DNA of 64,000 bases from Microlunatus speluncae (lineage in GTDB: Bacteria > Actinomycetota > Actinomycetes > Propionibacteriales > Propionibacteriaceae): assembly GCF_009299835.1 (NCBI RefSeq), contig NZ_VKCZ01000008.1:124001-188000 (forward strand), written 5' to 3'. Shown piece after piece: positions 1 to 64,000 of the stretch (positions are counted from its first letter, which is position 1; each line of letters begins with the position of its first letter). The notes below the pieces were generated by a model, which made no database searches, was not told the DNA's origin, and saw nothing but the letters and a program-made list of their open reading frames with translations. The position numbers and the translations under genes are program-made.

Positions 1-25
1 CCGCCTTCAGCTCCCGAAGTCCCAT
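1..25 (-). CDS. Start of a gene cut by the window edge, possibly a TetR-type regulator
   Basis: Only eight codons are visible, reading MGLRELKA from an ATG at 23-25 on the minus strand. Many TetR-family repressors begin with a very similar MGLRE..K sequence, so a divergent regulator of the sugar-oxidation genes is plausible. Nothing else of the protein can be seen, so both the gene and its family are tentative. Confidence 0.3.
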
Positions 26-44
26 GGCGAAATCCTAACGTCGG

Positions 45-109
45 GCCCGATCGGGCTTGAAGCCTGACCGGGTACGACTTCATAATGGGCATCATTCCCG
101 AAATTTCGG
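45..109 (+). promoter_or_regulatory. Promoter with two palindromes upstream of the isomerase/oxidase genes
   Basis: A -35-like TTGAAG (57-62) and a -10-like CATAAT (81-86) are 18 nt apart. A perfect 12-bp palindrome GCCCGATCGGGC (45-56) abuts the -35 and another, CCGAAATTTCGG (98-109), lies just after the -10. Either could be the operator of the divergent regulator that seems to start at 25. The boxes and symmetry are directly visible; regulator binding is inference. Confidence 0.45.
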
Positions 110-139
110 ATCGCCGTCGATCACCGCGAGGGAGCACCC

Positions 140-1087
140 ATGTCGACCCTGTCCGTGTCCAGCTACAGCCTCCGCGAGCACCTGGGACCGCTGTCCTTCG
201 ACTTCACCGACGGCGACGGCAACGAGGTGCACCTCGACCTGCCGAACGCCAAGGAGCTGGACCTGTCGGACTTCCCGGCGCGGGCTCGGAGCGAGTTCGG
301 GGTGCAGGCGATCGAGACGGTCGCGTTCCAGTTCACCGGGCCCGACGACCCCGAACTGGACCGTTTTGCCGCCGCCCTGACCACCTCCGGCGTACGGCTG
401 ATCAACGCCGCGATCGACCAGGGCGATCTCGCCGTCGAGCCGTCGCGGCGGGCCGATCAGCTGGCCCTGATCACCCCATGGATCGACCGGTTCGCCGCGA
501 TGGGTTCGGCGTTCGTCCGGGTCAATCCCGGCTCCCCGTTCGGCCCGCATGCTGCCGGTGGGCCGTCCGCGCACCTGGTCGAGGCGTTGATCGAGCTCGG
601 CGGCTACGCCCGGGATCGGGGCACCCGGCTGCTGGTGGAGAACCACGGCGGCCCGAGCAGCGACCCGGCCTGGCTGATCGCGCTGCTCGACGCCGTCGGC
701 CGCGAGCAGCTCGGGCTGTTGCTCGACCTGGGCAACTTCGAGGTGCTCACCCAGCCGGTCATGGCGGCCCTGTTCGGCGGCGGCGAGGTCGACCTGCCGA
801 CGCTGCTGGACGGTCTCGACCTGACCTCGCTGTACGACGACCTCGAGGCCCTGGCCGGCCGGGCCGAGCTGGCCCACGTCAAGGTGCACGACGTCGCCGC
901 GGACGGGACGCTCCGCGCTGTTGATCTTGACCGATCCCTCGGCATCCTCGCCGCCCACGACTACCGCGGCCCGCTGACGATCGAGTACGAGGGCAACGGC
1001 GGCGACCCGTGGTGGAAGACCGGCCAGGTGGTCGACGCCGTCCGGGCCTTCGCCGCGCGGCCGGCGCCGGCGGCGGAAGGAGCATGA
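140..1087 (+). CDS. Sugar phosphate isomerase/epimerase-like TIM-barrel protein
   Basis: The 315-residue product resembles the xylose-isomerase-like / AP endonuclease 2 TIM-barrel superfamily, whose members isomerise or epimerise sugars or cleave C-glycosides using a divalent metal. Family-like segments are LLVENHGG near residue 172, LLLDLGNFE near 200 and AHVKVHD near 250, which supply the expected Glu, Asp and His metal ligands. The C-terminal IEYEGNGGDPW gives another Glu. The ATG at 140 has a good GAGGGAG ribosome site. Its stop overlaps the start of the flavoprotein gene (ATGA), so the two are translationally coupled and probably act in one sugar pathway. The exact substrate cannot be read from the sequence. 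Confidence 0.8.
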   Translation: MSTLSVSSYSLREHLGPLSFDFTDGDGNEVHLDLPNAKELDLSDFPARARSEFGVQAIETVAFQFTGPDDPELDRFAAALTTSGVRLINAAIDQGDLAVEPSRRADQLALITPWIDRFAAMGSAFVRVNPGSPFGPHAAGGPSAHLVEALIELGGYARDRGTRLLVENHGGPSSDPAWLIALLDAVGREQLGLLLDLGNFEVLTQPVMAALFGGGEVDLPTLLDGLDLTSLYDDLEALAGRAELAHVKVHDVAADGTLRAVDLDRSLGILAAHDYRGPLTIEYEGNGGDPWWKTGQVVDAVRAFAARPAPAAEGA

Positions 1088-2607
1088 TCATGTCCGACTC
1101 GTACGACGTCGTGATCATCGGCTCCGGTCCGGCCGGGGCGACCTACGCCCGCACCATCGGTGATGCCGTGCCCGGCGCCCGGATCCTGATGGTGGAGGTC
1201 GGTCCGGCGATCCCCGGCGGCCGCGGCGAGCACACCCAGAACCTGACCGAGCCGGAACGGATCGCGGCCCAGTTGCTGACCCAGGGGCCCGAGGCCGGGA
1301 TCGAGCGGGCGAAGGCGCTGGCCGGCATCGCCGACGGCTTCGACCCGAGCCTGGAGTTCCGGCAGACCATCCTGCCCGGCCTGTTCTTCCTCGATCCGCG
1401 GCCGCAGTTGGGGCCGGGTGAGGCCGGGCTGTCCGCCGCCAGCATGTCCAGCGGGGTCGGCGGCATGGGCATCCACTGGGGCACCTCCACGCCGCGCCCG
1501 CAGCAGTCGGAACGGATCCCGTTCCTGCCGGCCGCCGAGCTGGACACCGCCCTCACGCACGCCGAGCGGCTGCTCCGGGTCAGCACCTGGGCGACGCCGG
1601 GCGCCGGGCTGGGCGAGGCGATCCGGCGCGAACTGGTGGCCGAGTTCGACGGGCCCGGGCTGGCGCCGATCGGCTTCATGCCGCTCGCCATCCAGTGGCA
1701 GGACGGGCGGCCGCACTTCTCCGGCACCGGCACGATCCTCGGCGACCTGGAGCGGACCGCGCCCGGCTTCGAGTTGCGCGCGGAGACCTTGGCCCAGCGG
1801 GTGATCGTCGACGGCGGCCGGGCCACCGGGGTGGTGCTGCAGGACCGGCGCACCGAAGAGGTCACCGAGGTGCGGGCCGCGCACGTCGTGGTCTGCGCCG
1901 ACGGGCTGCGGACTCCGCAGGTCCTGTTCGCCTCGGGCGTCCGGCCGACCGCGCTCGGCCACTATCTCAACGAACACTTCCAGGTCGGCGCGTTCGGATT
2001 CCTCAACGACGCCTTCGATCCGGCCCGGTTCGAGCCGACCCCGGGCCGGATCGGCTACGTGCACGTGCCGTTCTCCGACGAGCGGCCGATGCAGGGCGGC
2101 GTGATCCCGCTGGCCGGTTCGCCGTACCGGCTCGGCCTCGAGCTGGACGACGCGGCGGCGTCCCGGCTGGTGGCGATCCCCTGGTACGGCGCCAAGGAGA
2201 TCCAGTTCTCCGACCGGGTGGAGTTCAGCGAGAGCGAGACCGACTCGTACGGCATGCCGAAGATGATCATCCGCTACTCGCACACCGAGCGGGACCGGGA
2301 GACGATCGAGCAGTTGAAGCAGAACGCCGCCCGCAGCGCGGCCCGGATCGGCGTGCTCGGCGAGCCGCCGGAGCTCGCCGCCGGCGGGTCGTCGCTGCAC
2401 TACCAGGGCACGGTCCGGATGGGCGCGGTCAACGACGGCACCTCGGTCTGTGATCAGTATCTGCGGGTCTGGGACGTGCCCAACCTCTACGTCGGCGGCA
2501 ACGGGGTGATCCCGACCGCGACGGCCGCCAATCCGACCCTCACCACCGTGGCCCTGGCCTGGCGCGCCGCCCGAACCCTCGCAGCGGAACTACGTCACGT
2601 GACGTAG
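1084..2607 (+). CDS. GMC-family flavoprotein, pyranose-oxidase-like (glycoside 3-oxidase candidate)
   Basis: An FAD-dependent GMC oxidoreductase of 507 residues. The N-terminal GSGPAGA (13-19) is the dinucleotide-binding loop. The segment VGGMGIHWGTSTPR around His131 aligns with the fungal pyranose 2-oxidase segment whose His carries covalent FAD. His439 (SSLHYQGT) and Asn483 (AANPTLT) match the catalytic His/Asn pair. Bacterial relatives oxidise free sugars or the sugar of C- and O-glycosides at C2 or C3. The coupled isomerase-like gene upstream fits an oxidise-then-rearrange or deglycosylate scheme; that link is inference. ATG 1084 is chosen for the ATGA overlap; ATG 1090 is possible. Confidence 0.82.
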   Translation: MIMSDSYDVVIIGSGPAGATYARTIGDAVPGARILMVEVGPAIPGGRGEHTQNLTEPERIAAQLLTQGPEAGIERAKALAGIADGFDPSLEFRQTILPGLFFLDPRPQLGPGEAGLSAASMSSGVGGMGIHWGTSTPRPQQSERIPFLPAAELDTALTHAERLLRVSTWATPGAGLGEAIRRELVAEFDGPGLAPIGFMPLAIQWQDGRPHFSGTGTILGDLERTAPGFELRAETLAQRVIVDGGRATGVVLQDRRTEEVTEVRAAHVVVCADGLRTPQVLFASGVRPTALGHYLNEHFQVGAFGFLNDAFDPARFEPTPGRIGYVHVPFSDERPMQGGVIPLAGSPYRLGLELDDAAASRLVAIPWYGAKEIQFSDRVEFSESETDSYGMPKMIIRYSHTERDRETIEQLKQNAARSAARIGVLGEPPELAAGGSSLHYQGTVRMGAVNDGTSVCDQYLRVWDVPNLYVGGNGVIPTATAANPTLTTVALAWRAARTLAAELRHVT

Positions 2608-2693
2608 CCGAGATCCGTCGTCGCGCGGATGTGCCGGGCCCGGGCGCCCGGCAAGGATGTCGGTGTTCGAAGATCACGAAAGGACACCGACCC

Positions 2694-4022
2694 ATGACCG
2701 CCTCCCGCACCATGATCATCTCCCGCCGCGGCATGCTCGCCTCGGCCGCCGGGATCGCCGCGGCGGCCACCGCCGGGACCACCCTCGCCCGGGCCGACGA
2801 ACGCACCGTCGAGCAGTGGATCGCCACGAAGTCCGACGCCCTGAAGACCGTACGACCGACCGCGCCGCTGGACGACCTGCGGGTGCTGCAGCGATCCCTG
2901 GCCGGCGCGACCCTGGTCGGGCTCGGCGAGCCGGGCCACAACCTCGCCGAGGTCACCACCCTCAAGCACCGGGTGCTGCGCCTGCTGGTCGAGCGGCTCG
3001 GCTTCCGCACCCTGATCTGGGAGGAGGACTGGTCGATCGGCCTGCTGGTCGACGAGTACGTCCGGACCGGCGTCGGTGATCTTGCCGCGCTGATCGCCGA
3101 GTTCAGCCCGGCCTGGCGCAACCAGGAGGTGATCGACACGATCACCTGGGTCCGCCACTACAACGCCCGGCACCGCCATGATCAGGTGCACTTCGTCGGC
3201 GCCGAACACTACGCCACCCGCGCCTTCGTCTACGAGCGGCTGTCGCGTTACGTCGCCGAGGTCGCCCCCGACCAGCACCCCGAGGTCGAGACCTTGATCA
3301 CCGCCCTGCTGCCGAATCCGACCATGACCATCGGTGACTACGCCAAGTGGTATTTCCGTCCGGAGACCAACAAGGAGCCGTACCTCCGGAACTCCGCGCG
3401 GCTGCGCGCGATCGTCGACGGGATCCGCCGCCCGCCTGGTGATCGTCGGCATTCCGTCGCCCGGCAGATGGCCCGGCAGATCGAGGCGTTCTACCTCCAC
3501 TACAGCAAGCCGTGGCCGGAGATCCCCTCCTATCGCGACCTCGGCTCGGCCCGCACGATCCGGTGGTGGCAGGAACACTCCCGGTCGCGGTCGGTCTACT
3601 GGGCGGCCACGGCGCACACCTCTCGGGCCGCCGAAGTCCGCTACTCCGCCCCGGAGGGCCCGATGGCCTTCACGCCGGCCGGCTCGCACCTGGCCGAATG
3701 GTTCGGCGACCGCTACCGCGTGGTCGCCCTCGCCTTCGACCACGGCACCTACCGGACCGAGCAGGGAGCGCTGATCGAGCTGCCCAGGCCGTTGCCGCAG
3801 TGGTACGAATCCACGTTCGCCGGTCTTGATCATGACCAATCGGCACTCGATCTCCGGCAGCGCGCGCCGGGCGCGGTCCGGGACTGGCTCGCTGCCCCGT
3901 TCCAGGCCCGCGGCTTCCCGGACCTGGGCGCAGATTCGACCGCCACCGGCGGCACCCTGGCCGACTGGTTCGACGTAATCATCCGTCGCCGCGAGGTGAC
4001 GCCGGCCGATCCCTATCCGTGA
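2694..4022 (+). CDS. Exported erythromycin-esterase-family protein
   Basis: The 442-residue product begins with an Arg-Arg signal (SRRGMLASAAG, residues 10-20) followed by an Ala-rich hydrophobic stretch ending near ALARA, suggesting Tat-type export. The mature part has the family signature LGEPGHN (Glu79, His82), LKHRVLRLLVE and IWEEDW (Glu110-Glu111). Characterised members hydrolyse the macrolide lactone, but many relatives have unknown esterase roles, so resistance should not be assumed. The ATG at 2694 follows an AAAGGA-type ribosome site; an upstream ATG at 2631 lacks one and would bury the signal peptide. It lies 86 bp after the flavoprotein gene and may be co-transcribed. Confidence 0.72.
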   Translation: MTASRTMIISRRGMLASAAGIAAAATAGTTLARADERTVEQWIATKSDALKTVRPTAPLDDLRVLQRSLAGATLVGLGEPGHNLAEVTTLKHRVLRLLVERLGFRTLIWEEDWSIGLLVDEYVRTGVGDLAALIAEFSPAWRNQEVIDTITWVRHYNARHRHDQVHFVGAEHYATRAFVYERLSRYVAEVAPDQHPEVETLITALLPNPTMTIGDYAKWYFRPETNKEPYLRNSARLRAIVDGIRRPPGDRRHSVARQMARQIEAFYLHYSKPWPEIPSYRDLGSARTIRWWQEHSRSRSVYWAATAHTSRAAEVRYSAPEGPMAFTPAGSHLAEWFGDRYRVVALAFDHGTYRTEQGALIELPRPLPQWYESTFAGLDHDQSALDLRQRAPGAVRDWLAAPFQARGFPDLGADSTATGGTLADWFDVIIRRREVTPADPYP

Positions 4023-4031
4023 CGCAGTTGA

Positions 4032-4892
4032 TCACCGCGGCCCGGGGTTGAGGCCCCGGGCCGGTTGGCAGTGCGGGCAGCGGAAGGAGGAGCGGTTCAT
4101 GAACGGCTCGCGGCGGATCGGCCGGCCGCAGCGCAGGCAGGGCAGGCCTTCCCGGCCGTAGACGGCGAGGGCACGCTCGAAGTAGCCGCTGCTGCCGTTC
4201 ACGTTGACGTACAGGGAATCGAAGGAGGTGCCGCCCTCCCCCAGCGCCGCCTGCATCACCGCGGTCGCCTCGGTGATCAATCCGGCGGCGGCCTTGCGGG
4301 TCAGCCGATCGGACGGCTTGGCGTAGTGCAGCTTGGCCCGCCAGAGCGCCTCGTCGGCGTAGATGTTTCCGATGCCGGAGATCAGTTGTTGATCAAGGAG
4401 CGCACGCTTGACCCCGGTCCGTTTCCGCCGCAGCCGGGCCACGGTCTGATCATGATCGAATTCGGGATCGAACGGATCCCGGGCGATGTGGGCGATCTCG
4501 GCAGGCAGTTCGGCGCCGCCGGGTGACAGGCTGAGGCCGCCGAACATCCGCTGGTCGACGAACCGCAACTCCGGTTCGCCGTCGGTGAAGACGAACCGGA
4601 TCCGCGTGTTCGGCGGATCGACCAGAGTGCTCTCGTCAGAGCGGAACTGTCCGCTCATCCCGAGGTGGGCGAGCAGGGCGTCGCCGTCGTCGAACGGCAG
4701 CCACAGGTACTTGCCGCGACGCCGCGGCTCGATGAAGGTCCGCCCGGTCAGCTGGGCGGCGAAGTCGGCCGGGCCGGGGAGGTGCCGGCGCACCGGGCGA
4801 TCATGCAGCACCTCGACCCGGGCGATGGTTCGGCCGGCGACCGCACCGGTCAGGCCACGGCGGACGACCTCGACCTCGGGGAGTTCGGGCAT
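4032..4892 (-). CDS. mutM: Formamidopyrimidine-DNA glycosylase
   Basis: The 286-residue product starts MPELPEVE, where Pro2 is the catalytic nucleophile and Glu3 the general acid of Fpg/MutM base-excision enzymes. The C-terminus carries the CxxC...CxxC zinc finger (CLRCGRP and CPHCQ), and [20 protein letters not shown] is the helix-two-turn-helix region. It removes 8-oxoguanine and formamidopyrimidines from DNA. The gene follows rnc on the same strand with a 15-bp gap, as in the mycobacterial fpg-rnc cluster, so co-transcription with rnc and rpmF is likely. It converges on the exported esterase gene, leaving only 9 bp between the stops. Confidence 0.97.
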
Positions 4893-4907
4893 GCAAGGGG
4901 TTTCAGG

Positions 4908-5711
4908 TCAGTCGGCGGCGACGACTTCGTCGGCATCCACGCCGGCCGCCGGCGCCGTCGCGGTGGTGCCGTTCTCCGGCGGATCGACAGTGCCCGCCTG
5001 GGTCAGCTTCAGCCGCGCGGTGACCGCCTCGAAGGCGATGGAGGCCGCGTTCTGCTCGGCCTCCTTCTTGTTGCGACCGGCGCCCGGGCCGAACCGCTCC
5101 TCGCCCAGCACCACCCGAGCCTCGAACGACTTGGCATGGTCGGGCCCGGATTCGGTGATCTCGTAGCCGGGAACGCCGAGGCTGGACAGCGACGCGATCT
5201 CCTGCAGGCTGGTCTTCCAGTCCAGGCCGGCCCCGCGGGTCGCCGCCTCGGCCATCAGGTCGTCGAAGAGATGGTGCACGAAAACCCGCGCGGCCTCGAC
5301 GCCGTGCGCCAGATAGACCGCGCCGATCACGGCCTCCATCGTGTCGGCCAGGATGGAGGACTTGTCCCGCCCGCCGGTCGACTCCTCGCCGCGGCCGAGA
5401 TAGACGACCGCCCCGAGATCGAGCTCCCGGGCGACCTCGGCCAGCGTGGTCGCGCGGACGACCGCTGACCGCAGCTTGGCCAACTGCCCCTCGGACAGGT
5501 CGGGATGGGTCAGATAGAGGTGCTCGGTGACCACCAGGCTGAGCACGGAGTCGCCGAGGAACTCCATCCGCTCGTTCGTCGGCAACCCACCCTTCTCGTA
5601 CGCATACGAGCGGTGGGTCAGGGCAAGATCCAGCAGCTCGGGAGGCACAGGCATCTCGAGCTGCTCAAGGATCTCCCGAACTGGGCGTTGGTCGGGAGCC
5701 ACGTCCGACAC
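4908..5711 (-). CDS. rnc: Ribonuclease III
   Basis: A 267-residue double-strand-specific endoribonuclease that processes rRNA and mRNA. The RNase III signature is [11 protein letters not shown] (about residues 45-55) and a second acidic site is [12 protein letters not shown]. The C-terminal third is a double-stranded RNA-binding domain ending [19 protein letters not shown]. The open frame continues far upstream through rpmF, but that part is out-of-frame rpmF sequence. The GTG at 5709-5711, just past the rpmF stop, gives a normal family length and is preferred. It sits in the order rpmF, rnc, mutM. Confidence 0.95.
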
Positions 5712-5713
5712 GA

Positions 5714-5905
5714 TCAGGACGCGAGCACCTGACGGCGGGCGGCGCGCGGACCGTACTGCCCACAGGACGGGCAGGCCACGTGCGGCAGGTGCTTCTCGCG
5801 GCAGGCCGGGTTCGCGCAGGTCACCAGGGTCGGCAGCTTGGCCTTCCACTGGGACCGGCGGTGCCGGGTGTTGCTGCGTGACATTCTCCGCTTGGGAACG
5901 GCCAC
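5714..5905 (-). CDS. rpmF: Large-subunit ribosomal protein L32
   Basis: The 63-residue product [17 protein letters not shown]... is a typical bacterial L32 with a basic N-terminus. It has four Cys in zinc-ribbon spacing (CANPAC, then CPSCG), so this is the zinc-binding form. The downstream rnc start lies next to its stop and the DUF177 gene is 47 bp upstream, the standard DUF177-rpmF-rnc arrangement. Confidence 0.96.
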
Positions 5906-5952
5906 GAATCTTCTCCTCGCGTCTCGGCCCGGATCGAGATCCTCGACCAGGG

Positions 5953-6525
5953 TCAGCTGTCGGTACTACGGTCCTGCTGGTCCCCGTCGCCGGCGAGATC
6001 TGCGAGGGCCGCCCACCGCGGGTCCACCGGCGCGTCGTGCCCGTGGTCCGGGTTGTCGTTCAGGTTCGCGCCACAGGTGGCGCACAACCCCTCACAGTCG
6101 TCTCGGCACAGCGGCCGGAACGGCAGGTCCAGCACCACCTGATCCCGAAGGATCGGCTCCAGATCGACCAGGTCGTTCTGCAACCGGCTGGCCTCGTCCT
6201 CTTCCGCCTCACTGCCCGGATAGACGTACAGTTCCTGCAGGTCGACGGTCAGTTCACGACTGACGTCACCGAGGCACAGCACACATTCTCCGCGCAGCTG
6301 GACGACCGCGGTTCCGGTGACCAGCACCCCTTCGACGACCGATTCCAGACGTACGTCCAGCTCGATCTCGGATTCGGGTGGCACTCCGATCACATCCAGG
6401 CCAAGACCCGTCGGAGCGGAGGCGGTGGTCTGCACGTGCCGACTGATTCCCGGCCGGCGCCCCAACTCGTGGGTGTCCAGCACAAGATCGGAACGCGGAT
6501 CCAGCCCGTGATGCGCCGAACCCAT
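5953..6525 (-). CDS. DUF177 (YceD-family) metal-binding protein
   Basis: A 190-residue member of the DUF177/YceD family, which almost always precedes rpmF and has been linked to 23S rRNA maturation in some bacteria. The N-terminal half contains HELGRRPG, and two Cys clusters are visible: GECVLCLGD near residue 95 and [13 protein letters not shown] near residue 150, arranged like a zinc site. An acidic patch (EAEEDEASR) lies between them. The neighbourhood agrees with family membership; the biochemical role here is inferred from family context only. Confidence 0.88.
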
Positions 6526-6656
6526 GCAGCTCTTCCTTCCAACTCAGACGGCCCCAGGCGGAGCTGTGACCGACGAGCCACCTTACCTGCTCGGCCCGCG
6601 AATCGGGTAATCAACCAGAGTCGTGAATAGACGTAACAATGAACTATGCTCACTAC

Positions 6657-7121
6657 ATGGTGTCCGATTCCCCGACCGAGCTGCTCAACCGGCTGCTGGC
6701 CCTGTCCATGATGCTGTCGAAAGACATGGCGGTCCAACTCGGCCAGGCCGGGTTGACGCCGGCCCGCACCCACCTGTTGATGGAGTTGCACCAGCGCGGC
6801 CCGGTGACCCAGCAGACGCTGGCCGCCGCGCTGCAGGTCAGTCCGCGCAACGTCACGTCGCTGGTCGACGGGCTGGTGGAGAGCGGTCACGCCACCCGGG
6901 AGCGCCATCCGGACGACCGCCGGGCCTTCCTGGTCACCCTCACCGAACTCGGCGCCACCGCGGCGGCGGCCATGGACCGCGACCACGCCCAGCTGGCCCG
7001 CGACCTGTTCGGCTCGCTGCCGGCCGACGATCGCGCCGCGGCCGCCCGCACCCTGGCCCACGCCGAGGAGCGGCTGAACGAACTGTTCCAAGCCCACTAC
7101 GGAAAGAGAGAACCGTCATGA
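6657..7121 (+). CDS. MarR-family transcriptional regulator
   Basis: The 154-residue product has the MarR winged helix-turn-helix: GPVTQQTLAAALQVSPRNVTSLVDGLVE followed by the wing ERHPDDRRAFLVTLT. Such dimers usually repress neighbouring genes and respond to small ligands. No ribosome site precedes ATG 6657, but TATGCT (6645-6650) lies 6 nt before it, which suggests a leaderless mRNA. ATG 6639 in the same frame is the alternative start. The stop overlaps the next start (ATGA), so it forms a two-gene operon with the SnoaL-like gene. The pair is an insertion between the conserved DUF177 and sepIVA-like genes. Confidence 0.85.
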   Translation: MVSDSPTELLNRLLALSMMLSKDMAVQLGQAGLTPARTHLLMELHQRGPVTQQTLAAALQVSPRNVTSLVDGLVESGHATRERHPDDRRAFLVTLTELGATAAAAMDRDHAQLARDLFGSLPADDRAAAARTLAHAEERLNELFQAHYGKREPS

Positions 7122-7534
7122 CCACGACGACCGACCACCCCGTCACCCTGCTGCGCGAATCCTTCGCCGACCTGAACGCGCGCAACATCGACCGGCTGCT
7201 GTCCAAGATGGCCGACGACTTCGTGATCAATCTCGCCGGGGCGCCCGGCCCGCGCTACGGCAAGGAAGCGTGGCGGGAGAACATCGACATCGTGTTCGGC
7301 GCCTTTCCTGATCTCCGCGCCGAGATCATGGACTGCTTCGGTGACGGCGACCGGGTCGCCGTCCGGTTGATCTTCCACGGCACCCACACCGGCGAGTTCC
7401 TCGGCATCCCGGCCACCGGCCGTACGGTCAGCTACGACAGCACCGAGCTGTATCGGGTCGTCGACGGCGTGATCATGGAGGAATGGATCTGCACCGACCT
7501 CGCCGGCCTGATGCGTCAGCTCACGTCGGAGTGA
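7118..7534 (+). CDS. SnoaL-like / NTF2-fold protein
   Basis: The 138-residue product fits the SnoaL-like ester cyclase family: an N-terminal helix with LNARNIDRLLSKMADDFVI, then GAFPDLRAEI, VAVRLIFHGTHTGEFLGIPATGR and a terminal ELYRVVDGVIMEEW. Such cone-shaped proteins include polyketide cyclases and many uncharacterised enzymes. ATG 7118 has GGAAAGAGAG upstream and overlaps the MarR stop, so it is probably under that regulator's control. Its 3' end overlaps the convergent hypothetical gene by 14 bp. The substrate is unknown. Confidence 0.8.
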   Translation: MTTTTDHPVTLLRESFADLNARNIDRLLSKMADDFVINLAGAPGPRYGKEAWRENIDIVFGAFPDLRAEIMDCFGDGDRVAVRLIFHGTHTGEFLGIPATGRTVSYDSTELYRVVDGVIMEEWICTDLAGLMRQLTSE

Positions 7535-8021
7535 CGGGCCGGGGCTCGCTCTGGCCGGTCGCCAACAGCTCGATCTGTCCGCGTTCGTACGTCACCGGGA
7601 TGGCGAAATCCTTCCCCGGTGGTGAGACCTCCGCCGGCCGGCCGGCCAGGCTCCACACGTAGCCGACCGTCACGGCGATCACATCGCCTCGACTGCTGGT
7701 GACCTGAACGCCGTCCTGGGTGCGGAAGATCTCATCGGCTGCGGCGAACAGGTCGTCGCGGGAGAAGCGGCGCGGGATGATCTTGATCTCAATGCCCGTC
7801 TCCGCGGTGATCGCGGCGAACGCCGCCTCGGTGCCCGGATCGAGAACGCCGCCGACCCAGGCGACCTCGACGACCATCTCGATGACGTCGATCGCGATCT
7901 CCACCAGCCGGGCTTTCGCGTGCTCGCTGGACTCGACGTAGGCGTCGATCGCGTCAGCGGTCGGATGGAGAAGCAGCTGGGCAGCCTCATGCTGGCTCAG
8001 GTGACTGCCCGGCTCAGTCAT
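7521..8021 (-). CDS. Hypothetical protein downstream of the sepIVA-like gene
   Basis: I do not recognise a family for this 166-residue protein. It is soluble and acidic in its N-terminal half, with predicted helical stretches (ARLVEIAIDVIEMVVEVAW) followed by a mixed region containing RFSRDDLFAAADEIFR and an immunoglobulin-free C-terminus. It starts 13 bp after the sepIVA-like stop on the same strand and is probably co-transcribed with it. ATG 8019-8021 is chosen because the longer frame overlaps the upstream gene. The 14-bp overlap with the convergent SnoaL-like gene shows tight packing. Confidence 0.65.
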   Translation of the reverse strand: MTEPGSHLSQHEAAQLLLHPTADAIDAYVESSEHAKARLVEIAIDVIEMVVEVAWVGGVLDPGTEAAFAAITAETGIEIKIIPRRFSRDDLFAAADEIFRTQDGVQVTSSRGDVIAVTVGYVWSLAGRPAEVSPPGKDFAIPVTYERGQIELLATGQSEPRPVTPT

Positions 8022-8034
8022 CCCGTCAGGGAAG

Positions 8035-8553
8035 TCAGCCCGCGGACTGGATCCGCGGCATCTGGGTGGTGGCCTGGTGCTGCTCGGCATCCAGGTCACT
8101 GCGCTCGGCCAGCCGCAGGCGCGCGGTCTTCACCTGGCTGGTGGTCTTGTGCAGGACGGACTCGAAGGTGGCCATCCGGGAATCGATGAACTGGTCGGTC
8201 TCCCGGCGCAGCGCGTCGGCCTCGTTCTCGGCATCGGACCGGATCCGGTCGGCGGTCTCTTCGGCGACCCGCACGATCTCGCTGTGCTGAGCCAGCTCGA
8301 GCGCCTTCTCCCGTGCCTCGCGGATCATCCGGGCGGCTTCGGCCTCGCCCTGGGCGACCTTCGCGTTGGAGGCGTCGATGACGTGCTGGGCCTCTTCGAT
8401 CTCGTCCGGCAGGTGGTCGATCACGTCGTCGATGGCGCCGAGCACCTCGCCCCGGTTGATCACGCAGGAAGCCGACATCGGCATCGCGCGCGCCTGCGCG
8501 ACCATCTCCCGGAGGAGTGTGAGTTTCTCCTCCACCGTCTCGCGGTCCGCCAT
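8035..8553 (-). CDS. sepIVA: SepIVA-like coiled-coil septation protein (DivIVA-related)
   Basis: The 172-residue protein is mostly charged coiled coil: after MADRETVEEKLTLLREMV comes a MPMSASCVINRGEVLGAIDDV segment and a long heptad-like EAEAARMIREAREKALELAQHSEIV region rich in Ala, Glu and Arg. This matches the DivIVA-domain protein that mycobacteria encode between the fpg-rnc and coaD blocks and that supports septation and envelope growth (SepIVA). Gene order supports the assignment: DUF177/rpmF/rnc on one side and coaD on the other. Membrane segments are absent. The name is transferred by family and synteny, not shown functionally. Confidence 0.75.
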   Translation of the reverse strand: MADRETVEEKLTLLREMVAQARAMPMSASCVINRGEVLGAIDDVIDHLPDEIEEAQHVIDASNAKVAQGEAEAARMIREAREKALELAQHSEIVRVAEETADRIRSDAENEADALRRETDQFIDSRMATFESVLHKTTSQVKTARLRLAERSDLDAEQHQATTQMPRIQSAG

Positions 8554-8661
8554 GATCCCCCTTGCTCGATCCCGATAAATGCTGCTCAGACGTGCAACGG
8601 GCTCAAGTCCCCCGACTCGCGCCCACAGTGATGGTACGCCGGAATCGGCCCGGTTGTGATA

Positions 8662-9147
8662 TCAGGCCAAGCGCTCGGCCACCGGCTGAGGCACGAACGG
8701 GGTGACGTCACCGCCGTGCCCGGCGATCTCCCGGACCAGGCTGGAGGAGACGAAGGACCACTCCGGAGCCGACGGCACCAGGATCGTGTCGATGCCCTTC
8801 AGCCGCCGGTTCATCTGGGCCATCGGGAACTCGTAGGTGGAGTCGGCGGCGGTCCGGACCCCCTTGACGATCGTCCCGATCTCCCTGTCCACACACAGAT
8901 CCACCAGCAGACCGGTGAACTCGATCGCCGCGACGTTGGGCAGTTCGCGACAGGATTCGGTGATCAACTGCACCCGCTCGGCGCCGGTGAACCGGCCCCG
9001 CTTGTCCGGGTTGATGCCGACCGCGACCAGCACCTCGTCGAACAGCCCGGCGGCCCGGGTGATCACGTCCAGATGGCCGAGCGTGATCGGATCGTAGGAA
9101 CCCGGGCAGACCGCGCGCCGGACGGCTGGCTTCTGGACTTGATCCAC
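8662..9147 (-). CDS. coaD: Phosphopantetheine adenylyltransferase
   Basis: This 161-residue nucleotidyltransferase makes dephospho-CoA from 4'-phosphopantetheine and ATP, the penultimate step of CoA synthesis. GSYDPITLGHLD (residues 16-27) contains the TxGH ATP-binding motif, and EWSFVSSSLVRE near residue 129 is the ISSTxxR-type motif. The length is standard. rsmD lies 4 bp upstream, a very common rsmD-coaD pairing, so the two are probably one transcript. Confidence 0.97.
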   Translation of the reverse strand: MDQVQKPAVRRAVCPGSYDPITLGHLDVITRAAGLFDEVLVAVGINPDKRGRFTGAERVQLITESCRELPNVAAIEFTGLLVDLCVDREIGTIVKGVRTAADSTYEFPMAQMNRRLKGIDTILVPSAPEWSFVSSSLVREIAGHGGDVTPFVPQPVAERLA

Positions 9148-9151
9148 GGGC

Positions 9152-9739
9152 TCACGCTACCGGCCGGCGCAGGTAGGCCAGCACCGTCTCCCCGTAGCGG
9201 CGCACGTCCACCTCGGTGAACGGCTCGGCACCGGCCGGGTCGGCCGACCGGCGAGACCGCTCGAGCACGATCAGCCCGTCGGCGGCGACCCAGCCGTGCC
9301 GGACCAGGTCGGCGACGACGGCGTCGAGGGCGGCCCCGTCGAGGTCGTACGGCGGGTCGGCGAAGACGAGGTCGTACGGCTGCGGGGCCGGCTGCCGTAC
9401 CAACTGCTCGACCTTGGCTGCGCGGATGGTCGCGGTCGCACCGAGGGTGTCGATGTTGGCCCGGACGACCGTGCGCGCGGTCCGCTGGTCGGCCTCGACC
9501 AGCAGCACCGGCTCGGCCCCGCGGGACGCCGCCTCGAGGCCGACGGCGCCGGAGCCGGCGTAGAGATCGAGGAAGCTCAGCCCGGCCAGCGATACGTCGG
9601 CGCTGCCGCTGCCCCCGGCCCACGAGGCGAGAGACGCGAACAGGGCCTCCCGGACCCGGTCCGTGGTCGGCCGGGTCTGGTCGCCCGCCGGCAGCTTGAG
9701 CCTCCGGCCGCCGTACCGCCCCGCGACGATCCGGCTCAC
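9152..9739 (-). CDS. rsmD: 16S rRNA (guanine966-N2)-methyltransferase
   Basis: A 195-residue SAM-dependent methyltransferase. It begins SRIVAGRYGGRRLKLP with TRPTTDRVREALF, typical of RsmD; FLDLYAGSGAVGLEAASRGA is SAM motif I and LVFADPPY is the catalytic DPPY motif. It modifies G966 in the small-subunit rRNA. The open frame extends upstream inside recG, but the GTG at 9737-9739, overlapping the recG stop (GTGA), gives the normal length. The operon order is recG, rsmD, coaD. Confidence 0.95.
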   Translation of the reverse strand: MSRIVAGRYGGRRLKLPAGDQTRPTTDRVREALFASLASWAGGSGSADVSLAGLSFLDLYAGSGAVGLEAASRGAEPVLLVEADQRTARTVVRANIDTLGATATIRAAKVEQLVRQPAPQPYDLVFADPPYDLDGAALDAVVADLVRHGWVAADGLIVLERSRRSADPAGAEPFTEVDVRRYGETVLAYLRRPVA

Positions 9740-12003
9740 GTGCGCTCCAGCCAGTCGCCGGCGGCCCGGTGCTCGACCTGGGCGACGATGTCGGACAGGC
9801 CGGGGTTCGTCAGCTCGGGATCCTTGGCCAGCTCGCGTTCGGCCAGCTGCCGCGCCCGCTCGATCAGGCTCCCGTCGTCCAGCACCCGGAGCAGCCGCAG
9901 GCTCGACTTGGACCCGGACTGACTGGCGCCGAGCACGTCTCCCTCGCGGCGCTGCTCGAGGTCGGCCTGGGCCAGCTCGAAACCGTCCCGGGTCTCCGAC
10001 ACCACCTCCAGCCGGTCCCGGGCCAGCGAGTCCTCCGGAGTACGGGTCAGCAGCAGGCACACCCCGGGGTGTTCGCCCCGGCCGATCCGGCCGCGCAGCT
10101 GGTGCAGTTGGGAGATGCCGAACCGGTCGGCGTCGCAGATCACCATGACCGAGGCGTTCGGCACGTCCACGCCGACCTCGATCACCGTGGTCGACACCAG
10201 CACATCCAGATCACCGGCCGCGAAGTCGCGCATCGTGCCGTCCTTGACGTCGGCCGGCTGCTGGCCGTGCAGCAGCCCGACCCGCAGGTCGCGCAATGGG
10301 CCGGCGGTCAGCTCGGCGTACAGGTCCTCGGCGGCGATCGCCGGTTCGGCGTCCTCCGGGGTCGGCAGGTCCTCACCGGAGCGGACCGCGTCCTTCTTGG
10401 CCTTGCCCGAGCCGGGGGTCTCACCGTAGATCCGGGCGCAGACGATGAAGGCCTGCCGACCGACCTTGGCCTCCTCGACCACCCGTTGCCAGGCCCGGTC
10501 GACCCAGGCCGGGCGGGCCCGGGCGTCGACGACCACGGTGGATACGTCGGCCCGGCCGGCCGGCACCTCGGTCAGGGTGGAGACCTCGAGATCGCCGAAG
10601 ACGGTCATCGCCACCGTGCGCGGGATCGGGGTGGCGGTGAGCACCAGGACGTGCGGTCGCAGCTCGGCCTTGGCGGTCAGCGCCGCCCGCTGCTCGACGC
10701 CGAACCGGTGCTGCTCGTCGATCACCACCAGCCCGAGGTCGGCGAACTGGATCCGTTCGCCGAGCAGGGCATGGGTGCCGATCACGATGCCGGCCTCCCC
10801 CGAGGCGGCGCGCAGCATCGCGTCCCGCTTCTGGGCCGCGGTCATCGAGCCGGTGATCAACGCGACGTCGGTGCCGCCGGACGCGCCGGCCAGCAGGCCG
10901 CCGCCGTGACCGAGGTCGCCGAGCAGCTTGGTGATCGTCTGATAGTGCTGCCCCGCCAGCACCTCGGTCGGAGCCAGCAGTGCCGCCTGGCCGCCGGCGT
11001 CGATCACCGCCAGCATCGCCCGCAGCGCGACCACCGTCTTGCCCGAGCCGACCTCGCCCTGCAGCAGCCGCTGCATCGGGTACGGCTGCGCCAGTTCGCC
11101 CATGATCACGTCCGAGACGTCGGTCTGGCCATGCGTCAGCTGGTACGGCAGCCGCTCGTCGAACGCGTCCAGGATGCCGCCGTCACGCCGCGGCCGTGGC
11201 GTGGCGCCGTGCGACCGGGCGTCGGCCCGCCGCCGGGCCATGGTCAGTTGCAGCGAGAACGCCTCGTCGAACCGGAGCCGGCGGAAGCCGATCGCGGCGT
11301 CGGCCTTGGTCTCCGGTCGGTGCACCGCGTGGAACGCCTCCAACAGGCCGATCACTCCGGCCTCCAGCCGCAGCTTCTTCGGCAGCGGATCCTCCAGGCC
11401 GGCGAGGAAGTCGAGCACGGTGCCGATCGTCGCGGCGATGGTCCAGGTGCGTAGCTTGCCGGCCTGCGGATAGAGGCCGACCAGCCGGGTCCCGGTCACC
11501 TTGGCCAGGTCCTCGTTGCGCCGGGCGCCGGCGATCACGGCGCCGGACTCGTCGATGATCACGAAGTCGGGATGGGCCAGCTGCAGCGACCGGTTGAATT
11601 CGCGCACCTTGCCGGCGAAGATCCCCCGCGCCCCCGGCTGCAGCACCTGCTGCCAGTGTTTGATCAAGTGCGGCTTGCCGAAGAAGGCGAGCTTGAGCCG
11701 GCCCTTGCGATCGGTGATCGTCGCCTCCAGCCGCGGCTTGCGCGCCGATCCGTAGCCGCCGCCGTCGTCGAGGTTGTACGCCTTGGTATCCAGGACCTCG
11801 GCGACCACCGCCACCTCCTCGCCCTCGGTCAGGGCACCGAGATCGCTCAGCTCGGTCCCGTCCATGTAGCGGCGCGGCAGGTGCATCATCAGATCGCCGA
11901 CGGTGCTGATCTTGAGCGGCTCGAACGGCGTCGTCTTGCCGATCACCGTGGACAGTTTGGTTTCCAGCTGGGCGAAGGTCGTGGTCCGCCATTCAGTGAT
12001 CAT
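9736..12003 (-). CDS. recG: ATP-dependent DNA helicase RecG
   Basis: A 755-residue superfamily-2 helicase that remodels stalled forks and Holliday junctions. The N-terminal wedge/OB part has LMMHLPRRYMDGTEL. Walker A is GEVGSGKT near residue 320, the DExH box is VVIDEQHRFGVEQR, motif III is LTATPIPRT, and motif VI is QLRGRIGRGEHPGVC. The longer open frame is an artefact in an adjacent reading frame; ATG 12001-12003 overlaps the upstream stop (ATGA). It is translationally coupled to the DAK-domain gene, as in other actinobacteria. Confidence 0.97.
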   Translation of the reverse strand: MITEWRTTTFAQLETKLSTVIGKTTPFEPLKISTVGDLMMHLPRRYMDGTELSDLGALTEGEEVAVVAEVLDTKAYNLDDGGGYGSARKPRLEATITDRKGRLKLAFFGKPHLIKHWQQVLQPGARGIFAGKVREFNRSLQLAHPDFVIIDESGAVIAGARRNEDLAKVTGTRLVGLYPQAGKLRTWTIAATIGTVLDFLAGLEDPLPKKLRLEAGVIGLLEAFHAVHRPETKADAAIGFRRLRFDEAFSLQLTMARRRADARSHGATPRPRRDGGILDAFDERLPYQLTHGQTDVSDVIMGELAQPYPMQRLLQGEVGSGKTVVALRAMLAVIDAGGQAALLAPTEVLAGQHYQTITKLLGDLGHGGGLLAGASGGTDVALITGSMTAAQKRDAMLRAASGEAGIVIGTHALLGERIQFADLGLVVIDEQHRFGVEQRAALTAKAELRPHVLVLTATPIPRTVAMTVFGDLEVSTLTEVPAGRADVSTVVVDARARPAWVDRAWQRVVEEAKVGRQAFIVCARIYGETPGSGKAKKDAVRSGEDLPTPEDAEPAIAAEDLYAELTAGPLRDLRVGLLHGQQPADVKDGTMRDFAAGDLDVLVSTTVIEVGVDVPNASVMVICDADRFGISQLHQLRGRIGRGEHPGVCLLLTRTPEDSLARDRLEVVSETRDGFELAQADLEQRREGDVLGASQSGSKSSLRLLRVLDDGSLIERARQLAERELAKDPELTNPGLSDIVAQVEHRAAGDWLERT

Positions 12004-13508
12004 GATTCGACCCCGATCAGGAGAGTGCTTCCGGCGGCGCCGGAGGAGAGCAGTTCGAGCTCGGCCCGGGGGTGCGCGGCGGCGACCCGGCGACCGAGCT
12101 CGGCGGCGTCGTCGACGGCCGCCGGGCCGGTGATGATGGTGATCAACTCCGGCTCGGCACCGGCCAGCCGGTCGACCAGCCGCCACCCGTCGTCGACTCC
12201 TGCGGCGACCCCGGTCCGGACCCGGCCGGCGGCGGCCCGCATCGCGGTCGCCGCGACCGCGAGCTCGGCGGTCGGCTCGTGGACGGCGAGCGCGCACAGG
12301 GCCTGCACCGGGTCGTCGGCCGGCACCGGCTCCACCCGGCGGCCCGAGCCGGCGCAGGCCGCCGTCGCCGTCTCGGCGGCCGCCGCGGCCGAGGGCGGCA
12401 GGACCATGATCACGTCCGGACCGGACCGGGCCAGGGCGACCGCCAGCCGGGTCGTCAAGGAGCTGTCATCCGGGGGCGGCAGCGGCCGGCCGCCGTGGCC
12501 GCGGACCAGCTCCTCGTACCCGGGGTCGTCGATGATCACCAGCGGTTGCCGGGCGCCGGGGTCGGGTCCGGGGTCCGCGCCGAGCGGGGTGACCCGGAGC
12601 CCGCTCACCGTGCCGACGGCCAGCCCGGGGGCGAGCGCCAGCGTCGGCCGGGACAGGTGCGCATGAACCTGTGCCGTCGCCGTGCTGCTCGGCGTCCGGG
12701 CGGTCACCACGACAACGCTATCGGCCACGGCGGACAGTCGCTCCCGGAGCCGGTCCAGCGTGGTCAGGTCCGCGCCCTCGAGCAGGTACATCACCTCGTA
12801 CTGAGGCTCCCCCGCCGGTTCCGGGGCGGCCGACGGAGTCGCCGGGCCGGTCACCCGGGAGGCCTGCACGGGCCGCGCCGAGGCGCCGCCGAGCACCTGG
12901 ACCAGGGCCCGGAGCAGCAGCAGGTAGGCCAGGCCGCCCGCGTCGACCACCCCGGCGTCGCGCAACGGCCGCAGCTGTTCGGTGGTCCGTTCGAGGGCCT
13001 CGGCGGCGGCTCGCTCGGCCGCCACGGCGACCGCCAGCCCGTCGTCCGGGGTCAGCTCGGCGGCCGGGCCGGCGGCCTCGGCGGCCGCGTCGGCGACGGA
13101 CAGCACCGTGCCCCGGACCGGATCGGCGACGGCCGCCGTGGCCGCCGCCGCCGCGGCCCGCAAGGTCGCGGCGAGCCAAGTGCCGCACGATTCGGTCGCG
13201 GTGACCGGCAGCCGGTCGATCGCGATCGCCACCATCTGGCCGATCACGGCACCGGAGTTTCCGTGCGCCGAGACCACCGCCGCCCGGCTCAGCCCGGGCC
13301 GGCCGCCGGCCGCGGCGTCGACGATCCCGGTCAGCGTCTGGGTGACGTTGGTGCCCGTATCGGCGTCCGGTGCCGGGAACACGTTGATCGCGTCGATGGC
13401 CGCCGCGGAGGCGGCCACCACGTCCCGGGCGCAGCGGAGCCAGCCGGTCAGCGCGGTGAGCGCCGGGTCCGGCAGACTGGGCCGCGACGGAAGGGACACG
13501 GCCAACAC
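12000..13508 (-). CDS. DAK2/DhaL-domain kinase (FakA-like)
   Basis: A roughly 502-residue member of the YloV/FakA family. The N-terminal DhaL domain includes AIDAINVFPAPDADTGTNV (Asp48 and Asp50 bind ATP-Mg) and VVSAHGNSGAVIGQM. Most homologues have PDGDTGTN, so the Gly-to-Ala change here is mildly unusual. The family phosphorylates fatty acids bound to FakB/DegV partners; no partner is present here. The C-terminal half resembles the DegV-like accessory domain. GTG 13508 and GTG 13499 are both possible starts. The gene is divergent from rpmB and coupled to recG, the usual actinobacterial context. Confidence 0.85.
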   Translation of the reverse strand: MLAVSLPSRPSLPDPALTALTGWLRCARDVVAASAAAIDAINVFPAPDADTGTNVTQTLTGIVDAAAGGRPGLSRAAVVSAHGNSGAVIGQMVAIAIDRLPVTATESCGTWLAATLRAAAAAATAAVADPVRGTVLSVADAAAEAAGPAAELTPDDGLAVAVAAERAAAEALERTTEQLRPLRDAGVVDAGGLAYLLLLRALVQVLGGASARPVQASRVTGPATPSAAPEPAGEPQYEVMYLLEGADLTTLDRLRERLSAVADSVVVVTARTPSSTATAQVHAHLSRPTLALAPGLAVGTVSGLRVTPLGADPGPDPGARQPLVIIDDPGYEELVRGHGGRPLPPPDDSSLTTRLAVALARSGPDVIMVLPPSAAAAAETATAACAGSGRRVEPVPADDPVQALCALAVHEPTAELAVAATAMRAAAGRVRTGVAAGVDDGWRLVDRLAGAEPELITIITGPAAVDDAAELGRRVAAAHPRAELELLSSGAAGSTLLIGVES

Positions 13509-13585
13509 TGTATTGAGCCGATGCCCGCCGGACCGTGCCTCCACGCAGGCAGTTGGCCGATTCGCCCTCCCGCGAAGCCATCGGG

Positions 13586-13591
13586 TACGAT
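13586..13591 (+). promoter_or_regulatory. Candidate -10 element for rpmB
   Basis: TACGAT at 13586-13591 resembles an actinobacterial -10 hexamer and would give an rpmB leader of about 60 nt. No convincing -35 is seen at the right distance, so the call is weak. Confidence 0.3.
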
Positions 13592-13657
13592 TCACCGGTT
13601 GCCCCGAGCGGGCGCACCGTGACTTGTAACCCGTAAACCGTGTGTGGGAGAACTCCA

Positions 13658-13843
13658 GTGGCTGCCGTATGTGACATCTGCGCCAAGCGCCCCGGCTTCG
13701 GTAACAACGTGCCCTGGTCGAAGAAGAAGACCAAGCGGCGTTGGAACCCGAACATCCAGCGCGTGCGGGCGACCGGCCCCAGCGGCCCCAAGCGCGTCAA
13801 CGTCTGCACCTCCTGCCTCAAGGCGGGCAAGGTCGGCCGCTGA
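13658..13843 (+). CDS. rpmB: Large-subunit ribosomal protein L28 (zinc-binding form)
   Basis: A 61-residue L28: AAVCDICAKRPGFGNNV followed by KRRWNPNIQRVR and VCTSCLKAGKV. The two CxxC pairs make this the zinc-binding form. The GTG at 13658 is chosen because the protein must begin at VAAVCDIC; the upstream ATG adds residues not found in L28. It is transcribed divergently from the DAK-recG operon and ends in a strong terminator. Confidence 0.95.
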   Translation: MAAVCDICAKRPGFGNNVPWSKKKTKRRWNPNIQRVRATGPSGPKRVNVCTSCLKAGKVGR

Positions 13844-13870
13844 CGCCGTCGCTTCAGCGCACCAGCTCGA

Positions 13871-13896
13871 GGCCCGTCCCTCCGGACGGGCCTTTT
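13871..13896 (+). terminator. Intrinsic terminator of rpmB
   Basis: A perfect 9-bp GGCCCGTCC/GGACGGGCC stem with a 4-nt loop is followed directly by TTTT. It lies 28 bp after the rpmB stop and before the convergent TSUP-family gene. Confidence 0.9.
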
Positions 13897-13916
13897 GCAT
13901 GCCCCGGCCCCCTGGG

Positions 13917-14702
13917 TCACAGCCGGAGCAGCAGCCAGCCGGCGGTGATCATCGCGGCGATCGCGATCACCGGGATCAGCCGGCCGGGCGGCAGCCGGTC
14001 CTGCCAGCGCGCGCCCAGCGGGACGCCGATCAGCTGAGCACCGGTGATCACGATCAGCACCACCGGGTCGAGCCGGACCGATCCCACCAGGGCCAGGGCG
14101 CCCAGGGCGACGCCGAAGACCGAGTTCAGCAGCGCAGCGCCGACCACCGGAGTCACCTCCAGCCCGATCGCGATCAGCGCCGGCACCGTGATCAGCGGCC
14201 CACCCACCCCGGCCAGCACGGTCGCCAGTCCGCCGAACAGGCCGGCCGAGGCGGCCGTCGGAATGATCACCGCGGGCCGGATCACCGGAGCCTGACCGGT
14301 CGGCCGTGGATCGGGCGGCCGGTGCCGGGTCCGCCACTGCTGGGCCAGCAGCGCGATCCCGGACCCCAGCACGAGCAATGCCAGGATCGCCTGCAGCACC
14401 GTCGGTGAGGCGGTCCGGCTGATCAGCCGGCCCAGCAACAGCCCGGGCACCGTGCCCAGACACAGCAGCCCGGCCACCTGCCAGGACGGCCGATCGTCCT
14501 TGCGCCAATACAGCCAGGTGCCGATCACGCCCGGGACCACGAAGCTGATCAAGCCGTGCGCGACGGCCGTGGTCGAATCCATTCCGAGCACCGCGACCAA
14601 CAGCGCCGGCACCAGGAAGCCGCCGAGCCCGCTGATCCCGAGGCTGATCCCGATGCCGAGCACCAACACGGCGACCAAGATCAGCGGTGCGATCTCGGCC
14701 AT
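13917..14702 (-). CDS. TSUP-family (TauE/SafE-like) membrane permease
   Basis: A 261-residue integral membrane protein of the TSUP family, which exports sulfite, sulfonates or related organic anions. About eight hydrophobic helices are visible, and the two duplicated family motifs appear as ISGLGGFLVPALL near the N-terminus and LAGVGGPLITVPAL in the second half. ATG 14700-14702 gives the normal length; the longer frame only adds a charged tail. It converges on rpmB and starts 15 bp downstream of the rnj stop on the same strand, so read-through from rnj is possible. The substrate cannot be deduced. Confidence 0.85.
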   Translation of the reverse strand: MAEIAPLILVAVLVLGIGISLGISGLGGFLVPALLVAVLGMDSTTAVAHGLISFVVPGVIGTWLYWRKDDRPSWQVAGLLCLGTVPGLLLGRLISRTASPTVLQAILALLVLGSGIALLAQQWRTRHRPPDPRPTGQAPVIRPAVIIPTAASAGLFGGLATVLAGVGGPLITVPALIAIGLEVTPVVGAALLNSVFGVALGALALVGSVRLDPVVLIVITGAQLIGVPLGARWQDRLPPGRLIPVIAIAAMITAGWLLLRL

Positions 14703-14716
14703 CCGGTCGTTGTCGA

Positions 14717-16402
14717 TCAAGCCGGAATGATCACCGGGACGATCATCGGCCGGCGGCGGTGGGTGTCGCTGACCCACTTGCCCATCTGCCGCCGCATCAC
14801 CTGCTGCAACCGGTGCACGTCGTCGACGCCGTCCCGCAGGGCGTCCTCCAGCGAGTTCACGATCAGCGGCTTGACCTCCTCGAAGACGCTGTCGTCCTCG
14901 ACGAATCCACGGGCATGGATGTCGGGGCCGGAGACGATCTTCTGGGCGTGCACGTTGACCACGGCGATCACCGAGATGAAGCCTTCCTCGCCGAGGATCC
15001 GCCGGTCGGTCAGCGCGTCCTCGCTGATGTCACCGACGGTCGAGCCGTCGACGAAGATGTAGCCCGCGTCGACCTTGCCGACCACCCGTGCGACGCCGCT
15101 CCGAAGATCGATCACCGCGCCGTCCTCGGCGATGATCGTCCGCTCGGCCGGCACGCCGGTCGCGATGGCCAGGTCGCTGTTGGCGATCAGGTGCCGGATC
15201 TCGCCGTGCACCGGCATCACGTTCTTGGGCGTGAGGATGTTGTAGCAGTAGAGCAGCTCGCCGGCCGAGGCGTGACCGGACACGTGCACCATCGCGTTGC
15301 CGCGGTGCACCACCTGGGCACCGAGCCGGCTGAGCCCGTTGATCACCCGATAGACCGCGTTCTCGTTGCCCGGCACCACCGAGCTGGCCAGCACCACCGT
15401 GTCGCCGGCCTTCAGGCTGATCACCGGATGCTCCTTGTTGGCAATCCGGGCCAGCGCGGACAGCGGCTCGCCCTGCGAGCCGGTGGAGATCATCACCACC
15501 TGGTCCGGCTGGTAGTTGTCGATGTCACGCAGCTCGATCAGGGTGTTGTCGGGCACCTTGAGATAGCCGAGGTCGCGGGCGACGCCCATGTTGCGCAGCA
15601 TCGACCGGCCGACGTAGACGACCTTGCGGCCGTGCAGCACGGCCGCGTCCATCACCTGCTGCACCCGGTGCACGTGCGAGGCGAAGCAGGCGACGATGAT
15701 CCGCTGCCGGCTGGTGCTGAACACCCGCTGCAGGGCGGGATTGATGTCCTTCTCCGGCGTGGTGAAGCCGGGCACCTCGGCGTTGGTGGAGTCGATCATG
15801 AGGAGGTCGACCCCCTCCTCACCGAGCCGGGCGAACGCCCGCAGGTCGGTCAGCCGGTTGTCCAGCGGCAACTGGTCCATCTTGAAGTCACCGGTGTGCA
15901 GCACCAGCCCGGCCGGAGTCCGTACGGCGACCGCGAGCGCGTCCGGGATGGAGTGGTTGACCGCGATGAACTCGAGCTCGAACGAGCCGAACTGCACCCG
16001 GTTGTGCTCGCTCACCTCGCGCGGCTGAGCGCCGCGGATCCGGTGCTCCCTGATCTTCTCCTGGACCAGCGCCAGGGTCAGCTTGGAACCGATCAACGGG
16101 ATGTCGGCGCGCTGCTTCAGCAGGTACGGCACCGCGCCGATGTGATCTTCGTGGCCGTGGGTGAGCACCAGACCGACGATGTCGTCCAACCGGTTGGCGA
16201 TCGCGTCCAGGCCGGGCAAGATCAGATCGACGCCGGGATGATCGTCTTCGGGGAACAGGACGCCGCAGTCGATCAGTAACAGCTCGCCCTGATATTCGAG
16301 CACGGCCATGTTTCGGCCGACGTCGCCCAGCCCGCCGAGCGGGACCACCCGCAACGTCCCGGGCTTCAGCTTGGGCGGTGTTTGCAAACTTGAGGCTGCC
16401 AC
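14717..16402 (-). CDS. rnj: Ribonuclease J
   Basis: A 561-residue metallo-beta-lactamase/beta-CASP ribonuclease with 5'-3' exo- and endonuclease activity in mRNA turnover and rRNA maturation. The motif THGHEDH (residues 81-87) binds the two metals. LRVVPLGGLGDVGRNM and IDCGVLFPEDDHPGVDLILPG are typical of RNase J, and HVSGHASAGELLYCYNILTPKNVMPVHGE carries the beta-CASP residues. GTG 16400-16402 is preferred because KLKPGTLRVVPLGG then begins near residue 11, as in homologues. rnj near dapB is conserved in actinobacteria. Confidence 0.94.
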   Translation of the reverse strand: MAASSLQTPPKLKPGTLRVVPLGGLGDVGRNMAVLEYQGELLLIDCGVLFPEDDHPGVDLILPGLDAIANRLDDIVGLVLTHGHEDHIGAVPYLLKQRADIPLIGSKLTLALVQEKIREHRIRGAQPREVSEHNRVQFGSFELEFIAVNHSIPDALAVAVRTPAGLVLHTGDFKMDQLPLDNRLTDLRAFARLGEEGVDLLMIDSTNAEVPGFTTPEKDINPALQRVFSTSRQRIIVACFASHVHRVQQVMDAAVLHGRKVVYVGRSMLRNMGVARDLGYLKVPDNTLIELRDIDNYQPDQVVMISTGSQGEPLSALARIANKEHPVISLKAGDTVVLASSVVPGNENAVYRVINGLSRLGAQVVHRGNAMVHVSGHASAGELLYCYNILTPKNVMPVHGEIRHLIANSDLAIATGVPAERTIIAEDGAVIDLRSGVARVVGKVDAGYIFVDGSTVGDISEDALTDRRILGEEGFISVIAVVNVHAQKIVSGPDIHARGFVEDDSVFEEVKPLIVNSLEDALRDGVDDVHRLQQVMRRQMGKWVSDTHRRRPMIVPVIIPA

Positions 16403-16741
16403 AAGGACGAACGTTACAAGAGCTTGCTTTCCATTGCTCGTTGGGTCTCCGGCCCTAGCTCCGCAACCCGAGCCGCCTCGACCCCCGCAACCCACCCGCC
16501 ATCCGCAACCACCAATCGCGGGGCCTGCGGGGCCTCGGGCCCCGCAACAGATACACGAGTCCCCGGGAAGCCGCGAAGCGGCGAACAGGGGGGATGAACG
16601 AGTCCGCGGTTACCTGCTCGGGGGTTCAGGTAACCGCGGACTCGAGAAGGATCCTGCCAGGTTTGATCACAGCGCGTCAAGTGGCGGATCCGGGCAATTC
16701 TCAGGTGCCGATCATCAGACTTTTCCGGTGCCCGATCGGGG
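16403..16741. other. Non-coding gap upstream of rnj with short repeats and a long hairpin
   Basis: This 339-bp gap lies between rnj and the GNAT gene, and both are on the minus strand. It contains several CCGCAAC copies (about 16460-16555), a GGGGCC-rich stretch and an 18-bp inverted repeat (separate entry). Open frames here are short and have no recognisable domain or ribosome site. It must hold the rnj promoter, but I cannot identify the boxes. Confidence 0.6.
16599..16644. repeat. Perfect 18-bp inverted repeat
   Basis: The arms at 16599-16616 (CGAGTCCGCGGTTACCTG) and 16627-16644 are exactly complementary with a 10-nt loop. No T-run follows on either side, so it is not a classic terminator. 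It could end the GNAT transcript by a factor-dependent route, act as a protein-binding site, or be a mobile-type repeat. Confidence 0.85.
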
Positions 16742-17314
16742 TCATTCCGGGCCGATCTCGGTGTGCAACCGCACCTGCTTGATCCGGATCGAATCGTCCT
16801 CGGTGCCGATCTCCCGGTGTCCGCCGTCGGGCGCCCACCCAGCCTCGGTGAGGAACCGGCGGAAGTCGTCCTGGGTGGACATGATCCACAGCGTGGCCCG
16901 GGCGAAGCCGTCGGCTCGCAGGGTGTCGACGCAGGCGTTGAGCATCCGGGACCCGTGGCCCCGGCTGCGGCCGGCGGGGTCGATGCCGAACTCGTCGATC
17001 ATGCCGTCGCGGGCCTCGTCGGCGTCGGGGTCGTCGCTCGGCCGGGTGGCGGCGAAGCCGGTCAGCCGATCCGACTCGACCGCGACCAGGACCCGGAAGC
17101 GAGCCTGCGGCGGTCGGATGATCGCCGTTTGCCAGGCCTCGGTGGCCTGGTCCTGAGTGATCGAACCCAGCATCGCCTCGGCCTGCTCGGGCCCGAGTTG
17201 ATCAAGCCAGATCCGGCGCTGGATCTCGGCGATGGCCGGGGCTTCACCGGGCAGCGCCAGCCGTACCGAATCGGCGATCGGCTGGGTCGCGCCCGCCTCA
17301 GAATCGTTGCTCAC
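16742..17314 (-). CDS. GNAT-family N-acetyltransferase
   Basis: A 190-residue GCN5-related acetyltransferase. The acetyl-CoA loop is seen as GIDPAGRSRGHGSRMLNACVDTLRADG, corresponding to the R/Q-x-x-G-x-G/A motif, and the C-terminus WIMSTQDDFRRFLTEAGWAPDG is typical. The substrate is unknown. GTG 17312-17314 is chosen; a TAGCAT hexamer 8 nt upstream on its strand suggests a leaderless or nearly leaderless message. It is divergent from the phosphotransferase gene with only 44 bp between start codons. Confidence 0.8.
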   Translation of the reverse strand: MSNDSEAGATQPIADSVRLALPGEAPAIAEIQRRIWLDQLGPEQAEAMLGSITQDQATEAWQTAIIRPPQARFRVLVAVESDRLTGFAATRPSDDPDADEARDGMIDEFGIDPAGRSRGHGSRMLNACVDTLRADGFARATLWIMSTQDDFRRFLTEAGWAPDGGHREIGTEDDSIRIKQVRLHTEIGPE

Positions 17315-17358
17315 GGAGGCCGATGCTACCCACGCCGGTGCGCCGCTACAGTGACGCG

Positions 17359-18315
17359 GTGACCGGAACCGCCGCGGACGAACTCGGCCGGAGCCCCTGG
17401 GAGATCCCGCTCGCCTACCAGGAGGCCGCGGCCGACGAGCCCGGCTCCGATCGGTGGCTGCCCGAGCTCCGACGGACCGCGGCGTGGTGCGCCGAACGCT
17501 GGGGGGTGGTGCCGGACGGGCCGGCCCGGCACGGCTGGACCTCGATGGCCTGGCCGGTGATCGACCGGGGCGGCGCACGGTTCGTGCTCAAGGTCTCCCC
17601 GCCGGTCCGCTATCTCGATGCCGAGGCGGCGGCGCTGCAGGCCTGGTCCGGCGACCGGCAGCCGGGCTCGAGCCGGCCGACCATGATCATCCCGGCCGCG
17701 GCCGAGCCGGAACGGCAGGCCATCCTGCTCCCCCGGCTCGATCCGGAACGATCACTGGAGGACCATCCCGACGCCGAGGAGGCGGTCGGGATCATCGCCG
17801 AGATCCTGGCGGCGATCACCCGGACGCCGCCGCTGCCCGGGGCGGTCACCCTGCTCGACGAGCTGGACCAGATCGAGACCCGGATCTCCGCCGACGGGCC
17901 GGTGCCGGCCGACCAGCTGGACCGCGCCCGGTCGCGGCTGACCGAGTTGCGCGCCCATCTCACCGACGCGGACCAGGGCCTGCTGCACAATGATCTTCAC
18001 TTCTCCAACGTGCTGCACGCCCGGCCGGACGCCGATCCGGCCTGGTTCGGCATCGACCCGTTGCCGATCACCGGCATCGGCGAGTGGGAGCCGATCCCAC
18101 TACTGCGGAACCGCTGGGCCGACGCCGCCGCGACCGGTGACCCGGACCGGGCGCTGCGCCGCCGGGTGGACCAGGTCTGCGCGGTGACCGGCTACGACCC
18201 GGAGCTGGTCCGAAGCTGTGCCCAGCTGGTCGCCGTGTTCAACCTGTACGGGCTGCTGCCACACCGCCGTGATCATCTGCACGCGCCGCCTTATCTGATG
18301 ATCGCCGACTGGTGA
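17359..18315 (+). CDS. Aminoglycoside/hydroxyurea phosphotransferase-family kinase
   Basis: A 318-residue kinase-like protein. LLHNDLHFSNVL near residue 215 is the catalytic HxDxxxxN motif and FGIDPLPITGIGEWEPIPLLRNRW is the metal-binding and following helix typical of the streptomycin 6-phosphotransferase/hydroxyurea phosphotransferase group. Real substrates range from antibiotics to small metabolites. GTG 17359 is favoured because TACAGT (17347-17352) lies 6 nt upstream with no ribosome site, suggesting a leaderless mRNA. The frame also allows ATG 17323, which would overlap the promoter of the divergent gene. Confidence 0.78.
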   Translation: MTGTAADELGRSPWEIPLAYQEAAADEPGSDRWLPELRRTAAWCAERWGVVPDGPARHGWTSMAWPVIDRGGARFVLKVSPPVRYLDAEAAALQAWSGDRQPGSSRPTMIIPAAAEPERQAILLPRLDPERSLEDHPDAEEAVGIIAEILAAITRTPPLPGAVTLLDELDQIETRISADGPVPADQLDRARSRLTELRAHLTDADQGLLHNDLHFSNVLHARPDADPAWFGIDPLPITGIGEWEPIPLLRNRWADAAATGDPDRALRRRVDQVCAVTGYDPELVRSCAQLVAVFNLYGLLPHRRDHLHAPPYLMIADW

Positions 18316-18340
18316 TCATCGGCTGGTGATCATCGGCTGG
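18311..18340. repeat. Two tandem copies of a 14-bp sequence at a gene end
   Basis: TGGTGATCATCGGC occurs twice in direct succession, spanning the phosphotransferase stop (TGA at 18313-18315) and the amidohydrolase stop region. It looks like a replication-slippage duplication and may have shifted the ends of the two convergent genes. Confidence 0.7.
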
Positions 18341-19130
18341 GCTCGGCGGTGAGCCGCGGCAGCAGGGCCAGGGCGTTGGTCCGCAGCAGGGCGGTGCGCA
18401 GGGCCGGATCGAGCTCGGTGCGGGCGAACTCGCCGTGCATCAGCGTCACCGCGGCCGGCGGCGCGAACGGGTAGTCGCTGCCGTAAACGATCTTGTCCGG
18501 ATCGGCGACCTGGAGCAGGGCGGCCAGGGCCAGCACGAAGCGGATCCCGTCGCACTGCTTGAGCGTGCCACTGAGGATGAGGCTGAGCACGGTCCGGGTG
18601 GTGTCGAGCAGGAAGTCGGCGGCGAAGGTCGGGATGCCGGGCACCGGGTCGGCCGGCAGTTCGCCGGGGTGGACGAAGACCGTGGTCCGGCGGTCGTGCA
18701 ACCAGCGCAGCAGCGGCCGGAACTCGGGATCGCCGAGGTAGCGGCCGTCGTGGTTGGCCAGCAGCACGACGCCGTCGGCGCCGAGCACGTCCAGCGCGTA
18801 CGCCGCCTCCTCGATCGCTCCGGCCAGGTCGGGCAGGGTCAGCGTGGCGAAGAAGCCGAACCGCGCCGGCCGGTCGCGGACCACGTCGGCGGCGTACTCG
18901 TTGATCTCCCGGGCCCAGCGTCGGGCTTCGCCGGCGTCCCCGGCGTACACGCCGGGTGCCGACAGGGACAGGATGCCGGTCTCGATGTCGTGCCGGTCCA
19001 TGAACCGGATCGCCCGGTCGGCCGACCACGAGGGCAGGTCGATGCCGCCCGGCCGGACGCCGCGACCTCGCAGCCAGCCGGCATAGCGGGGCGGGATCAG
19101 ATGCTGGTGCAGATCGATGCGGCCGGTCAC
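18330..19130 (-). CDS. Amidohydrolase-family metal-dependent hydrolase/decarboxylase
   Basis: A 266-residue protein of the amidohydrolase-2 group (ACMSD-like decarboxylases and hydrolases). The metal-binding HxH is in IDLHQHLIPP (His8, His10), and TVFVHPGELP and KIVYGSDYPFAPP supply the later His and Asp ligands. The product probably acts on an aromatic acid or lactone-derived acid; the precise substrate is unknown. GTG 19130 overlaps the stop of the upstream lactonase-like gene (GTGA), so the operon is tetR, lactonase-like, amidohydrolase. Confidence 0.78.
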   Translation of the reverse strand: MTGRIDLHQHLIPPRYAGWLRGRGVRPGGIDLPSWSADRAIRFMDRHDIETGILSLSAPGVYAGDAGEARRWAREINEYAADVVRDRPARFGFFATLTLPDLAGAIEEAAYALDVLGADGVVLLANHDGRYLGDPEFRPLLRWLHDRRTTVFVHPGELPADPVPGIPTFAADFLLDTTRTVLSLILSGTLKQCDGIRFVLALAALLQVADPDKIVYGSDYPFAPPAAVTLMHGEFARTELDPALRTALLRTNALALLPRLTAEPSR

Positions 19131-20134
19131 CGGTCGGCGCCCGCTTCGGCCCAGGACACGCCGCCGGGACCCCCAGCCGGATCGGGGCAATACCGCGGTT
19201 GATCAGGCCCGCTGAGCCGGCCGCGCTGATCGAACAGCGCGTCGGCCCGGCGCCGGACGGCGTGGGCGTCGCCGGGATCGACCGGGCCGGCGAGCAGTTG
19301 CTCCAGCGCCCGGCCGTAGTCGGTGTGATCATGACCCGGAGCGATGATCAACTCCGGCAGCGCCCGGAGCAGCGCGCGGATCCGAGCGATCGCGTCGAGC
19401 TGACGGTCCCGGCCGCGCCGGCCGAGCATGATCGGCCGGATCTGATCACTGGCCAGGTGCCGGACCGTGTAGAGGGTGTCGCCGGCACAGAGCAGCTGCC
19501 AGCCGGTGCCGCCGTCGACGAACACGCTGGTGTGGCCGACGGAGTGGCCCGGGGTGGGCAGCAGGACCACGCTGCCGTCGCCGAAGACGTCGCGGCTGGC
19601 GGCGAAGGAATGGAACGGGCCGGAGTCGAAGTCGATCAGCTCCGGGTCGGTCAGCACGTTCTTCAGCGACGGCGTGCGGCGGAACGGGAAGAGGCCGAGG
19701 TTCTTCGACGTCCAGTCGGCCCGGGAGACCAGGAACCGGGCGCCGAGCAGGTCCCGAACCCCACCGAGATGATCTTCGTGCAGATGGGTCAGGATCACCG
19801 TGCCGATGTCCCGCGGCCGCACCCCGATCCGCTCCAGTTGGGCGTCGAGCCGCTGCTCCGGCCGCAACAGGTATTCGCCCTCCTCGAAGGCGGCGCGCAG
19901 CAGCGGGCCCGAGTAGTAGTCACGGTGGGCGTGGGCCTGCTGCCAGTTCAGGCCGGTGTCGATCATGATCGGGCCGTGCCGGGGATGGTCGACCAGGAAC
20001 GCGTAGACCGGGACCAGAATCGGGTGGCTGCGATCCCGCAGCACCTTGATCATGTCCCGGGCCGAATCACCGCCGCCGTAGAACTGACCGAACGGCACCC
20101 GGGTGTCACCCAGGTGCAGCGCGTACGCCTTCAC
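19127..20134 (-). CDS. Metallo-beta-lactamase-fold lactonase-like hydrolase
   Basis: A 335-residue protein with the dinuclear metal motif THLHEDHLGG (His117, His119, Asp121, His122), PTPGHSVGHTSVF and CAGDTLYT. Length and motifs resemble the AHL-lactonase (AttM/YtnP-type) branch, which opens acyl-homoserine or other lactones. GTG 20134 overlaps the TetR stop (GTGA). Its C-terminal 40 residues are Pro/Gly-rich and probably unstructured. Co-transcription with an amidohydrolase under an autoregulated TetR suggests inducible degradation of a lactone signal or xenobiotic, which is inference. Confidence 0.78.
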   Translation of the reverse strand: MKAYALHLGDTRVPFGQFYGGGDSARDMIKVLRDRSHPILVPVYAFLVDHPRHGPIMIDTGLNWQQAHAHRDYYSGPLLRAAFEEGEYLLRPEQRLDAQLERIGVRPRDIGTVILTHLHEDHLGGVRDLLGARFLVSRADWTSKNLGLFPFRRTPSLKNVLTDPELIDFDSGPFHSFAASRDVFGDGSVVLLPTPGHSVGHTSVFVDGGTGWQLLCAGDTLYTVRHLASDQIRPIMLGRRGRDRQLDAIARIRALLRALPELIIAPGHDHTDYGRALEQLLAGPVDPGDAHAVRRRADALFDQRGRLSGPDQPRYCPDPAGGPGGVSWAEAGADR

Positions 20135-20853
20135 CGGGCACTCCCGGTCTCGGTCGCACCGGCAACCCTGGCCGCGCGCGTCCAGCGGCGCAGGTCGGCC
20201 GTGGCGACGAACGCCAGCGTCCCCGGAGCCGCGCCGAGGGTCCGGTGCAGCGAGTCGACGTAGGCGGCGGTCTGGGCCTCGACCTGGCGGGCCGTGCCGC
20301 GACCGTCGGCAATGTCGATCAACATCCGCCCGATCCGGTCCGTGCACTCCTGCAGCAGTGACAACACCACCCGAGCGCTCGCCGCCGGGTCGGTCACGGT
20401 GAACGTCCCGTCGGCCCGGCCGGCGTCGATGATCATGATCAATCGGGGCAGCAGCCGGTCGGCCATCCCCTGGCGAGCGGCGGCGTAGACGATGGCGTTC
20501 TCCTCGGCGTAGACGCTGCGCAGCACCTCGATCAGGAACCCCCGATCGTCGGCCTTGGCCCCGGCCAGGGTGCGCAGGAAGTCACGCAGCCGTCGGTCGG
20601 CCGGACCTGTCGCCTCGGCGATCGGAGCGAGCCGGGCCTCCCAGCGGTCCAGCCGCCGGTCGAGCAGCGCGGCCAGAACGGCGCGCTTGGCCGAGAAGTA
20701 GTGATACAGCGCACCCTTGGAGATCCCCGCCTCCGCCATCAGGTCAGTGATCGCCAGACTCTCGTACCCCTTGGTCTGGACGAGCCGCTCGGCGATGTCG
20801 AGGATCGCGTCCCGCTTCCGCGCGTACGCCTCGTCGTTCCTGGTCCGTGGCAT
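20131..20853 (-). CDS. TetR-family repressor of the lactonase/amidohydrolase operon
   Basis: The 240-residue protein has the TetR N-terminal helix-turn-helix: RDAILDIAERLVQTKGYESLAITDLMAEAGISKGALYHYFSAKRAVL. The C-terminal ligand domain is not informative. GGAGG lies 5 nt upstream of ATG 20851-20853. A 29-bp near-perfect palindrome sits 10 bp upstream of the start, so autorepression of the three-gene operon is likely. It is the first gene of the operon, an arrangement typical of self-controlled degradative clusters. Confidence 0.9.
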   Translation of the reverse strand: MPRTRNDEAYARKRDAILDIAERLVQTKGYESLAITDLMAEAGISKGALYHYFSAKRAVLAALLDRRLDRWEARLAPIAEATGPADRRLRDFLRTLAGAKADDRGFLIEVLRSVYAEENAIVYAAARQGMADRLLPRLIMIIDAGRADGTFTVTDPAASARVVLSLLQECTDRIGRMLIDIADGRGTARQVEAQTAAYVDSLHRTLGAAPGTLAFVATADLRRWTRAARVAGATETGSAR

Positions 20854-20862
20854 CTGGCCTCC

Positions 20863-20891
20863 ATTAATAAACCGACCGTCGGTGTATTAAT
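20863..20891. promoter_or_regulatory. TetR operator palindrome
   Basis: The sequence is ATTAATA-N-ACCGAC-N-GTCGGT-N-TATTAAT, palindromic at all positions except the three N's. The ACCGACNGTCGGT core with AT-rich flanks is a common TetR-type operator, and its position covers the operon promoter. Confidence 0.75.
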
Positions 20892-20924
20892 AGCAGAACG
20901 AGAGGCCCGGGGCAACCAGCATGA

Positions 20925-21407
20925 TCACCCGCGAGACTCGCGCTGACGCAAGTCGCGCTCACCCTCGGCCAGCAGCACATTGCCGCGCGTCAGGAAGTCA
21001 TGAATCGTCCGTAGCTCGCGAGCGCTATAGCTCGCCAGCTGAGCCCGCCCGGCCTCGGCGACGGAGGTGTAGACCCGAATGATCAACTCCTCCGCGCGCG
21101 GTGTCAGGGTGACCACGGTCTGCCGGCGATCCTCAGCACCCTGCTCCCGGCGGGCGTGGCCGGCGCGGACGATTCGCTCGATCGCGGTCGTGGTCGCGGC
21201 CGGGCTCAGCGACGAACCGGCGGCCAGCGCGCCGGCGGTCAGCGGGCCGCGCAGCGACAGCAGCCCGATCAGCCGCAGGTCGGTGCGATTGACGCCGAAC
21301 AACTGCGCCGCCGCATCGTCGTAGGTGTCGCTCAGGTGCTGGAACTCGGCGACGGCGTACTGGATGGCCTCGATCAGCTCGGCCGTTGACCCGGTTTGTT
21401 TCGACAC
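20925..21407 (-). CDS. MarR-family regulator
   Basis: A 160-residue MarR-type protein: winged helix RTDLRLIGLLSLRGPLTAGALAAGSSLSPAATTTAIERIVRAGHARRE, wing EDRRQTVVTLTPRAEEL, and flanking dimerisation helices. It is divergent from the deazaflavin-type oxidoreductase gene. A 13-bp palindrome overlaps its GTG start (21405-21407), and a second copy lies 35 bp away beside the neighbour, so it likely represses both genes and itself. The operator spacing is a visible fact; the regulation is inferred. Confidence 0.85.
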   Translation of the reverse strand: MSKQTGSTAELIEAIQYAVAEFQHLSDTYDDAAAQLFGVNRTDLRLIGLLSLRGPLTAGALAAGSSLSPAATTTAIERIVRAGHARREQGAEDRRQTVVTLTPRAEELIIRVYTSVAEAGRAQLASYSARELRTIHDFLTRGNVLLAEGERDLRQRESRG

Positions 21408-21447
21408 TCGAACTATCCTACGCTGGACAGATGCTTCGATCGTCGAA
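21400..21447. promoter_or_regulatory. Pair of MarR operators (TTCGA-N3-TCGAA)
   Basis: Two perfect copies of TTCGANNNTCGAA occur at 21400-21412 and 21435-21447, with centres 35 bp apart. The first covers the marR start codon and the second lies between the promoter region and the ATG of the oxidoreductase. This fits a shared autoregulated divergent control region. Confidence 0.75.
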
Positions 21448-21463
21448 ATAAATTGGAGTGATC

Positions 21464-21955
21464 ATGACGTCGTCGAGTTATCAGGTGCCGCGCTACGTTC
21501 GCTGGGCCAATCCGTTGATCAAGGTGCTGAACCGACTGGGCCTGACGATCGGCACGATGCGGGTGATCGCCGTGCCCGGCCGCAAGTCCGGCCGACTGCG
21601 CTCCACCCCGGTCTCACCGGTGACCGTGCAGGGCCGGCGGTACGCGATCGCCGGGATCAGCGGCAGCGACTGGGCCAAGAACGCCCGGGCCGCGGGTTGG
21701 GGCACCCTGTCGACCGGTCGGCGCACCGAGCAGATTGCCCTGACCGAGGTGATCGACCCCGACGAGCAGCGGGCCGTGCTCCGCACCTTTCCCGTTCAGG
21801 TGCCGCACGGCGTGGACTTCTTCATCCAGGCCGGGGTCGTGACCGGACCGACGCCGGAGGAGTTCGAGCGCGGCGTGGGACGGTGTGTGATCTTCCGGAT
21901 CACACCCCGCTCGGCGCCTCGAGCCCGGCCGGGAGATGGTGCTCACGCATCGTGA
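21464..21955 (+). CDS. Nitroreductase-like deazaflavin (F420)-dependent oxidoreductase
   Basis: A 163-residue protein of the DUF385/Ddn type, small beta-barrel oxidoreductases that often use F420. PRYVRWANPLIKVLNRLG, VIAVPGRKSGRLRSTPV and GISGSDWAKNARAAG match the family. ATG 21464 is favoured by the GGAG about 7 nt upstream; GTG 21458 is too close to it. It is divergent from MarR, so it is probably induced when MarR releases a ligand-bound operator. The 3' end overlaps the convergent DUF3291 gene by 56 bp, which is unusually deep. Confidence 0.8.
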   Translation: MTSSSYQVPRYVRWANPLIKVLNRLGLTIGTMRVIAVPGRKSGRLRSTPVSPVTVQGRRYAIAGISGSDWAKNARAAGWGTLSTGRRTEQIALTEVIDPDEQRAVLRTFPVQVPHGVDFFIQAGVVTGPTPEEFERGVGRCVIFRITPRSAPRARPGDGAHAS

Positions 21956-22370
21956 AGGCCTGCGGAGTAGGGCCGTTCTCGCGCAACAACCGCAACCGAG
22001 CCAGGGCCTCGTCGAGACTCGGCCGGTGGCCGGCCGGGATCCACCACATCACCATCATCGGGTCGCGCGGACGCTCGAACCAGTCGGTGCGCCGGCGCAG
22101 GAATTCCAGGTGGCCACTGCGATAGACGTAGTCGCGCAACGCCTCCCGATCGGCCCAGACCGACAGATTGATGATCACGTTGTCACCGAAGGGGCGCAGC
22201 GACGTGGCATCCAGACCGACCTCGTCGACCAGGCGCCAGACGTAGCCGGCCGAGCGCTCGGCGAGGGCGTTGATCGGCTTCAGGTTGTCCGTGAAGTCGA
22301 TCATGCGCGGATCGTCGAGCGGGAATTTCAGGGTCGCCACGTTCAGCTCGGCGAGGTGATGACCGGTCAT
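21900..22370 (-). CDS. DUF3291-family protein
   Basis: A 156-residue protein of the DUF3291 family, a dimeric alpha-beta barrel (ABM-like) fold. It has HHLAELNVATLKFPLDDPRM at the start, then NLSVWADREALRDYVYRSGHLEFLRRRTDWF and MVMWWIPAGHRPSLDEALARL. The function is unknown; relatives are occasionally heme-related. It lies 33 bp downstream of the SufR-like regulator on the same strand and may be co-transcribed. Confidence 0.78.
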   Translation of the reverse strand: MTGHHLAELNVATLKFPLDDPRMIDFTDNLKPINALAERSAGYVWRLVDEVGLDATSLRPFGDNVIINLSVWADREALRDYVYRSGHLEFLRRRTDWFERPRDPMMVMWWIPAGHRPSLDEALARLRLLRENGPTPQAFTMREHHLPAGLEAPSGV

Positions 22371-22402
22371 GACCTCACCCCACCACGCCGCATCCTTCTA
22401 TG

Positions 22403-23035
22403 TCAATGATCATTATTTTTAGAGATGGCCACGCAACACAGCCCGGGCCGTGCGTCCATCCGCGCGGTGAGGCCGGAGTCGCCGAGCAGGCCCTCGACCA
22501 GGGCCAGGTTCATGCCACAGACCAACGGCGGAAAGGCCTCGGCCAGCGCGTGGAAGGGACAGTTCCGCAGCCGGAGCACGCCCTCGTCCTCGAACGGCTC
22601 GTACCCCCGGGTCGCCAGCAACTCGGCCGCGCCGACCGGATCACCCTTCCCGCGCAGCGCCTCGCCCCGCCGCCGGGCGGCCGCCTGCAGGTCGGCATCG
22701 AGCCGCGCCTCCTCGGCCACCTCGGCCAGCAGATCGGCGGCCGTCCGGTAGTCGCGCGACGGCAGCGAGACCTGATGCTCGGCGGACGCGCGGCGATAAA
22801 GCTTGGCCGGCCGACCGGCGCCCGGCCCGGACCGCCCGGTCAACCGCCGGCTCTCGGTGATCAACAGCCCGGCGTCGACCAGCTTGTCCAGATGATGCGC
22901 GGCCAGCGTCCGCTGGATGCCGACCGCTTCGGCCGCCGCGTTGCGACTCGCCGGCTCGCCCTGACCGGCGACGAATTCGTACAGCCGGCGCCGGACCGGG
23001 TCCTGCAGCACGCCGATGGCGTCGATGTCCTCCAC
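22403..23035 (-). CDS. SufR-like Fe-S-binding transcriptional regulator
   Basis: A 210-residue protein with an N-terminal winged helix (LQDPVRRRLYEFVAGQGEPASRNAAAEAVGIQRTLAAHHLDKLVDAGLL) and a C-terminal Cys set: Cys159 (NCPFH), Cys173 (VCGMN) and Cys200-Cys201 (GLCCVAI). This spacing resembles iron-sulfur-sensing regulators of the SufR type. It lies 38 bp after a cysteine desulfhydrase gene on the same strand, which suggests a cysteine/sulfide/iron link. Target genes cannot be deduced. Confidence 0.75.
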   Translation of the reverse strand: MEDIDAIGVLQDPVRRRLYEFVAGQGEPASRNAAAEAVGIQRTLAAHHLDKLVDAGLLITESRRLTGRSGPGAGRPAKLYRRASAEHQVSLPSRDYRTAADLLAEVAEEARLDADLQAAARRRGEALRGKGDPVGAAELLATRGYEPFEDEGVLRLRNCPFHALAEAFPPLVCGMNLALVEGLLGDSGLTARMDARPGLCCVAISKNNDH

Positions 23036-23073
23036 CCGGCCAGTCTAAGAACAACCGCCGTCGACGATAGAAG

Positions 23074-24177
23074 TCAGCCGAACTCCGGTTCGTCGGCGAC
23101 GAACTCACCGGTCTGGGCGAAGTGGTCGAGGCGCCCGGCGGGCTCGGTCAGGTCGAGACCCTGCGCCGCGACCCAACCGTCGTCGTAGTAGGTGCCCACG
23201 TACCGCTCGCCGCCGTCGCAGAGCAGGCTGACCACGCTCCCCGACCGGCCCTGCGCGCGCATCCGAGCGATCACGCCCAACGCGGCCCAGACGTTGGTGC
23301 CGGTTGAGCCGCCGACCTTGCGGCCCAGTTGATCAGAGGTCCAGCGCATGGCCGCGACCGACGCTGCGTCGGGCACCCGCACCATGGCGTCGATCACGCC
23401 GCCGACGAACGACGGCTCGACCCGCGGCCGGCCGATCCCTTCGATCCGGGACGGCATCCCGGTGGTGTAGTCGGAGGTGTCCAGCCGCCAGCCCTCGAAG
23501 AAGGCCGAGTTCTCCGGATCGGCGACCATGATCATCGTCGGGTGCCGGCGATAGCGTACGTACCGGCCGATGGTGGCCGACGTGCCGCCGGTGCCGGCAC
23601 TGACCACCACCCAGGCCGGGATCGGATGCGGCTCCGCGGCGAGCTGGTCGAAGATCGACTCGGCGATGTTGTTGTTGCCGCGCCAGTCGGTCGCCCGTTC
23701 GGCGAACGTGAATTGATCAAGGTAGTGACCGCCGCATTCGGCGGCCAGCCGCGCGGCCTCGGCGTACATGTCGGGGGCACGGTCGACGAAGTGGCAGCGG
23801 CCGCCGTACCACTCGATCAGGGCGATCTTCTCCGCGCTGGTCCGGCGCGGCATCACCGCGACGAACGGCAGCCCGAGCAGCCGGGCGAAGTAGGCCTCGC
23901 TGACCGCGGTCGAACCGCTGGAGGCCTCGATCACCGTCGTGTCGCGGCCGATCCAGCCGTTGCAGAGCGCGTACAGGAAGAGGGAGCGGGCCAGTCGGTG
24001 CTTCAGGCTGCCGGTCGGATGGACCGATTCGTCCTTCAGGTAGAGCTGGATGTCGCCGACCTGCTCCGGCAGCGGAAACACGTGCAGATGGGTGTCGGCA
24101 CTGCGATTCGCGTCCGCCTCGACCCGGCGCACGGCCTCGTCGATCCAGGCCCGATCGGTTCGGTCACAGCTCGCCAC
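23074..24177 (-). CDS. cds1: PLP-dependent L-cysteine desulfhydrase (Cds1-like)
   Basis: A 367-residue fold-type II PLP enzyme. The internal aldimine Lys59 is in [24 protein letters not shown] holds the substrate/phosphate loop and [14 protein letters not shown] the PLP phosphate-binding loop. These motifs distinguish the Cds1 group from ordinary cysteine synthases. The reaction is cysteine to sulfide, pyruvate and ammonia. The downstream SufR-like gene supports a sulfur role. It is divergent from the aroG leader, with 30 bp between the starts. Confidence 0.75.
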
Positions 24178-24194
24178 GGGCTCAGCGTATGCGC

Positions 24195-24200
24195 TATCGT
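24195..24200 (+). promoter_or_regulatory. -10-like element for the aroG leader transcript
   Basis: TATCGT is placed 7 nt before the leader GTG, the same geometry as several other genes in this window. The -35 is not evident. Confidence 0.4.
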
Positions 24201-24207
24201 CGTCGAC

Positions 24208-24264
24208 GTGAGTCGTCGTTGGCAGGCGTATTTTGGGTTGGCTCTGGAGGAGCCCGCCGCTTAG
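24208..24264 (+). CDS. Leader peptide of aroG with Trp, Tyr and Phe codons
   Basis: The 18-codon reading frame starts at GTG 24208 and reads (V/M)[17 protein letters not shown], ending at TAG 24262. It carries TGG, TAT and TTT within five codons, the three aromatic amino acids made by the pathway that aroG starts. No ribosome site is present, but TATCGT (24195-24200) lies 7 nt upstream, so the message may be leaderless. The next 60 nt contain a 14-bp stem and an intrinsic terminator. This is direct support for translation-coupled control; in vivo translation is inferred. Confidence 0.75.
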
Positions 24265-24294
24265 TACGCACGCCGCGCAACCTCCGGAGCCAAC
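24237..24294 (+). promoter_or_regulatory. Leader RNA stem overlapping the leader peptide codons
   Basis: Bases 24237-24250 (GTTGGCTCTGGAGG) can pair with 24281-24294 (CCTCCGGAGCCAAC) over 14 bp, with one G-U pair. The loop is 30 nt and the left arm lies 3 nt after the Phe codon. A ribosome paused at the Trp/Tyr/Phe codons would melt this stem. Confidence 0.7.
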
Positions 24295-24322
24295 AAGGCA
24301 GAGACATTCCGTCTCTGCCTTT
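24295..24322 (+). terminator. Attenuator terminator in the aroG leader
   Basis: AAGGCAGAGAC pairs with GTCTCTGCCTT over 11 bp around a 5-nt loop, followed by T residues. It lies 30 nt after the leader peptide stop and 62 nt before aroG, the expected place for an attenuator. Confidence 0.8.
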
Positions 24323-24384
24323 CGTCATTCCTCGACGGGTTGGCAGCGGAGACTCACCGGCCCGTCGGAAACGAAGGGACTGTC

Positions 24385-25467
24385 ATGATCAAGACCCACG
24401 ATCTGCGGATCCGTGGATTCGAACCCCTCCCCACCCCGGCCGAGTTGCGCGGCCGGCTGCCGCTCGGCACCGAGGTCGAAGGACTGGTGACGACCAGTCG
24501 GCGCGAGGTCGAGGCCGTGCTGCGCGGGGACGACGATCGGCTGCTGGTCGTCGTCGGGCCGTGCTCGGTGCACGATCCGGAAGCCGCGCTGGAGTACGCC
24601 CGCCGGCTGGTCATCGAGGCCGAACGGCACGCCGACCGGCTGTTGATCGTGATGCGGGTCTACTTCGAGAAGCCGCGTACGGTCGCCGGCTGGAAGGGCT
24701 TGATCAACGACCCGCAGCTGGACGGCACCCATCGGGTCGCCGAAGGGTTGGAACTGGCTCGCGGGGTGTTGCGCGACATCACCACCCTCGGCCTCCCGGT
24801 CGGTTGCGAGTTCCTCGAGCCGATCAGCCCGCATTACATCGCCGACGCGATCAGCTGGGGCGCGATCGGCGCCCGGACCACGGAGAGCCAGGTGCACCGG
24901 CAGCTCGCCTCGGGGCTGTCGATGCCGATCGGGTTCAAGAACGGCACCGACGGCGAGGTGAGCGTGGCGGTCGACGGGGTCCGGTCCGCGGCGCAGCACC
25001 AGACCTTCTTCGGCATCGACGACGCCGGCCAGACCTGTGTCGTGTCCACCACCGGCAACGAGTACGGGCACGTGATCCTGCGCGGCGGCCGGTCCGGACC
25101 GAACTACGACTCCGCCTCGCTGGCCGCCGCCGCGGCCCGGCTGGCCGACGCCGGATTGCCGGCCCGGGTCGTCGTCGACGCGAGCCACGCCAACAGCGGC
25201 AAGGACCACGTCCGACAGGCCGAGGTGATCACCGAACTGGCCGGGCAGATCGCCGCCGGTGATCCGATCTCCGGGGTCATGATCGAGAGCTTCCTGGAGC
25301 CGGGCCGGCAGACCCTGACCGACGCCGGCCGGGCCGGCCTGGTCTTCGGCCAGAGCATCACCGACGCCTGCCTGGGCTGGGAGCAGACCGAGACGGCCCT
25401 CGACCTGCTCGCCTTCGCCTCCGCCCGGCGGAGCGCGCCCGCGACGGGAGCTGCGGTGGCGACCTGA
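24385..25467 (+). CDS. aroG: Class I 3-deoxy-7-phosphoheptulonate (DAHP) synthase
   Basis: A 360-residue enzyme joining phosphoenolpyruvate and erythrose 4-phosphate, the first step of the shikimate pathway. It has VVVGPCSVHDPEAALEYA (metal Cys), MRVYFEKPRT (PEP contact), GARTTESQVHRQLASGL, MPIGFKNGTDG, VVDASHANSGKD and GVMIESFLEPG, all typical of the AroF/G/H group. GAAGGGA precedes ATG 24385. The leader peptide with Trp/Tyr/Phe codons and the intrinsic terminator upstream suggest feedback at the transcription level. The 3' end is followed by a hairpin shared with the convergent MFS gene. Confidence 0.95.
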   Translation: MIKTHDLRIRGFEPLPTPAELRGRLPLGTEVEGLVTTSRREVEAVLRGDDDRLLVVVGPCSVHDPEAALEYARRLVIEAERHADRLLIVMRVYFEKPRTVAGWKGLINDPQLDGTHRVAEGLELARGVLRDITTLGLPVGCEFLEPISPHYIADAISWGAIGARTTESQVHRQLASGLSMPIGFKNGTDGEVSVAVDGVRSAAQHQTFFGIDDAGQTCVVSTTGNEYGHVILRGGRSGPNYDSASLAAAAARLADAGLPARVVVDASHANSGKDHVRQAEVITELAGQIAAGDPISGVMIESFLEPGRQTLTDAGRAGLVFGQSITDACLGWEQTETALDLLAFASARRSAPATGAAVAT

Positions 25468-25485
25468 GCGGGAACGCCCGCTCGG
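25468..25485 (+). other. Short hairpin after aroG
   Basis: GAGCGGG and CCCGCTC pair across a short loop immediately after the stop. There is no T-run, so it may be a minor stabilising stem. Confidence 0.4.
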
Positions 25486-25506
25486 CTCAGACCCCTTCCG
25501 TTTCTT

Positions 25507-25575
25507 GCCGAGCCGTCACTTGTGCACCGACACGCCGCGAAAACCGGTGCACTAGTGACGGGTCGGCGGGGTTTT
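25507..25575 (+). terminator. Convergent-end hairpin and terminator (type with conserved CGACACGCCGC loop)
   Basis: The 23-nt arms 25507-25529 and 25545-25567 pair at 21 of 23 positions. A GGGGTTTTT follows, so it terminates the plus-strand aroG transcript. The 3' arm spans the stop of the convergent MFS gene. The conserved outer segments GCCGTCAC and GTGACGGGTC and the loop CGACACGCCGC recur at 27733-27786 with a different stem. Confidence 0.8.
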
Positions 25576-26892
25576 TAGGGCGGTGAGGGTGAAAGCTGCG
25601 GCGGCGGCTAGGAGGGTTAGTCGGGTGGTGGGGACGAAGGCGGGGGTGGTGGCGGGGCCGGCCAGGGTGCCGAAGCCGGCAACGCCGAGGGCGCCGCCGA
25701 GTTGGCGGGCGGTGTTGGACAGGCCGGCGGCGGTTCCGGGGCGGTCGGGCAGGGCGGCGACCGTGGCGGCGACGACGGCCGGGGTGAGCAGGCCGAGGCC
25801 GACGCCCCAGAGGACGAGGCCGAGGACTCCGGTCGGCGTCGCGACGGACGGGCTGGCCGCAATCGTCCCGAAGCCCAGGGCGCCGAGGGCGAGGCCGGCG
25901 GTCGCGGGCCGCCCGGGCCCGTACCGCTGGGTCAACCGGCCGGCGAACCGGCCGAGCAGCGGCAGCGGCAGGAAGGCGGGCAACAGCCACAGGCCGGTTG
26001 CCCAGGGCGATCGGTGATCGACGGTCTGCAGCCACTGGGTCAGCAGGAACAGGGAGCCGAGGGAGCAGAGGTTCATCACGCCGGCGGTGATCAGCGAGCT
26101 CGCGACGCCCGGCCGGCGCAGCAGCGGCAGCGGCAACAGCGGCGGGTCGAAGGTCCGTTCCCGGCGAACGAAGATCAACGCCAACGGCACCGCGACCATG
26201 ATCGCGATCAGGGACGCCAACGGCCGCTCCCGCAGCTCGATCACGGCGAACGTGATCATGGCCAGCATCGCCACCGCCAGCACGGCACCGGCCAGATCGA
26301 GCCGTCCGGTCGGGGCGGGCGGCCGCCGCCCGGCCGGACCGTACCGGGCGATGATGATCATCGCGACGGCACCGATCGGGAGGTTGATCAGGAAGATCAA
26401 CGGCCAGCCGGCCAGACTCACCAGCACGCCGCCGATCAACGGGCCGGCGGGCAGCGCGATCGCTCCGACGGCGGCCCAGGTCCCGATCGCGCGAGCCCGG
26501 CCCGGCTCCGGAGCGGCGTCGGTGATCATGGCCAGGGTGCCGGGCAGGGCGAGCGCCGCGGCGGCCCCCTGCACCGCGCGGGCCAGGGACAACAGCGGCA
26601 GCGAGGGACACAGCGCGCAGGCGAGCGAGGCCAGCCCGAAGCCGGCCAGGCCGAGCAGGACCAGCCGGCGGTGGCCGATCCGGTCGCCGACCCCTCCGGC
26701 GACCAGCAACAGCGAGGCCAGCGGCAGGGCGTACGCATCGACGACCCAGGCCAGCCCCGACGCTCCCGGCGCCAGGGCCGTGCCGATCGACGGCAGCGCG
26801 ACATTGACCGCGGTCACGTCGAGCAGGATCAGGAAGTAGCCGGCGCAAAGCGCCGCGGTCAGCAGCATCGCCTGGAATCGTCGCAGGGACAT
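25552..26892 (-). CDS. MFS multidrug transporter (DHA2/14-TM type)
   Basis: A 446-residue permease of the EmrB/QacA branch. MSLRRFQAMLLTAALCAGYFLILLDVTAVNVALPSIG holds the family motif D1 (LDxTxxNxALP), and GDRIGHRRLVLLG is the loop 2-3 motif. About 14 hydrophobic helices are seen. Proton-coupled export of drugs or metabolites is the known role. It is divergent from an ArsR-type regulator and a 22-bp imperfect palindrome lies between them, so substrate-induced expression is likely. The stop is covered by the terminator hairpin of aroG. Confidence 0.88.
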   Translation of the reverse strand: MSLRRFQAMLLTAALCAGYFLILLDVTAVNVALPSIGTALAPGASGLAWVVDAYALPLASLLLVAGGVGDRIGHRRLVLLGLAGFGLASLACALCPSLPLLSLARAVQGAAAALALPGTLAMITDAAPEPGRARAIGTWAAVGAIALPAGPLIGGVLVSLAGWPLIFLINLPIGAVAMIIIARYGPAGRRPPAPTGRLDLAGAVLAVAMLAMITFAVIELRERPLASLIAIMVAVPLALIFVRRERTFDPPLLPLPLLRRPGVASSLITAGVMNLCSLGSLFLLTQWLQTVDHRSPWATGLWLLPAFLPLPLLGRFAGRLTQRYGPGRPATAGLALGALGFGTIAASPSVATPTGVLGLVLWGVGLGLLTPAVVAATVAALPDRPGTAAGLSNTARQLGGALGVAGFGTLAGPATTPAFVPTTRLTLLAAAAAFTLTALKTPPTRH

Positions 26893-26913
26893 CGATCCAG
26901 CCTGTCCCCGGAA

Positions 26914-26935
26914 CGCTTCGATCCCGGTCGAAACG
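26914..26935. promoter_or_regulatory. ArsR operator between the MFS and regulator genes
   Basis: CGCTTCGA-N6-TCGAAACG is palindromic with one mismatch per arm. It lies midway between the divergent starts at 26892 and 26958, so it can block both promoters. Confidence 0.65.
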
Positions 26936-26957
26936 ATTCGGGCCTAGCCTGGGCCGC

Positions 26958-27728
26958 ATGGCTACGGAAGAGCTCGGCGAGCCCGATCTGGCCGGGGTGG
27001 CGGCGGCACTCGGCGACCCGCGCCGGATCAAGATCCTGTACGCCCTCGCCGACGGCGCCGCGTTGCCGGCGAGCCGGCTGGCGACCGAGGCCGGTGTCTC
27101 CGCGTCCACCGTGAGCACCCACCTGGCCGGCCTGCTGGCCAACGGTCTGGTCCGGGTCGAGCCGCAGGGCCGGTTCCGGTTCTACCGGCTGGCCGGCGAC
27201 GACGTGGAGGGGATCCTCGAGGCGCTGGCCCGGGTGGCGCCGCGGAAGCCGGTCACTTCGCTGCGAGAGCACACCCGCAGCGCCGCGCTGCGCACCGGCC
27301 GGACCTGCTATCGGCATCTGGCCGGCCGGCTCGGCGTCGACCTCTTCGCCGGCCTGCTGCGGCTCGGCTGGATCGGCGGCGGCGACGGCCGGCACGATCC
27401 CACGATCGCCGGCGACCGGCTGTCGGCGCCCGGCCACGGTGACCAGTATCGGCTGACCGTCACCGGCACCGCAGGCTTGGCCGAGCTCGGTGTGGATCCC
27501 GATCCGGTCACCGACGCGGCACCGCTGCGCTATTGCGTGGACTGGACCGAGCAACGCCACCATCTCGCCGGCAGGCTCGGCGCCGCGATCGCCGACCGAT
27601 TGCTGGAGCGGGACTGGGTCCGGCGCGGCACGGTCCCGCGCAGTGTCCGGCTGACCCAGGCGGGCGAGACCGGGCTCGATCGGGTCGGTCTGGTGTCGTC
27701 CGGTCAGCTCGCCGGCCGGAGCTCGTGA
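26958..27728 (+). CDS. ArsR-family regulator (long, two-domain)
   Basis: A 256-residue product. The N-terminal winged helix is LAGVAAALGDPRRIKILYALADGAALPASRLATEAGVSASTVSTHLAGLLANGLVRVEPQGRFRFYRLAG. The extra C-terminal part contains RTCYRHLAGRLGVDLFAGLLRLG and a later RYCVDWTEQRHHLAGRLGAAIADRLLERDWV, typical of ArsR regulators with a second domain that control MFS exporters. TAGCCT (26945-26950) lies 7 nt before ATG 26958, suggesting a leaderless message. It likely controls the divergent exporter. Confidence 0.85.
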   Translation: MATEELGEPDLAGVAAALGDPRRIKILYALADGAALPASRLATEAGVSASTVSTHLAGLLANGLVRVEPQGRFRFYRLAGDDVEGILEALARVAPRKPVTSLREHTRSAALRTGRTCYRHLAGRLGVDLFAGLLRLGWIGGGDGRHDPTIAGDRLSAPGHGDQYRLTVTGTAGLAELGVDPDPVTDAAPLRYCVDWTEQRHHLAGRLGAAIADRLLERDWVRRGTVPRSVRLTQAGETGLDRVGLVSSGQLAGRSS

Positions 27729-27732
27729 TCGA

Positions 27733-27783
27733 GCCGTCACATCCGCTGCGACACGCCGCCAGCGCGGCCGCGGATGTGACGGG

Positions 27784-27786
<3 letters not shown>
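27733..27786. terminator. Convergent-end hairpin, second copy of the family with loop CGACACGCCGC
   Basis: CGTCACATCCGC (27735-27746) pairs perfectly with GCGGATGTGACG (27770-27781). The frame is the same as at 25507-25575: GCCGTCAC, 8 variable bases, CGACACGCCGC, 16 bases, GTGACGGGTC. It sits between the ArsR stop and the convergent DUF2993 stop. Confidence 0.7.
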
Positions 27787-29393
<1,607 letters not shown>

Positions 29394-29433
29394 TCAACTT
29401 GTGGACTACTCTCCGGACTCGGGGAAATCGGCG

Positions 29434-30036
29434 ATGAAGCTCGAATACATCCTGCTCGGCACGTTGCTGGGGCGTCCCCGGACCGGTTATGACCTGAAGA
29501 AGTTCATGGACACCCACGGCCGGTTCCTCCGGTCCAACACCCAGATGAGCCAGGTCTACCGCTCCCTCACCGCGATGGCCGAGCGCGGCTGGGTCAGCTT
29601 CACGGTGCAGGGCCGGCCGGGCGCGCAGGACGCCAAGATCTACCGGGTCACGGCCGAGGGTGCCAGCGTGTTCCTGGACTGGCTGACCGGTCCGTACCAT
29701 CCGCCGACGCGGTTCCAGGACCCCGACTTCGGCGTCCGGCTGCACTTCGCCGGCTTCCTCACCGTTGATCAACTTCTGGCCCTGCTGGACACCGAGCTCG
29801 AGGCCCGGCAGCGGCAGGTCGCGAAATACCGGTTCCGGGACCGCACCGAGCAGTACGAGGCGTCGGTGCCGTTCGACGTCGAGCTCGCGATCGCGATCAA
29901 CGACCGGACCCACGTCCACGGCGCCGCGGCCATCGATGCGCACCTCCGGAACCTGATCGAACTCCGCTCCGACCTGCTCGACGGCCGGTTGCCGGAGCAG
30001 CCATCCCCCGAACCGACCCGGAAGGTCACCCGATGA
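29434..30036 (+). CDS. PadR-family transcriptional regulator
   Basis: A 200-residue protein: MKLEYILLGTLLGRPRTGYDLKKFMDTHGRFLRSNTQMSQVYRSLTAMAERGWVSFTVQG is the PadR winged helix, followed by KIYRVTAEGASVFLDWL and a Vir-type C-terminal helix. PadR dimers repress neighbouring genes and release with small ligands. ATG 29434 gives the characteristic N-terminus; the long frame upstream is only dapB antisense. The stop overlaps the sulfatase start (ATGA), so it likely regulates the sulfatase operon. Confidence 0.88.
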   Translation: MKLEYILLGTLLGRPRTGYDLKKFMDTHGRFLRSNTQMSQVYRSLTAMAERGWVSFTVQGRPGAQDAKIYRVTAEGASVFLDWLTGPYHPPTRFQDPDFGVRLHFAGFLTVDQLLALLDTELEARQRQVAKYRFRDRTEQYEASVPFDVELAIAINDRTHVHGAAAIDAHLRNLIELRSDLLDGRLPEQPSPEPTRKVTR

Positions 30037-31781
30037 GAGCGATCATGATCATGTTCGACAGCCTGAACCGGCACCTGTTGCCGCCGTACGGATCGGACGC
30101 GATCATCGCCCCCAACTTCCAACGCCTGGCCGGGCGGACGGTCACGTACGACCGCTGCTACGCCGGATCGCTGCCCTGCATGCCGGCCCGCCGGGAACTG
30201 CACACCGGCCGCTACAACTTCCTGCACCGCAGTTGGGGGCCGCTGGAGCCGTTCGACGACTCGATGCCGGAGCAGTTGCGCCGGGCCGGGATCCACACCC
30301 ACCTGACCTCGGATCACCAGCACTACTGGGAGGACGGCGGCTCGACCTACCACACCCGCTACTCCACCTGGGAGTTCCACCGCGGCCAGGAGGGCGACCC
30401 GTGGAAGGCGGTCGTCTCGGAGCCGGCCGGCGACGGCCGCGGTGCCGCGATGTATCGGCAGGACCGGATCAACCGGCGGTATATGGCGACCGAAGCCGAT
30501 CACCCCCAGACCCGGACCTTCGACGGCGGGCTGGAGTTCCTGGAGACCAACGCCGACGCCGACGACTGGTTCCTGCAGATCGAGACCTTCGACCCGCACG
30601 AGCCGTTCTTCACCCACAAGAACTACAAGGATCTCTATCCGCACGACTACGACGGGCCGGAGTTCGACTGGCCGCAGTATCGGCGGGTGACCGAGTCCGC
30701 GGACCAGGTCAACCACGCCCGGTTGGAGTATGCCGCGCTGGTGTCGATGTGTGACGCCTCGCTCGGCCGGGTGTTGGACTTCATGGACGAACACGCGATG
30801 TGGGACGACACGATGCTGATCGTCAACACCGATCACGGCTTCCTCCTCGGCGAGCACGGCTGGTGGGCCAAGGTGGTGCAGCCGTGGTTCGAGGAACTCG
30901 TCCATCTCCCCTTGTTCTGCTGGGATCCGCGGCGACGTGAGTCCGGCGTCCGCAGTGCGGACCTGGTGCAGACGATCGACATCCCGCCGACCTTGATCAA
31001 CTACTTCGGACTCGAGGTGCCGGCCGACGTGCAGGGGCATGATCTGGCCGGTGATCAACGCCGGGACGCCGCGCTGTTCGGCATCCACGGCGGGCACGTC
31101 AACGTCACCGACGGCCGATTCGTCTATCTCCGCGGGCCGCGGAGCGCCGACAACGCGCCGCTGGAGCAGTACACCCTGATGCCGACCCACATGCGCGGCC
31201 GGTGGAGCGTCGAGGAGTTGGCGGACGCCGAGCTCGCCCCGCCGTTCGGTTTCACCAAGGGTTTGCGGACCCTGCGCACGATGAGATCGACGCTGCTCAA
31301 CCCGTACGCCTTCGGCACCCTGATGTTCGACCTGGAGACCGACCCCGGGCAGCTGGATCCCATCGTCGACGACGAGCTCGAGCTGCGGCTGGCCGGGCTG
31401 CTGGTCGAGGCCATGCGCGCCGCAGAGGCGCCGGCCAGCCAGTTCGAACGGCTCGGGCTGCCGGCCGAGGGTCCCGTCGGCCCCGAACACCTGCTGGCCG
31501 CCGAGCAGGCCGGCCGGGCCGCCGACGCTGTCGTACCGCTGCCGCCGTTGAGCGACTTCGCGACCGGTCCGCTGGGTCTGCACACGCCGATCGCCGAACT
31601 GCTCGCCGTGCCGGCCGCGGCCGACGTGGTCGCCACCCATCTGCCCCAACTGCGGCAAACGGAGTTGATCACCGCTGTCGCCGGGACCTCGATCCACGGC
31701 CTCGCGGCGACCGTACCGATTCCGTTCGCGACCCTGGCCGCCGTCGCCGATGATCTTGCCTCACTGACGAGTGGGGCCTGA
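30033..31781 (+). CDS. Type I sulfatase (formylglycine-dependent)
   Basis: A 582-residue alkaline-phosphatase-superfamily hydrolase. SLPCMPARRELHTGR contains the sulfatase motif CxPxR (Cys49-Met-Pro-Ala-Arg53), whose Cys becomes formylglycine. Metal ligands include Asp9 of MFDSLNRH and the TDHGFLLGEHG motif. No signal peptide is present, so the substrate would be an intracellular sulfate ester. No formylglycine-generating enzyme is in the window. It is the second gene of the PadR operon. The C-terminal region is longer than in most sulfatases. Confidence 0.85.
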   Translation: MRAIMIMFDSLNRHLLPPYGSDAIIAPNFQRLAGRTVTYDRCYAGSLPCMPARRELHTGRYNFLHRSWGPLEPFDDSMPEQLRRAGIHTHLTSDHQHYWEDGGSTYHTRYSTWEFHRGQEGDPWKAVVSEPAGDGRGAAMYRQDRINRRYMATEADHPQTRTFDGGLEFLETNADADDWFLQIETFDPHEPFFTHKNYKDLYPHDYDGPEFDWPQYRRVTESADQVNHARLEYAALVSMCDASLGRVLDFMDEHAMWDDTMLIVNTDHGFLLGEHGWWAKVVQPWFEELVHLPLFCWDPRRRESGVRSADLVQTIDIPPTLINYFGLEVPADVQGHDLAGDQRRDAALFGIHGGHVNVTDGRFVYLRGPRSADNAPLEQYTLMPTHMRGRWSVEELADAELAPPFGFTKGLRTLRTMRSTLLNPYAFGTLMFDLETDPGQLDPIVDDELELRLAGLLVEAMRAAEAPASQFERLGLPAEGPVGPEHLLAAEQAGRAADAVVPLPPLSDFATGPLGLHTPIAELLAVPAAADVVATHLPQLRQTELITAVAGTSIHGLAATVPIPFATLAAVADDLASLTSGA

Positions 31782-31795
31782 CCTACAGTGAGCGC

Positions 31796-32623
31796 ATGGA
31801 TCTCGAGATCGTGCTGCCGGACGAATCCCCCGACCTCACCGGTGAGCTGCTGGTCGCCCTGGCGCGGCTGGCCGACGAGGCGGGGATCGGCACCCTCTGG
31901 CTACCCGATCATGTGCTGCCGCCCGGTGAGTACGGGACCGAGTCCGGCTTCGGCGGGGTCTACGAGGCGCTGATCACTCTCGGCCACCTGGCCGCGGTGA
32001 CGTCGCGGATCCGGCTCGGCACCTCGGTGCTGGTGCTGCCGCTGCGCAACCCGTTCGTGGTCGCCAAGCAGGTCGCGACGATCGACCGTCTGTCCGGCGG
32101 CCGGGTCGTTCTCGGCGTCGGCGCCGGCTGGCAGGAGACCGAGTACGCCAACGTCGGCGTCCCGTTCGCCGAGCGCGGCGCCCGGCTGGACGAGGCCATC
32201 GACCTGCTGCGCACCCTGTGGCGGGGCGAGACGAGCTTCAGCGGTGATCGATTCGGATTCGATCATGGTGTCTTCGAGCCCAAGCCGGGCCGGGCCATCC
32301 CGATCATGGTCGGCGGCACCAGCAAGCGCGCCTTCCGGCGGGTGGCCGAACGGGCCGACGAGTGGCAAGGCATCGGCCACACCCCCGACACCTTCGCCCG
32401 CGACACCACCATGATCAGGGAGCTCACCGATCGCCCGCTCCGGCTGACCACCCGGATCCAGTGGGAGGAGCAGTCTTTGGACGAGATCACCGAACTCGCC
32501 CACGGCTTCGCCGCCGCCGGAGCCGACGCCCTGGCCATCTGGCTCGGGGATCAGGATCAGGCCCAGGATCGCCTGGCGGACCTCACGAGATCCACCGAAC
32601 TACACCCCTACCTGGCCTCCTGA
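31796..32623 (+). CDS. LLM-class flavin/F420-dependent oxidoreductase
   Basis: A 275-residue TIM-barrel protein of the luciferase-like superfamily. It has TLWLPDHVLPP, IRLGTSVLVLPLRNPFVVAKQVATIDRLSGGRVVLGVGAGWQ and IPIMVGGTSKRAFRRVAERADEW, all typical of F420-using members. Its precise substrate is unknown. TACAGT (31784-31789) lies 6 nt before ATG 31796, suggesting its own leaderless promoter just after the sulfatase stop. Confidence 0.87.
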   Translation: MDLEIVLPDESPDLTGELLVALARLADEAGIGTLWLPDHVLPPGEYGTESGFGGVYEALITLGHLAAVTSRIRLGTSVLVLPLRNPFVVAKQVATIDRLSGGRVVLGVGAGWQETEYANVGVPFAERGARLDEAIDLLRTLWRGETSFSGDRFGFDHGVFEPKPGRAIPIMVGGTSKRAFRRVAERADEWQGIGHTPDTFARDTTMIRELTDRPLRLTTRIQWEEQSLDEITELAHGFAAAGADALAIWLGDQDQAQDRLADLTRSTELHPYLAS

Positions 32624-32660
32624 CCTGACTCACCATCCCCCTCCACCGAGGCGGCCGCCA

Positions 32661-32731
32661 CCCACCGAGTTGTCAGAACTCAGTTGTGCCATAGGGCCAC
32701 TCATTTCTGACAACTCGGGGGTTGTGGTGGG
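32661..32731. terminator. Hairpin between the LLM and prpC ends
   Basis: A perfect 13-bp CGAGTTGTCAGAA/TTCTGACAACTCG stem (32666-32678 with 32705-32717) plus flanking CCCACC/GGTGGG. There is no T-run. Its place between two convergent genes suggests a bidirectional end signal; it is not in the CGACACGCCGC-loop family. Confidence 0.6.
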
Positions 32732-33916
32732 TCAGCCGGCTTCCTCCGCCCGTTGTGCCGCTTCGACCTCGGCCTCGTCCGGCGTGTAGTCGGAAAGGTG
32801 TCGCTCGTCGGGCCCGTTGTAGGCCGACAGCGGCCTGATCAAGGTGTTGGCGGCCAACTGCTCCAGAACGTGGGCACTCCAGCCCGTGACGCGAGAGGCG
32901 ATGAACAGAGGGGTGAAGATCTCGGTGTCGAAGCCCATCAGGTGGTAGGCCGGGCCCGACGGGTAGTCGAGGTTGGGATAGATGCCCTTGCGGACGAAGA
33001 ACTCGGATTCCAGGGTCGAATAGAGCTCCAGGACGTCCGGTCGGTCGTAGTGGGCGGCCAGGGAGTCCAGGGCCTTCTTCATGGTCGGGACGCGTGAGTC
33101 GCCGCGCTTGTAGACCCGGTGGCCGAAGCCCATGATCTTGCGCTTCTCGGCCAGGGCGGCATCCAGCCAGGGCGCCACCCGGTCGGGCGTGGAGATCTCG
33201 TCCAGGACGTGCATCACGGCCTCGTTGGCGCCGCCGTGCAGCGGTCCCTTGAGTGCGCCGATCGCGGCGGTGACCGCGGAACCAAGATCAGAAAGGGTGG
33301 AGGCGACGACGCGGGCGGTGAAGGTCGAGGCGTTGAAGGAGTGCTCGGCGTACAAGATCATCGACACGTCGAAGGCCGCCACCACCGGCTCGGCAGGCAC
33401 CTCACCGAATGTCATCTGCAGGAAGTTGGCCGAGTAGCCGAGATCGTCCCGCGGCGGGATCAGTTCCTGACCCCGGCGGCGGCGCTGCGCGTAGGCCACG
33501 ATCGCCGGCAGCTGCGCGTAGAGGGTGACCGCCCGGCGCAGGTTCAGTTCCGGATCGATCCAGGTCTCCGCGGTGCCGAGGGTGGTGTCGCCGGCGGTGG
33601 CGAAGCTGACCGCGGTCCGCACCACATCCATCGGGTGGGTTCCGTCCGGCAGCGCGTCGATCACCGTGCGGACCCGATCGTCCAGGGCCCGTTGATCACG
33701 TTCCTGTCGCTGGAACTCCCGCAACTCATCGGCGGTCGGCAGTTCGCCGTGCCACAACAGCCAGGCAACCTCCTCGAAGGATCTGGTCGCGGCGAGTTCC
33801 TGGACCGGGTAGCCGCGGTAGAGCAACGAGTTGCTCTCCGGGTTCACCTTGGAGATCGCCGTGACGTCGGCGATCACTCCGGCCAGGCCCTTCTTGATCT
33901 CGGCACCTTCGCTCAT
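32732..33916 (-). CDS. prpC: 2-methylcitrate synthase/citrate synthase
   Basis: A 394-residue citrate-synthase-family enzyme joining propionyl-CoA with oxaloacetate in the methylcitrate cycle. The active-site motifs are GPLHGGANEAVM, the MGFGHRVYKRGDSR loop with its catalytic His, and PNLDYPSGPAYHLMGF. It overlaps prpB by ATGA, making a prpD-prpB-prpC operon. Propionibacteria make and use propionate, so the pathway fits. The C-terminus is acidic. Confidence 0.93.
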   Translation of the reverse strand: MSEGAEIKKGLAGVIADVTAISKVNPESNSLLYRGYPVQELAATRSFEEVAWLLWHGELPTADELREFQRQERDQRALDDRVRTVIDALPDGTHPMDVVRTAVSFATAGDTTLGTAETWIDPELNLRRAVTLYAQLPAIVAYAQRRRRGQELIPPRDDLGYSANFLQMTFGEVPAEPVVAAFDVSMILYAEHSFNASTFTARVVASTLSDLGSAVTAAIGALKGPLHGGANEAVMHVLDEISTPDRVAPWLDAALAEKRKIMGFGHRVYKRGDSRVPTMKKALDSLAAHYDRPDVLELYSTLESEFFVRKGIYPNLDYPSGPAYHLMGFDTEIFTPLFIASRVTGWSAHVLEQLAANTLIRPLSAYNGPDERHLSDYTPDEAEVEAAQRAEEAG

Positions 33917-34830
33917 GACTGGCTCCCTCGCTGCTCCAGGCTGAAGTTGTAGACGGACGTGTCGAACGCGTTGTAGGCCTCGTAATCGACGAGCTCGTAC
34001 AGCCGGGCCCTGGTCTGCATCCCGGCCACCTCCGACCGCAGCGACCCGGTCCCACGCAGGGTCTCCAGGGCCCGCTCGGTGGCCCCCATCGCCACCCGCA
34101 ACAAGGACACCGGGAAGATCACCAGGTTGATCCCGGCCGAGGCGAGCTGGTCGGTGGTGAACAGCTCGGACTTGCCGAACTCGGTCATGTTGGCCAGCAC
34201 CGGCACCTCACCGAGGGCGGTCTTGACCGCCTCGAACTCGGCCAGATCGGCCATCGCCTCGGGGAAGATCGCGTCCGCGCCGGCATCGACCAGCCGCTTG
34301 GCCCGCTCGATCGTGGCGGCCAGTCCGGCGTTGCCGCGGATGTCGGTCCGGGCCATGATCACCAGGTTCGGATCGCGCCGGGCTCGCACGGCGGCGGAGA
34401 TCCGTTGCACGGCCGTGCCGACGTCGACGACCTCCTTGCCGTCGAGATGGCCGCAGCGCTTCGGGTTCACCTGATCCTCGATGTGCAGTCCGGCGACGCC
34501 GGCATCCTCGAGGGCCTGGACGGTGCGGGCGACGTTCATCGCCTCGCCGAAGCCGGTGTCGGCATCGATCAGGGTCGGCAGGTCAGTCACCCGGGCGATC
34601 TGCGCTCCCCGGCCGGCGACCTCGGTCAGGGTGGTCAGGCCGACGTCGGGCAGGGCCAGGTCGGCGGCGATCACGGCACCGGAGATGTAGGCCCCGTCGA
34701 AGCCGCGGTCCTCGATCAGGCGGGCCGCCAGCGGGTTGAAGGCGCCCGGGAACTGCAGCAGCTCACCGCTGCGCAGCCGCTCCCGGAACCGGGCCCGCTT
34801 CTCGGCCGGCGTCGTCGTCGCGTACAGCAT
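33913..34830 (-). CDS. prpB: 2-methylisocitrate lyase
   Basis: A 305-residue isocitrate-lyase-family enzyme cleaving 2-methylisocitrate to pyruvate and succinate. KRCGH (Cys126) is the catalytic motif, with FPGAFNPLAARLIEDRGFDGAYISGAVIAADL and DADTGFGEAMNV for substrate and metal binding. ATG 34828-34830 overlaps the prpD stop by one base. The longer frame upstream is antisense to prpD and is not used. Confidence 0.95.
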   Translation of the reverse strand: MLYATTTPAEKRARFRERLRSGELLQFPGAFNPLAARLIEDRGFDGAYISGAVIAADLALPDVGLTTLTEVAGRGAQIARVTDLPTLIDADTGFGEAMNVARTVQALEDAGVAGLHIEDQVNPKRCGHLDGKEVVDVGTAVQRISAAVRARRDPNLVIMARTDIRGNAGLAATIERAKRLVDAGADAIFPEAMADLAEFEAVKTALGEVPVLANMTEFGKSELFTTDQLASAGINLVIFPVSLLRVAMGATERALETLRGTGSLRSEVAGMQTRARLYELVDYEAYNAFDTSVYNFSLEQRGSQS

Positions 34831-36353
34831 CAGAAGATCCCGGGCCGTGCGCTGCCACCGGCGGCCGGATCGGTCAGCGGGGTGACGGTGAGCCCGGACA
34901 GCTCGTCGGCGGTCAGCTCCGGCAGCCGCTCGGCCACGCCGAGGAACCGGTCGATCTCGGTGTCGGCCAGGACGCCGTCGGCGAGCTGCCGGAACTTGCG
35001 GACGTAGTCGGCCCGGGCGAACGGGCGGGCGCCGAGCGGATGGGCGTCGGCGACGGCGATCTCGTCGACCACCCGTCGGCCGTCGGTCAGCTCGATCTCG
35101 ACCCGGCCGCCGAACGCCTTCTCCGCCGGGTCGGGTGAGTGATAGCGCCGGGTCCACTCGGGATCCTCGCGGGTGGTCACCTTCCGCCACAGCTCGACCG
35201 TGTCGGGCCGCCCGGCCCGGTCAGGCGTGTAGCTGCTCACGTGGTGCCAGGCGCCGTCCTGCAGTGCGACGGTGAAGATGTACGGCATCGAGTGGTCCAG
35301 CGTCTCCCGGCTGGCCGCGGGATCGTACTTCTGCGGATCGCCGCTGCCGGAGCCGATCACGAAATGCGTGTGGTGGCTGGTGTGCAGGACGATCGAGGCG
35401 ACCTGCGAGGGGTCGCGCAGCTCGGGCTGCTCGGTGCCGAGCCGGCGGGCCAGGTCGATCCAGGCCTGCGCCTGATACTCGGCCGAGTGCTCCTTGGTGT
35501 AGGTGTCCAGGATCCCGCGCCGCGACTCGCCCGGCCCCGGCAGCCCGACCAGATAGCTCGCGTCCGGACCGTCCAGCAGCCAGGCGATCACGCCGTCCTC
35601 GCCCTCGTAGATCGGGCTCGGGCTGGTCTGGCCGCGCATCGCCCGGTCGACCGCCTCGACGGCGAGCTTGCCGGCGAACCCGGGAGCGTACGCCTTCCAG
35701 GTCGAGATCTCGCCCTTGCGGGACTGCCGGGTCGCGGTCGTCGTGTGCAGCGCCTGGCCGATCGCCTGATAGATCGTCTCGGTCGGCAGGCCGAGCAGCG
35801 TGCCGAGGCCGGCGGCGGCGCTCGGGCCGAGGTGGGCGACGTGGTCGATCTTGTGCTGGTGCAACGAGATCGCCTTGACCAGCGCGACCTGGATCTCGTA
35901 GCCGGTGACCAGGGCCCGGAGCAGGTCGGCGCCGCCCCGGCCGGTGTGCTGGGCGACGGCGAGGATCGGCGGGATGTTGTCGCCGGGGTGCGAATAGTCG
36001 GCGGCCAGGAAGGTGTCGTGGTAGTCGAGTTCGCGGACCGCGACGCCGTTGGCCCAGGCCGCCCACTCCGGGCTGCTGCGGTGGGCGCTGCCGAACACCG
36101 TGGCGCCGGCGCCGCCGGTCGAGACCGGGTGGGCCTCGGCCTGGGCCCGGGCGGCCAGGATCGGCGCCCGGCCGAGGGAGGCCGTCGCCACCGCCGCGTT
36201 GTCGATCACCCGGTTGATCACCATGTCGGTCACGTCGGCCGACGGATCCGGGGCGTCACTCGCGACCTCGGCGATCTTCCAGGCGAGCTGCTCGACCCGC
36301 GGCAGCGACTCTTCGCTGCGATAGACCCGGACCTTGTGTTCGATCATCGACAC
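34830..36353 (-). CDS. prpD: 2-methylcitrate dehydratase
   Basis: A 507-residue MmgE/PrpD-family enzyme that dehydrates 2-methylcitrate. Typical parts are [72 protein letters not shown] and [12 protein letters not shown]. It is the first gene of prpDBC. Two nearby ATG codons (36353 and 36347) are possible. Divergent from the small DNA-binding protein gene at 36487, which may be its regulator, though that is unproven. Confidence 0.93.
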
Positions 36354-36424
36354 CCTTTCCTCGGCTGCGGTCAGGCTAACGCGCGAGGTCGGGACGGTTC
36401 AGCGGTGGTGCGTCGGCCGGTCGA

Positions 36425-36462
36425 TTGACAGCCCGATCGCCGCCCTAAACAATTCTGTTTAG
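36425..36462. promoter_or_regulatory. Promoter region with CTAAACA-N4-TGTTTAG palindrome
   Basis: TTGACA (36425-36430) is a canonical -35 for the plus strand, and AACAAT (36448-36453) 17 nt later is a possible -10 inside an 18-bp palindrome CTAAACA-N4-TGTTTAG (36445-36462). It lies between prpD and the HTH gene and could control one or both. Confidence 0.5.
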
Positions 36463-36486
36463 AGATTGCCGCAGGAGGAGGTACGG

Positions 36487-36969
36487 ATGCCGGACGAGGT
36501 CGAGGAGCTCGAGGTCCAGCTGATCCAGGAGATGGGCCGTGCCATCCTCGGTCCGGTCGGCCGGGTGCTGGGCGCGGAGCACGCCGACGGGCTGGCCCGC
36601 GCGGTCAGGAGCCGCGCCGCCGAGCTCGCCCGTCAGCTCACCGATCCGGACCGGAGCCTGGCCACAGCGGCGGCCGAGGCGATCCAGGACCTGGTCCCCG
36701 ATCGCCCGCGGGCCTGGTGGCAGACGCCGCTCGGCCAGGCCGTCGCCGCCCAGGTCGACCCGACCCGGACGGTCAGTCAGGCCGAGGCCGGCCGCATCCT
36801 GGGCCTCACCCGCGGCCGGATCACCCAACTCGTGCAAAGCGGTCAGCTCGCCACCGGTCCCGACGGCAAGCCGCTGCTCGCCTCCGTCCTCGCCCGCCTG
36901 GTCTGGACCCGGCAACGCTTCCAGAGCCTCCGTCCCTGGCCGGACCTGAAGCCCTGGCAGCGACACTGA
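36487..36969 (+). CDS. Small helix-turn-helix DNA-binding protein
   Basis: A 160-residue protein. I do not recognise a named family. Its C-terminal part has TVSQAEAGRILGLTRGRITQLVQSGQLATG, a plausible helix-turn-helix of the MerR/excisionase type, preceded by a mainly helical acidic N-terminus. GGAGGAGG precedes ATG 36487. The start is divergent from prpD and a palindrome lies between them. It is followed 2 bp later by the DUF2461-like gene. Confidence 0.65.
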   Translation: MPDEVEELEVQLIQEMGRAILGPVGRVLGAEHADGLARAVRSRAAELARQLTDPDRSLATAAAEAIQDLVPDRPRAWWQTPLGQAVAAQVDPTRTVSQAEAGRILGLTRGRITQLVQSGQLATGPDGKPLLASVLARLVWTRQRFQSLRPWPDLKPWQRH

Positions 36970-36971
36970 TC

Positions 36972-37622
36972 GTGGCCGATGCCCAACCGGGTCGACGGTG
37001 CACCGGTTGGCCGACGGCCGCCTTCGACGTCCTGCTGGAGCTGGACGGTGACCCACCGGCCGCGGTCCGCAAGCGGTGTCGCCGTGATCGCGAACAATTG
37101 GTCCGGCGACCGATGATCGCGCTGCTCCAAGATCTGGCCGAGGCCGACGCGGCGCACGAGGACTTCACCGTCGAAGGGTTCGTCTCCCCGCACTACGGCC
37201 GCTGGCAGCATCAGTTCGCCGCGATCCGGATCGCGCGCAATGTGACCATCGGCCTGGCCTTCGACCTGGACGGGCTTCGTCTGAGCGGCAACTGGTGGCC
37301 TGTCGACCCGGATCAGTTGCGGCGATACCGATCCGCGGTCGCCGCGGAATCCAGCGGCGTCGAGCTGGTCGACCTGCTCCGACGGCTGCCGGAGCCGAGC
37401 CGCTCGCTCATTGGCGGACCGATGAAACGACTCCCCCGCGACCATCCGGCCGATCATCCCCGCGCCGAACTGCTTCGGCACCGGTCCCTGACCTCCGAGG
37501 TCCCGCTCGGCTGCGAGGACTGGCTGCACACCGGCCAGGTCGTGGATCACGTCCTGGCCGGTGTGGCTGAGCTACGCCCCTTCACCACCTGGTTCACGAC
37601 CCACGTCGTCGCCAAGGTGTGA
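36972..37622 (+). CDS. Conserved hypothetical, weak DUF2461-like similarity
   Basis: The 216-residue product resembles DUF2461 only loosely: a helical N-terminal half, then PHYGRWQHQFAAIRIARNVTIGLAFDLDGLRLSGNWWPVDPDQLRRYRSAVA, similar to that family's core, with a short C-terminal His-rich tail. GTG 36972 is chosen because it begins 2 bp after the previous stop. The gene may work with the HTH protein. Both the family call and the function are uncertain. Confidence 0.5.
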   Translation: MADAQPGRRCTGWPTAAFDVLLELDGDPPAAVRKRCRRDREQLVRRPMIALLQDLAEADAAHEDFTVEGFVSPHYGRWQHQFAAIRIARNVTIGLAFDLDGLRLSGNWWPVDPDQLRRYRSAVAAESSGVELVDLLRRLPEPSRSLIGGPMKRLPRDHPADHPRAELLRHRSLTSEVPLGCEDWLHTGQVVDHVLAGVAELRPFTTWFTTHVVAKV

Positions 37623-37667
37623 AATCCGGCCGGTCGGTCGCGGCGGGAGCTCAGCGGAATCGCGATC

Positions 37668-38435
37668 ACCGAGATCGCCCGCCGCCGGGCGTCGAGTGGA
37701 CAGTTTGGTCAGCTCCCAGGCGAAGATCCGCGCCCAAAGTGACCACTCGACGAGCGCATCCGATCCCAGCGCCGAACCGGCGGCCGGCCCCGATTCCCGC
37801 CGACCACTCCAACCCGCCGCCCTTGGCACGTCCTTTCCGGCCGACGGGCCGACCCCCCCCAGGAGAGGAGAGACGCACCGGCCCGGCTTCCCCTTCGACA
37901 AGCTCAGGGAACGATCATCGCTGCCGGACGAGTCCTCGAGGACCTTCTCGGCGCCAAAGTGGGGGCAGGTTCGGGTGCCGGTCGGCTCCGGGTCCGCCCG
38001 CTCGCGTTCTGCTACGGGCGTCGAGTCGGCAAGGTCCGTGGCCGACCTTTGCGTCGAGAGTGACCTTCTCCACCTGAAAACGTCGAATCCGCGTGGATAA
38101 GGACACACTCGGCGGCTGCCGGACCAGCAGCCGCCAATAGGCAACCGAGATCGCCCTTCGCGGGGCGTCGAGTGGGCAGTTTGGTAGCTCCCAGCCGAAG
38201 ATCCGCGCCCAAGTGACCACTCGACGAGCGCATCCAAACCCAGCACCAGACCCGGCGGCCGGCCGCGACTCCCGCCGACCGCACCAACCCCTCCGCCCTT
38301 TGGCGTGTCCTTTCCGGCCGACAGGCCGAAACCCCGGAAGAGCCGCACCGGCCCGGCTAGCCCTTTGACAAGCTCAGGGAACGATCATCGCTGCCGGTCG
38401 AGTCCCCGGGGACCTTCTCGGCACCAAGAAGGGTG
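37668..38435 (+). repeat. Dispersed repeat, two tandem units (about 475 bp period)
   Basis: Unit 1 (37668-38142) is followed by a partial unit 2 (38143-38435) at a 476-bp offset. Each unit has part A, with an imperfect inverted repeat GTCGAGTGG(A/G)CAGTTTGG...CCAAAGTGACCACTCGAC (37691-37752; 38167-38228), a GACAAGCTCAGGGAACGATC segment, and part B with GAATCCGCGTGGATAAGG. Unit 2 lacks most of B. A third copy, permuted (B then A), is at 62885-63366. No gene is recognised in it; antisense open frames are shadows. Confidence 0.85.
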
Positions 38436-38441
38436 CACCGT

Positions 38442-38514
38442 CACAAATCGGGGGTGCAACCCTGGCCCACCGGACGATTTCCGGCCCCGCGGGCCGTTGT
38501 GCCCCCGATTTGTG
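38442..38514. repeat. 19-bp imperfect inverted repeat at the repeat-block end
   Basis: CACAAATCGGGGGTGCAAC (38442-38460) pairs with GTTGTGCCCCCGATTTGTG (38496-38514) with two mismatches. It begins where unit 2 of the repeat is cut off, so it may be a separate element inserted there. The next 200 bp to the M16 gene contain nothing I recognise. Confidence 0.75.
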
Positions 38515-38716
38515 CCGGTGCGCCAGCTCGCCTCGCTGACCACAGCCGACCACGCCCGTCAGCAGGGTCAACGAACGATCAGCTGAACCCCGGCGGGCGT
38601 GACATCGCGGAATCCCGGCGCCGAGACCGACCTCGGCTGGATGCGCAACCCAACCGCAGCCCCGGGACACCGAACCCGAACCAAGATCACGAAAGATCGA
38701 GGCCAGTGCCCCAGGG

Positions 38717-39991
38717 CTAGGCGGTCAGGGCGCGGCGGAGTGGGCGGAGGGCGGTGGACGGGCCGACGACGGCGAGGACCTGGCGCTGGGCGAGCAGGTC
38801 GGCGGCGACGCGGCGGACGTCCTCGGCGGTGACCGCGTCATAGCCGGTCAGCAGATCGGCGACGGAACGCGGATCGCCGTGCAGTTCGGCGGTGCCGAGC
38901 CGGCTCATCCTGCTCTGCGGGCCCTCGAAGGAGAGCACGGTCTGGCCGGCCAGCTGGCCCTTGGCTCGCCGCAGCTCCTCGGCGGTGACGCCGTGCTCGG
39001 CCAGATCGGCCAGACACTGCCGGACCAGGGTCAGGATCTCCGCCACCCGGTCCGGGGCGCACTGCCAGTCGACACTCCACAGCCCGGCATCCGAATAGCT
39101 GGTCTCGCCGGCTTCGATGCCGTACGCGAGCCCGCGCCGCTCCCGCACCTCGACGAAGAGCCGGGACGCCATCCCGCCGCCGACGATGATCGACAACAGC
39201 CCGATCGGGAACCGGTCGTCGTCGAACAGGCCGGGGCCCGGGCCGGCCAGCACGGCGGTCGACTGCTCGAACCGGCGCGACCGGGTGAGCACCACGGGCT
39301 CGCCCGTCACCGGGCTCGGCGGTCGGCCGGCGGGCCGGGCCGAGCCGTTCGCGGCACCGTTCGACGCGCCCGTCGGTCGGACAGCGGCCAGCGCCTCGTA
39401 GTCGGACAGCTGGGCCACCAGTCGATCATGATCGACCTTGCCGGTGGCGCTGATCACCAGCCGCTCGGGACGGTAGCGACGCTTCCAGTAGCCGAGGATC
39501 TGGGTCCGGGTCAGTTCGCGAATGCTGCGCGGCGATCCGATCACCGGCTTGTCCAGGCCGCCGCCGAGCAGTTCGCCGGTGATCAACTCGTGCGCGGTCT
39601 CGCCCGGATCGTCGGAATGCATGGCGATCTCGTCCAAGATCACCGCCCGCTCCGACTCGATCTCCTTCGCCGGCATGGTCGAGGAGGTGATCATGTCGGC
39701 CAGCACGTCGACCGCGAGGTCGGCGTCGCGGGCCAGCACCCGAGTGTAGAAGCAGGTGTGCTCCTTGGCCGTGTAGGCGTTCAGCTCCCCGCCGACCGAC
39801 TCGATCGCCGCCGAGATCTGCTCCGGCGTGCGCCGCCGGGTGCCCTTGAACAGCACGTGTTCCAGGAAGTGTGAGGCGCCGTGCAGGCGTGGCGTCTCCC
39901 AGCGCGACCCGACGGCCGCGAAGAACCCGAGGTTGAAGGTGTGGCTGCCGCGCATCCGCTCGGTGACGACGCGCAAACCGCTCGGCAGCAC
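38717..39991 (-). CDS. M16-family zinc peptidase (pitrilysin/PepR-like)
   Basis: A 424-residue insulinase-family protease. The inverted zinc motif HFLEH (His41, Glu44, His45) is followed by ELNAYTAKEHTCFYTRV and a C-terminal inactive half, with GLAYGIEAGETSYSDAGLW. The GTG at 39991 has GGAGAG 12 nt upstream. It is directly downstream of pnp on the same strand, as in mycobacteria where it precedes dapB. About 9 kb of accessory genes separate it from dapB here. Confidence 0.93.
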   Translation of the reverse strand: MLPSGLRVVTERMRGSHTFNLGFFAAVGSRWETPRLHGASHFLEHVLFKGTRRRTPEQISAAIESVGGELNAYTAKEHTCFYTRVLARDADLAVDVLADMITSSTMPAKEIESERAVILDEIAMHSDDPGETAHELITGELLGGGLDKPVIGSPRSIRELTRTQILGYWKRRYRPERLVISATGKVDHDRLVAQLSDYEALAAVRPTGASNGAANGSARPAGRPPSPVTGEPVVLTRSRRFEQSTAVLAGPGPGLFDDDRFPIGLLSIIVGGGMASRLFVEVRERRGLAYGIEAGETSYSDAGLWSVDWQCAPDRVAEILTLVRQCLADLAEHGVTAEELRRAKGQLAGQTVLSFEGPQSRMSRLGTAELHGDPRSVADLLTGYDAVTAEDVRRVAADLLAQRQVLAVVGPSTALRPLRRALTA

Positions 39992-40050
39992 CGTGCGGCG
40001 GATCTCTCCACCGAGGTGCTGCCGAGCGGTCGCAGCAGTTTTGGCGCTGG

Positions 40051-42270
40051 TCAGGAGACCGTGACCTCTTCTGCCACCGAGCTGTCTTCCTCGGCCACCG
40101 GGCTGAGGGACAGCTTGCCGCGATCGTCGATCTCGGTGATCTCGACCTGGATCTTCTGGCCGACGCTGACCACGTCCTCGACCTTCTCCACCCGCTTGCC
40201 ACCGGCGAGGGTGCGCAGCTTGGAGATGTGCAGCAGCCCGTCCTTGCCCGGCAGCAGGGACACGAACGCGCCGAACGCCGCGATCTTGACCACGGTGCCC
40301 AGGTAGCGCTCCCCCTTCTCCGGCATGGTCGGGTTGGCGATCGCGTTGATCATGGTCCGGGCAGCCTCGGCGGCCTCGCCACTCTCGGCGCCGACGTAGA
40401 TCGTGCCGTCGTCCTCGATCGTGATCTGAGCGCCGGTGTCGTCCTGGATCTGGTTGATCACCTTCCCCTTGGGGCCGATCACCTCGCCGATCTTGTCCAC
40501 CGGGATCCGGATCGTGATGATCCGCGGCGCGTACAGGCTCATCTCGTCCGGAGCGTCGATCGCCTCACCCATCACCTCGAGCAGGGTGTGCCGAGCGTCC
40601 TTGGCCTGGTTCAGCGCGGCGGCCAGCACCGAGGCCGGAATCCCGTCCAGCTTGGTGTCCAACTGCAGCGCGGTGATGAAGTCCTTCGTGCCGGCGACCT
40701 TGAAGTCCATGTCGCCGTACGCGTCCTCGGCACCCAGGATGTCGGTCAGCGCCACGTACTCGGTCTTGCCGTCGATCTCGTCGGAGACCAGGCCCATCGC
40801 GATGCCCGCGACCGGCGCGCGCAGCGGCACGCCGGCGTTGAGCAGCGCCAGGGTGGAGGCGCAGACCGAGCCCATCGAGGTCGAGCCGTTGGAGCCGAGC
40901 GCCTCGGACACCTGACGGATCGCGTACGGGAACTCCTCGCGGGTCGGCAGCACCGGCACCAGGGCCCGCTCGGCGAGCACGCCGTGACCGATCTCGCGCC
41001 GCTTCGGCGACCCGACCCGGCCGGTCTCACCGGTCGAGAAGGGCGGGAAGTTGTAATGGTGCATGTAGCGCTTGGTGGTGTCTTCGGCCAGGGTGAGGCC
41101 GATCCGCTGCTCCAGCCCGAGCATGTTCAGCGTGGTGATGCCCAGGATCTGGGTCTCGCCGCGCTGGAACAGCGCCGAGCCGTGCACCCGCGGCACCACG
41201 CCGACCTCGGCCGACAGGGTGCGGATGTCGGACAGCCCGCGGCCGTCGATCCGGACCTTCTCGGTGATGATCTTCTTCCGGACGAGCTTCTTGGTCAGCG
41301 ACCGGTAGGCGCCCTTGATCTCCGCCTCGCGCTCCGGGAACCGCGGCGCCAGCTCGGCGACCAGCTTGTCCTTGAGCACCTCGGTCGAGGATTCGCGCTC
41401 CTGCTTGTCGGCGATCGTCATCACCTGGGCGAGCTCGGCCGTGACCGACTCCTCGACCGCCGCGTACACGTCGTCCTGGTAATCCAGGAAGATCGGGAAC
41501 TCGGCCGTGTCCTTCGGGAACTGCGCGGCCAGCTCGACCTGCGCGTCGCACAGCGCCTTGATGAACGGCTTCGCGGCGTCGAGCCCGCCGGCCACGATCT
41601 CCTCGGTCGGCGCGGTCTTGCCGGACTGCACCAGATCCCAGGTCTGCTCGGTGGACTCGGCCTCGACCATCATGATCGCGACGTCGCCGTCGGGCAGCAC
41701 CCGGCCGGCCACGACCATGTCGAAGCTGGCCTCCTCGAGCTGGCTGACGTCGGGGAAGCCGATCCACTGGTCACCGATCAGGGCGACGCGGACGCCGCCG
41801 ACCGGGCCGCTGAACGGCAGGCCGGCCAGCTGGGTGGACATTGACGCAGCGTTGATCGCCACCACGTCGTAGGCCTTGTCCGGGTTCAGCGCCATCACGG
41901 TGATGACGACCTGGACCTCGTTGCGCAGACCCTTGACGAAGCAGGGCCGCAGCGGCCGGTCGATCAGCCGGCAGGTGAGAATCGCACTCTGCGACGGGCG
42001 ACCCTCGCGGCGGAAGACCGCGCCGGGGATCTTGCCCGCGGCGTACGCCCGCTCCTCGACGTCGACCGTCAGCGGGAAGAAGTCGATCGAGTCGCGCGGC
42101 TTGCTCTGCGCGGTGGTCGCCGACAGCAGCATGGTGTCGTCGTCGATGTAGACAGTGGCCGAGCCGGCCGCCTGCTGCGCCAGCAGTCCGGTCTCGAACC
42201 GGACCACGTGCTTACCGAGGGCGCCGTTGTCGATCACGGCCTCGGTGAATTTAACGTCAGGTCCCTCCAC
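40051..42270 (-). CDS. pnp: Polyribonucleotide nucleotidyltransferase
   Basis: A 739-residue phosphorolytic 3'-5' exoribonuclease. Two RNase PH-type domains (residues about 10-250 and 330-570) flank a helical region; the KH domain is [29 protein letters not shown] and the S1 domain [29 protein letters not shown] 42268-42270 has AGGAG upstream and begins [15 protein letters not shown], which is normal; the longer frame is spurious. It follows rpsO, with 280 bp between, so pnp may have its own promoter or leader. Confidence 0.96.
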
Positions 42271-42513
42271 GGGGATACTCCTGTTCTGCCGCCGGGCACC
42301 ATCGGCCCGTGCGGCGATCAAGATTGCATCCGTGAGGCACCGCCCGGGCTGAGTATTCACCCGGTCTTCGATCGAGATCCGCGGGCCGCTCCCATGATGC
42401 GGGAGACTCCGAAGATCACTACCGAGGACCGAGCCTGCGTGCCAGGGGCGTGTGTCGGATGCAATCGGTGTTGATGATTGTTTCGCTATTCAGTTTTCGG
42501 CCGAGATGGCAGT

Positions 42514-42543
42514 GAAGCGGCCCTCCGAGTGGAGAACCGCTTC
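42514..42543 (-). terminator. Hairpin downstream of rpsO
   Basis: GAAGCGG and CCGCTTC pair around an inner CTCC/GGAG stem, 7 bp past the rpsO stop. No clear T-run follows on the minus strand, so it may be a processing or pause stem as much as a terminator. Confidence 0.5.
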
Positions 42544-42550
42544 GCCAGCA

Positions 42551-42823
42551 TCAGCGCCGCAGGCCGAGACGCTCGATCAGCGACCGGTACCGCTCGATGT
42601 CGGTCTTGGCCGTGTAGTTGAGCAGTCGGCGGCGTTGACCGACCAGCAGCATCAGGCCACGACGACTGTGGTGGTCGTGCTTGTGCTCCTTCAGGTGCTC
42701 GGTCAGATGCGAGATCCGCTTGCTGAGCAACGCGATCTGGACCTCGGGAGATCCCGTGTCACCTTCACTCGTCGCGTATTCCGCGATGATCGCCTTCTTG
42801 TCGATAGCAGCGTCAGACGACAC
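42551..42823 (-). CDS. rpsO: Small-subunit ribosomal protein S15
   Basis: A 90-residue protein with the S15 signature [36 protein letters not shown] near the middle and an N-terminal [17 protein letters not shown]. It binds the 16S central domain. It normally follows ribF and precedes pnp; here ribF is 10.6 kb away because accessory genes are inserted. Confidence 0.97.
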
Positions 42824-42970
42824 GTGCTCTCCTCTCGGTTTCCCGGTGCGCGGCGCCCCCCGAAACCTCGGAATCGAGGTCTTGCACTCGGTGTGCGTGG
42901 GAGCTCTTAGGCATCCGCGGCCGAACGTACGGCGGCATCAGGCTACCAGCGGCGTCCGGCGGGAACGAAA

Positions 42971-43942
42971 TCACCGCCGCTCCGACAGCAGGCGCGCCGC
43001 CGCGATCAGTCGATCGGGGTGCGGCACCTCGTCGAGCAGACCGGGTAGCCAGCCCTCAGCGTAGTCGTGGTCGTCGTCGCTCGTCGTCGGGTCGACAAGT
43101 CGTCTCACCTGTTCGGCGAGGAAATTGAGCCCGCCGGCGACTGCCGTGGCGAAGACCGCCGGACCGGTCACGCGCGCTGAACCGCCGGCGGTCAGGTAGG
43201 TCTCGTACGCCAAGCGCAGGTCGGCCGGCGAGTGAAGCCAATGGATCAGCTGCGATCCGAGCTCGCGCCAGTCGCTGAGACCGCCGGCGTTGTCCCAGTC
43301 CACCAATCGACGGCGACCGTCCGCGGCGTCGACCATCACGTTGGCCGGTTGGAGGTCGCGGTGGGTCCAGATCGGCGTTCCCGCGGGAACGTCGGCGATC
43401 AGGGCCGCGAGCCCGGCCACCCGTTCCTCGACCAGCCGCTCGAACCGCGCCGCCCAGGGCAGCCCGGCGGCGCGGACGTCGGAGACGAGGGCGTCCCAGT
43501 CGGCGTGCACCCGGAGATACCAGTCGTGTTCCGTCGGTGCCGGCTCGGTCCGCGCCAGCTGGTGGATGGCCGCGAGCTGCCGGAGCAGCCAGAGGCGGGT
43601 CTCCCGGTCGTCGGCGGCCTGCTGACCGTCGACCCAGTCGTAGCAGCGCCAGCCGCGCCCGGTCCGGGGATCCATCGCAACGTTGCCGGTCCGGAAGGCG
43701 ATGGGTTCCGGGCTCGGCACTCCGACAGCGGCCGCGGCGTTTCTCAGGGCGATCTCGTTCGCCACGTCCCGCTCCTCCGGCGGGTACGTGATGAACTCCT
43801 TGGCCGCCAGAGTCCCGGACCGGTGGCCGGTCAGGCTGAGACGCCAGATCGCACCGATTGCGCCGCGCCGGATCCGCTCGGCGGTGCCGGCCTCGGCACC
43901 GAGGGCGGCGGCGAGGAACGGACCCGGATCGACGTTGCCCAT
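42971..43942 (-). CDS. Aminoglycoside-phosphotransferase-family kinase
   Basis: A 323-residue APH/ChoK-type kinase. WTHRDLQPANVMV is the catalytic HxDxxxxN motif and RLVDWDNAGGLSDW the DxD-like metal site. It is probably a small-molecule kinase rather than proof of antibiotic resistance. ATG 43940-43942 is the best start in a long open frame that runs antisense through helD. It is divergent from helD, with 129 bp between. Confidence 0.8.
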   Translation of the reverse strand: MGNVDPGPFLAAALGAEAGTAERIRRGAIGAIWRLSLTGHRSGTLAAKEFITYPPEERDVANEIALRNAAAAVGVPSPEPIAFRTGNVAMDPRTGRGWRCYDWVDGQQAADDRETRLWLLRQLAAIHQLARTEPAPTEHDWYLRVHADWDALVSDVRAAGLPWAARFERLVEERVAGLAALIADVPAGTPIWTHRDLQPANVMVDAADGRRRLVDWDNAGGLSDWRELGSQLIHWLHSPADLRLAYETYLTAGGSARVTGPAVFATAVAGGLNFLAEQVRRLVDPTTSDDDHDYAEGWLPGLLDEVPHPDRLIAAARLLSERR

Positions 43943-44071
43943 GTGGCCCGACCCTAGCCGCAGTGATGAACCCGAGCGGCGGTCGGAAAATCCGTTGCGC
44001 GGTCGCGAGAAACCGGTAAATTGTCGAGTTCGCCCAAAATTCGTCCCGATTCCGCAGGGAGAGCTCCGCCC

Positions 44072-46138
44072 ATGCCCGAAAGCGAACCGGATCAACCCGA
44101 CGACCTGGCCCTGGAACAAGATCATCTCGAGCGTTCCCGGGCCGCCCTCCAGGACCGACACGAGCACGCCGGCGGGCTCAAGGCGGTCGGCGCCGCCGCC
44201 GTCAGCGAAGGCCCCAACGTCTCCACCGAGTATCTGAAGCAGGTGCTCTACCGCCGCACCAAGTCGCTCATCGACGACCCGACCGTGCCCCTCTTCTTCG
44301 GCCGGATCGACTACGACCGGGCCGACCTGCCGGGCCGGATCCACATCGGCCGCCGCCACGTCGGCGGCGAGGCCGGCGGCGAGCCGCTGGTGATCGATTG
44401 GCGCGCGCCGGTCGCCCTCCCCTTCTATCGGGCCACCAAGGACGATCCGATGAGCGTCCGGCTGCGGCGCCGGTTCGGCTTCTCGCACGGCCGGCTGACC
44501 GCGTACGAGGACGAGGATCTCGTGGCCGGGCAACAACTGGAGACCTCCGAGCTGCTCGAGGCGGAGATCGCGAAGCCGCGCACGGGCCCGATGCGCGACA
44601 TCGTGGCCACCATCCAGCCGGAACAGGACGTGCTGGTCCGCTCCGAGATCGAGCGCTCGGTCTGCATCCAGGGCGCGCCGGGCACCGGCAAGACGGCGGT
44701 CGGCCTGCACCGGGCCGCCTGGCTGCTCTACACCCATCGCGATCCGCTCAGCCGGTCCGGGCTGATGGTGATCGGTCCGAACGACAGCTTCCTGTCCTAC
44801 ATCGGCGACGTGCTGCCGGCCCTGGGTGAGATCGCCGCCACCCAGGAGACCGTCGATTCCGTTGTGGCCAAGGCGAACGAGCTGGAGGCCACCGGGACAG
44901 AGCCAGCCGCCGTCGCCGTGATCAAGGGTGACGGCCGGATGGCGGAGGTGATCAGGAAGGCGATCTGGAGCCACCTCCGGCCGGCCACCGAGACCCTGCT
45001 GGTGCAGCGCGGTTCGCGGCAGTTCCGGGTGCCGGCCTATCTCGCCGACGAGATCGTGCAGTCGATCACCGATCGGGGCGTCCGCTATGCCGCCGGCCGT
45101 GAGATGGTGCCGCAGCGGCTGGCCCACCAGGTGCTGTTGCGGATGGAGGCGGCCGGCGACTCCCCGGACGACCGGGTGCAGAACGCGGTGGCCCGCAGCC
45201 GCGGCGTGAAGGTGTACGCGGAGGCGATCTGGCCCGCGGTCGATCCGGAGAAGTTGATCTTGCGCCTGCTCACCGACGCCGACTTCCTGGCCGAGCACGC
45301 CGATGGCCTGCTCACCGAGCCCGAGCAGGCGGCGATCCGGCCGGCCAAGCTCCCCCGCTCGGTGAAGTCGGCCCACTGGACCCCGGCCGACCTGGTCCTG
45401 ATCGACGAGGCCGCCGACGTGCTGACCCGGACGCCGAGCCTCGGCCACCTGATCATCGACGAGGCCCAGGACCTGTCGGCGATGCAGCTGCGCGCGGTGG
45501 GCCGCCGGGCCAGCACCGGGTCGGTCACCGTGCTCGGCGATCTGGCCCAGGCCACGACCCCGTGGGCGACGACCTCCTGGGCCGAGACGCTGGGCCACCT
45601 GGGCAAGCCGGAGGCGGCGATCGAGGAGCTGGTCGCGGGGTTCCGGGTCCCCGCGGCGGTGATCGAATTCGCCGGCCGGCTGCTGCCCTGGATCGCGCCG
45701 ACGCTCACCCCGCCGCACTCGATCCGGCGGGCCAAGGGCGACCTGCGGATCACCGCGACCACGGCGGTCGCGGCCGAACTCATCGCGGCGGTCGAGACCG
45801 CGCTGGCCGATCAGGGCAGCATCGGGCTGATCGGGTCCGATGCCGCGATCGTCACCGTACAAACGATTCTCGATGATCATGGCGTGCGCTACGGCGTCCT
45901 CGGCCAGCCGCCGGGCGCGGACGAGGACACGTTCAGCAACCGGCTGGATCTCGTGCCGGCCTCCATCGCCAAGGGCCTGGAGTTCGACCACGTGGTGCTG
46001 CTCGAGCCGGCCGCGATCGTCGCCGCCGAGCCGGACCCGGCCACCGGCCTGCGCCGGCTCTACGTCTGCCTCACCCGGGCCGTCACCTCGCTGCAGATCG
46101 TGCACACCGAGCCGATGCCCGCGGAACTCAGCGCCTGA
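44072..46138 (+). CDS. helD: HelD-like RNA polymerase recycling helicase
   Basis: A 688-residue UvrD-like superfamily-1 ATPase. Walker A is GAPGTGKT (201-208), motif II is IDEAQDLSAMQ and motif VI is GLRRLYVCLTRA. The N-terminal charged coiled-coil arm (EQDHLERSRAAL) before GRIDYDRADLPGRIHIGRRHV is typical of HelD, which removes RNA polymerase from stalled complexes. A specialised HelR-type (rifamycin) role cannot be excluded, but no obvious rifamycin-responsive element is seen upstream. Convergent with MFS; the ends overlap by 11 bp. Confidence 0.88.
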   Translation: MPESEPDQPDDLALEQDHLERSRAALQDRHEHAGGLKAVGAAAVSEGPNVSTEYLKQVLYRRTKSLIDDPTVPLFFGRIDYDRADLPGRIHIGRRHVGGEAGGEPLVIDWRAPVALPFYRATKDDPMSVRLRRRFGFSHGRLTAYEDEDLVAGQQLETSELLEAEIAKPRTGPMRDIVATIQPEQDVLVRSEIERSVCIQGAPGTGKTAVGLHRAAWLLYTHRDPLSRSGLMVIGPNDSFLSYIGDVLPALGEIAATQETVDSVVAKANELEATGTEPAAVAVIKGDGRMAEVIRKAIWSHLRPATETLLVQRGSRQFRVPAYLADEIVQSITDRGVRYAAGREMVPQRLAHQVLLRMEAAGDSPDDRVQNAVARSRGVKVYAEAIWPAVDPEKLILRLLTDADFLAEHADGLLTEPEQAAIRPAKLPRSVKSAHWTPADLVLIDEAADVLTRTPSLGHLIIDEAQDLSAMQLRAVGRRASTGSVTVLGDLAQATTPWATTSWAETLGHLGKPEAAIEELVAGFRVPAAVIEFAGRLLPWIAPTLTPPHSIRRAKGDLRITATTAVAAELIAAVETALADQGSIGLIGSDAAIVTVQTILDDHGVRYGVLGQPPGADEDTFSNRLDLVPASIAKGLEFDHVVLLEPAAIVAAEPDPATGLRRLYVCLTRAVTSLQIVHTEPMPAELSA

Positions 46139-47348
46139 GCTCTGAGCCCTCTGTCACGGGCTCGGCGGAGGCGGTCCGCGGGGGCCGGAGCGCTCCGGTC
46201 GCCCAGGCGATCGGGATCGCGACCAGGGCAATCCCGAGTCCGGTGAGCACCGGACCGGTCGCGCCGTACTGGTGGATCGCCGCGCCACCGGCCAGCGAGC
46301 CGACGGCGATCCCGATGTTGATCGCCGACGCCGGGAGCGACTGGGCGAGCTGGCCACCGGGCCCGGCCAGCGTGACGACGCGATACTGCAGCGACGGCGC
46401 CATGGACCAGGCGAACGCTCCCCAGATCAGCAGCGCCAGCACGGTCAGGGCCGCGATCGTCCCGAGCAGGTAGAGCGCGAGCAGCGCCACCGCGGCGCCT
46501 GCCGCGGCGACGGGCAGGGTCCGGGTCGCGCTCCGGTCGGCGAGCCGTCCGCCGAGGATCGATCCGAGAGCCGTGGCCACGCCGTACGCCAGCAGGAAGG
46601 CACTGACCGGCGCCCCGGAGATGCCGGTCACGGCGCCCAGGAACGGGACGATGTAGGTCAGAGCGGCGAAGTGGGACGCGAAAGCCAGGGCGCAGAGCAG
46701 CAGCACGGCCAGCACCCGCGGCGCGAACGCGTGCCGCGCCTGGTTGGTCGCGCCGCCGCCGGCGCTGGCGGTCGCGGGCACGAGGGCGAGGGTGCCGATC
46801 AGCGCCAGGACCGCGGCGACGACCACCGCCACGAAGGCACCGCGCCAACCGACCGCCTGACCGAGCAGCGTCCCCAGCGGCACGCCGACCGCCGCCGACA
46901 CGGCGACGCCGGACACGACGATCGAGATGGCCCGGCCGACCCGATCCGGTGAAACGGCGGCGACCGCGGTGGCGAACGCCGCCGCGATGAACAGTCCGTG
47001 CAGCGCACCGGTGACGGCCCGGACGGCCACGACCAGCCAGAACTGGTCGGTCAGCACGGCCACCACGGTGCAGGCCAGGAACAGCGCCAACGCGGCGGCC
47101 AACACGGTGCGCCGGTCGATCCGGATGGTCAGCGCGGTCAGCAGCGGACCGCCGATGGCGACGCCGACGGCGAAGGCGGTGACCAGGCCGCCGGCGGTGG
47201 CGATCGACACCCGCAGGTCGGTGGCCATCAGGTCGAGCACGCCGACCACGAGGAGCTCGGCACTGCCGAGGACGAACATGCTGAGAAACAGGGTGGCCAG
47301 GACCAGGTTGGTCCGGGCTGAGGTGCGAGCAGGGTACGGCGAGGTCAT
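46128..47348 (-). CDS. MFS transporter (DHA1/arabinose-efflux type)
   Basis: A 406-residue 12-TM permease. LVLATLFLSMFVLGSAELLVVGVLDLMATDLRVSIATAGGLVTAFAVGVAIGGPLLTALTIRIDRRTVL is the first family motif, and RAVTGALHGLFIAAAFATAVAAVSPDRVGRA matches the loop 4-5. Such carriers export sugars or drugs. No neighbour gives the substrate. The stop overlaps the helD stop by 11 bp on opposite strands. Confidence 0.85.
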   Translation of the reverse strand: MTSPYPARTSARTNLVLATLFLSMFVLGSAELLVVGVLDLMATDLRVSIATAGGLVTAFAVGVAIGGPLLTALTIRIDRRTVLAAALALFLACTVVAVLTDQFWLVVAVRAVTGALHGLFIAAAFATAVAAVSPDRVGRAISIVVSGVAVSAAVGVPLGTLLGQAVGWRGAFVAVVVAAVLALIGTLALVPATASAGGGATNQARHAFAPRVLAVLLLCALAFASHFAALTYIVPFLGAVTGISGAPVSAFLLAYGVATALGSILGGRLADRSATRTLPVAAAGAAVALLALYLLGTIAALTVLALLIWGAFAWSMAPSLQYRVVTLAGPGGQLAQSLPASAINIGIAVGSLAGGAAIHQYGATGPVLTGLGIALVAIPIAWATGALRPPRTASAEPVTEGSELRR

Positions 47349-47504
47349 GGTGGTTCTTTCTGATCATGGGTGTTCTTGATCAACAGTCACTGCCACGTAG
47401 ACCCCGGGATCACCGAGAAGGAATCGGTCGTCCAGCTGTAGCCTCCGGGCTCGACCCCGGCTAGGGTCCGAACAGAGCGACAGCTCGAGGACGAGGAGGT
47501 CCCG

Positions 47505-49055
47505 ATGACTACGTTGACGCGCCGCATCCTGTTGTCCGGCACGCTGGCCGCCACCCTGGGTTCCATGATCATCCCGGGCGCTGAGGACGAGGCGGCCGCG
47601 GAGGAACGGCTCGGGCTGCGCTTCCACCGCTGGGCCGCCGACACCTGGCGATCACTGGCGGCGATGACCGACGAGCACACCGGGCTGACCGCCGACAACA
47701 TCGACGGCGACCTGGATCCGGCCAGCCGCAGCGGCTACACCTCGCCGACCAACATCGGCGGCTACCTGTGGAGCACCGTGGTCGCGGACCGGCTCGGGCT
47801 GATCGGCGGCCGGGAGCGGGCGACCAGGATCGACCGGACGCTGCGCACACTGAGCCGGCTGGTGCACCACCGGCCGAGCGGCATGTTCTACAACTGGTAC
47901 GACGAGCGGACCGGTGAGGTGCTGACCAGTTGGCCGGGCAGCGGCGACCGGGTCCATCCGTTCCTGTCCAGCGTCGACAACGGCTGGCTGGCGGCGGCCC
48001 TGATGGTGGTCGCCGGTGCCGAACGTGATCACCGGGCCGACGCCGAACGGCTGCTGCGGCGGATGAACTTCGCCGCCTACTACAACCCGACGCCGCGTCC
48101 CGACCTGGCGACCGGACTGCTCCGCGGCGGCTTCTGGGACGGCGAACCGCCGCCGGACCAGCCGTTCGTGGTGGGCGACTACCTGGGCACCGGCACCCCG
48201 GTCAACTACACGGCGAACCACTACGACACCACGGTGTCGGAGACCCGGATCGCCTCCTACATCGGCATCGCCCGGCGCCAGTTCCCGGCCAGCCACTACT
48301 TCGGCACCTGGCGGACGTTCCCGGCCGGCTGCGACTGGGACTGGCAGGAACAGGAGCCGGTCGGCCGCACCCGGCGCTATCTCGGCATCGATGTCTTCGA
48401 GGGCGCCTACCGATATCGCGGCTCCCGGGTGGTGCCCGGCTGGGGCGGGTCGATGTTCGAGGCGCTGATGCCGGACCTGTTCGTCCCGGAGGCCCGGTGG
48501 GCGCCGCGGTCGTGGGGCGTCAACCACCCGCTGACCGTACGGGCGCACCGGCTGCACGGGCTGACCGAGGCCGGCTACGGCTACTGGGGCTTCTCGCCGG
48601 CCAGCGAGCCGGGCGGCGGCTACCGGGAGTACGGGGTCGAGGCGGTCGGGCTGAACCCGGACGGCTACTACTCCGACGCGGAGAAGACCCCGGTCGACCT
48701 CGGTTACGGTGCCTGCCGGCTGCCCGGACCGGCCCCGGAGTTCGGCGACGGCGTGATCACCCCGCACGCCGCGTTCCTGGCCCTGCGCTACGAGCCGGCC
48801 GAGGCGTACCGGAATCTGATCAAGGTCGCCGACGAGCTCGGCTGCTACGGCGCCGGCGGATTCTACGACGCCGTCGCCGTCCGGTCCGGCACGCTGGCCC
48901 GGCGCTACCTGTCGCTGGACCAGGCGATGATCATGGGCTCGCTCGGCAACCGGCTCGCCGACGACGTGATCCGCCGCTCGTTCTGCGGCCGGGACGTCAC
49001 GGCCATGATCAAACCGCTGATCGGGATGGAGACCTTCGGCGCCGGGCTCGACTGA
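47505..49055 (+). CDS. Exported glucoamylase-type (GH144-like) beta-glucanase candidate
   Basis: A 516-residue protein with an N-terminal RR signal (TRRILLSGTLAATLGSMI), followed by an alpha/alpha barrel. Family-like segments are SVDNGWLAAALMVV, GWGGSMFEALMPDLFVPE, WGFSPASEPGGGYREYGVEAVGLNPDGY and VITPHAAFLALRYEPAEAYRNLI. These match the glycoamylase/GH144 type, whose characterised members cleave beta-1,2-glucans. The exact substrate here is inferred. GAGGAGG precedes ATG 47505. A TAGGGT hexamer is near 47461. It converges on the VOC gene with no gap. Confidence 0.78.
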   Translation: MTTLTRRILLSGTLAATLGSMIIPGAEDEAAAEERLGLRFHRWAADTWRSLAAMTDEHTGLTADNIDGDLDPASRSGYTSPTNIGGYLWSTVVADRLGLIGGRERATRIDRTLRTLSRLVHHRPSGMFYNWYDERTGEVLTSWPGSGDRVHPFLSSVDNGWLAAALMVVAGAERDHRADAERLLRRMNFAAYYNPTPRPDLATGLLRGGFWDGEPPPDQPFVVGDYLGTGTPVNYTANHYDTTVSETRIASYIGIARRQFPASHYFGTWRTFPAGCDWDWQEQEPVGRTRRYLGIDVFEGAYRYRGSRVVPGWGGSMFEALMPDLFVPEARWAPRSWGVNHPLTVRAHRLHGLTEAGYGYWGFSPASEPGGGYREYGVEAVGLNPDGYYSDAEKTPVDLGYGACRLPGPAPEFGDGVITPHAAFLALRYEPAEAYRNLIKVADELGCYGAGGFYDAVAVRSGTLARRYLSLDQAMIMGSLGNRLADDVIRRSFCGRDVTAMIKPLIGMETFGAGLD

Positions 49056-49472
49056 TCACCCGGTCCGGAAGTCCTCCTCGGTCAACCCGGCGGGATGCCC
49101 GTCCGGCCACTGCACCAGCTCGATCAGATAACCGTCGGGGTCGCGCAGCAGGGTGACCAGCGGGTCGCCCGGCTCGGCTGTCGGCCGTTCCGGGTCGGCG
49201 CTGATCCCCTGCCCAGCCAGCTGTTCGATGGTGCCGAGCAGGTCGTCGGTCTGGATCGCGAGATGGTTCAGGCCGCCGGTGTCGGTGACCGGCCGATCGG
49301 GGTCGTACACCAGCTCGATGCTGACGAACGGGTCGTCCGGCAGCTTGATCATGGTCAACGACCCGAACGGCGTCTCCGCAACGTTGCCGATGACGGTGTA
49401 GCCGAGCGCCTGATAGAACGCGCGGGATCGATCAAGATCGGTGACGCGCAGCCCGACCAGCAGGGTGCGCAT
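49056..49472 (-). CDS. VOC/glyoxalase-family protein
   Basis: A 138-residue two-module VOC protein, LLVGLRVTDLDRSRAFYQALGY and GGLNHLAIQTDDLLGTIEQL, with a third segment DPDGYLIELVQ. The Glu/His metal ligands are present (IELV, NHLA, LIEL). This could be a glyoxalase I-like or a dioxygenase-like enzyme; the substrate is unknown. It ends directly against the GH144-like gene. Confidence 0.8.
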   Translation of the reverse strand: MRTLLVGLRVTDLDRSRAFYQALGYTVIGNVAETPFGSLTMIKLPDDPFVSIELVYDPDRPVTDTGGLNHLAIQTDDLLGTIEQLAGQGISADPERPTAEPGDPLVTLLRDPDGYLIELVQWPDGHPAGLTEEDFRTG

Positions 49473-49613
49473 GATCAGCCCTCCGCGGTCGTGGTAGCCG
49501 GACTGCAGGAGGTCTTTCGGCGCCGCGCCGGCGTACAGCCCATGATTGCCTGGCCCATGCTGCTCCTCTTCTCGTCGTTGTCGAGCAGGCTACGGGCCGT
49601 ACGGCGGCGCCGG

Positions 49614-49641
49614 CAGCTGTCAGCTGACAGCTGACAGCTGA
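49614..49641. repeat. Four tandem 7-bp repeats (CAGCTGA)
   Basis: CAGCTGT is followed by three CAGCTGA units between the VOC and SDR genes. The count is likely variable by slippage. No promoter role is evident. Confidence 0.8.
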
Positions 49642-49648
49642 CTGATGC

Positions 49649-50419
49649 TCAGGCGTTGCCGCCGCCGTCGACGGTCAGGGTGGTGCCGGTGATCTGGCGG
49701 CCGGTGGAGCCGGCGAGGAAGATCACCGCGGCGGCGATGTCGTCCACCGACCCGTACTCCCCCAGCGCCATGAACCCGCGCTGCAGGTCGGCGCTCTCTC
49801 CCCTGGCCGGGTTCATGTCGGTGTCCGTGGGTCCGGGCTGCACCGTGTTCACGGTGATGCCGCGCGGTCCGAGCTCACGGGCCAGGGCCCGGGTCAGCCC
49901 GTTGTTGGCCGCCTTGGTCATCGTGTAGAGGGCGATGTCGCCGAAGACCGCCCGTTCGACCAGATTGCTGCCGATGGTGATGATCCGACCGCCGCGACCG
50001 AGGTGCGGGACCGCGGCCCGCGCGGCCAGCAGCGGCGCCCGGACGTGGATCGCGATGGTGCGGTCGATCTCCGCCAGGTCGGTCTCCTCGACCGGGCCGT
50101 ACGGGAAGACGCCGGCGTTGTTGATCACGATGTCCAGCCGGCCCAGCTCGGCGACGGTCCGGTCCACCGCATCGCCGATCGCCGCCGGGTCGGCACTGTC
50201 GGCGGCGATCACCAGGCCGCGCCGGCCGAGGCCGGCGAGATCGGCGGCCACGGCCTCGGCACCCTCCTTGTTCTGGTGGTACGTCAGCGCGACGTCGGCC
50301 CCGGCCGCGGCGAGCCCGCGGGCGATCGCCGCGCCCATGCCGCGGCTGCCGCCGGTGACCAGGGCGACCTTCCCGCTCAGGTCGGAGTTGATCGGTTCGG
50401 TTTCTGTAGTGTTCGACAC
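49649..50419 (-). CDS. Short-chain dehydrogenase/reductase
   Basis: A 256-residue classical SDR. TGGSRGMGAAIA is the NAD(P)-binding loop, NNAGVFPYG the second, and YTMTKAANN the catalytic YxxxK. It ends LTVDGGGNA as usual. GTG 50417-50419 is preferred because the longer frame runs into the TetR operator region. The divergent TetR gene starts 74 bp away and each gene carries a similar palindromic operator, so it is a repressor-controlled oxidoreductase; the substrate is unknown. Confidence 0.86.
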   Translation of the reverse strand: MSNTTETEPINSDLSGKVALVTGGSRGMGAAIARGLAAAGADVALTYHQNKEGAEAVAADLAGLGRRGLVIAADSADPAAIGDAVDRTVAELGRLDIVINNAGVFPYGPVEETDLAEIDRTIAIHVRAPLLAARAAVPHLGRGGRIITIGSNLVERAVFGDIALYTMTKAANNGLTRALARELGPRGITVNTVQPGPTDTDMNPARGESADLQRGFMALGEYGSVDDIAAAVIFLAGSTGRQITGTTLTVDGGGNA

Positions 50420-50477
50420 ATAAATACCCTGACAGACCGTCGCCGTCGGATCAACGATATTCTTAGTATTCGATACA
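50408..50477. promoter_or_regulatory. Two TetR operators AGTRTTCGAYACA
   Basis: Copies at 50408-50420 (GTGT-TCG-ACAC) and 50465-50477 (GTAT-TCG-ATAC) keep the same 13-bp consensus. One overlaps the SDR start codon; the other sits 16 bp before the tetR start. Symmetric change in both arms (GTGT/ACAC versus GTAT/ATAC) argues for selection. Confidence 0.75.
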
Positions 50478-50492
50478 GAAAGGATGGCGACC

Positions 50493-51101
50493 ATGGCCCA
50501 GCGCGGACGACCCCGGGCGTTCGACCGCCAGGTCGCGCTGCGCCGGGCGATGGAGGTGTTCTGGGAGCACGGCTACGAGGGCACCGCGATGACCGACCTG
50601 ACCGGCGCCATGGGGATCAACTCCCCCAGCCTCTACGCGGCATTCGGCGGCAAGGAGGAACTGTTCCGCGCGGCCGTCGGGTTGTACGGCGAGACCGAGG
50701 GCGGACTGACCGACCGGGCGCTGCGGGGGGAGCCGACCGCCTGCTCCGCGATCGAGGCCATGCTGCGGGACAACGCCGTCGCCTATTCCACCGGCGACGG
50801 TCCGCGCGGCTGCATGATCGTGCTGGCCGGCTCGACGTACACCACCCGGAGCGAGAGCGTCCGCGACTTCCTGATCGAGCAACGCGCCGAGACCGTCGGC
50901 CAAGTCACGGCCCGGCTCGTCCGCGGTGTCGTCGAGGGTGATCTGACCGGCGGCATCGACACCGCGATGATCGCCGACTTCTACACCACCGTCCTGTACG
51001 GCCTGTCCATCCGGGCCCGGGACCGAGCCAGCACGGCCGAGCTGAACAAGATCATCGACGGTGCCATGGCCGCCTGGCCCGCCCTCACCCAGCCCCGCTG
51101 A
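50493..51101 (+). CDS. TetR/AcrR-family regulator of the SDR gene
   Basis: A 202-residue protein. The N-terminus AQRGRPRAFDRQVALRRAMEVFWEHGYEGTAMTDLTGAMGINSPSLYAAFGGKEELF is a textbook TetR HTH, followed by a helical ligand domain. ATG 50493 has AAAGG at the right spacing; ATG 50484 lies too close to it. It probably represses the divergent SDR and itself. The PfkB gene starts 25 bp downstream with its own promoter. Confidence 0.9.
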   Translation: MAQRGRPRAFDRQVALRRAMEVFWEHGYEGTAMTDLTGAMGINSPSLYAAFGGKEELFRAAVGLYGETEGGLTDRALRGEPTACSAIEAMLRDNAVAYSTGDGPRGCMIVLAGSTYTTRSESVRDFLIEQRAETVGQVTARLVRGVVEGDLTGGIDTAMIADFYTTVLYGLSIRARDRASTAELNKIIDGAMAAWPALTQPR

Positions 51102-51125
51102 GGGCGCCCCCGTAGAGTGCGGGGA

Positions 51126-52052
51126 GTGATCACCGTCGCCGGTCTCAGCCCGTCGCTTGATCTGACTTATCTCGTGGACTCGTTGACCGCCGGGTCCATC
51201 CATCGGCCGACCGAGGTGGTTCGGTGTGCCGGTGGCAAGCCGTTGAATCTGGCGCGGGCGGCTGCGGCGCTCGGGGCCGAGGTGGAGATCATCGCGGTGC
51301 TCGGCGGCACGACCGGGGAAGACCTGGCGCAGCAACTGCGGGCCGCGGGCGTTGCCGTGACCACCGTGCCGACGCCGGCCGAGACCCGCACCTGCGTCTC
51401 GATCGCCGATGCCGAGACCGGGCGGTTGACCGAGCTCTATCCACGGGCCGAGCCGATTCCGGGGGACGTCTGGCGGCTGTTCCATGATCAACTCGAGGCG
51501 GCGCTGGTTCGCCGGCCGGGCTGGCTGGCGATCACCGGCAGCATCCCGCTCGGGCTGCCGCCGGAGGCACTGGCGGAGCTGGTCCGGACCGCCCGCGGGG
51601 CCGGAGTGCGGGTCGCGGTCGACACTCACGGCCCGGCCCTCGCCGCCGTGATCGAGGAGCGGCCGGAACTGGTCAAGATCAACCGGTACGAAGTCGCGGA
51701 GCTGCTGGGCACGACGCCGGAGGGCGAGCTGATCACCCGGGCCGAGACCGTACGGCAGCGGACCGGTGGCACGGTGTTGATCACCGACGGCGAGCACGGC
51801 TCGGTCGCGATCGACGATCACGGCCGGTGGCGGGTGCCGGCACCGGCCGAGCGGGGCCGTTTCCCGGTCGGCAGCGGGGACTCCTTCCTCGGCGGCCTGC
51901 TGAGCGTGCTGGACACCTCGGATGATCTGGTCGCGGCGATCCGGACCGCGACCGGCGCCGGCACCGCCAACGCCCTGATCCCCGGGCCGGCACGCTTCCG
52001 GGCCGACGACGTCAGCCGGATCGCCGAGCAACTCACCCTGGAGGAATGTTGA
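51126..52052 (+). CDS. PfkB-type sugar kinase (1-phosphofructokinase/tagatose-like)
   Basis: A 308-residue ribokinase-family kinase. VITVAGLSPSLDLTYLV starts with the hexose-kinase N-terminus, GGKPLNLARAAAALGAEV is the substrate loop and GSGDSFLGG the GxGD catalytic Asp motif. TAGAGT (51113-51118) stands 7 nt before GTG 51126, suggesting a leaderless mRNA; GTG 51117 is less likely. The sulfatase start overlaps its end (ATG 52046, stop 52052), so a sugar-sulfate pathway, desulfate then phosphorylate, is plausible inference. Confidence 0.85.
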   Translation: MITVAGLSPSLDLTYLVDSLTAGSIHRPTEVVRCAGGKPLNLARAAAALGAEVEIIAVLGGTTGEDLAQQLRAAGVAVTTVPTPAETRTCVSIADAETGRLTELYPRAEPIPGDVWRLFHDQLEAALVRRPGWLAITGSIPLGLPPEALAELVRTARGAGVRVAVDTHGPALAAVIEERPELVKINRYEVAELLGTTPEGELITRAETVRQRTGGTVLITDGEHGSVAIDDHGRWRVPAPAERGRFPVGSGDSFLGGLLSVLDTSDDLVAAIRTATGAGTANALIPGPARFRADDVSRIAEQLTLEEC

Positions 52053-53446
52053 TCAACCAGTCGCGCCGGCCCAACATCGTCCTGATCGTCTCCGATGATC
52101 ATGGTTACGCCGATCGGGGCTACCGCGGCCGTGATCACCGGGTGACCACGCCGACGCTGGATGCTCTGGCGGCGACCGGGGTCGACTGCACCGACGCCTA
52201 CGTCACGGCGCCGATCTGCAGCCCGTCCCGGGCCGGCATGATCAGCGGCCACTACCAGCAACGGTGGGGTGCCCGCTGGTTCAACGACTCGCGATTTCCC
52301 GATCACCTGCCGAGCCTGGCCGAGCGGCTCGGATCGCTCGGCTACCACAGCGGCTACTTCGGCAAGGTGCACTACGGCCCCGAGGACGTCGGCGACCGCG
52401 CCTGTCCGCCGCATCACGGCTTCGACGAGACCTTCTATGGCCTGGCCGGGAAACAGCAGGGCCGGTTGAACTACCTGCGCCACTCCGACGCGGCGGTCGA
52501 GGAGTACGGGCCGGAGGCCTCCTGGCGGATGGCGGTGCAGCCGATGCTCGAGGGCGACACCGAGGTCGAGCTGGACGGGTTCCTGACCCGGGCGATCGGC
52601 GACCGGGCCGGCGACTTCGTCGAGCGCAACGCCGAGCGACCGTTCTTCGCCATGATCGCGTTCAACGCGGTGCACAACTTCTGCTGGCAGCTGCCGCCGG
52701 AGGAGCTCGCGGCCCGTGGCCTGCCGGTGCACGAGGACTGGCACGACGCCGACGCGACCGGCTACGCGGAGTGGTACGACGGTGCGATCTCGCCGCACCT
52801 CGAGCACGGCCGGGAATACTATCTGGCCCAGCTGGAGCTGATGGACGCCGAGATCGGCCGGCTGCTGGGCCGGCTCGACCGGCTCGGCGTCGCCGACGAC
52901 ACGATCGTGATCTACCTGACCGACAACGGCGGTTCCCCCTGCAACTACGGCGACAACACGCCGTTGCGCGGCTCGAAGTACACGTTGTGGGAGGGCGGCA
53001 TCCGGGTGCCGTTCCTGGCCCGCTGGACGAACGGCGGCTGGGCCGGCGGCCGCGCCGTCGATCAGCCGGTCAGCTCGCTGGACCTGATGCCGACGCTGGT
53101 CGCCGCGGCCGGCGCCGCCGACGAGTTGGTCGACGCCTCCGACGGTGTCGATCTTGGCCCGGTGCTGGCCGGCGGTCCCGGTGATCAGGACCGGGTGCTG
53201 CACTGGGACTGCGACTTCCAGTGGGCGGTCCGGGCCGGCAATTTGAAGCTGCGCTGGTGCGACGGCGCCTCGCCCCGGGCGGCCGGCATCCGTACCGTCG
53301 AACACGCCGAGCCCGGCAACGGGATCAGCCTGTACGATCTCCGCGCCGACCCCGGCGAGCGTGATGATCTTGCCGTCACCCGGCCCGAGGACGTCAAGCG
53401 ACTGACCGACCTGCACCGCAACTGGCAGCTCGCGATCGGGAATTGA
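52046..53446 (+). CDS. Type I sulfatase (arylsulfatase/sugar sulfatase-like)
   Basis: A 466-residue sulfatase. APICSPSRAGMISGHY holds CxPSR (Cys58-Ser-Pro-Ser-Arg62), the formylglycine site; SDDHG has the metal Asp17-Asp18, and YLTDNGGSPCNYGDNTPLRGSKYTLWEGGIRVPF is characteristic of the larger sulfatases. No signal peptide is evident. Start codon ATG 52046 or TTG 52049 lies within the PfkB stop region; TTG is better spaced from the GGAGG. It may release sulfate from a sugar phosphorylated by the upstream kinase. Confidence 0.85.
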   Translation: MLINQSRRPNIVLIVSDDHGYADRGYRGRDHRVTTPTLDALAATGVDCTDAYVTAPICSPSRAGMISGHYQQRWGARWFNDSRFPDHLPSLAERLGSLGYHSGYFGKVHYGPEDVGDRACPPHHGFDETFYGLAGKQQGRLNYLRHSDAAVEEYGPEASWRMAVQPMLEGDTEVELDGFLTRAIGDRAGDFVERNAERPFFAMIAFNAVHNFCWQLPPEELAARGLPVHEDWHDADATGYAEWYDGAISPHLEHGREYYLAQLELMDAEIGRLLGRLDRLGVADDTIVIYLTDNGGSPCNYGDNTPLRGSKYTLWEGGIRVPFLARWTNGGWAGGRAVDQPVSSLDLMPTLVAAAGAADELVDASDGVDLGPVLAGGPGDQDRVLHWDCDFQWAVRAGNLKLRWCDGASPRAAGIRTVEHAEPGNGISLYDLRADPGERDDLAVTRPEDVKRLTDLHRNWQLAIGN

Positions 53447-53452
53447 ACCCGA

Positions 53453-54346
53453 TCAGAGATCGGCCAGCAGCTCGCGGATCTGGTCCACGTCGGCGTGCAT
53501 CTGCTTGATCAACGACTCCATGCCCTCGAACTTCACCTGGCCGCGGATCCGGGTGTGGAAGTCGATCGCGATCTCGACGCCGTAGAGCTCGAGATCGGTC
53601 CGGTCCAGCACGTACGCCTCGACCCGGCGCTCCAGGCCGTCGAAGGTGGGATTGGTGCCGACCGAGATGGCGGCCGGCCAGCGCGGCGACGGGATGTCGC
53701 GGCGGGTCACCCAGCCGGCGTAGACCCCGTCGGCCGGCACCGCCATCGTCGGATCCACCGCCAGGTTGGCGGTCGGGAAGCCCATCTCGCGGCCGCGATG
53801 ATCACCTTCGACGACGATGCCGGTGAACTGGAACACCTGATCACTGAGCTCGCGGACCCGGTCCAGGTCTCCGTCCGCGATGGCCTTCCTGATCAAGGTC
53901 GCCGAGTTCGGCTCCGCCCCGTCGCCGACGAGCCGCTGGACCTGCACCTTGAAATCGCCGCCGGCCAGATCGGCCAGGGTCCGCACGTCACCGGAGTTGT
54001 TCAGGCCGAACCGGAAGTTGTCACCGACCACGATCCGGGCCGGATTCAACGGCCGCAGCGTCCCGTCGACGAACTCGGCCGGCGTCTGCCGCGACAGCTC
54101 GACGGTGTAGTCGACCACGACCACCTCGTCCACCCCGGCGGCGCGCAGCAGCTCGATCCGTCGGTCCAGGCTGGTCAGCAGGGCCGGCACCTGGTCGGGC
54201 CGATGGATCACCTTCGGGTGCGGCCAGAACGTGACGGCGATCAGCTTGGCACCCGGCTCGGCGTCCCGGGCCGCCTTGATCAGCGCGACGTGACCCTTGT
54301 GGACGCCGTCGAAGTTGCCGATGACGATGACACTGCCGTCACTCAC
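53453..54346 (-). CDS. ribF: Bifunctional riboflavin kinase/FAD synthetase
   Basis: A 297-residue enzyme making FMN and FAD. GNFDGVHKGH is the FAD-synthetase nucleotidyl motif, and RGREMGFPTANLAV with ELYGVEIAIDFHTRIR marks the C-terminal kinase. GTG 54344-54346 begins MSDGSVIVIGNFDG. It should sit before rpsO; here 9.1 kb of accessory genes lies between. It follows the ion-channel gene, which is an insertion between ribF and truB. Confidence 0.96.
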   Translation of the reverse strand: MSDGSVIVIGNFDGVHKGHVALIKAARDAEPGAKLIAVTFWPHPKVIHRPDQVPALLTSLDRRIELLRAAGVDEVVVVDYTVELSRQTPAEFVDGTLRPLNPARIVVGDNFRFGLNNSGDVRTLADLAGGDFKVQVQRLVGDGAEPNSATLIRKAIADGDLDRVRELSDQVFQFTGIVVEGDHRGREMGFPTANLAVDPTMAVPADGVYAGWVTRRDIPSPRWPAAISVGTNPTFDGLERRVEAYVLDRTDLELYGVEIAIDFHTRIRGQVKFEGMESLIKQMHADVDQIRELLADL

Positions 54347-54405
54347 CCGAACGATTCCTCTCCTGTGGCCCTTTCGATCGGCCGGCGTCGCTGCCGCCGC
54401 ATCAG

Positions 54406-55377
54406 TTAACCATCCCGCTGCCGCGGTTCTTCCCGGGCTCGGTCGGCGTGATCGGGCCGCGCCGGTTCGGGGTGCAGCGGATGATCGGTCAGCAGGTGCC
54501 GCACCTCGTCGGGGCCGACCGTGGTCTCCGCCACCAGGTCGGTCTGCTTCAGCTTGGTCTCGAGCTCGTCCAGCGCCTTGCGCAGGTCATGGATCGTCTC
54601 GGTCAGCTGCTTGGTCTCGGCCCGCTCGTCGACCCGGTTCCGGTACGCCTCGTCGAGGCTGTTGATCACCACGCCGACGACCAGGTTGATCACGACGTAG
54701 GTGCCGACCAGGACGAACGAGATCGTGAACGGCACACCCCACGGCGACACCGCACGGAGATCGGCCAGCACCGAGTTCCAGCCCTCCAGGGTGAGCAGCG
54801 TGAACAGGGTCAGCACGCCCTCGCCCAGGTTGCCGAAATACTGCGGCGCGACCTCGCCGAAGATCAGATTTCCGAGGATCGCGTAGACGAAGCAGAGCAG
54901 GCCGGTCAGGGCCAACAGGCTGGCGGCCGGGCCGGCGGCACGGCGCAGCCCGTCCATCAGCACGTGCACGTCCGGCATCAGCCGCAGCAGCCGGACCACC
55001 CGGAGCAGCCGGATCAGCCGCAGCGCGGTGGTGTTGTTGGACAGCCCGGGCACGAAGGCCGCGGCGACGACGAGGGTGTCGAACACGTTCCACGGATCGC
55101 GGAAGAAGCGGATGGGATTGCAGCCGTGGGCGACGAAACGCAACACCAGCTCGATCACGAAGATGCCGAGGAAGCCGTAGTCGATCAGCTCGATCGCGTG
55201 ATAGACGCCCGCCGGCAGGTCGCGGTAGGTGTGGATGCCGATGGTGACGGCGTTGGCCAGGATCACCGCGACGATCAGGTTCTGGAACCAGCCGGCGTTG
55301 ACCAGTTGGTCGGCCGCGCGCTGCCAGCGCGGTGCGTCGGCCGGCGGTCGGTAGGGCGTTCGGGGCGTGGAGCTCAC
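54406..55377 (-). CDS. Bacterial voltage-gated sodium channel-like ion transporter
   Basis: A 323-residue single-domain channel with six membrane segments. S4 has five Arg at three-residue spacing (Arg120 to Arg132: ALRLIRLLRVVRLLRL), and the pore has TLEGWN (196-201), the BacNav-like selectivity filter. A C-terminal coiled coil (about 255-280) would form the tetramer neck. GTG 55377 has a GAGG upstream; ATG 55404 is an alternative. It lies between truB and ribF, outside the usual operon content. Confidence 0.88.
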   Translation of the reverse strand: MSSTPRTPYRPPADAPRWQRAADQLVNAGWFQNLIVAVILANAVTIGIHTYRDLPAGVYHAIELIDYGFLGIFVIELVLRFVAHGCNPIRFFRDPWNVFDTLVVAAAFVPGLSNNTTALRLIRLLRVVRLLRLMPDVHVLMDGLRRAAGPAASLLALTGLLCFVYAILGNLIFGEVAPQYFGNLGEGVLTLFTLLTLEGWNSVLADLRAVSPWGVPFTISFVLVGTYVVINLVVGVVINSLDEAYRNRVDERAETKQLTETIHDLRKALDELETKLKQTDLVAETTVGPDEVRHLLTDHPLHPEPARPDHADRAREEPRQRDG

Positions 55378-55384
55378 ACGTACC

Positions 55385-56332
55385 TCAGTCGACGAAGACG
55401 GCATCCGCGACAGCGTGCTGCCCCGAGGACCGGTAGAGGGCCAGGAATCGTCCGTCCTCGGCGAACACCGCCGTCGGATCGGCCGGCAGCTCGAGGTCGT
55501 TCAGCCGCCGCCCGTGCCGCACCGCGTCCGCCTGCTCGGGGTCGAGGGTGATTGTCCGGAACTGCTCGGCGGCGACCCGGTCGAGATCGATCACCCGCAG
55601 GTCACCGGCCTCGGCCGACTCCAGGGTCTGGGCCCGGTCGATCGTGAACGAGCCGACCGCCGTCCGGCGCAGCGCGGTCAGGTGACCACCGCAGCCGAGA
55701 TCGGCGCCGAGATCCCGGGCCAGGGCCCTGATGTAGGTGCCGGCCGTGCACTCCACTTCGACGTCGAGATCGATCAGGTCGAGGCCGCCGGCGTCCCGCA
55801 GCTCGCGCCGGCCCAGCAGGGTGAACTCCGAGACCCGCACCGGCCGGGCCGGCAGCTCGACCTGCTCGCCGTCGCGGACCCGGGTGTAGGACCGGACGCC
55901 GTTGATCTTGATCGCGGAGACCGCGCTGGGCACCTGCTCGATGTCGCCGGTGAGCTTGGCGATACCGGTCGCGATCCGCTCCGCCGGCAGGTCGGCGGCG
56001 GCGCCGATCCGGCCGATCACCTCGCCGTCGGCGTCGTCGGTCACGGTGCTCACGCCGAGCCGGATCGTCGCGGTGTAGCGCTTGATCGTCGCGGTCAGGT
56101 GGCCGAGCAGTCGGGTGGCGCGGTTGATGCCGATCACCAGCACGCCGGTCGCCATCGGATCGAGGGTGCCGGCGTGGCCGACCCGGCGGGTGCCGGCGAG
56201 CCGCCGGACCCGGCCGACCACCTGGTGTGAGGTGAGACCGCCGGGCTTGTCGATGATCACCAGCCCCGAGCCGGCCGAGCCCGCTCCGGCCGTCCCCGAA
56301 CCGGCCGACTCAGCTCGTCGGCTCGTCGTCAT
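55385..56332 (-). CDS. truB: tRNA pseudouridine55 synthase
   Basis: A 315-residue enzyme. [14 protein letters not shown] carries the catalytic Asp, with [13 protein letters not shown] at the start, [11 protein letters not shown] and [13 protein letters not shown] 56330-56332 overlaps rbfA by 23 bp and follows a short Ser/Ala/Gly linker. The C-terminus has a PUA-like domain. Order rbfA-truB is canonical. Confidence 0.95.
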
Positions 56333-56744
56333 CGTCGTGTTTGTACGGATCCGCCTCGCCCGCGTAGCTGGCCCCGACGGCCCGCTCGGCCACCTCGGCG
56401 TCACCGGCCTTGGCCTTGGCCAGCAGCTCGTCGATCTGCTTGGCCGTCTCCGGCACCGCGTCGAGGATGAATGCCAGCGTCGGCGTGAACCGCAGGCCGA
56501 GCTGCTTGCCGACCTGGGACCGGATCAGTCCGGTCGCCGAGCGCAGCGCGGCCTCCGTGCCGGCCCGGTCCTCGTCGCTGCCGAGCACCGTGTAGAACAC
56601 GGTCGCTTCACGGCTGTCGCCGGTCAGCCGGACATCGGTCACCGTGACGAAGCCGAGCCGCGGATCCTTGACCCGACGCTCCAGCATTTCGGCGACGATC
56701 ACCTTGATCTGATCGGCCAGCTTCAACACCCGCGGCGAACTCAT
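56310..56744 (-). CDS. rbfA: Ribosome-binding factor A
   Basis: A 144-residue 30S maturation factor. [51 protein letters not shown] is characteristic. The C-terminus is an acidic tail. ATG 56742-56744 is chosen because it begins MSSPRVLK; the longer frame contains unrelated sequence. The truB start overlaps its end, and infB lies 79 bp upstream. Confidence 0.95.
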
Positions 56745-56823
56745 CGCCGGCTCCTTCCGTTCTTGTCGTGCAGCGCACCCGCGCCGGGGCGACCGGCCGA
56801 ACGGCCGGCCACCCCAGGCGAGA

Positions 56824-59800
56824 TCAGGTACGCGCCTTCTCCCGCATCTCGAAGGTCTCCACCACGTCACCGACCCGGATGTCGGTGTAGTTGGCGATGG
56901 TCAGGCCGCATTCGAAGCCTTCCCGCACCTCGGTGACGTCGTCCTTCTCCCGCCGGAGCGAGGAGATCGTGGTCTCGGACACCACGACGCCGTCCCGGAT
57001 CAACCGGGCCGACGCGTTGCGCCGGATCAGACCGTTGGTGACCATGCAGCCCGCGATCACACCGGCGCGAGACGACCGGAAGATGTTCCGGATCTCGGCC
57101 GAGCCGAGCTGGGCCTCCTCGAAGATCGGCTTCAGCATGCCCTTCAGCGCGGCCTCGATCTCGTCGATCGCGGCGTAGATCACCGAGTAGTACCGGAGAT
57201 CGACCCCGAGCCGGTCGGCCAGTTCGGACGCCTTGCCCTGAGCCCGGACGTTGAAGCCGATGATCACTGCGTCGAACGCCGCGGCCAGGTTGACGTTGGT
57301 CTCGGTGATGCCACCGACACCGCGGTCGATCACCTGCAGCGCCACTTCCTCGCCGACGTCGATCTTGGACAGCGCCTCTTCCAGTGCCTCGACCGAGCCG
57401 GAGCCGTCGCCCTTCAGGATCAGCTTCAGCTCCTGCTTCTCGCCCTTCTCCAGCTGCTCGAACAGCTGGTCGAGGGTCCGGCGGCGAGCACCGGCGGCCT
57501 GGTTGGCCGCGCGCAACCGAGCCGCGCGGCGATCGGCGATCTGCCGGGCCGTCCGGTCGTCGGAGACCACCAGGAAGGAGTCGCCGGCGCCGGGCACCGC
57601 GGTCAGACCGAGCACCTGGACCGGCGTCGACGGCGGAGCCTCGTCGACGGATTCGCCGATGTCGTTGATCATGGCGCGGACGCGACCGTACGCGGGACCG
57701 GCGACGATCGAGTCGCCGACCTTCAGCGTGCCGCGCTGGACCAGGACGGTGGCGATCGGGCCGCGGCCCGTCTCCAGATGTCCTTCGATCGCGATGCCCT
57801 GGGAGTCCATGCTGTCGTTGGCACGGAGGTCGAGGGCCGCGTCGGCGGTCAGCACGATCGCCTCGAGCAGATCGTCGATGCCGTCCCGGGTGATCGCGGA
57901 GACGTTGACGAACATGGTGTCGCCGCCGTACTCCTCCGGCACCAGGCCGTATTCGGTCAGCTGACCGCGCACCTTGGACGGATCCGCCCCCGGCTTGTCG
58001 ATCTTGTTGACCGCGACCACGACCGGCACCTCGGCCGCGTTGGCGATGTTGAGGGCCTCGATCGTCTGCGGCATCACACCGTCGTCGGCGGCCACCACCA
58101 GCACGGCGATGTCGGTCGACTTGGCGCCACGGGCCCGCATCGCGGTGAAGGCCTCGTGACCCGGGGTGTCGATGAAGGTGATCTTGCGTTCCTGCTCATC
58201 GACCTCGGTCGACACCTGGTAGGCGCCGATCTTCTGGGTGATGCCACCGGCCTCGCCGGCGACCACGTTGGTCCGGCGCAACGCGTCCAGCAGCTTCGTC
58301 TTACCGTGATCGACGTGGCCCATGACGGTGACCACCGGCGGCCGGGCCACCAGGTGTTCCTCGCCGCCGGTGTCCTCGCCGAACTCGATGTCGAAGCTCT
58401 CCAGCAGCTCGCGGTCCTCGTCCTCCGGCGAGACCACCTCGATGTCGTAGTTCAGCTCCGTGCCGAGCACCTGAAGGGTGTCGTCACTCACCGACTGCGT
58501 CGCGGTGACCATCTCGCCGAGATGGAACAGGGCCTGCACCAGGGCTGCCGGATCCGCGCCGATCTTCTCGGCCAGGTCGGTCAGCGAGGCGCCACGGGCG
58601 AGCCGGATCTTCTGGCCGTCGCCCTGCCGGACGCGGATGCCGCCCAGCGACGGCGCCTCCATCTCGTTGAACTCTTGCTTGCGCTGCTTACGCGACTTAC
58701 GGCCTCGCCGGGCCGGACCGCCCGGACGCCCGAAGGCACCCTGGGTCCCGCCCCGACCACCGCGACCGCCACGCCCGCTGGGCGGACCGCCCGGAGCGCC
58801 GCCGCCACCCGGACCGCCGCGACCCGGAGCGCCACCGCCGCCACCCGGACCGCCGCGACCACGACCGCCACCGGCACCGGGCGGGCCGCCGCGACCACGG
58901 GTCGAGGGGCCACCGCCGAGCTGGCCGGAGGACTGCTTCGGCATCATCGCGGGATTGGGCCGCGGGATGCCCGGGACACCGCCCGGACGACCGCCGCCGC
59001 CACCACTGCCAGGGGCTCCCTGGCCACGCCCGGCCGGCGGACGCGGCCCGCCGGGGCGCGCCTCCTGGCCGGGCCGCGGCGAACGCGGCTGACCCATGCC
59101 CTGGGACGACGAGAACGGATTGTTGCCGGGTCGCGGAGCGCCGCCCGGACGGGGTCGGCCACCACCGGGCAGACCACCGGTCGAGCCCGGCCGCGGCGGC
59201 CGGGGCTGGCCCGGTCGCGCCTGGTCGGGGCGCGGCCCGTCACTGCGGCTGTCCGGCCGGCCGGGTCCACGACCCGGTGCCGGCCGCGGCGCCGGCCGGG
59301 GCCGGTTCTCCCGGGCCACGTCCTCACGGACGGGCTCTTCGCTCGGGGCCTCTTCCCGGGGCGCCTCGACCGGAGGCGCTTCGGCCGGAGGGGCCTCGGC
59401 CGCGGGAGCTTCCACGCGGGCCGGGGGCTCGGGCCGGCGGGCCGGGCCGGGACCCGGCCGCGCGTTCGGCCGGGCTTCGGCCGGGGCGCTCGCCGGTGCC
59501 TCCGCGACGGGTTCCGCCGGGGCTTCGGGGGCTGGAGTTGGGGCTTGCTTCGCCTCGACCTTCGGCGGGGCGGCTGGCGTGGGCGGCGCCTCGGTGGGTG
59601 CCGCCGTCTCGGCAGTCTTGGCCGTCACGGCCTCTTCCTTGGCAGGGCTCTCAGGCGCCTTCTTGGCGGGAGCCTTCTTGGACGATTTCTTGGCCGGCGG
59701 TGCGCTCGCCAGCTTTTCCGTCAGCCGCCGGACCACCGGGGCTTCGACGGTCGACGATGCCGACCGGACGAACTCCCCCATGTCCTTCAGGGTGCTGAGG

Positions 59801-59859
59801 ACTGTCTTGCTTTCTACTCCGAGCTCCTTCGCGAGCTCGTAGACCCGGACCTTAGCCAC
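56824..59859 (-). CDS. infB: Translation initiation factor IF-2
   Basis: A 1011-residue GTPase delivering initiator tRNA. The N-terminus [31 protein letters not shown] is the IF2_N domain; residues about 55-390 are a long low-complexity Pro/Ala/Gly/Arg region that differs among genera; a second IF2_N follows. G1 is GHVDHGKT near residue 513, with DTPGHEAF and NKIDKPG. The C-terminal C1/C2 domains end at MREKART. Antisense frames through it are not genes. Confidence 0.97.
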
Positions 59860-60113
59860 TACTCTCCTTGTTCGGTCCGGACCAAGGGCGATGGCGCGGA
59901 CCAGTTAGTTGTCGTGCATGCTCATTGAGATGTACTCATCGAGTGGTCATGAGCGTTAGCCCACCTTCTGGTTCGACGCGGGTGATCTCCGGTGCTCGAC
60001 CTGAGTCGGGCCCGCGCTTTCGGCTGGTTGCCCGCCCGGAGTCGGGCAGGCGGGTGATAGCTGGCCGTTCGGCCAAGCACTAACTCTATGCCCAAGCCTA
60101 CTCATCCGCCTAA

Positions 60114-60144
60114 GCGGGGCGTGTCCGCCGGAGCCGGACCCCGC
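60114..60144 (-). terminator. GC-rich hairpin after the aldo/keto reductase gene
   Basis: GCGGGG pairs with CCCCGC and GTCCG with CGGAC around a short loop, 5 bp past the AKR stop. No U-run is present, so its strength is uncertain. The rest of 59860-60148 contains only GC-rich stems and no convincing gene; it must hold the promoter that drives infB. Confidence 0.5.
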
Positions 60145-60148
60145 CCGG

Positions 60149-60982
60149 TCAGCGGATCTGGCTCAACGCGAAGGTGGCCGGGTCGCCGCCGGTGCGCTGC
60201 CCGGCCTCCAGGCCGGTGATCGCCGCGACCTCGGCATCGGACAGCTCGAAGCCCCACAGGTCGGCGTTGCTGGCGATCCGCTCCGGCGTGTTCGACTTCG
60301 GGATCGCGATGAAGCCCGACTGCAGCTGCCAGCGCAGGATCACCCGGGCCGGGTCGACCCCGTGCGCCGCGGCGATGGCGGTCACCGCCGGGGCGGTCAG
60401 ATCCGCGCCCCGACCGAGCGGTGAGTACGACTCGATCGCGATCCCCCGCTGCCGGCAGACGGTCACCAGCTCGGCCTGCTGAAAGGTCGGGTGCAGCTCG
60501 ATCTGGTTCACCGCCGGGGTCAGGTCGCTCGCCGCGGCGAGCGCATCCAGGTGCTCGACCAGGAAGTTGGACACGCCCACGGCCCGCACCTCGCCCCCGC
60601 GCTGCAGCTCGGCCAGCGCTCGCCACGCGTCGACGTACCGGCCGGCCGAGGGATACGGCCAGTGCACCAGGTAGAGGTCGATCCGGTCGAGGCCGAGCCG
60701 GTCCAGGCTGTCGGCGTAGGCGCGCCGGGCGCTGTCGTAGCCCTGGTCACCGTTGCGCAGCTTGGTGGTGACGAACAGCTCGCCCCGCGGCAGCCCGGAG
60801 GCCTTGATCGCGGCGCCGACGGCGGCCTCGTTGTAGTACGCGGCCGCCGTGTCGATATGCCGATACCCCGCCGCCAGGGCCTGTTCGACCGCGGCCTGGG
60901 TCTCGTCCGGCGGCACCTGGAAGACGCCGTAGCCCAGCTGCGGGATGGCGACGCCCTGATTGAGCTCGATCGACGGAATCAT
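60149..60982 (-). CDS. Aldo/keto reductase
   Basis: A 277-residue NADPH-dependent TIM-barrel oxidoreductase of the AKR5 type. The catalytic tetrad is visible: Asp44 (HIDTAAAYY), Tyr49, Lys74 (TTKLRN) and His107 (YLVHWPYPSAGRY). The C-terminus has IPKSNTPERIASN for NADPH binding. Its start overlaps the GH39 stop (ATGA), so it is the second gene of a glycoside-degradation operon. Confidence 0.9.
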   Translation of the reverse strand: MIPSIELNQGVAIPQLGYGVFQVPPDETQAAVEQALAAGYRHIDTAAAYYNEAAVGAAIKASGLPRGELFVTTKLRNGDQGYDSARRAYADSLDRLGLDRIDLYLVHWPYPSAGRYVDAWRALAELQRGGEVRAVGVSNFLVEHLDALAAASDLTPAVNQIELHPTFQQAELVTVCRQRGIAIESYSPLGRGADLTAPAVTAIAAAHGVDPARVILRWQLQSGFIAIPKSNTPERIASNADLWGFELSDAEVAAITGLEAGQRTGGDPATFALSQIR

Positions 60983-62721
60983 CGGTCCTCCCGGTCCGGG
61001 GTCATGATCAGCAACGAGACCGCCGGCAGCGGCAACGTCAGGTCGAGGGCGAGGGTGCGGTCGGCCGGCGTGACCAGTCGGTCGGGGGCGAACCGCTCCA
61101 GGCCCTGCCGCTGCTTGATCGCCGCCAGCTCGGCGTCGGTCGGGTCCTGCGGTGAGCCGAGCGCCTGCCAGGTCGTGTGCGCGTTGCTGTGATCTTGGTC
61201 GATCCGGTAGTGCTCGATCCGGTACGACGCGGCGTCCAGCCCGGCCACCGAGAGATCGACCCGGGCCGGCTGATCATCGACCCGGTATTGATCATCGGTG
61301 TGCCGCCAGACCAGCACAGCGACCGTGCCGTCGGCGGCGACCGAGGCGAGCGTGTCGATCTCCTCCGGCATGCTGCGACCGCCCACCGCATCAAGATCAC
61401 CGACCGGCCAGCCCGCGGTCGAGGTCGCCTCGATCCGCCGTTCACCGAGCCGGCCCATCATCCGGTACGCGTTCAGCAGCGGCTTCTCGATCTCGCCGGC
61501 GGTGAGGAAGGCACGGGTGCCCTCGAAGAACCGCTCGCCCTCGAAGTAGAAGCTCCACGAGGTGGCCTGCTGCACGTTCGCGGCTTCTTGATCATTGAGG
61601 TCGAGCAGCTTGCTGAACAGCTTCACCTGGAACACCGGGTAGTACTCGGTGTTCTGGAAGCTGAAGTTGGCGTTGTCGTAGACGCTGTGGTGCGCCGGCA
61701 CGCCGGCGTCGCACTCGTCGATGATCGCCGGCAGCTCGCGGTACTCGTCGAACTCCGCCATCACCCGGAGCAACCGGCGGATCTCGTACAGCATCTTGGT
61801 CGCCGACGGGTTCTGCCGCTCGGGCGCGGGGCCTCCGGTCGGGCCGTACGTGCGCCACGGGGTGAACGCCGATCCCTTGGTGTGGAAGGAGACGAAGTCC
61901 AGCGGCAGCCGATGCTCGGCGCAGTAGGCCAGGAAGTCGCGGAGGAAGGCGACGCCGCCGCCGGTGACCGCCGGCCCGCCGACCTTCGCCGCCGGGAAGA
62001 CGCTCTTGATCGCCTCCGCGGTGACCGCGTACAGCTCGAAGAACTGCTCCGGAGTCCCGCGCCAGTAGAAGATGTCGGGCTCGTTCCACAGCTCCCACAG
62101 CCATTCCGACACCTCGGCGTCGCCGTAACGATCAAGGCTGTGCTGGACGTGGGCGGCGACCAGCCCGCGCCACTTCTCGTAGTCGCGCGGCGGGTAACCC
62201 CAGGTGCCGGCCTCGTAGCTGCTGTAGGCGGTCGGGCTGCTGACCACCGTCAGCTCGGCCGCCTCGTCGGGCACCAGATCACGCGGGGTGAAGCCGAGCT
62301 CGACCAGGACGTGGTGGCCGGCTTCGACGATCGCGTCGTAGGTCTGATCGACGATGGTGAAGTCGTAGTAGGGCCGACCTTGATCATCTTCGTGGTAGAC
62401 GTTGCCGTTGCCCCAGTGCGGGATGGCGAAGCCGGAGCCGGAGCAGTACAAGTAGTGCGGCCGGATGTGGTAGGCCGCGTCCTCCAGACCGGCGAACGTT
62501 CGCAGCAGCCGGCGGCCGGTCGGGGTGTAGGTCCAGTTGATCTCGTCGTAGCCGATGCTGCGCCAGATCCGACGCAGGTCACCGCGATCGACCGAGGCGT
62601 CGACCTGGACGGTAGCACTGCGCACCAGCGGCGCGTCGGGATCACTGGGCGCGGCCCGCGGGAACGGCGACACGTCGTTCTTGGCGATTCCCGGATCCGG
62701 CGCTTCCTGACCTGTGGACAC
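60979..62721 (-). CDS. GH39-type glycosidase (beta-xylosidase or related)
   Basis: A 580-residue clan-A glycosidase. WLWELWNEPD supplies the acid/base Glu214 and PAIIDECDAG the nucleophile Glu336, with ELGFTPRDLVP and GGPAVTGGGVAFL as other family segments. Activity on xylosides or another pentoside is inferred. No signal peptide is visible, so it acts inside on imported oligosaccharides. GTG 62721 follows AAGGGG at a good distance; ATG 62739 is an alternative. It is the first gene of the operon, behind an operator-like palindrome. Confidence 0.85.
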   Translation of the reverse strand: MSTGQEAPDPGIAKNDVSPFPRAAPSDPDAPLVRSATVQVDASVDRGDLRRIWRSIGYDEINWTYTPTGRRLLRTFAGLEDAAYHIRPHYLYCSGSGFAIPHWGNGNVYHEDDQGRPYYDFTIVDQTYDAIVEAGHHVLVELGFTPRDLVPDEAAELTVVSSPTAYSSYEAGTWGYPPRDYEKWRGLVAAHVQHSLDRYGDAEVSEWLWELWNEPDIFYWRGTPEQFFELYAVTAEAIKSVFPAAKVGGPAVTGGGVAFLRDFLAYCAEHRLPLDFVSFHTKGSAFTPWRTYGPTGGPAPERQNPSATKMLYEIRRLLRVMAEFDEYRELPAIIDECDAGVPAHHSVYDNANFSFQNTEYYPVFQVKLFSKLLDLNDQEAANVQQATSWSFYFEGERFFEGTRAFLTAGEIEKPLLNAYRMMGRLGERRIEATSTAGWPVGDLDAVGGRSMPEEIDTLASVAADGTVAVLVWRHTDDQYRVDDQPARVDLSVAGLDAASYRIEHYRIDQDHSNAHTTWQALGSPQDPTDAELAAIKQRQGLERFAPDRLVTPADRTLALDLTLPLPAVSLLIMTPDREDR

Positions 62722-62783
62722 TAGAACGCCCCTTCGCATCGGTGACCGTTTCGACGCCCCGAGTCTGGTTCCCGGCGTCAAAT

Positions 62784-62809
62784 ATTGTCAATGATACATT
62801 GCAAACAAT
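62784..62809 (-). promoter_or_regulatory. Palindromic operator and promoter of the GH39 operon
   Basis: CAATG-ATA-CATTG (62789-62801) is a perfect palindrome, flanked by ATTGT/ACAAT. On the minus strand a -35-like TTGTTT and a -10-like AATATT flank it at about 16 nt, so a repressor bound there would block transcription. No candidate regulator lies beside it. Confidence 0.55.
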
Positions 62810-62884
62810 CTTTGAGCGGGGGTACCAGTGAGCGGAGTTGGGACTTCGTTCCCAGCCCGGATCCACCGCTGAGCTCGGGGTTTG

Positions 62885-63366
62885 CCGTTCGACGGGCTCA
62901 GGACGATCATCGCTGCCGATTGAGCCTTCGGGGACTTTCTTGGCGCCAAGAGGGGCGGGTCCGGGTGCTGGTCGGCTCCGGTTCGCCCGCTCGCGTTCCG
63001 CTGCGGACGTTGAGTCGGCAGGGTGCGTGGCCGAGCTTGCGTCGAGAGTGCACTTTCCCACCTGAAATCGTCGAATCCGCGTCGATAAGGTCACACTCGG
63101 CGCACTCGGCGCCGATCCACAACCGAGATCGCTGCCGGGCTTGCGTCGAGTGGACGGTTTGGGCAGGTTCAGCCGAGGATCCACGCCCAAAGTGACCACT
63201 CGCGGAGTGCATCCGAGACCAACCGCCGGACCGGTGGCCGGCCGCGATTCCCGCCGACCGCACCAACCCGACCGTCCTTGGCGCGTCTTTCCGGCCGACA
63301 GGCCGAAACCCCCAGTAGAGGCGCACGGTCCTGGCTTGCCCCCGACGCCAGGGAACGTTCGGCAGC
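62885..63366 (+). repeat. Dispersed repeat, permuted copy (B then A)
   Basis: Part B (62885-63120) matches 37895-38142 and part A (63121-63366) matches 37668-37890, including the inverted repeat arms GTCGAGTGG(A)C and CCAAAGTGACCACTCG (63147-63205) and the GAATCCGCGTCGATAAGG segment. Identity is lower than between the tandem copies, so it diverged earlier. It separates the GH39 operon from ylxR. No gene is seen in it. Confidence 0.85.
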
Positions 63367-63373
63367 TACTCGG

Positions 63374-63637
63374 TCAGCCGAGCAGCGCTTCGAAGGCCGT
63401 ACGCAGGGCAGCCTGCTGGTCCGGGCCGATCCCGTCGGCGCGCAGCGCTCGACCCAGGGCGCGTTTCTTGATCGCCTGATCCAGGCAGCCCAGCTCGCGA
63501 TGCAGGTAGGCGCCGCGGCCGGGCGACCGCTGCCGAAGATCGAGTTCCAGATCGGCTCCGGTCCGGACGATCCTGATCAAGGTCGACTTGTCCGCCCGGC
63601 GGCGGCAGCCGACACAGGTCCGGACGGGCTCGGTCAT
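63374..63637 (-). CDS. ylxR: YlxR/RnpM-type RNA-binding protein
   Basis: An 87-residue protein, TEPVRTCVGCRRRADKSTLIRIVRTGADLELDLRQRSPGRGAYLHRELGCLDQAI, with the RTCVGC signature of DUF448/YlxR; homologues bind RNase P RNA. It normally lies between nusA and infB. Here infB is more than 3.5 kb away and the upstream gene is an opposite-strand methyltransferase, so the ylxR neighbourhood has been rearranged. ATG 63635-63637 is chosen at the start of the conserved segment. Confidence 0.92.
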   Translation of the reverse strand: MTEPVRTCVGCRRRADKSTLIRIVRTGADLELDLRQRSPGRGAYLHRELGCLDQAIKKRALGRALRADGIGPDQQAALRTAFEALLG

Positions 63638-63659
63638 CGGGTCACCGTAGCGTGTGCCC

Positions 63660-64000
63660 ATGCCCTCGAACCTCGCCTACCACGGCTCCCTCGGCGACTA
63701 CTTCGTCAGCCGCGCCGAGACCAGCGCGTACAACGCCTACATCGACCGGCCGGCGGTGCTGGAGCTGGCCGGGGAGGTCGCCGGGCTGCGGATCCTCGAC
63801 ACCGGCTGCGGCCCCGGCTTCTACGCGGCGGCCCTGGCCGAGCGGGGCGCGTCCGTGCTCGGGCTCGAGGCCAGCACCGTCCTGGTCGAGCACGCCCGAG
63901 CCCGGCTCGGCGACCGGGCCGAGATCCGTCAGCACGACCTGAACCAGCCGCTGGACGAGATCGCCGACGGCGCTTTCGACGGCGTGGTCTGCGCGCTGGT
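63660..64000 (+). CDS. SAM-dependent methyltransferase (cut by window end)
   Basis: The first 113 residues are visible. ILDTGCGPGFYAAALAERGASVLGLEAS is methyltransferase motif I and following strand, and IADGAFDGVVCALV is motif II. The substrate is unknown. TAGCGT (63648-63653) lies 6 nt before ATG 63660, suggesting a leaderless mRNA. It is divergent from ylxR, where nusA would be expected on the minus strand. Confidence 0.8.
   Translation, partial: MPSNLAYHGSLGDYFVSRAETSAYNAYIDRPAVLELAGEVAGLRILDTGCGPGFYAAALAERGASVLGLEASTVLVEHARARLGDRAEIRQHDLNQPLDEIADGAFDGVVCAL

Follow-up and report, generated by a model that had tools for sequence, protein, structure and literature searches.

A predicted leader-peptide attenuator with codons for three aromatic amino acids upstream of the class I DAHP synthase gene of Microlunatus speluncae

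Flux towards every aromatic amino acid is set by DAHP synthase, and a gene for this enzyme that lies behind a short frame rich in aromatic codons poses the question of whether one leader can count tryptophan, tyrosine and phenylalanine together. Such a gene is present in a 64,000-nucleotide stretch of the M. speluncae genome (contig NZ_VKCZ01000008.1, positions 124,001 to 188,000), referred to here as the window. A preliminary description of the window had named a DAHP synthase at this position, and its assignment to class I was confirmed: aroG (24385..25467, on the + strand, as are the leader elements described below) has an ATG start and 360 codons, and its product matches TIGR00034 at 466.8 bits. 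The product also passes the NCBIfam cut-off for AroH, the Trp-sensitive type (468 vs 463 bits). It is the sole class I match found in its genome, where one class II DAHP synthase match lies on another contig (G000:C4:88922-90217), and class I aroG is patchy in the genus (6 of the 19 other genomes searched). A leader that counts all three aromatic amino acids would explain the tuning of the second enzyme in bacteria that have two DAHP synthases and would constitute a regulatory target additional to feedback inhibition. Between aroG and a convergent MFS transporter gene lies a palindromic repeat (25509-25565), perhaps a two-way terminator; on each strand it weakly resembles a microRNA model, scoring under the gathering threshold.

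The leader frame and its distribution

The predicted leader ORF (24208..24264), read from the sequence, has a GTG start, 18 codons and a TAG stop (24262-24264), with codons for Trp at 24220-22 (W5), Tyr at 24229-31 (Y8) and Phe at 24232-34 (F9); it is thus a short frame carrying codons for the pathway's own amino acids. This 18-codon frame had been described before, and a fixed criterion (no more than 32 codons, and three or more aromatic residues within a run of six) now sets it apart from chance: frames of this kind occur upstream of aroG at 75 of 103 loci, at none of the 103 when the upstream region is reverse-complemented, and at one of 101 downstream of the gene, two loci being too short for this control. 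Among 70 non-redundant actinobacterial leaders, 67 contain Trp, Tyr and Phe, which bears out the earlier view that an attenuator precedes aroG and that its leader peptide contains all three amino acids. On average 3.9 residues of a leader are aromatic in its own frame, whereas the other two frames give 1.8 and 1.4. This codon content leads us to infer that all three aromatic amino acids are sensed.

When 57 related genomes, that of M. speluncae included, were searched at the protein level, aroG was recovered in 24, one gene being split into two matches. Conservation of the short frame in relatives had been proposed as a check on the leader, and an aromatic-rich frame stands upstream of aroG in all 24 of these close relatives. 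Farther afield, among the best 80 aroG loci listed from named genomes and judged by reading, such a frame was seen at 50: 23 of 31 in Actinobacteria and 27 of 49 elsewhere, the latter loci being mostly from Beta- and Gammaproteobacteria. No leader was recognized by reading at the remaining 8 actinobacterial and 22 other loci of these 80. The eight in Actinobacteria are from Gryllotalpicola (one), Nocardiopsis (two), Bifidobacteriaceae (three) and Streptosporangia-type MAGs (two, one of them with the codons and no stop). In a Streptosporangiaceae MAG (L035), RWYWRF-type codons lie about 180 nt 5' of aroG, with TTA in place of the TGA stop of its relatives; by eye the frame continues past the usual stop, a difference that may reflect loss of the stop or an error in the sequence.

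The wording of the window's type of leader was searched for with the pattern RWYxYFxxALEEP or ALEGP. With one mismatch allowed it was found in 13 of the 293 genomes searched in the order, and with none in 5 of 394 genomes of the class, in 44 of 120 genomes of one family and in 3 of 120 of another. All 44 exact matches examined (out of 58 distinct exact matches) lie directly before aroG, a count that includes the window and six relatives known before; the set retrieved comprised 46 loci, the other two matching with a mismatch. As for the WQAYF motif, whose conservation had been put forward as a check, the aromatic cluster is kept, while the exact wording was seen only in the window and in the closest relative, L002 (whose row in alignment A1 lacks the 5' end), the rest of this type reading mostly RWY-x-YF. 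The leaders were assigned by eye to groups I to V. No NCBIfam or Pfam match was obtained for six leader peptides of relatives, and Rfam returned no leader family for positions 22000-27000 of the window up to an E value of 1 or for nine loci up to 0.1.

An arrest peptide, which had been offered as one way in which the leader might act, is not supported, since the residues past the aromatic cluster (LEEP, PGGA, PGGREA, PLAEEG) vary from group to group and their codons lie on RNA arms.

The GTG start has a −10-like hexamer, TATCGT (24195..24200), 7 nt to its 5' side, and no convincing −35 element was seen by eye upstream of it. The suggestion that the frame may be leaderless gains weight from the relatives: of 76 actinobacterial leaders, 72 have TANNNT ending 5-8 nt 5' of the start codon, compared with a mean of 0.6 in shifted windows, and so do 17 of 27 leaders outside Actinobacteria, compared with 0.5. 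Shine-Dalgarno-like matches precede the start in 15 of the 76 and in one of the 27. On the strength of this promoter spacing the window's leader frame is probably leaderless, with its start codon at the 5' end of the transcript. The divergent gene (23074-24177, − strand) encodes a Cds1-like L-cysteine desulfhydrase, at 636 bits against a cut-off of 600. Since 30 nt separate its start from that of the leader, the two promoters probably overlap.

RNA arms and selection on the helices

Downstream of the aromatic codons the transcript contains a series of segments with more than one possible partner. Arm A (GTTGGCTCTGGAGG, 24237..24250), within the leader ORF, pairs over 14 bp with arm B (CCTCCGGAGCCAAC, 24281..24294). 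This is the 14-bp stem that had been reported earlier; it is present, with its left arm 2 nt past the Phe codon and not 3. Across the loci, too, arm A begins most often 2 nt past the last aromatic codon (36 of 70). A local alternative within and beyond A would pair GGCTC (24240-24244) with GAGCC (24250-24254). Directly at the end of B begins the terminator-like hairpin T (24295..24321; 24295-24305 with 24311-24321, 11 bp). The 11-bp hairpin of the earlier intrinsic terminator call is thus there, ending at 24321 and not 24322, and it is followed by a poor U-tract (TCGTCATT).

Beyond T lies arm C (GTTGGCAGCGGAG, 24339..24351), a near-copy of A, so that arm B could pair with either; the window reads GGGTTGGCTCTGGAG at A and GGGTTGGCAGCGGAG at C, which agree at 12 of 15 positions. 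Pairing of B with C encloses T. The earlier remark that no classic antiterminator is obvious holds insofar as the 14-bp stem misses T and no competing partner for T was found, but it had overlooked this second partner of B at 24339-24351. Farther along, C can form a hairpin with D (GACGGGTTGG, 24334-24343, with CCGGCCCGTC, 24357-24366), and D can pair with the Shine-Dalgarno sequence of aroG, E (CCCGTC, 24361-24366, with GAAGGG, 24373-24378; 5 of 6 pairs). At the 5' side, a helix termed 1:2 would join GCGTA at the aromatic codons (24226-24230) to TACGC just past the stop (24265-24269); it is not the favoured fold of the window taken alone.

In the 70 loci the best downstream partner of B begins 9-26 nt behind T and reaches 14 pairs in one locus (L113). 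Because a best B duplex always exists, B was compared with shuffled C: z lies below −1.5 in 50 of the 70 loci, is −1.5 in the window, and is near 0 in two loci (L015, L150). Hairpin T is absent from six loci (L040, L043, L045, L067, L069, L079; Nocardia, Rhodococcus, Amycolatopsis and Antrihabitans), in which B and C form one direct hairpin, and this suggests that T is dispensable to B:C. These six are counted among the 76 leaders of the promoter comparison above and are excluded from the swap tests that follow.

In the swap test the pairing energy of two segments from one locus is compared with that of segments taken from different loci, arm pairs that are not neighbours serving as control. 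It was applied to 70 of 78 loci after removal of near-duplicates; Corynebacterium-like loci are neither in this set nor among the 76 leaders of the promoter comparison. The hairpin finder sometimes took C:D or a longer helix as T, and six loci (L151, L038, L119, L107, L111, L037) were set by hand. With kinship of the loci ignored in z, every helix passes: A:B scores −11.4 and T −20.4, and with non-overlapping segments 1:2 scores −7.8, B:C −6.3 (−8.1 with wider segments), C:D −6.7 and D:E −5.7. Pairs outside the model give 0.0 (A:D), −0.9 (B:D), +4.0 (B:E) and −1.9 (C:E). The scores of A:B, T, A:D and A:C, and the B:C score with wider segments, come from a run in which the C and D segments overlapped by 8 nt, all others from non-overlapping segments. 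In that overlapping run A with C reached −5.2, which the model proposed below does not predict; perhaps both arms mirror B and are partly self-complementary. Within type I the values are −5.9 (1:2), −4.2 (C:D), −3.4 (D:E) and −2.7 (B:C), with the non-model pair C:E weakly at −2.7, and within group II they are −1.3, −2.9, −2.8 and −1.8, respectively, for the same four helices. B:C was not significant within groups IV and V. The leader thus contains mutually exclusive helices with shared or overlapping arms, of which 1:2, A:B, B:C, C:D and D:E each stand out in this comparison across the 70 loci, kinship being disregarded.

Compensatory change in the stems had also been named as a check. In the type I alignment (48 rows, 47 distinct), the cells are paired at 96.0% for A:B, 93.8% for T and 81.5% for C:D. 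Double changes number 82, as opposed to 23.8 by shuffling, and fall mostly in T (65), the others being in A:B (9) and C:D (8); the covariation score was attained by none of 500 shuffles. Both stems of the earlier description therefore show the double changes looked for. Seven of the 10 pairs of T are changed on both sides, and none of the 7 pairs of B:C is so changed in type I.

A proposed relay and its alternatives

These data have led us to favour, with moderate confidence, a reading in which class I aroG is under ribosome-mediated attenuation and the leader senses the charged tRNAs of Trp, Tyr and Phe jointly. Transcription would begin at or beside the leader GTG, which would let the ribosome enter without a Shine-Dalgarno site. 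A ribosome idling on the W, Y or F codons would break helix 1:2 and leave arm A free; A would then pair with B, C with D, and the Shine-Dalgarno sequence E would be left free for expression of aroG. When aromatic amino acids are plentiful, the ribosome would reach the stop codon and cover A, B would pair with C, and D would be released to sequester the aroG Shine-Dalgarno sequence, while the abutting hairpin T would contribute premature termination. Comparison among loci supports the existence of the leader, a leaderless start and selection acting on every helix; starvation as the signal, the identity of the ON state and both outputs are what we infer. A polarity in which the stalled ribosome means ON fits a biosynthetic gene. 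More tentatively, we suggest that a five-helix relay could carry the position of the ribosome over some 150 nt to the aroG ribosome-binding site, with T nested in the third helix as a transcriptional brake, and that a simpler proteobacterial version ends in an ordinary intrinsic terminator. Such a layout would make the reach of a stalled-ribosome signal along an RNA testable.

Folding under a ribosome mask is in part consistent with this relay. With a mask ending 12 nt past the first base of the P-site codon, A:B is favoured over B:C at 63 of 85 Trp, 99 of 109 Tyr and 59 of 81 Phe codons. Once the mask extends to 16 nt, B:C prevails for Phe stalls, at 62 of 81 codons as against 19 for A:B. A mask at the stop codon covers A, a trivial result that was excluded from the evidence. 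In a leader free of ribosomes A:B is favoured at 44 of 70 loci, the window among them, so that an untranslated leader would often be ON.

Release of the Shine-Dalgarno sequence was not seen in equilibrium folding of the 70 loci: its mean unpaired probability is 0.407 with B blocked and 0.387 with B free, opening with B blocked rising in 15 loci and falling in 10 (Wilcoxon p 0.42). In the window the corresponding values are 0.46 and 0.27. A kinetic, cotranscriptional switch could still work. Likewise, no competitor of T emerged when each of four segments (the start of the leader, A, the stretch following A, and B) was set against both arms of T and its tail, none going beyond z −2.8, and hairpin T forms whatever the state of B. 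The A:B stem may act on T through stacking or pausing. In the window T is probably a partial terminator, a view drawn by analogy from the T-run and the abutting A:B stem of Corynebacterium-like loci and from the attenuation that reviews describe for aroR (see below).

The abutment of A:B on T is also what the leading alternative is built on. Pure transcription attenuation at T with the opposite polarity, which we consider unlikely, would have A:B stack on T and strengthen it as the OFF state; stalling at the final Tyr or Phe codon would place the ribosome over A and leave B open, polymerase would read through, and B:C, C:D and D:E would be secondary. The geometry accords with this, the gap between A:B and T being 0 nt at 49 of the 70 loci and at most 2 nt at 69, and about 0 nt in the 11 parsed Corynebacterium-like loci, where T is followed by a T-run. 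The closeness of A to the last aromatic codon noted above points the same way, since it is why the 16-nt mask covers much of A and turns Phe stalls towards B:C, as does the preference for A:B in the ribosome-free fold. Against it, stalls at Trp and at the first Tyr would leave A free and go unsensed, yet these codons are kept; helix 1:2 would have no purpose and the covariation of C, D and E would be unneeded; and the T of the window has a poor U-tract.

A still less probable account accepts the RNA relay as real and has it read by an RNA-binding protein or a metabolite, the short frame mainly holding a ribosome at the 5' end. A precedent exists in the actinobacterial LEU element, where changes to the leucine codons contradicted classical attenuation in experiments cited in the excerpted text of a survey (PMC1262725). 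The concentration of aromatic codons in frame and the retention of W, Y and F in 67 of 70 leaders speak against a passive role for the peptide, as does the recurrence in Proteobacteria of an aromatic leader with the same A/B logic and a different sequence. That the short frame arose by chance or is unrelated, with an aroG promoter downstream of a hairpin that belongs elsewhere, would agree with the poor U-tract 3' of T, but leader conservation, the controls, the promoter layout, covariation and the swap tests make it very improbable.

Relation to known attenuators

The closest known system to the ribosome-mediated attenuator favoured here is aroR-aroF of Corynebacterium glutamicum, which excerpts of later papers cite to Neshat et al. 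2014 (PMC11802643, PMC11525245, PMC7356990). According to review passages, aroR attenuates aroF transcription when Phe is present (PMC11525245, PMC11802643), and another excerpt gives Phe-Tyr-Phe for the leader before aroF (PMC4046766). As far as these excerpts go, the window shares with it a leader peptide with clustered aromatic codons, Tyr and Phe among them, before a DAHP synthase gene. It differs by the addition of Trp and by arms C, D and E that reach the Shine-Dalgarno sequence, Corynebacterium-like loci having been parsed for A:B and T. In the genus that we take to be Corynebacterium, aroG occurs in 14 of 61 genomes and an RFYF leader stands at 12 of the 14 loci; 11 of these 12 were parsed, and in them, as in the window, the A:B stem adjoins the hairpin. 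There the hairpin carries a T-run, unlike the window's T with its poor U-tract. Over the 12 nt counted from 3 nt before the stem end, type I leaders average 4.9 T residues, compared with 6.9 in group IV and 6.8 in group V. Judged from conservation and codon content, the window leader appears to be a real, conserved aromatic attenuator of the same kind as aroR, and comparison among loci supports two elements that set it apart: the third amino acid and the relay to the Shine-Dalgarno sequence.

Other actinobacterial leaders show parts of this design. In excerpts of two papers (PMC1262725, PMC8079986), the trp attenuators of Streptomyces and Corynebacterium have codons for the product amino acid and alternative hairpins, and trpL1 of S. 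lividans is described as leaderless, all features shared with the window; unlike the window, they are described there as using Trp only and as having a terminator and an antiterminator that share complementary segments. The LEU element of actinobacterial leuA resembles the window in joining a leader ORF to alternative structures that reach the gene's Shine-Dalgarno sequence, as the excerpted survey presents it (PMC1262725); there it is the leucine codons that pair with the Shine-Dalgarno sequence, and a pseudoknot was proposed, whereas in the window the link would run through further arms. The same survey, of 2005, covers trp, cys, leu and ilv elements and in its excerpted text reports no conserved regulatory RNA structure ahead of operons for phenylalanine or tyrosine (PMC1262725). 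None of the eight S. lividans leaders in the excerpts of PMC8079986 stands before a DAHP synthase. No description of the wider aroG leader family was found among the open-access papers searched.

The 27 leaders outside Actinobacteria, chosen for having a visible leader and including one from an uncultured bacterium of unknown phylum, are built more simply. In all 27 a hairpin is followed by T5 or more and an arm in the ORF pairs with the hairpin's left arm, the best ORF-arm duplex having −10.8 to −22.1 kcal/mol; as parsed, B is common to A:B and the terminator. In this set swap z is −3.8 for A:B, −5.2 for B:C and +1.9 for the control. The arrangement, as read from sequence, fits the textbook antiterminator and terminator. 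E. coli trpL and pheL are each devoted to one amino acid and have Shine-Dalgarno-led leaders. The window shares with them the logic of exclusive helices, and the proteobacterial aroG leaders fit it directly. If the proposed reading is true, this simpler version ending in an intrinsic terminator in Proteobacteria would place the aroG leader among the amino acid attenuators of widest distribution and make it an integrator of three amino acids.

By eye, arm A in leaders outside Actinobacteria (L047-L105) lies between TTCTC and GAGAG or between TTTTCC and GGAAGG, and a helix of the 1:2 kind could be present there too.
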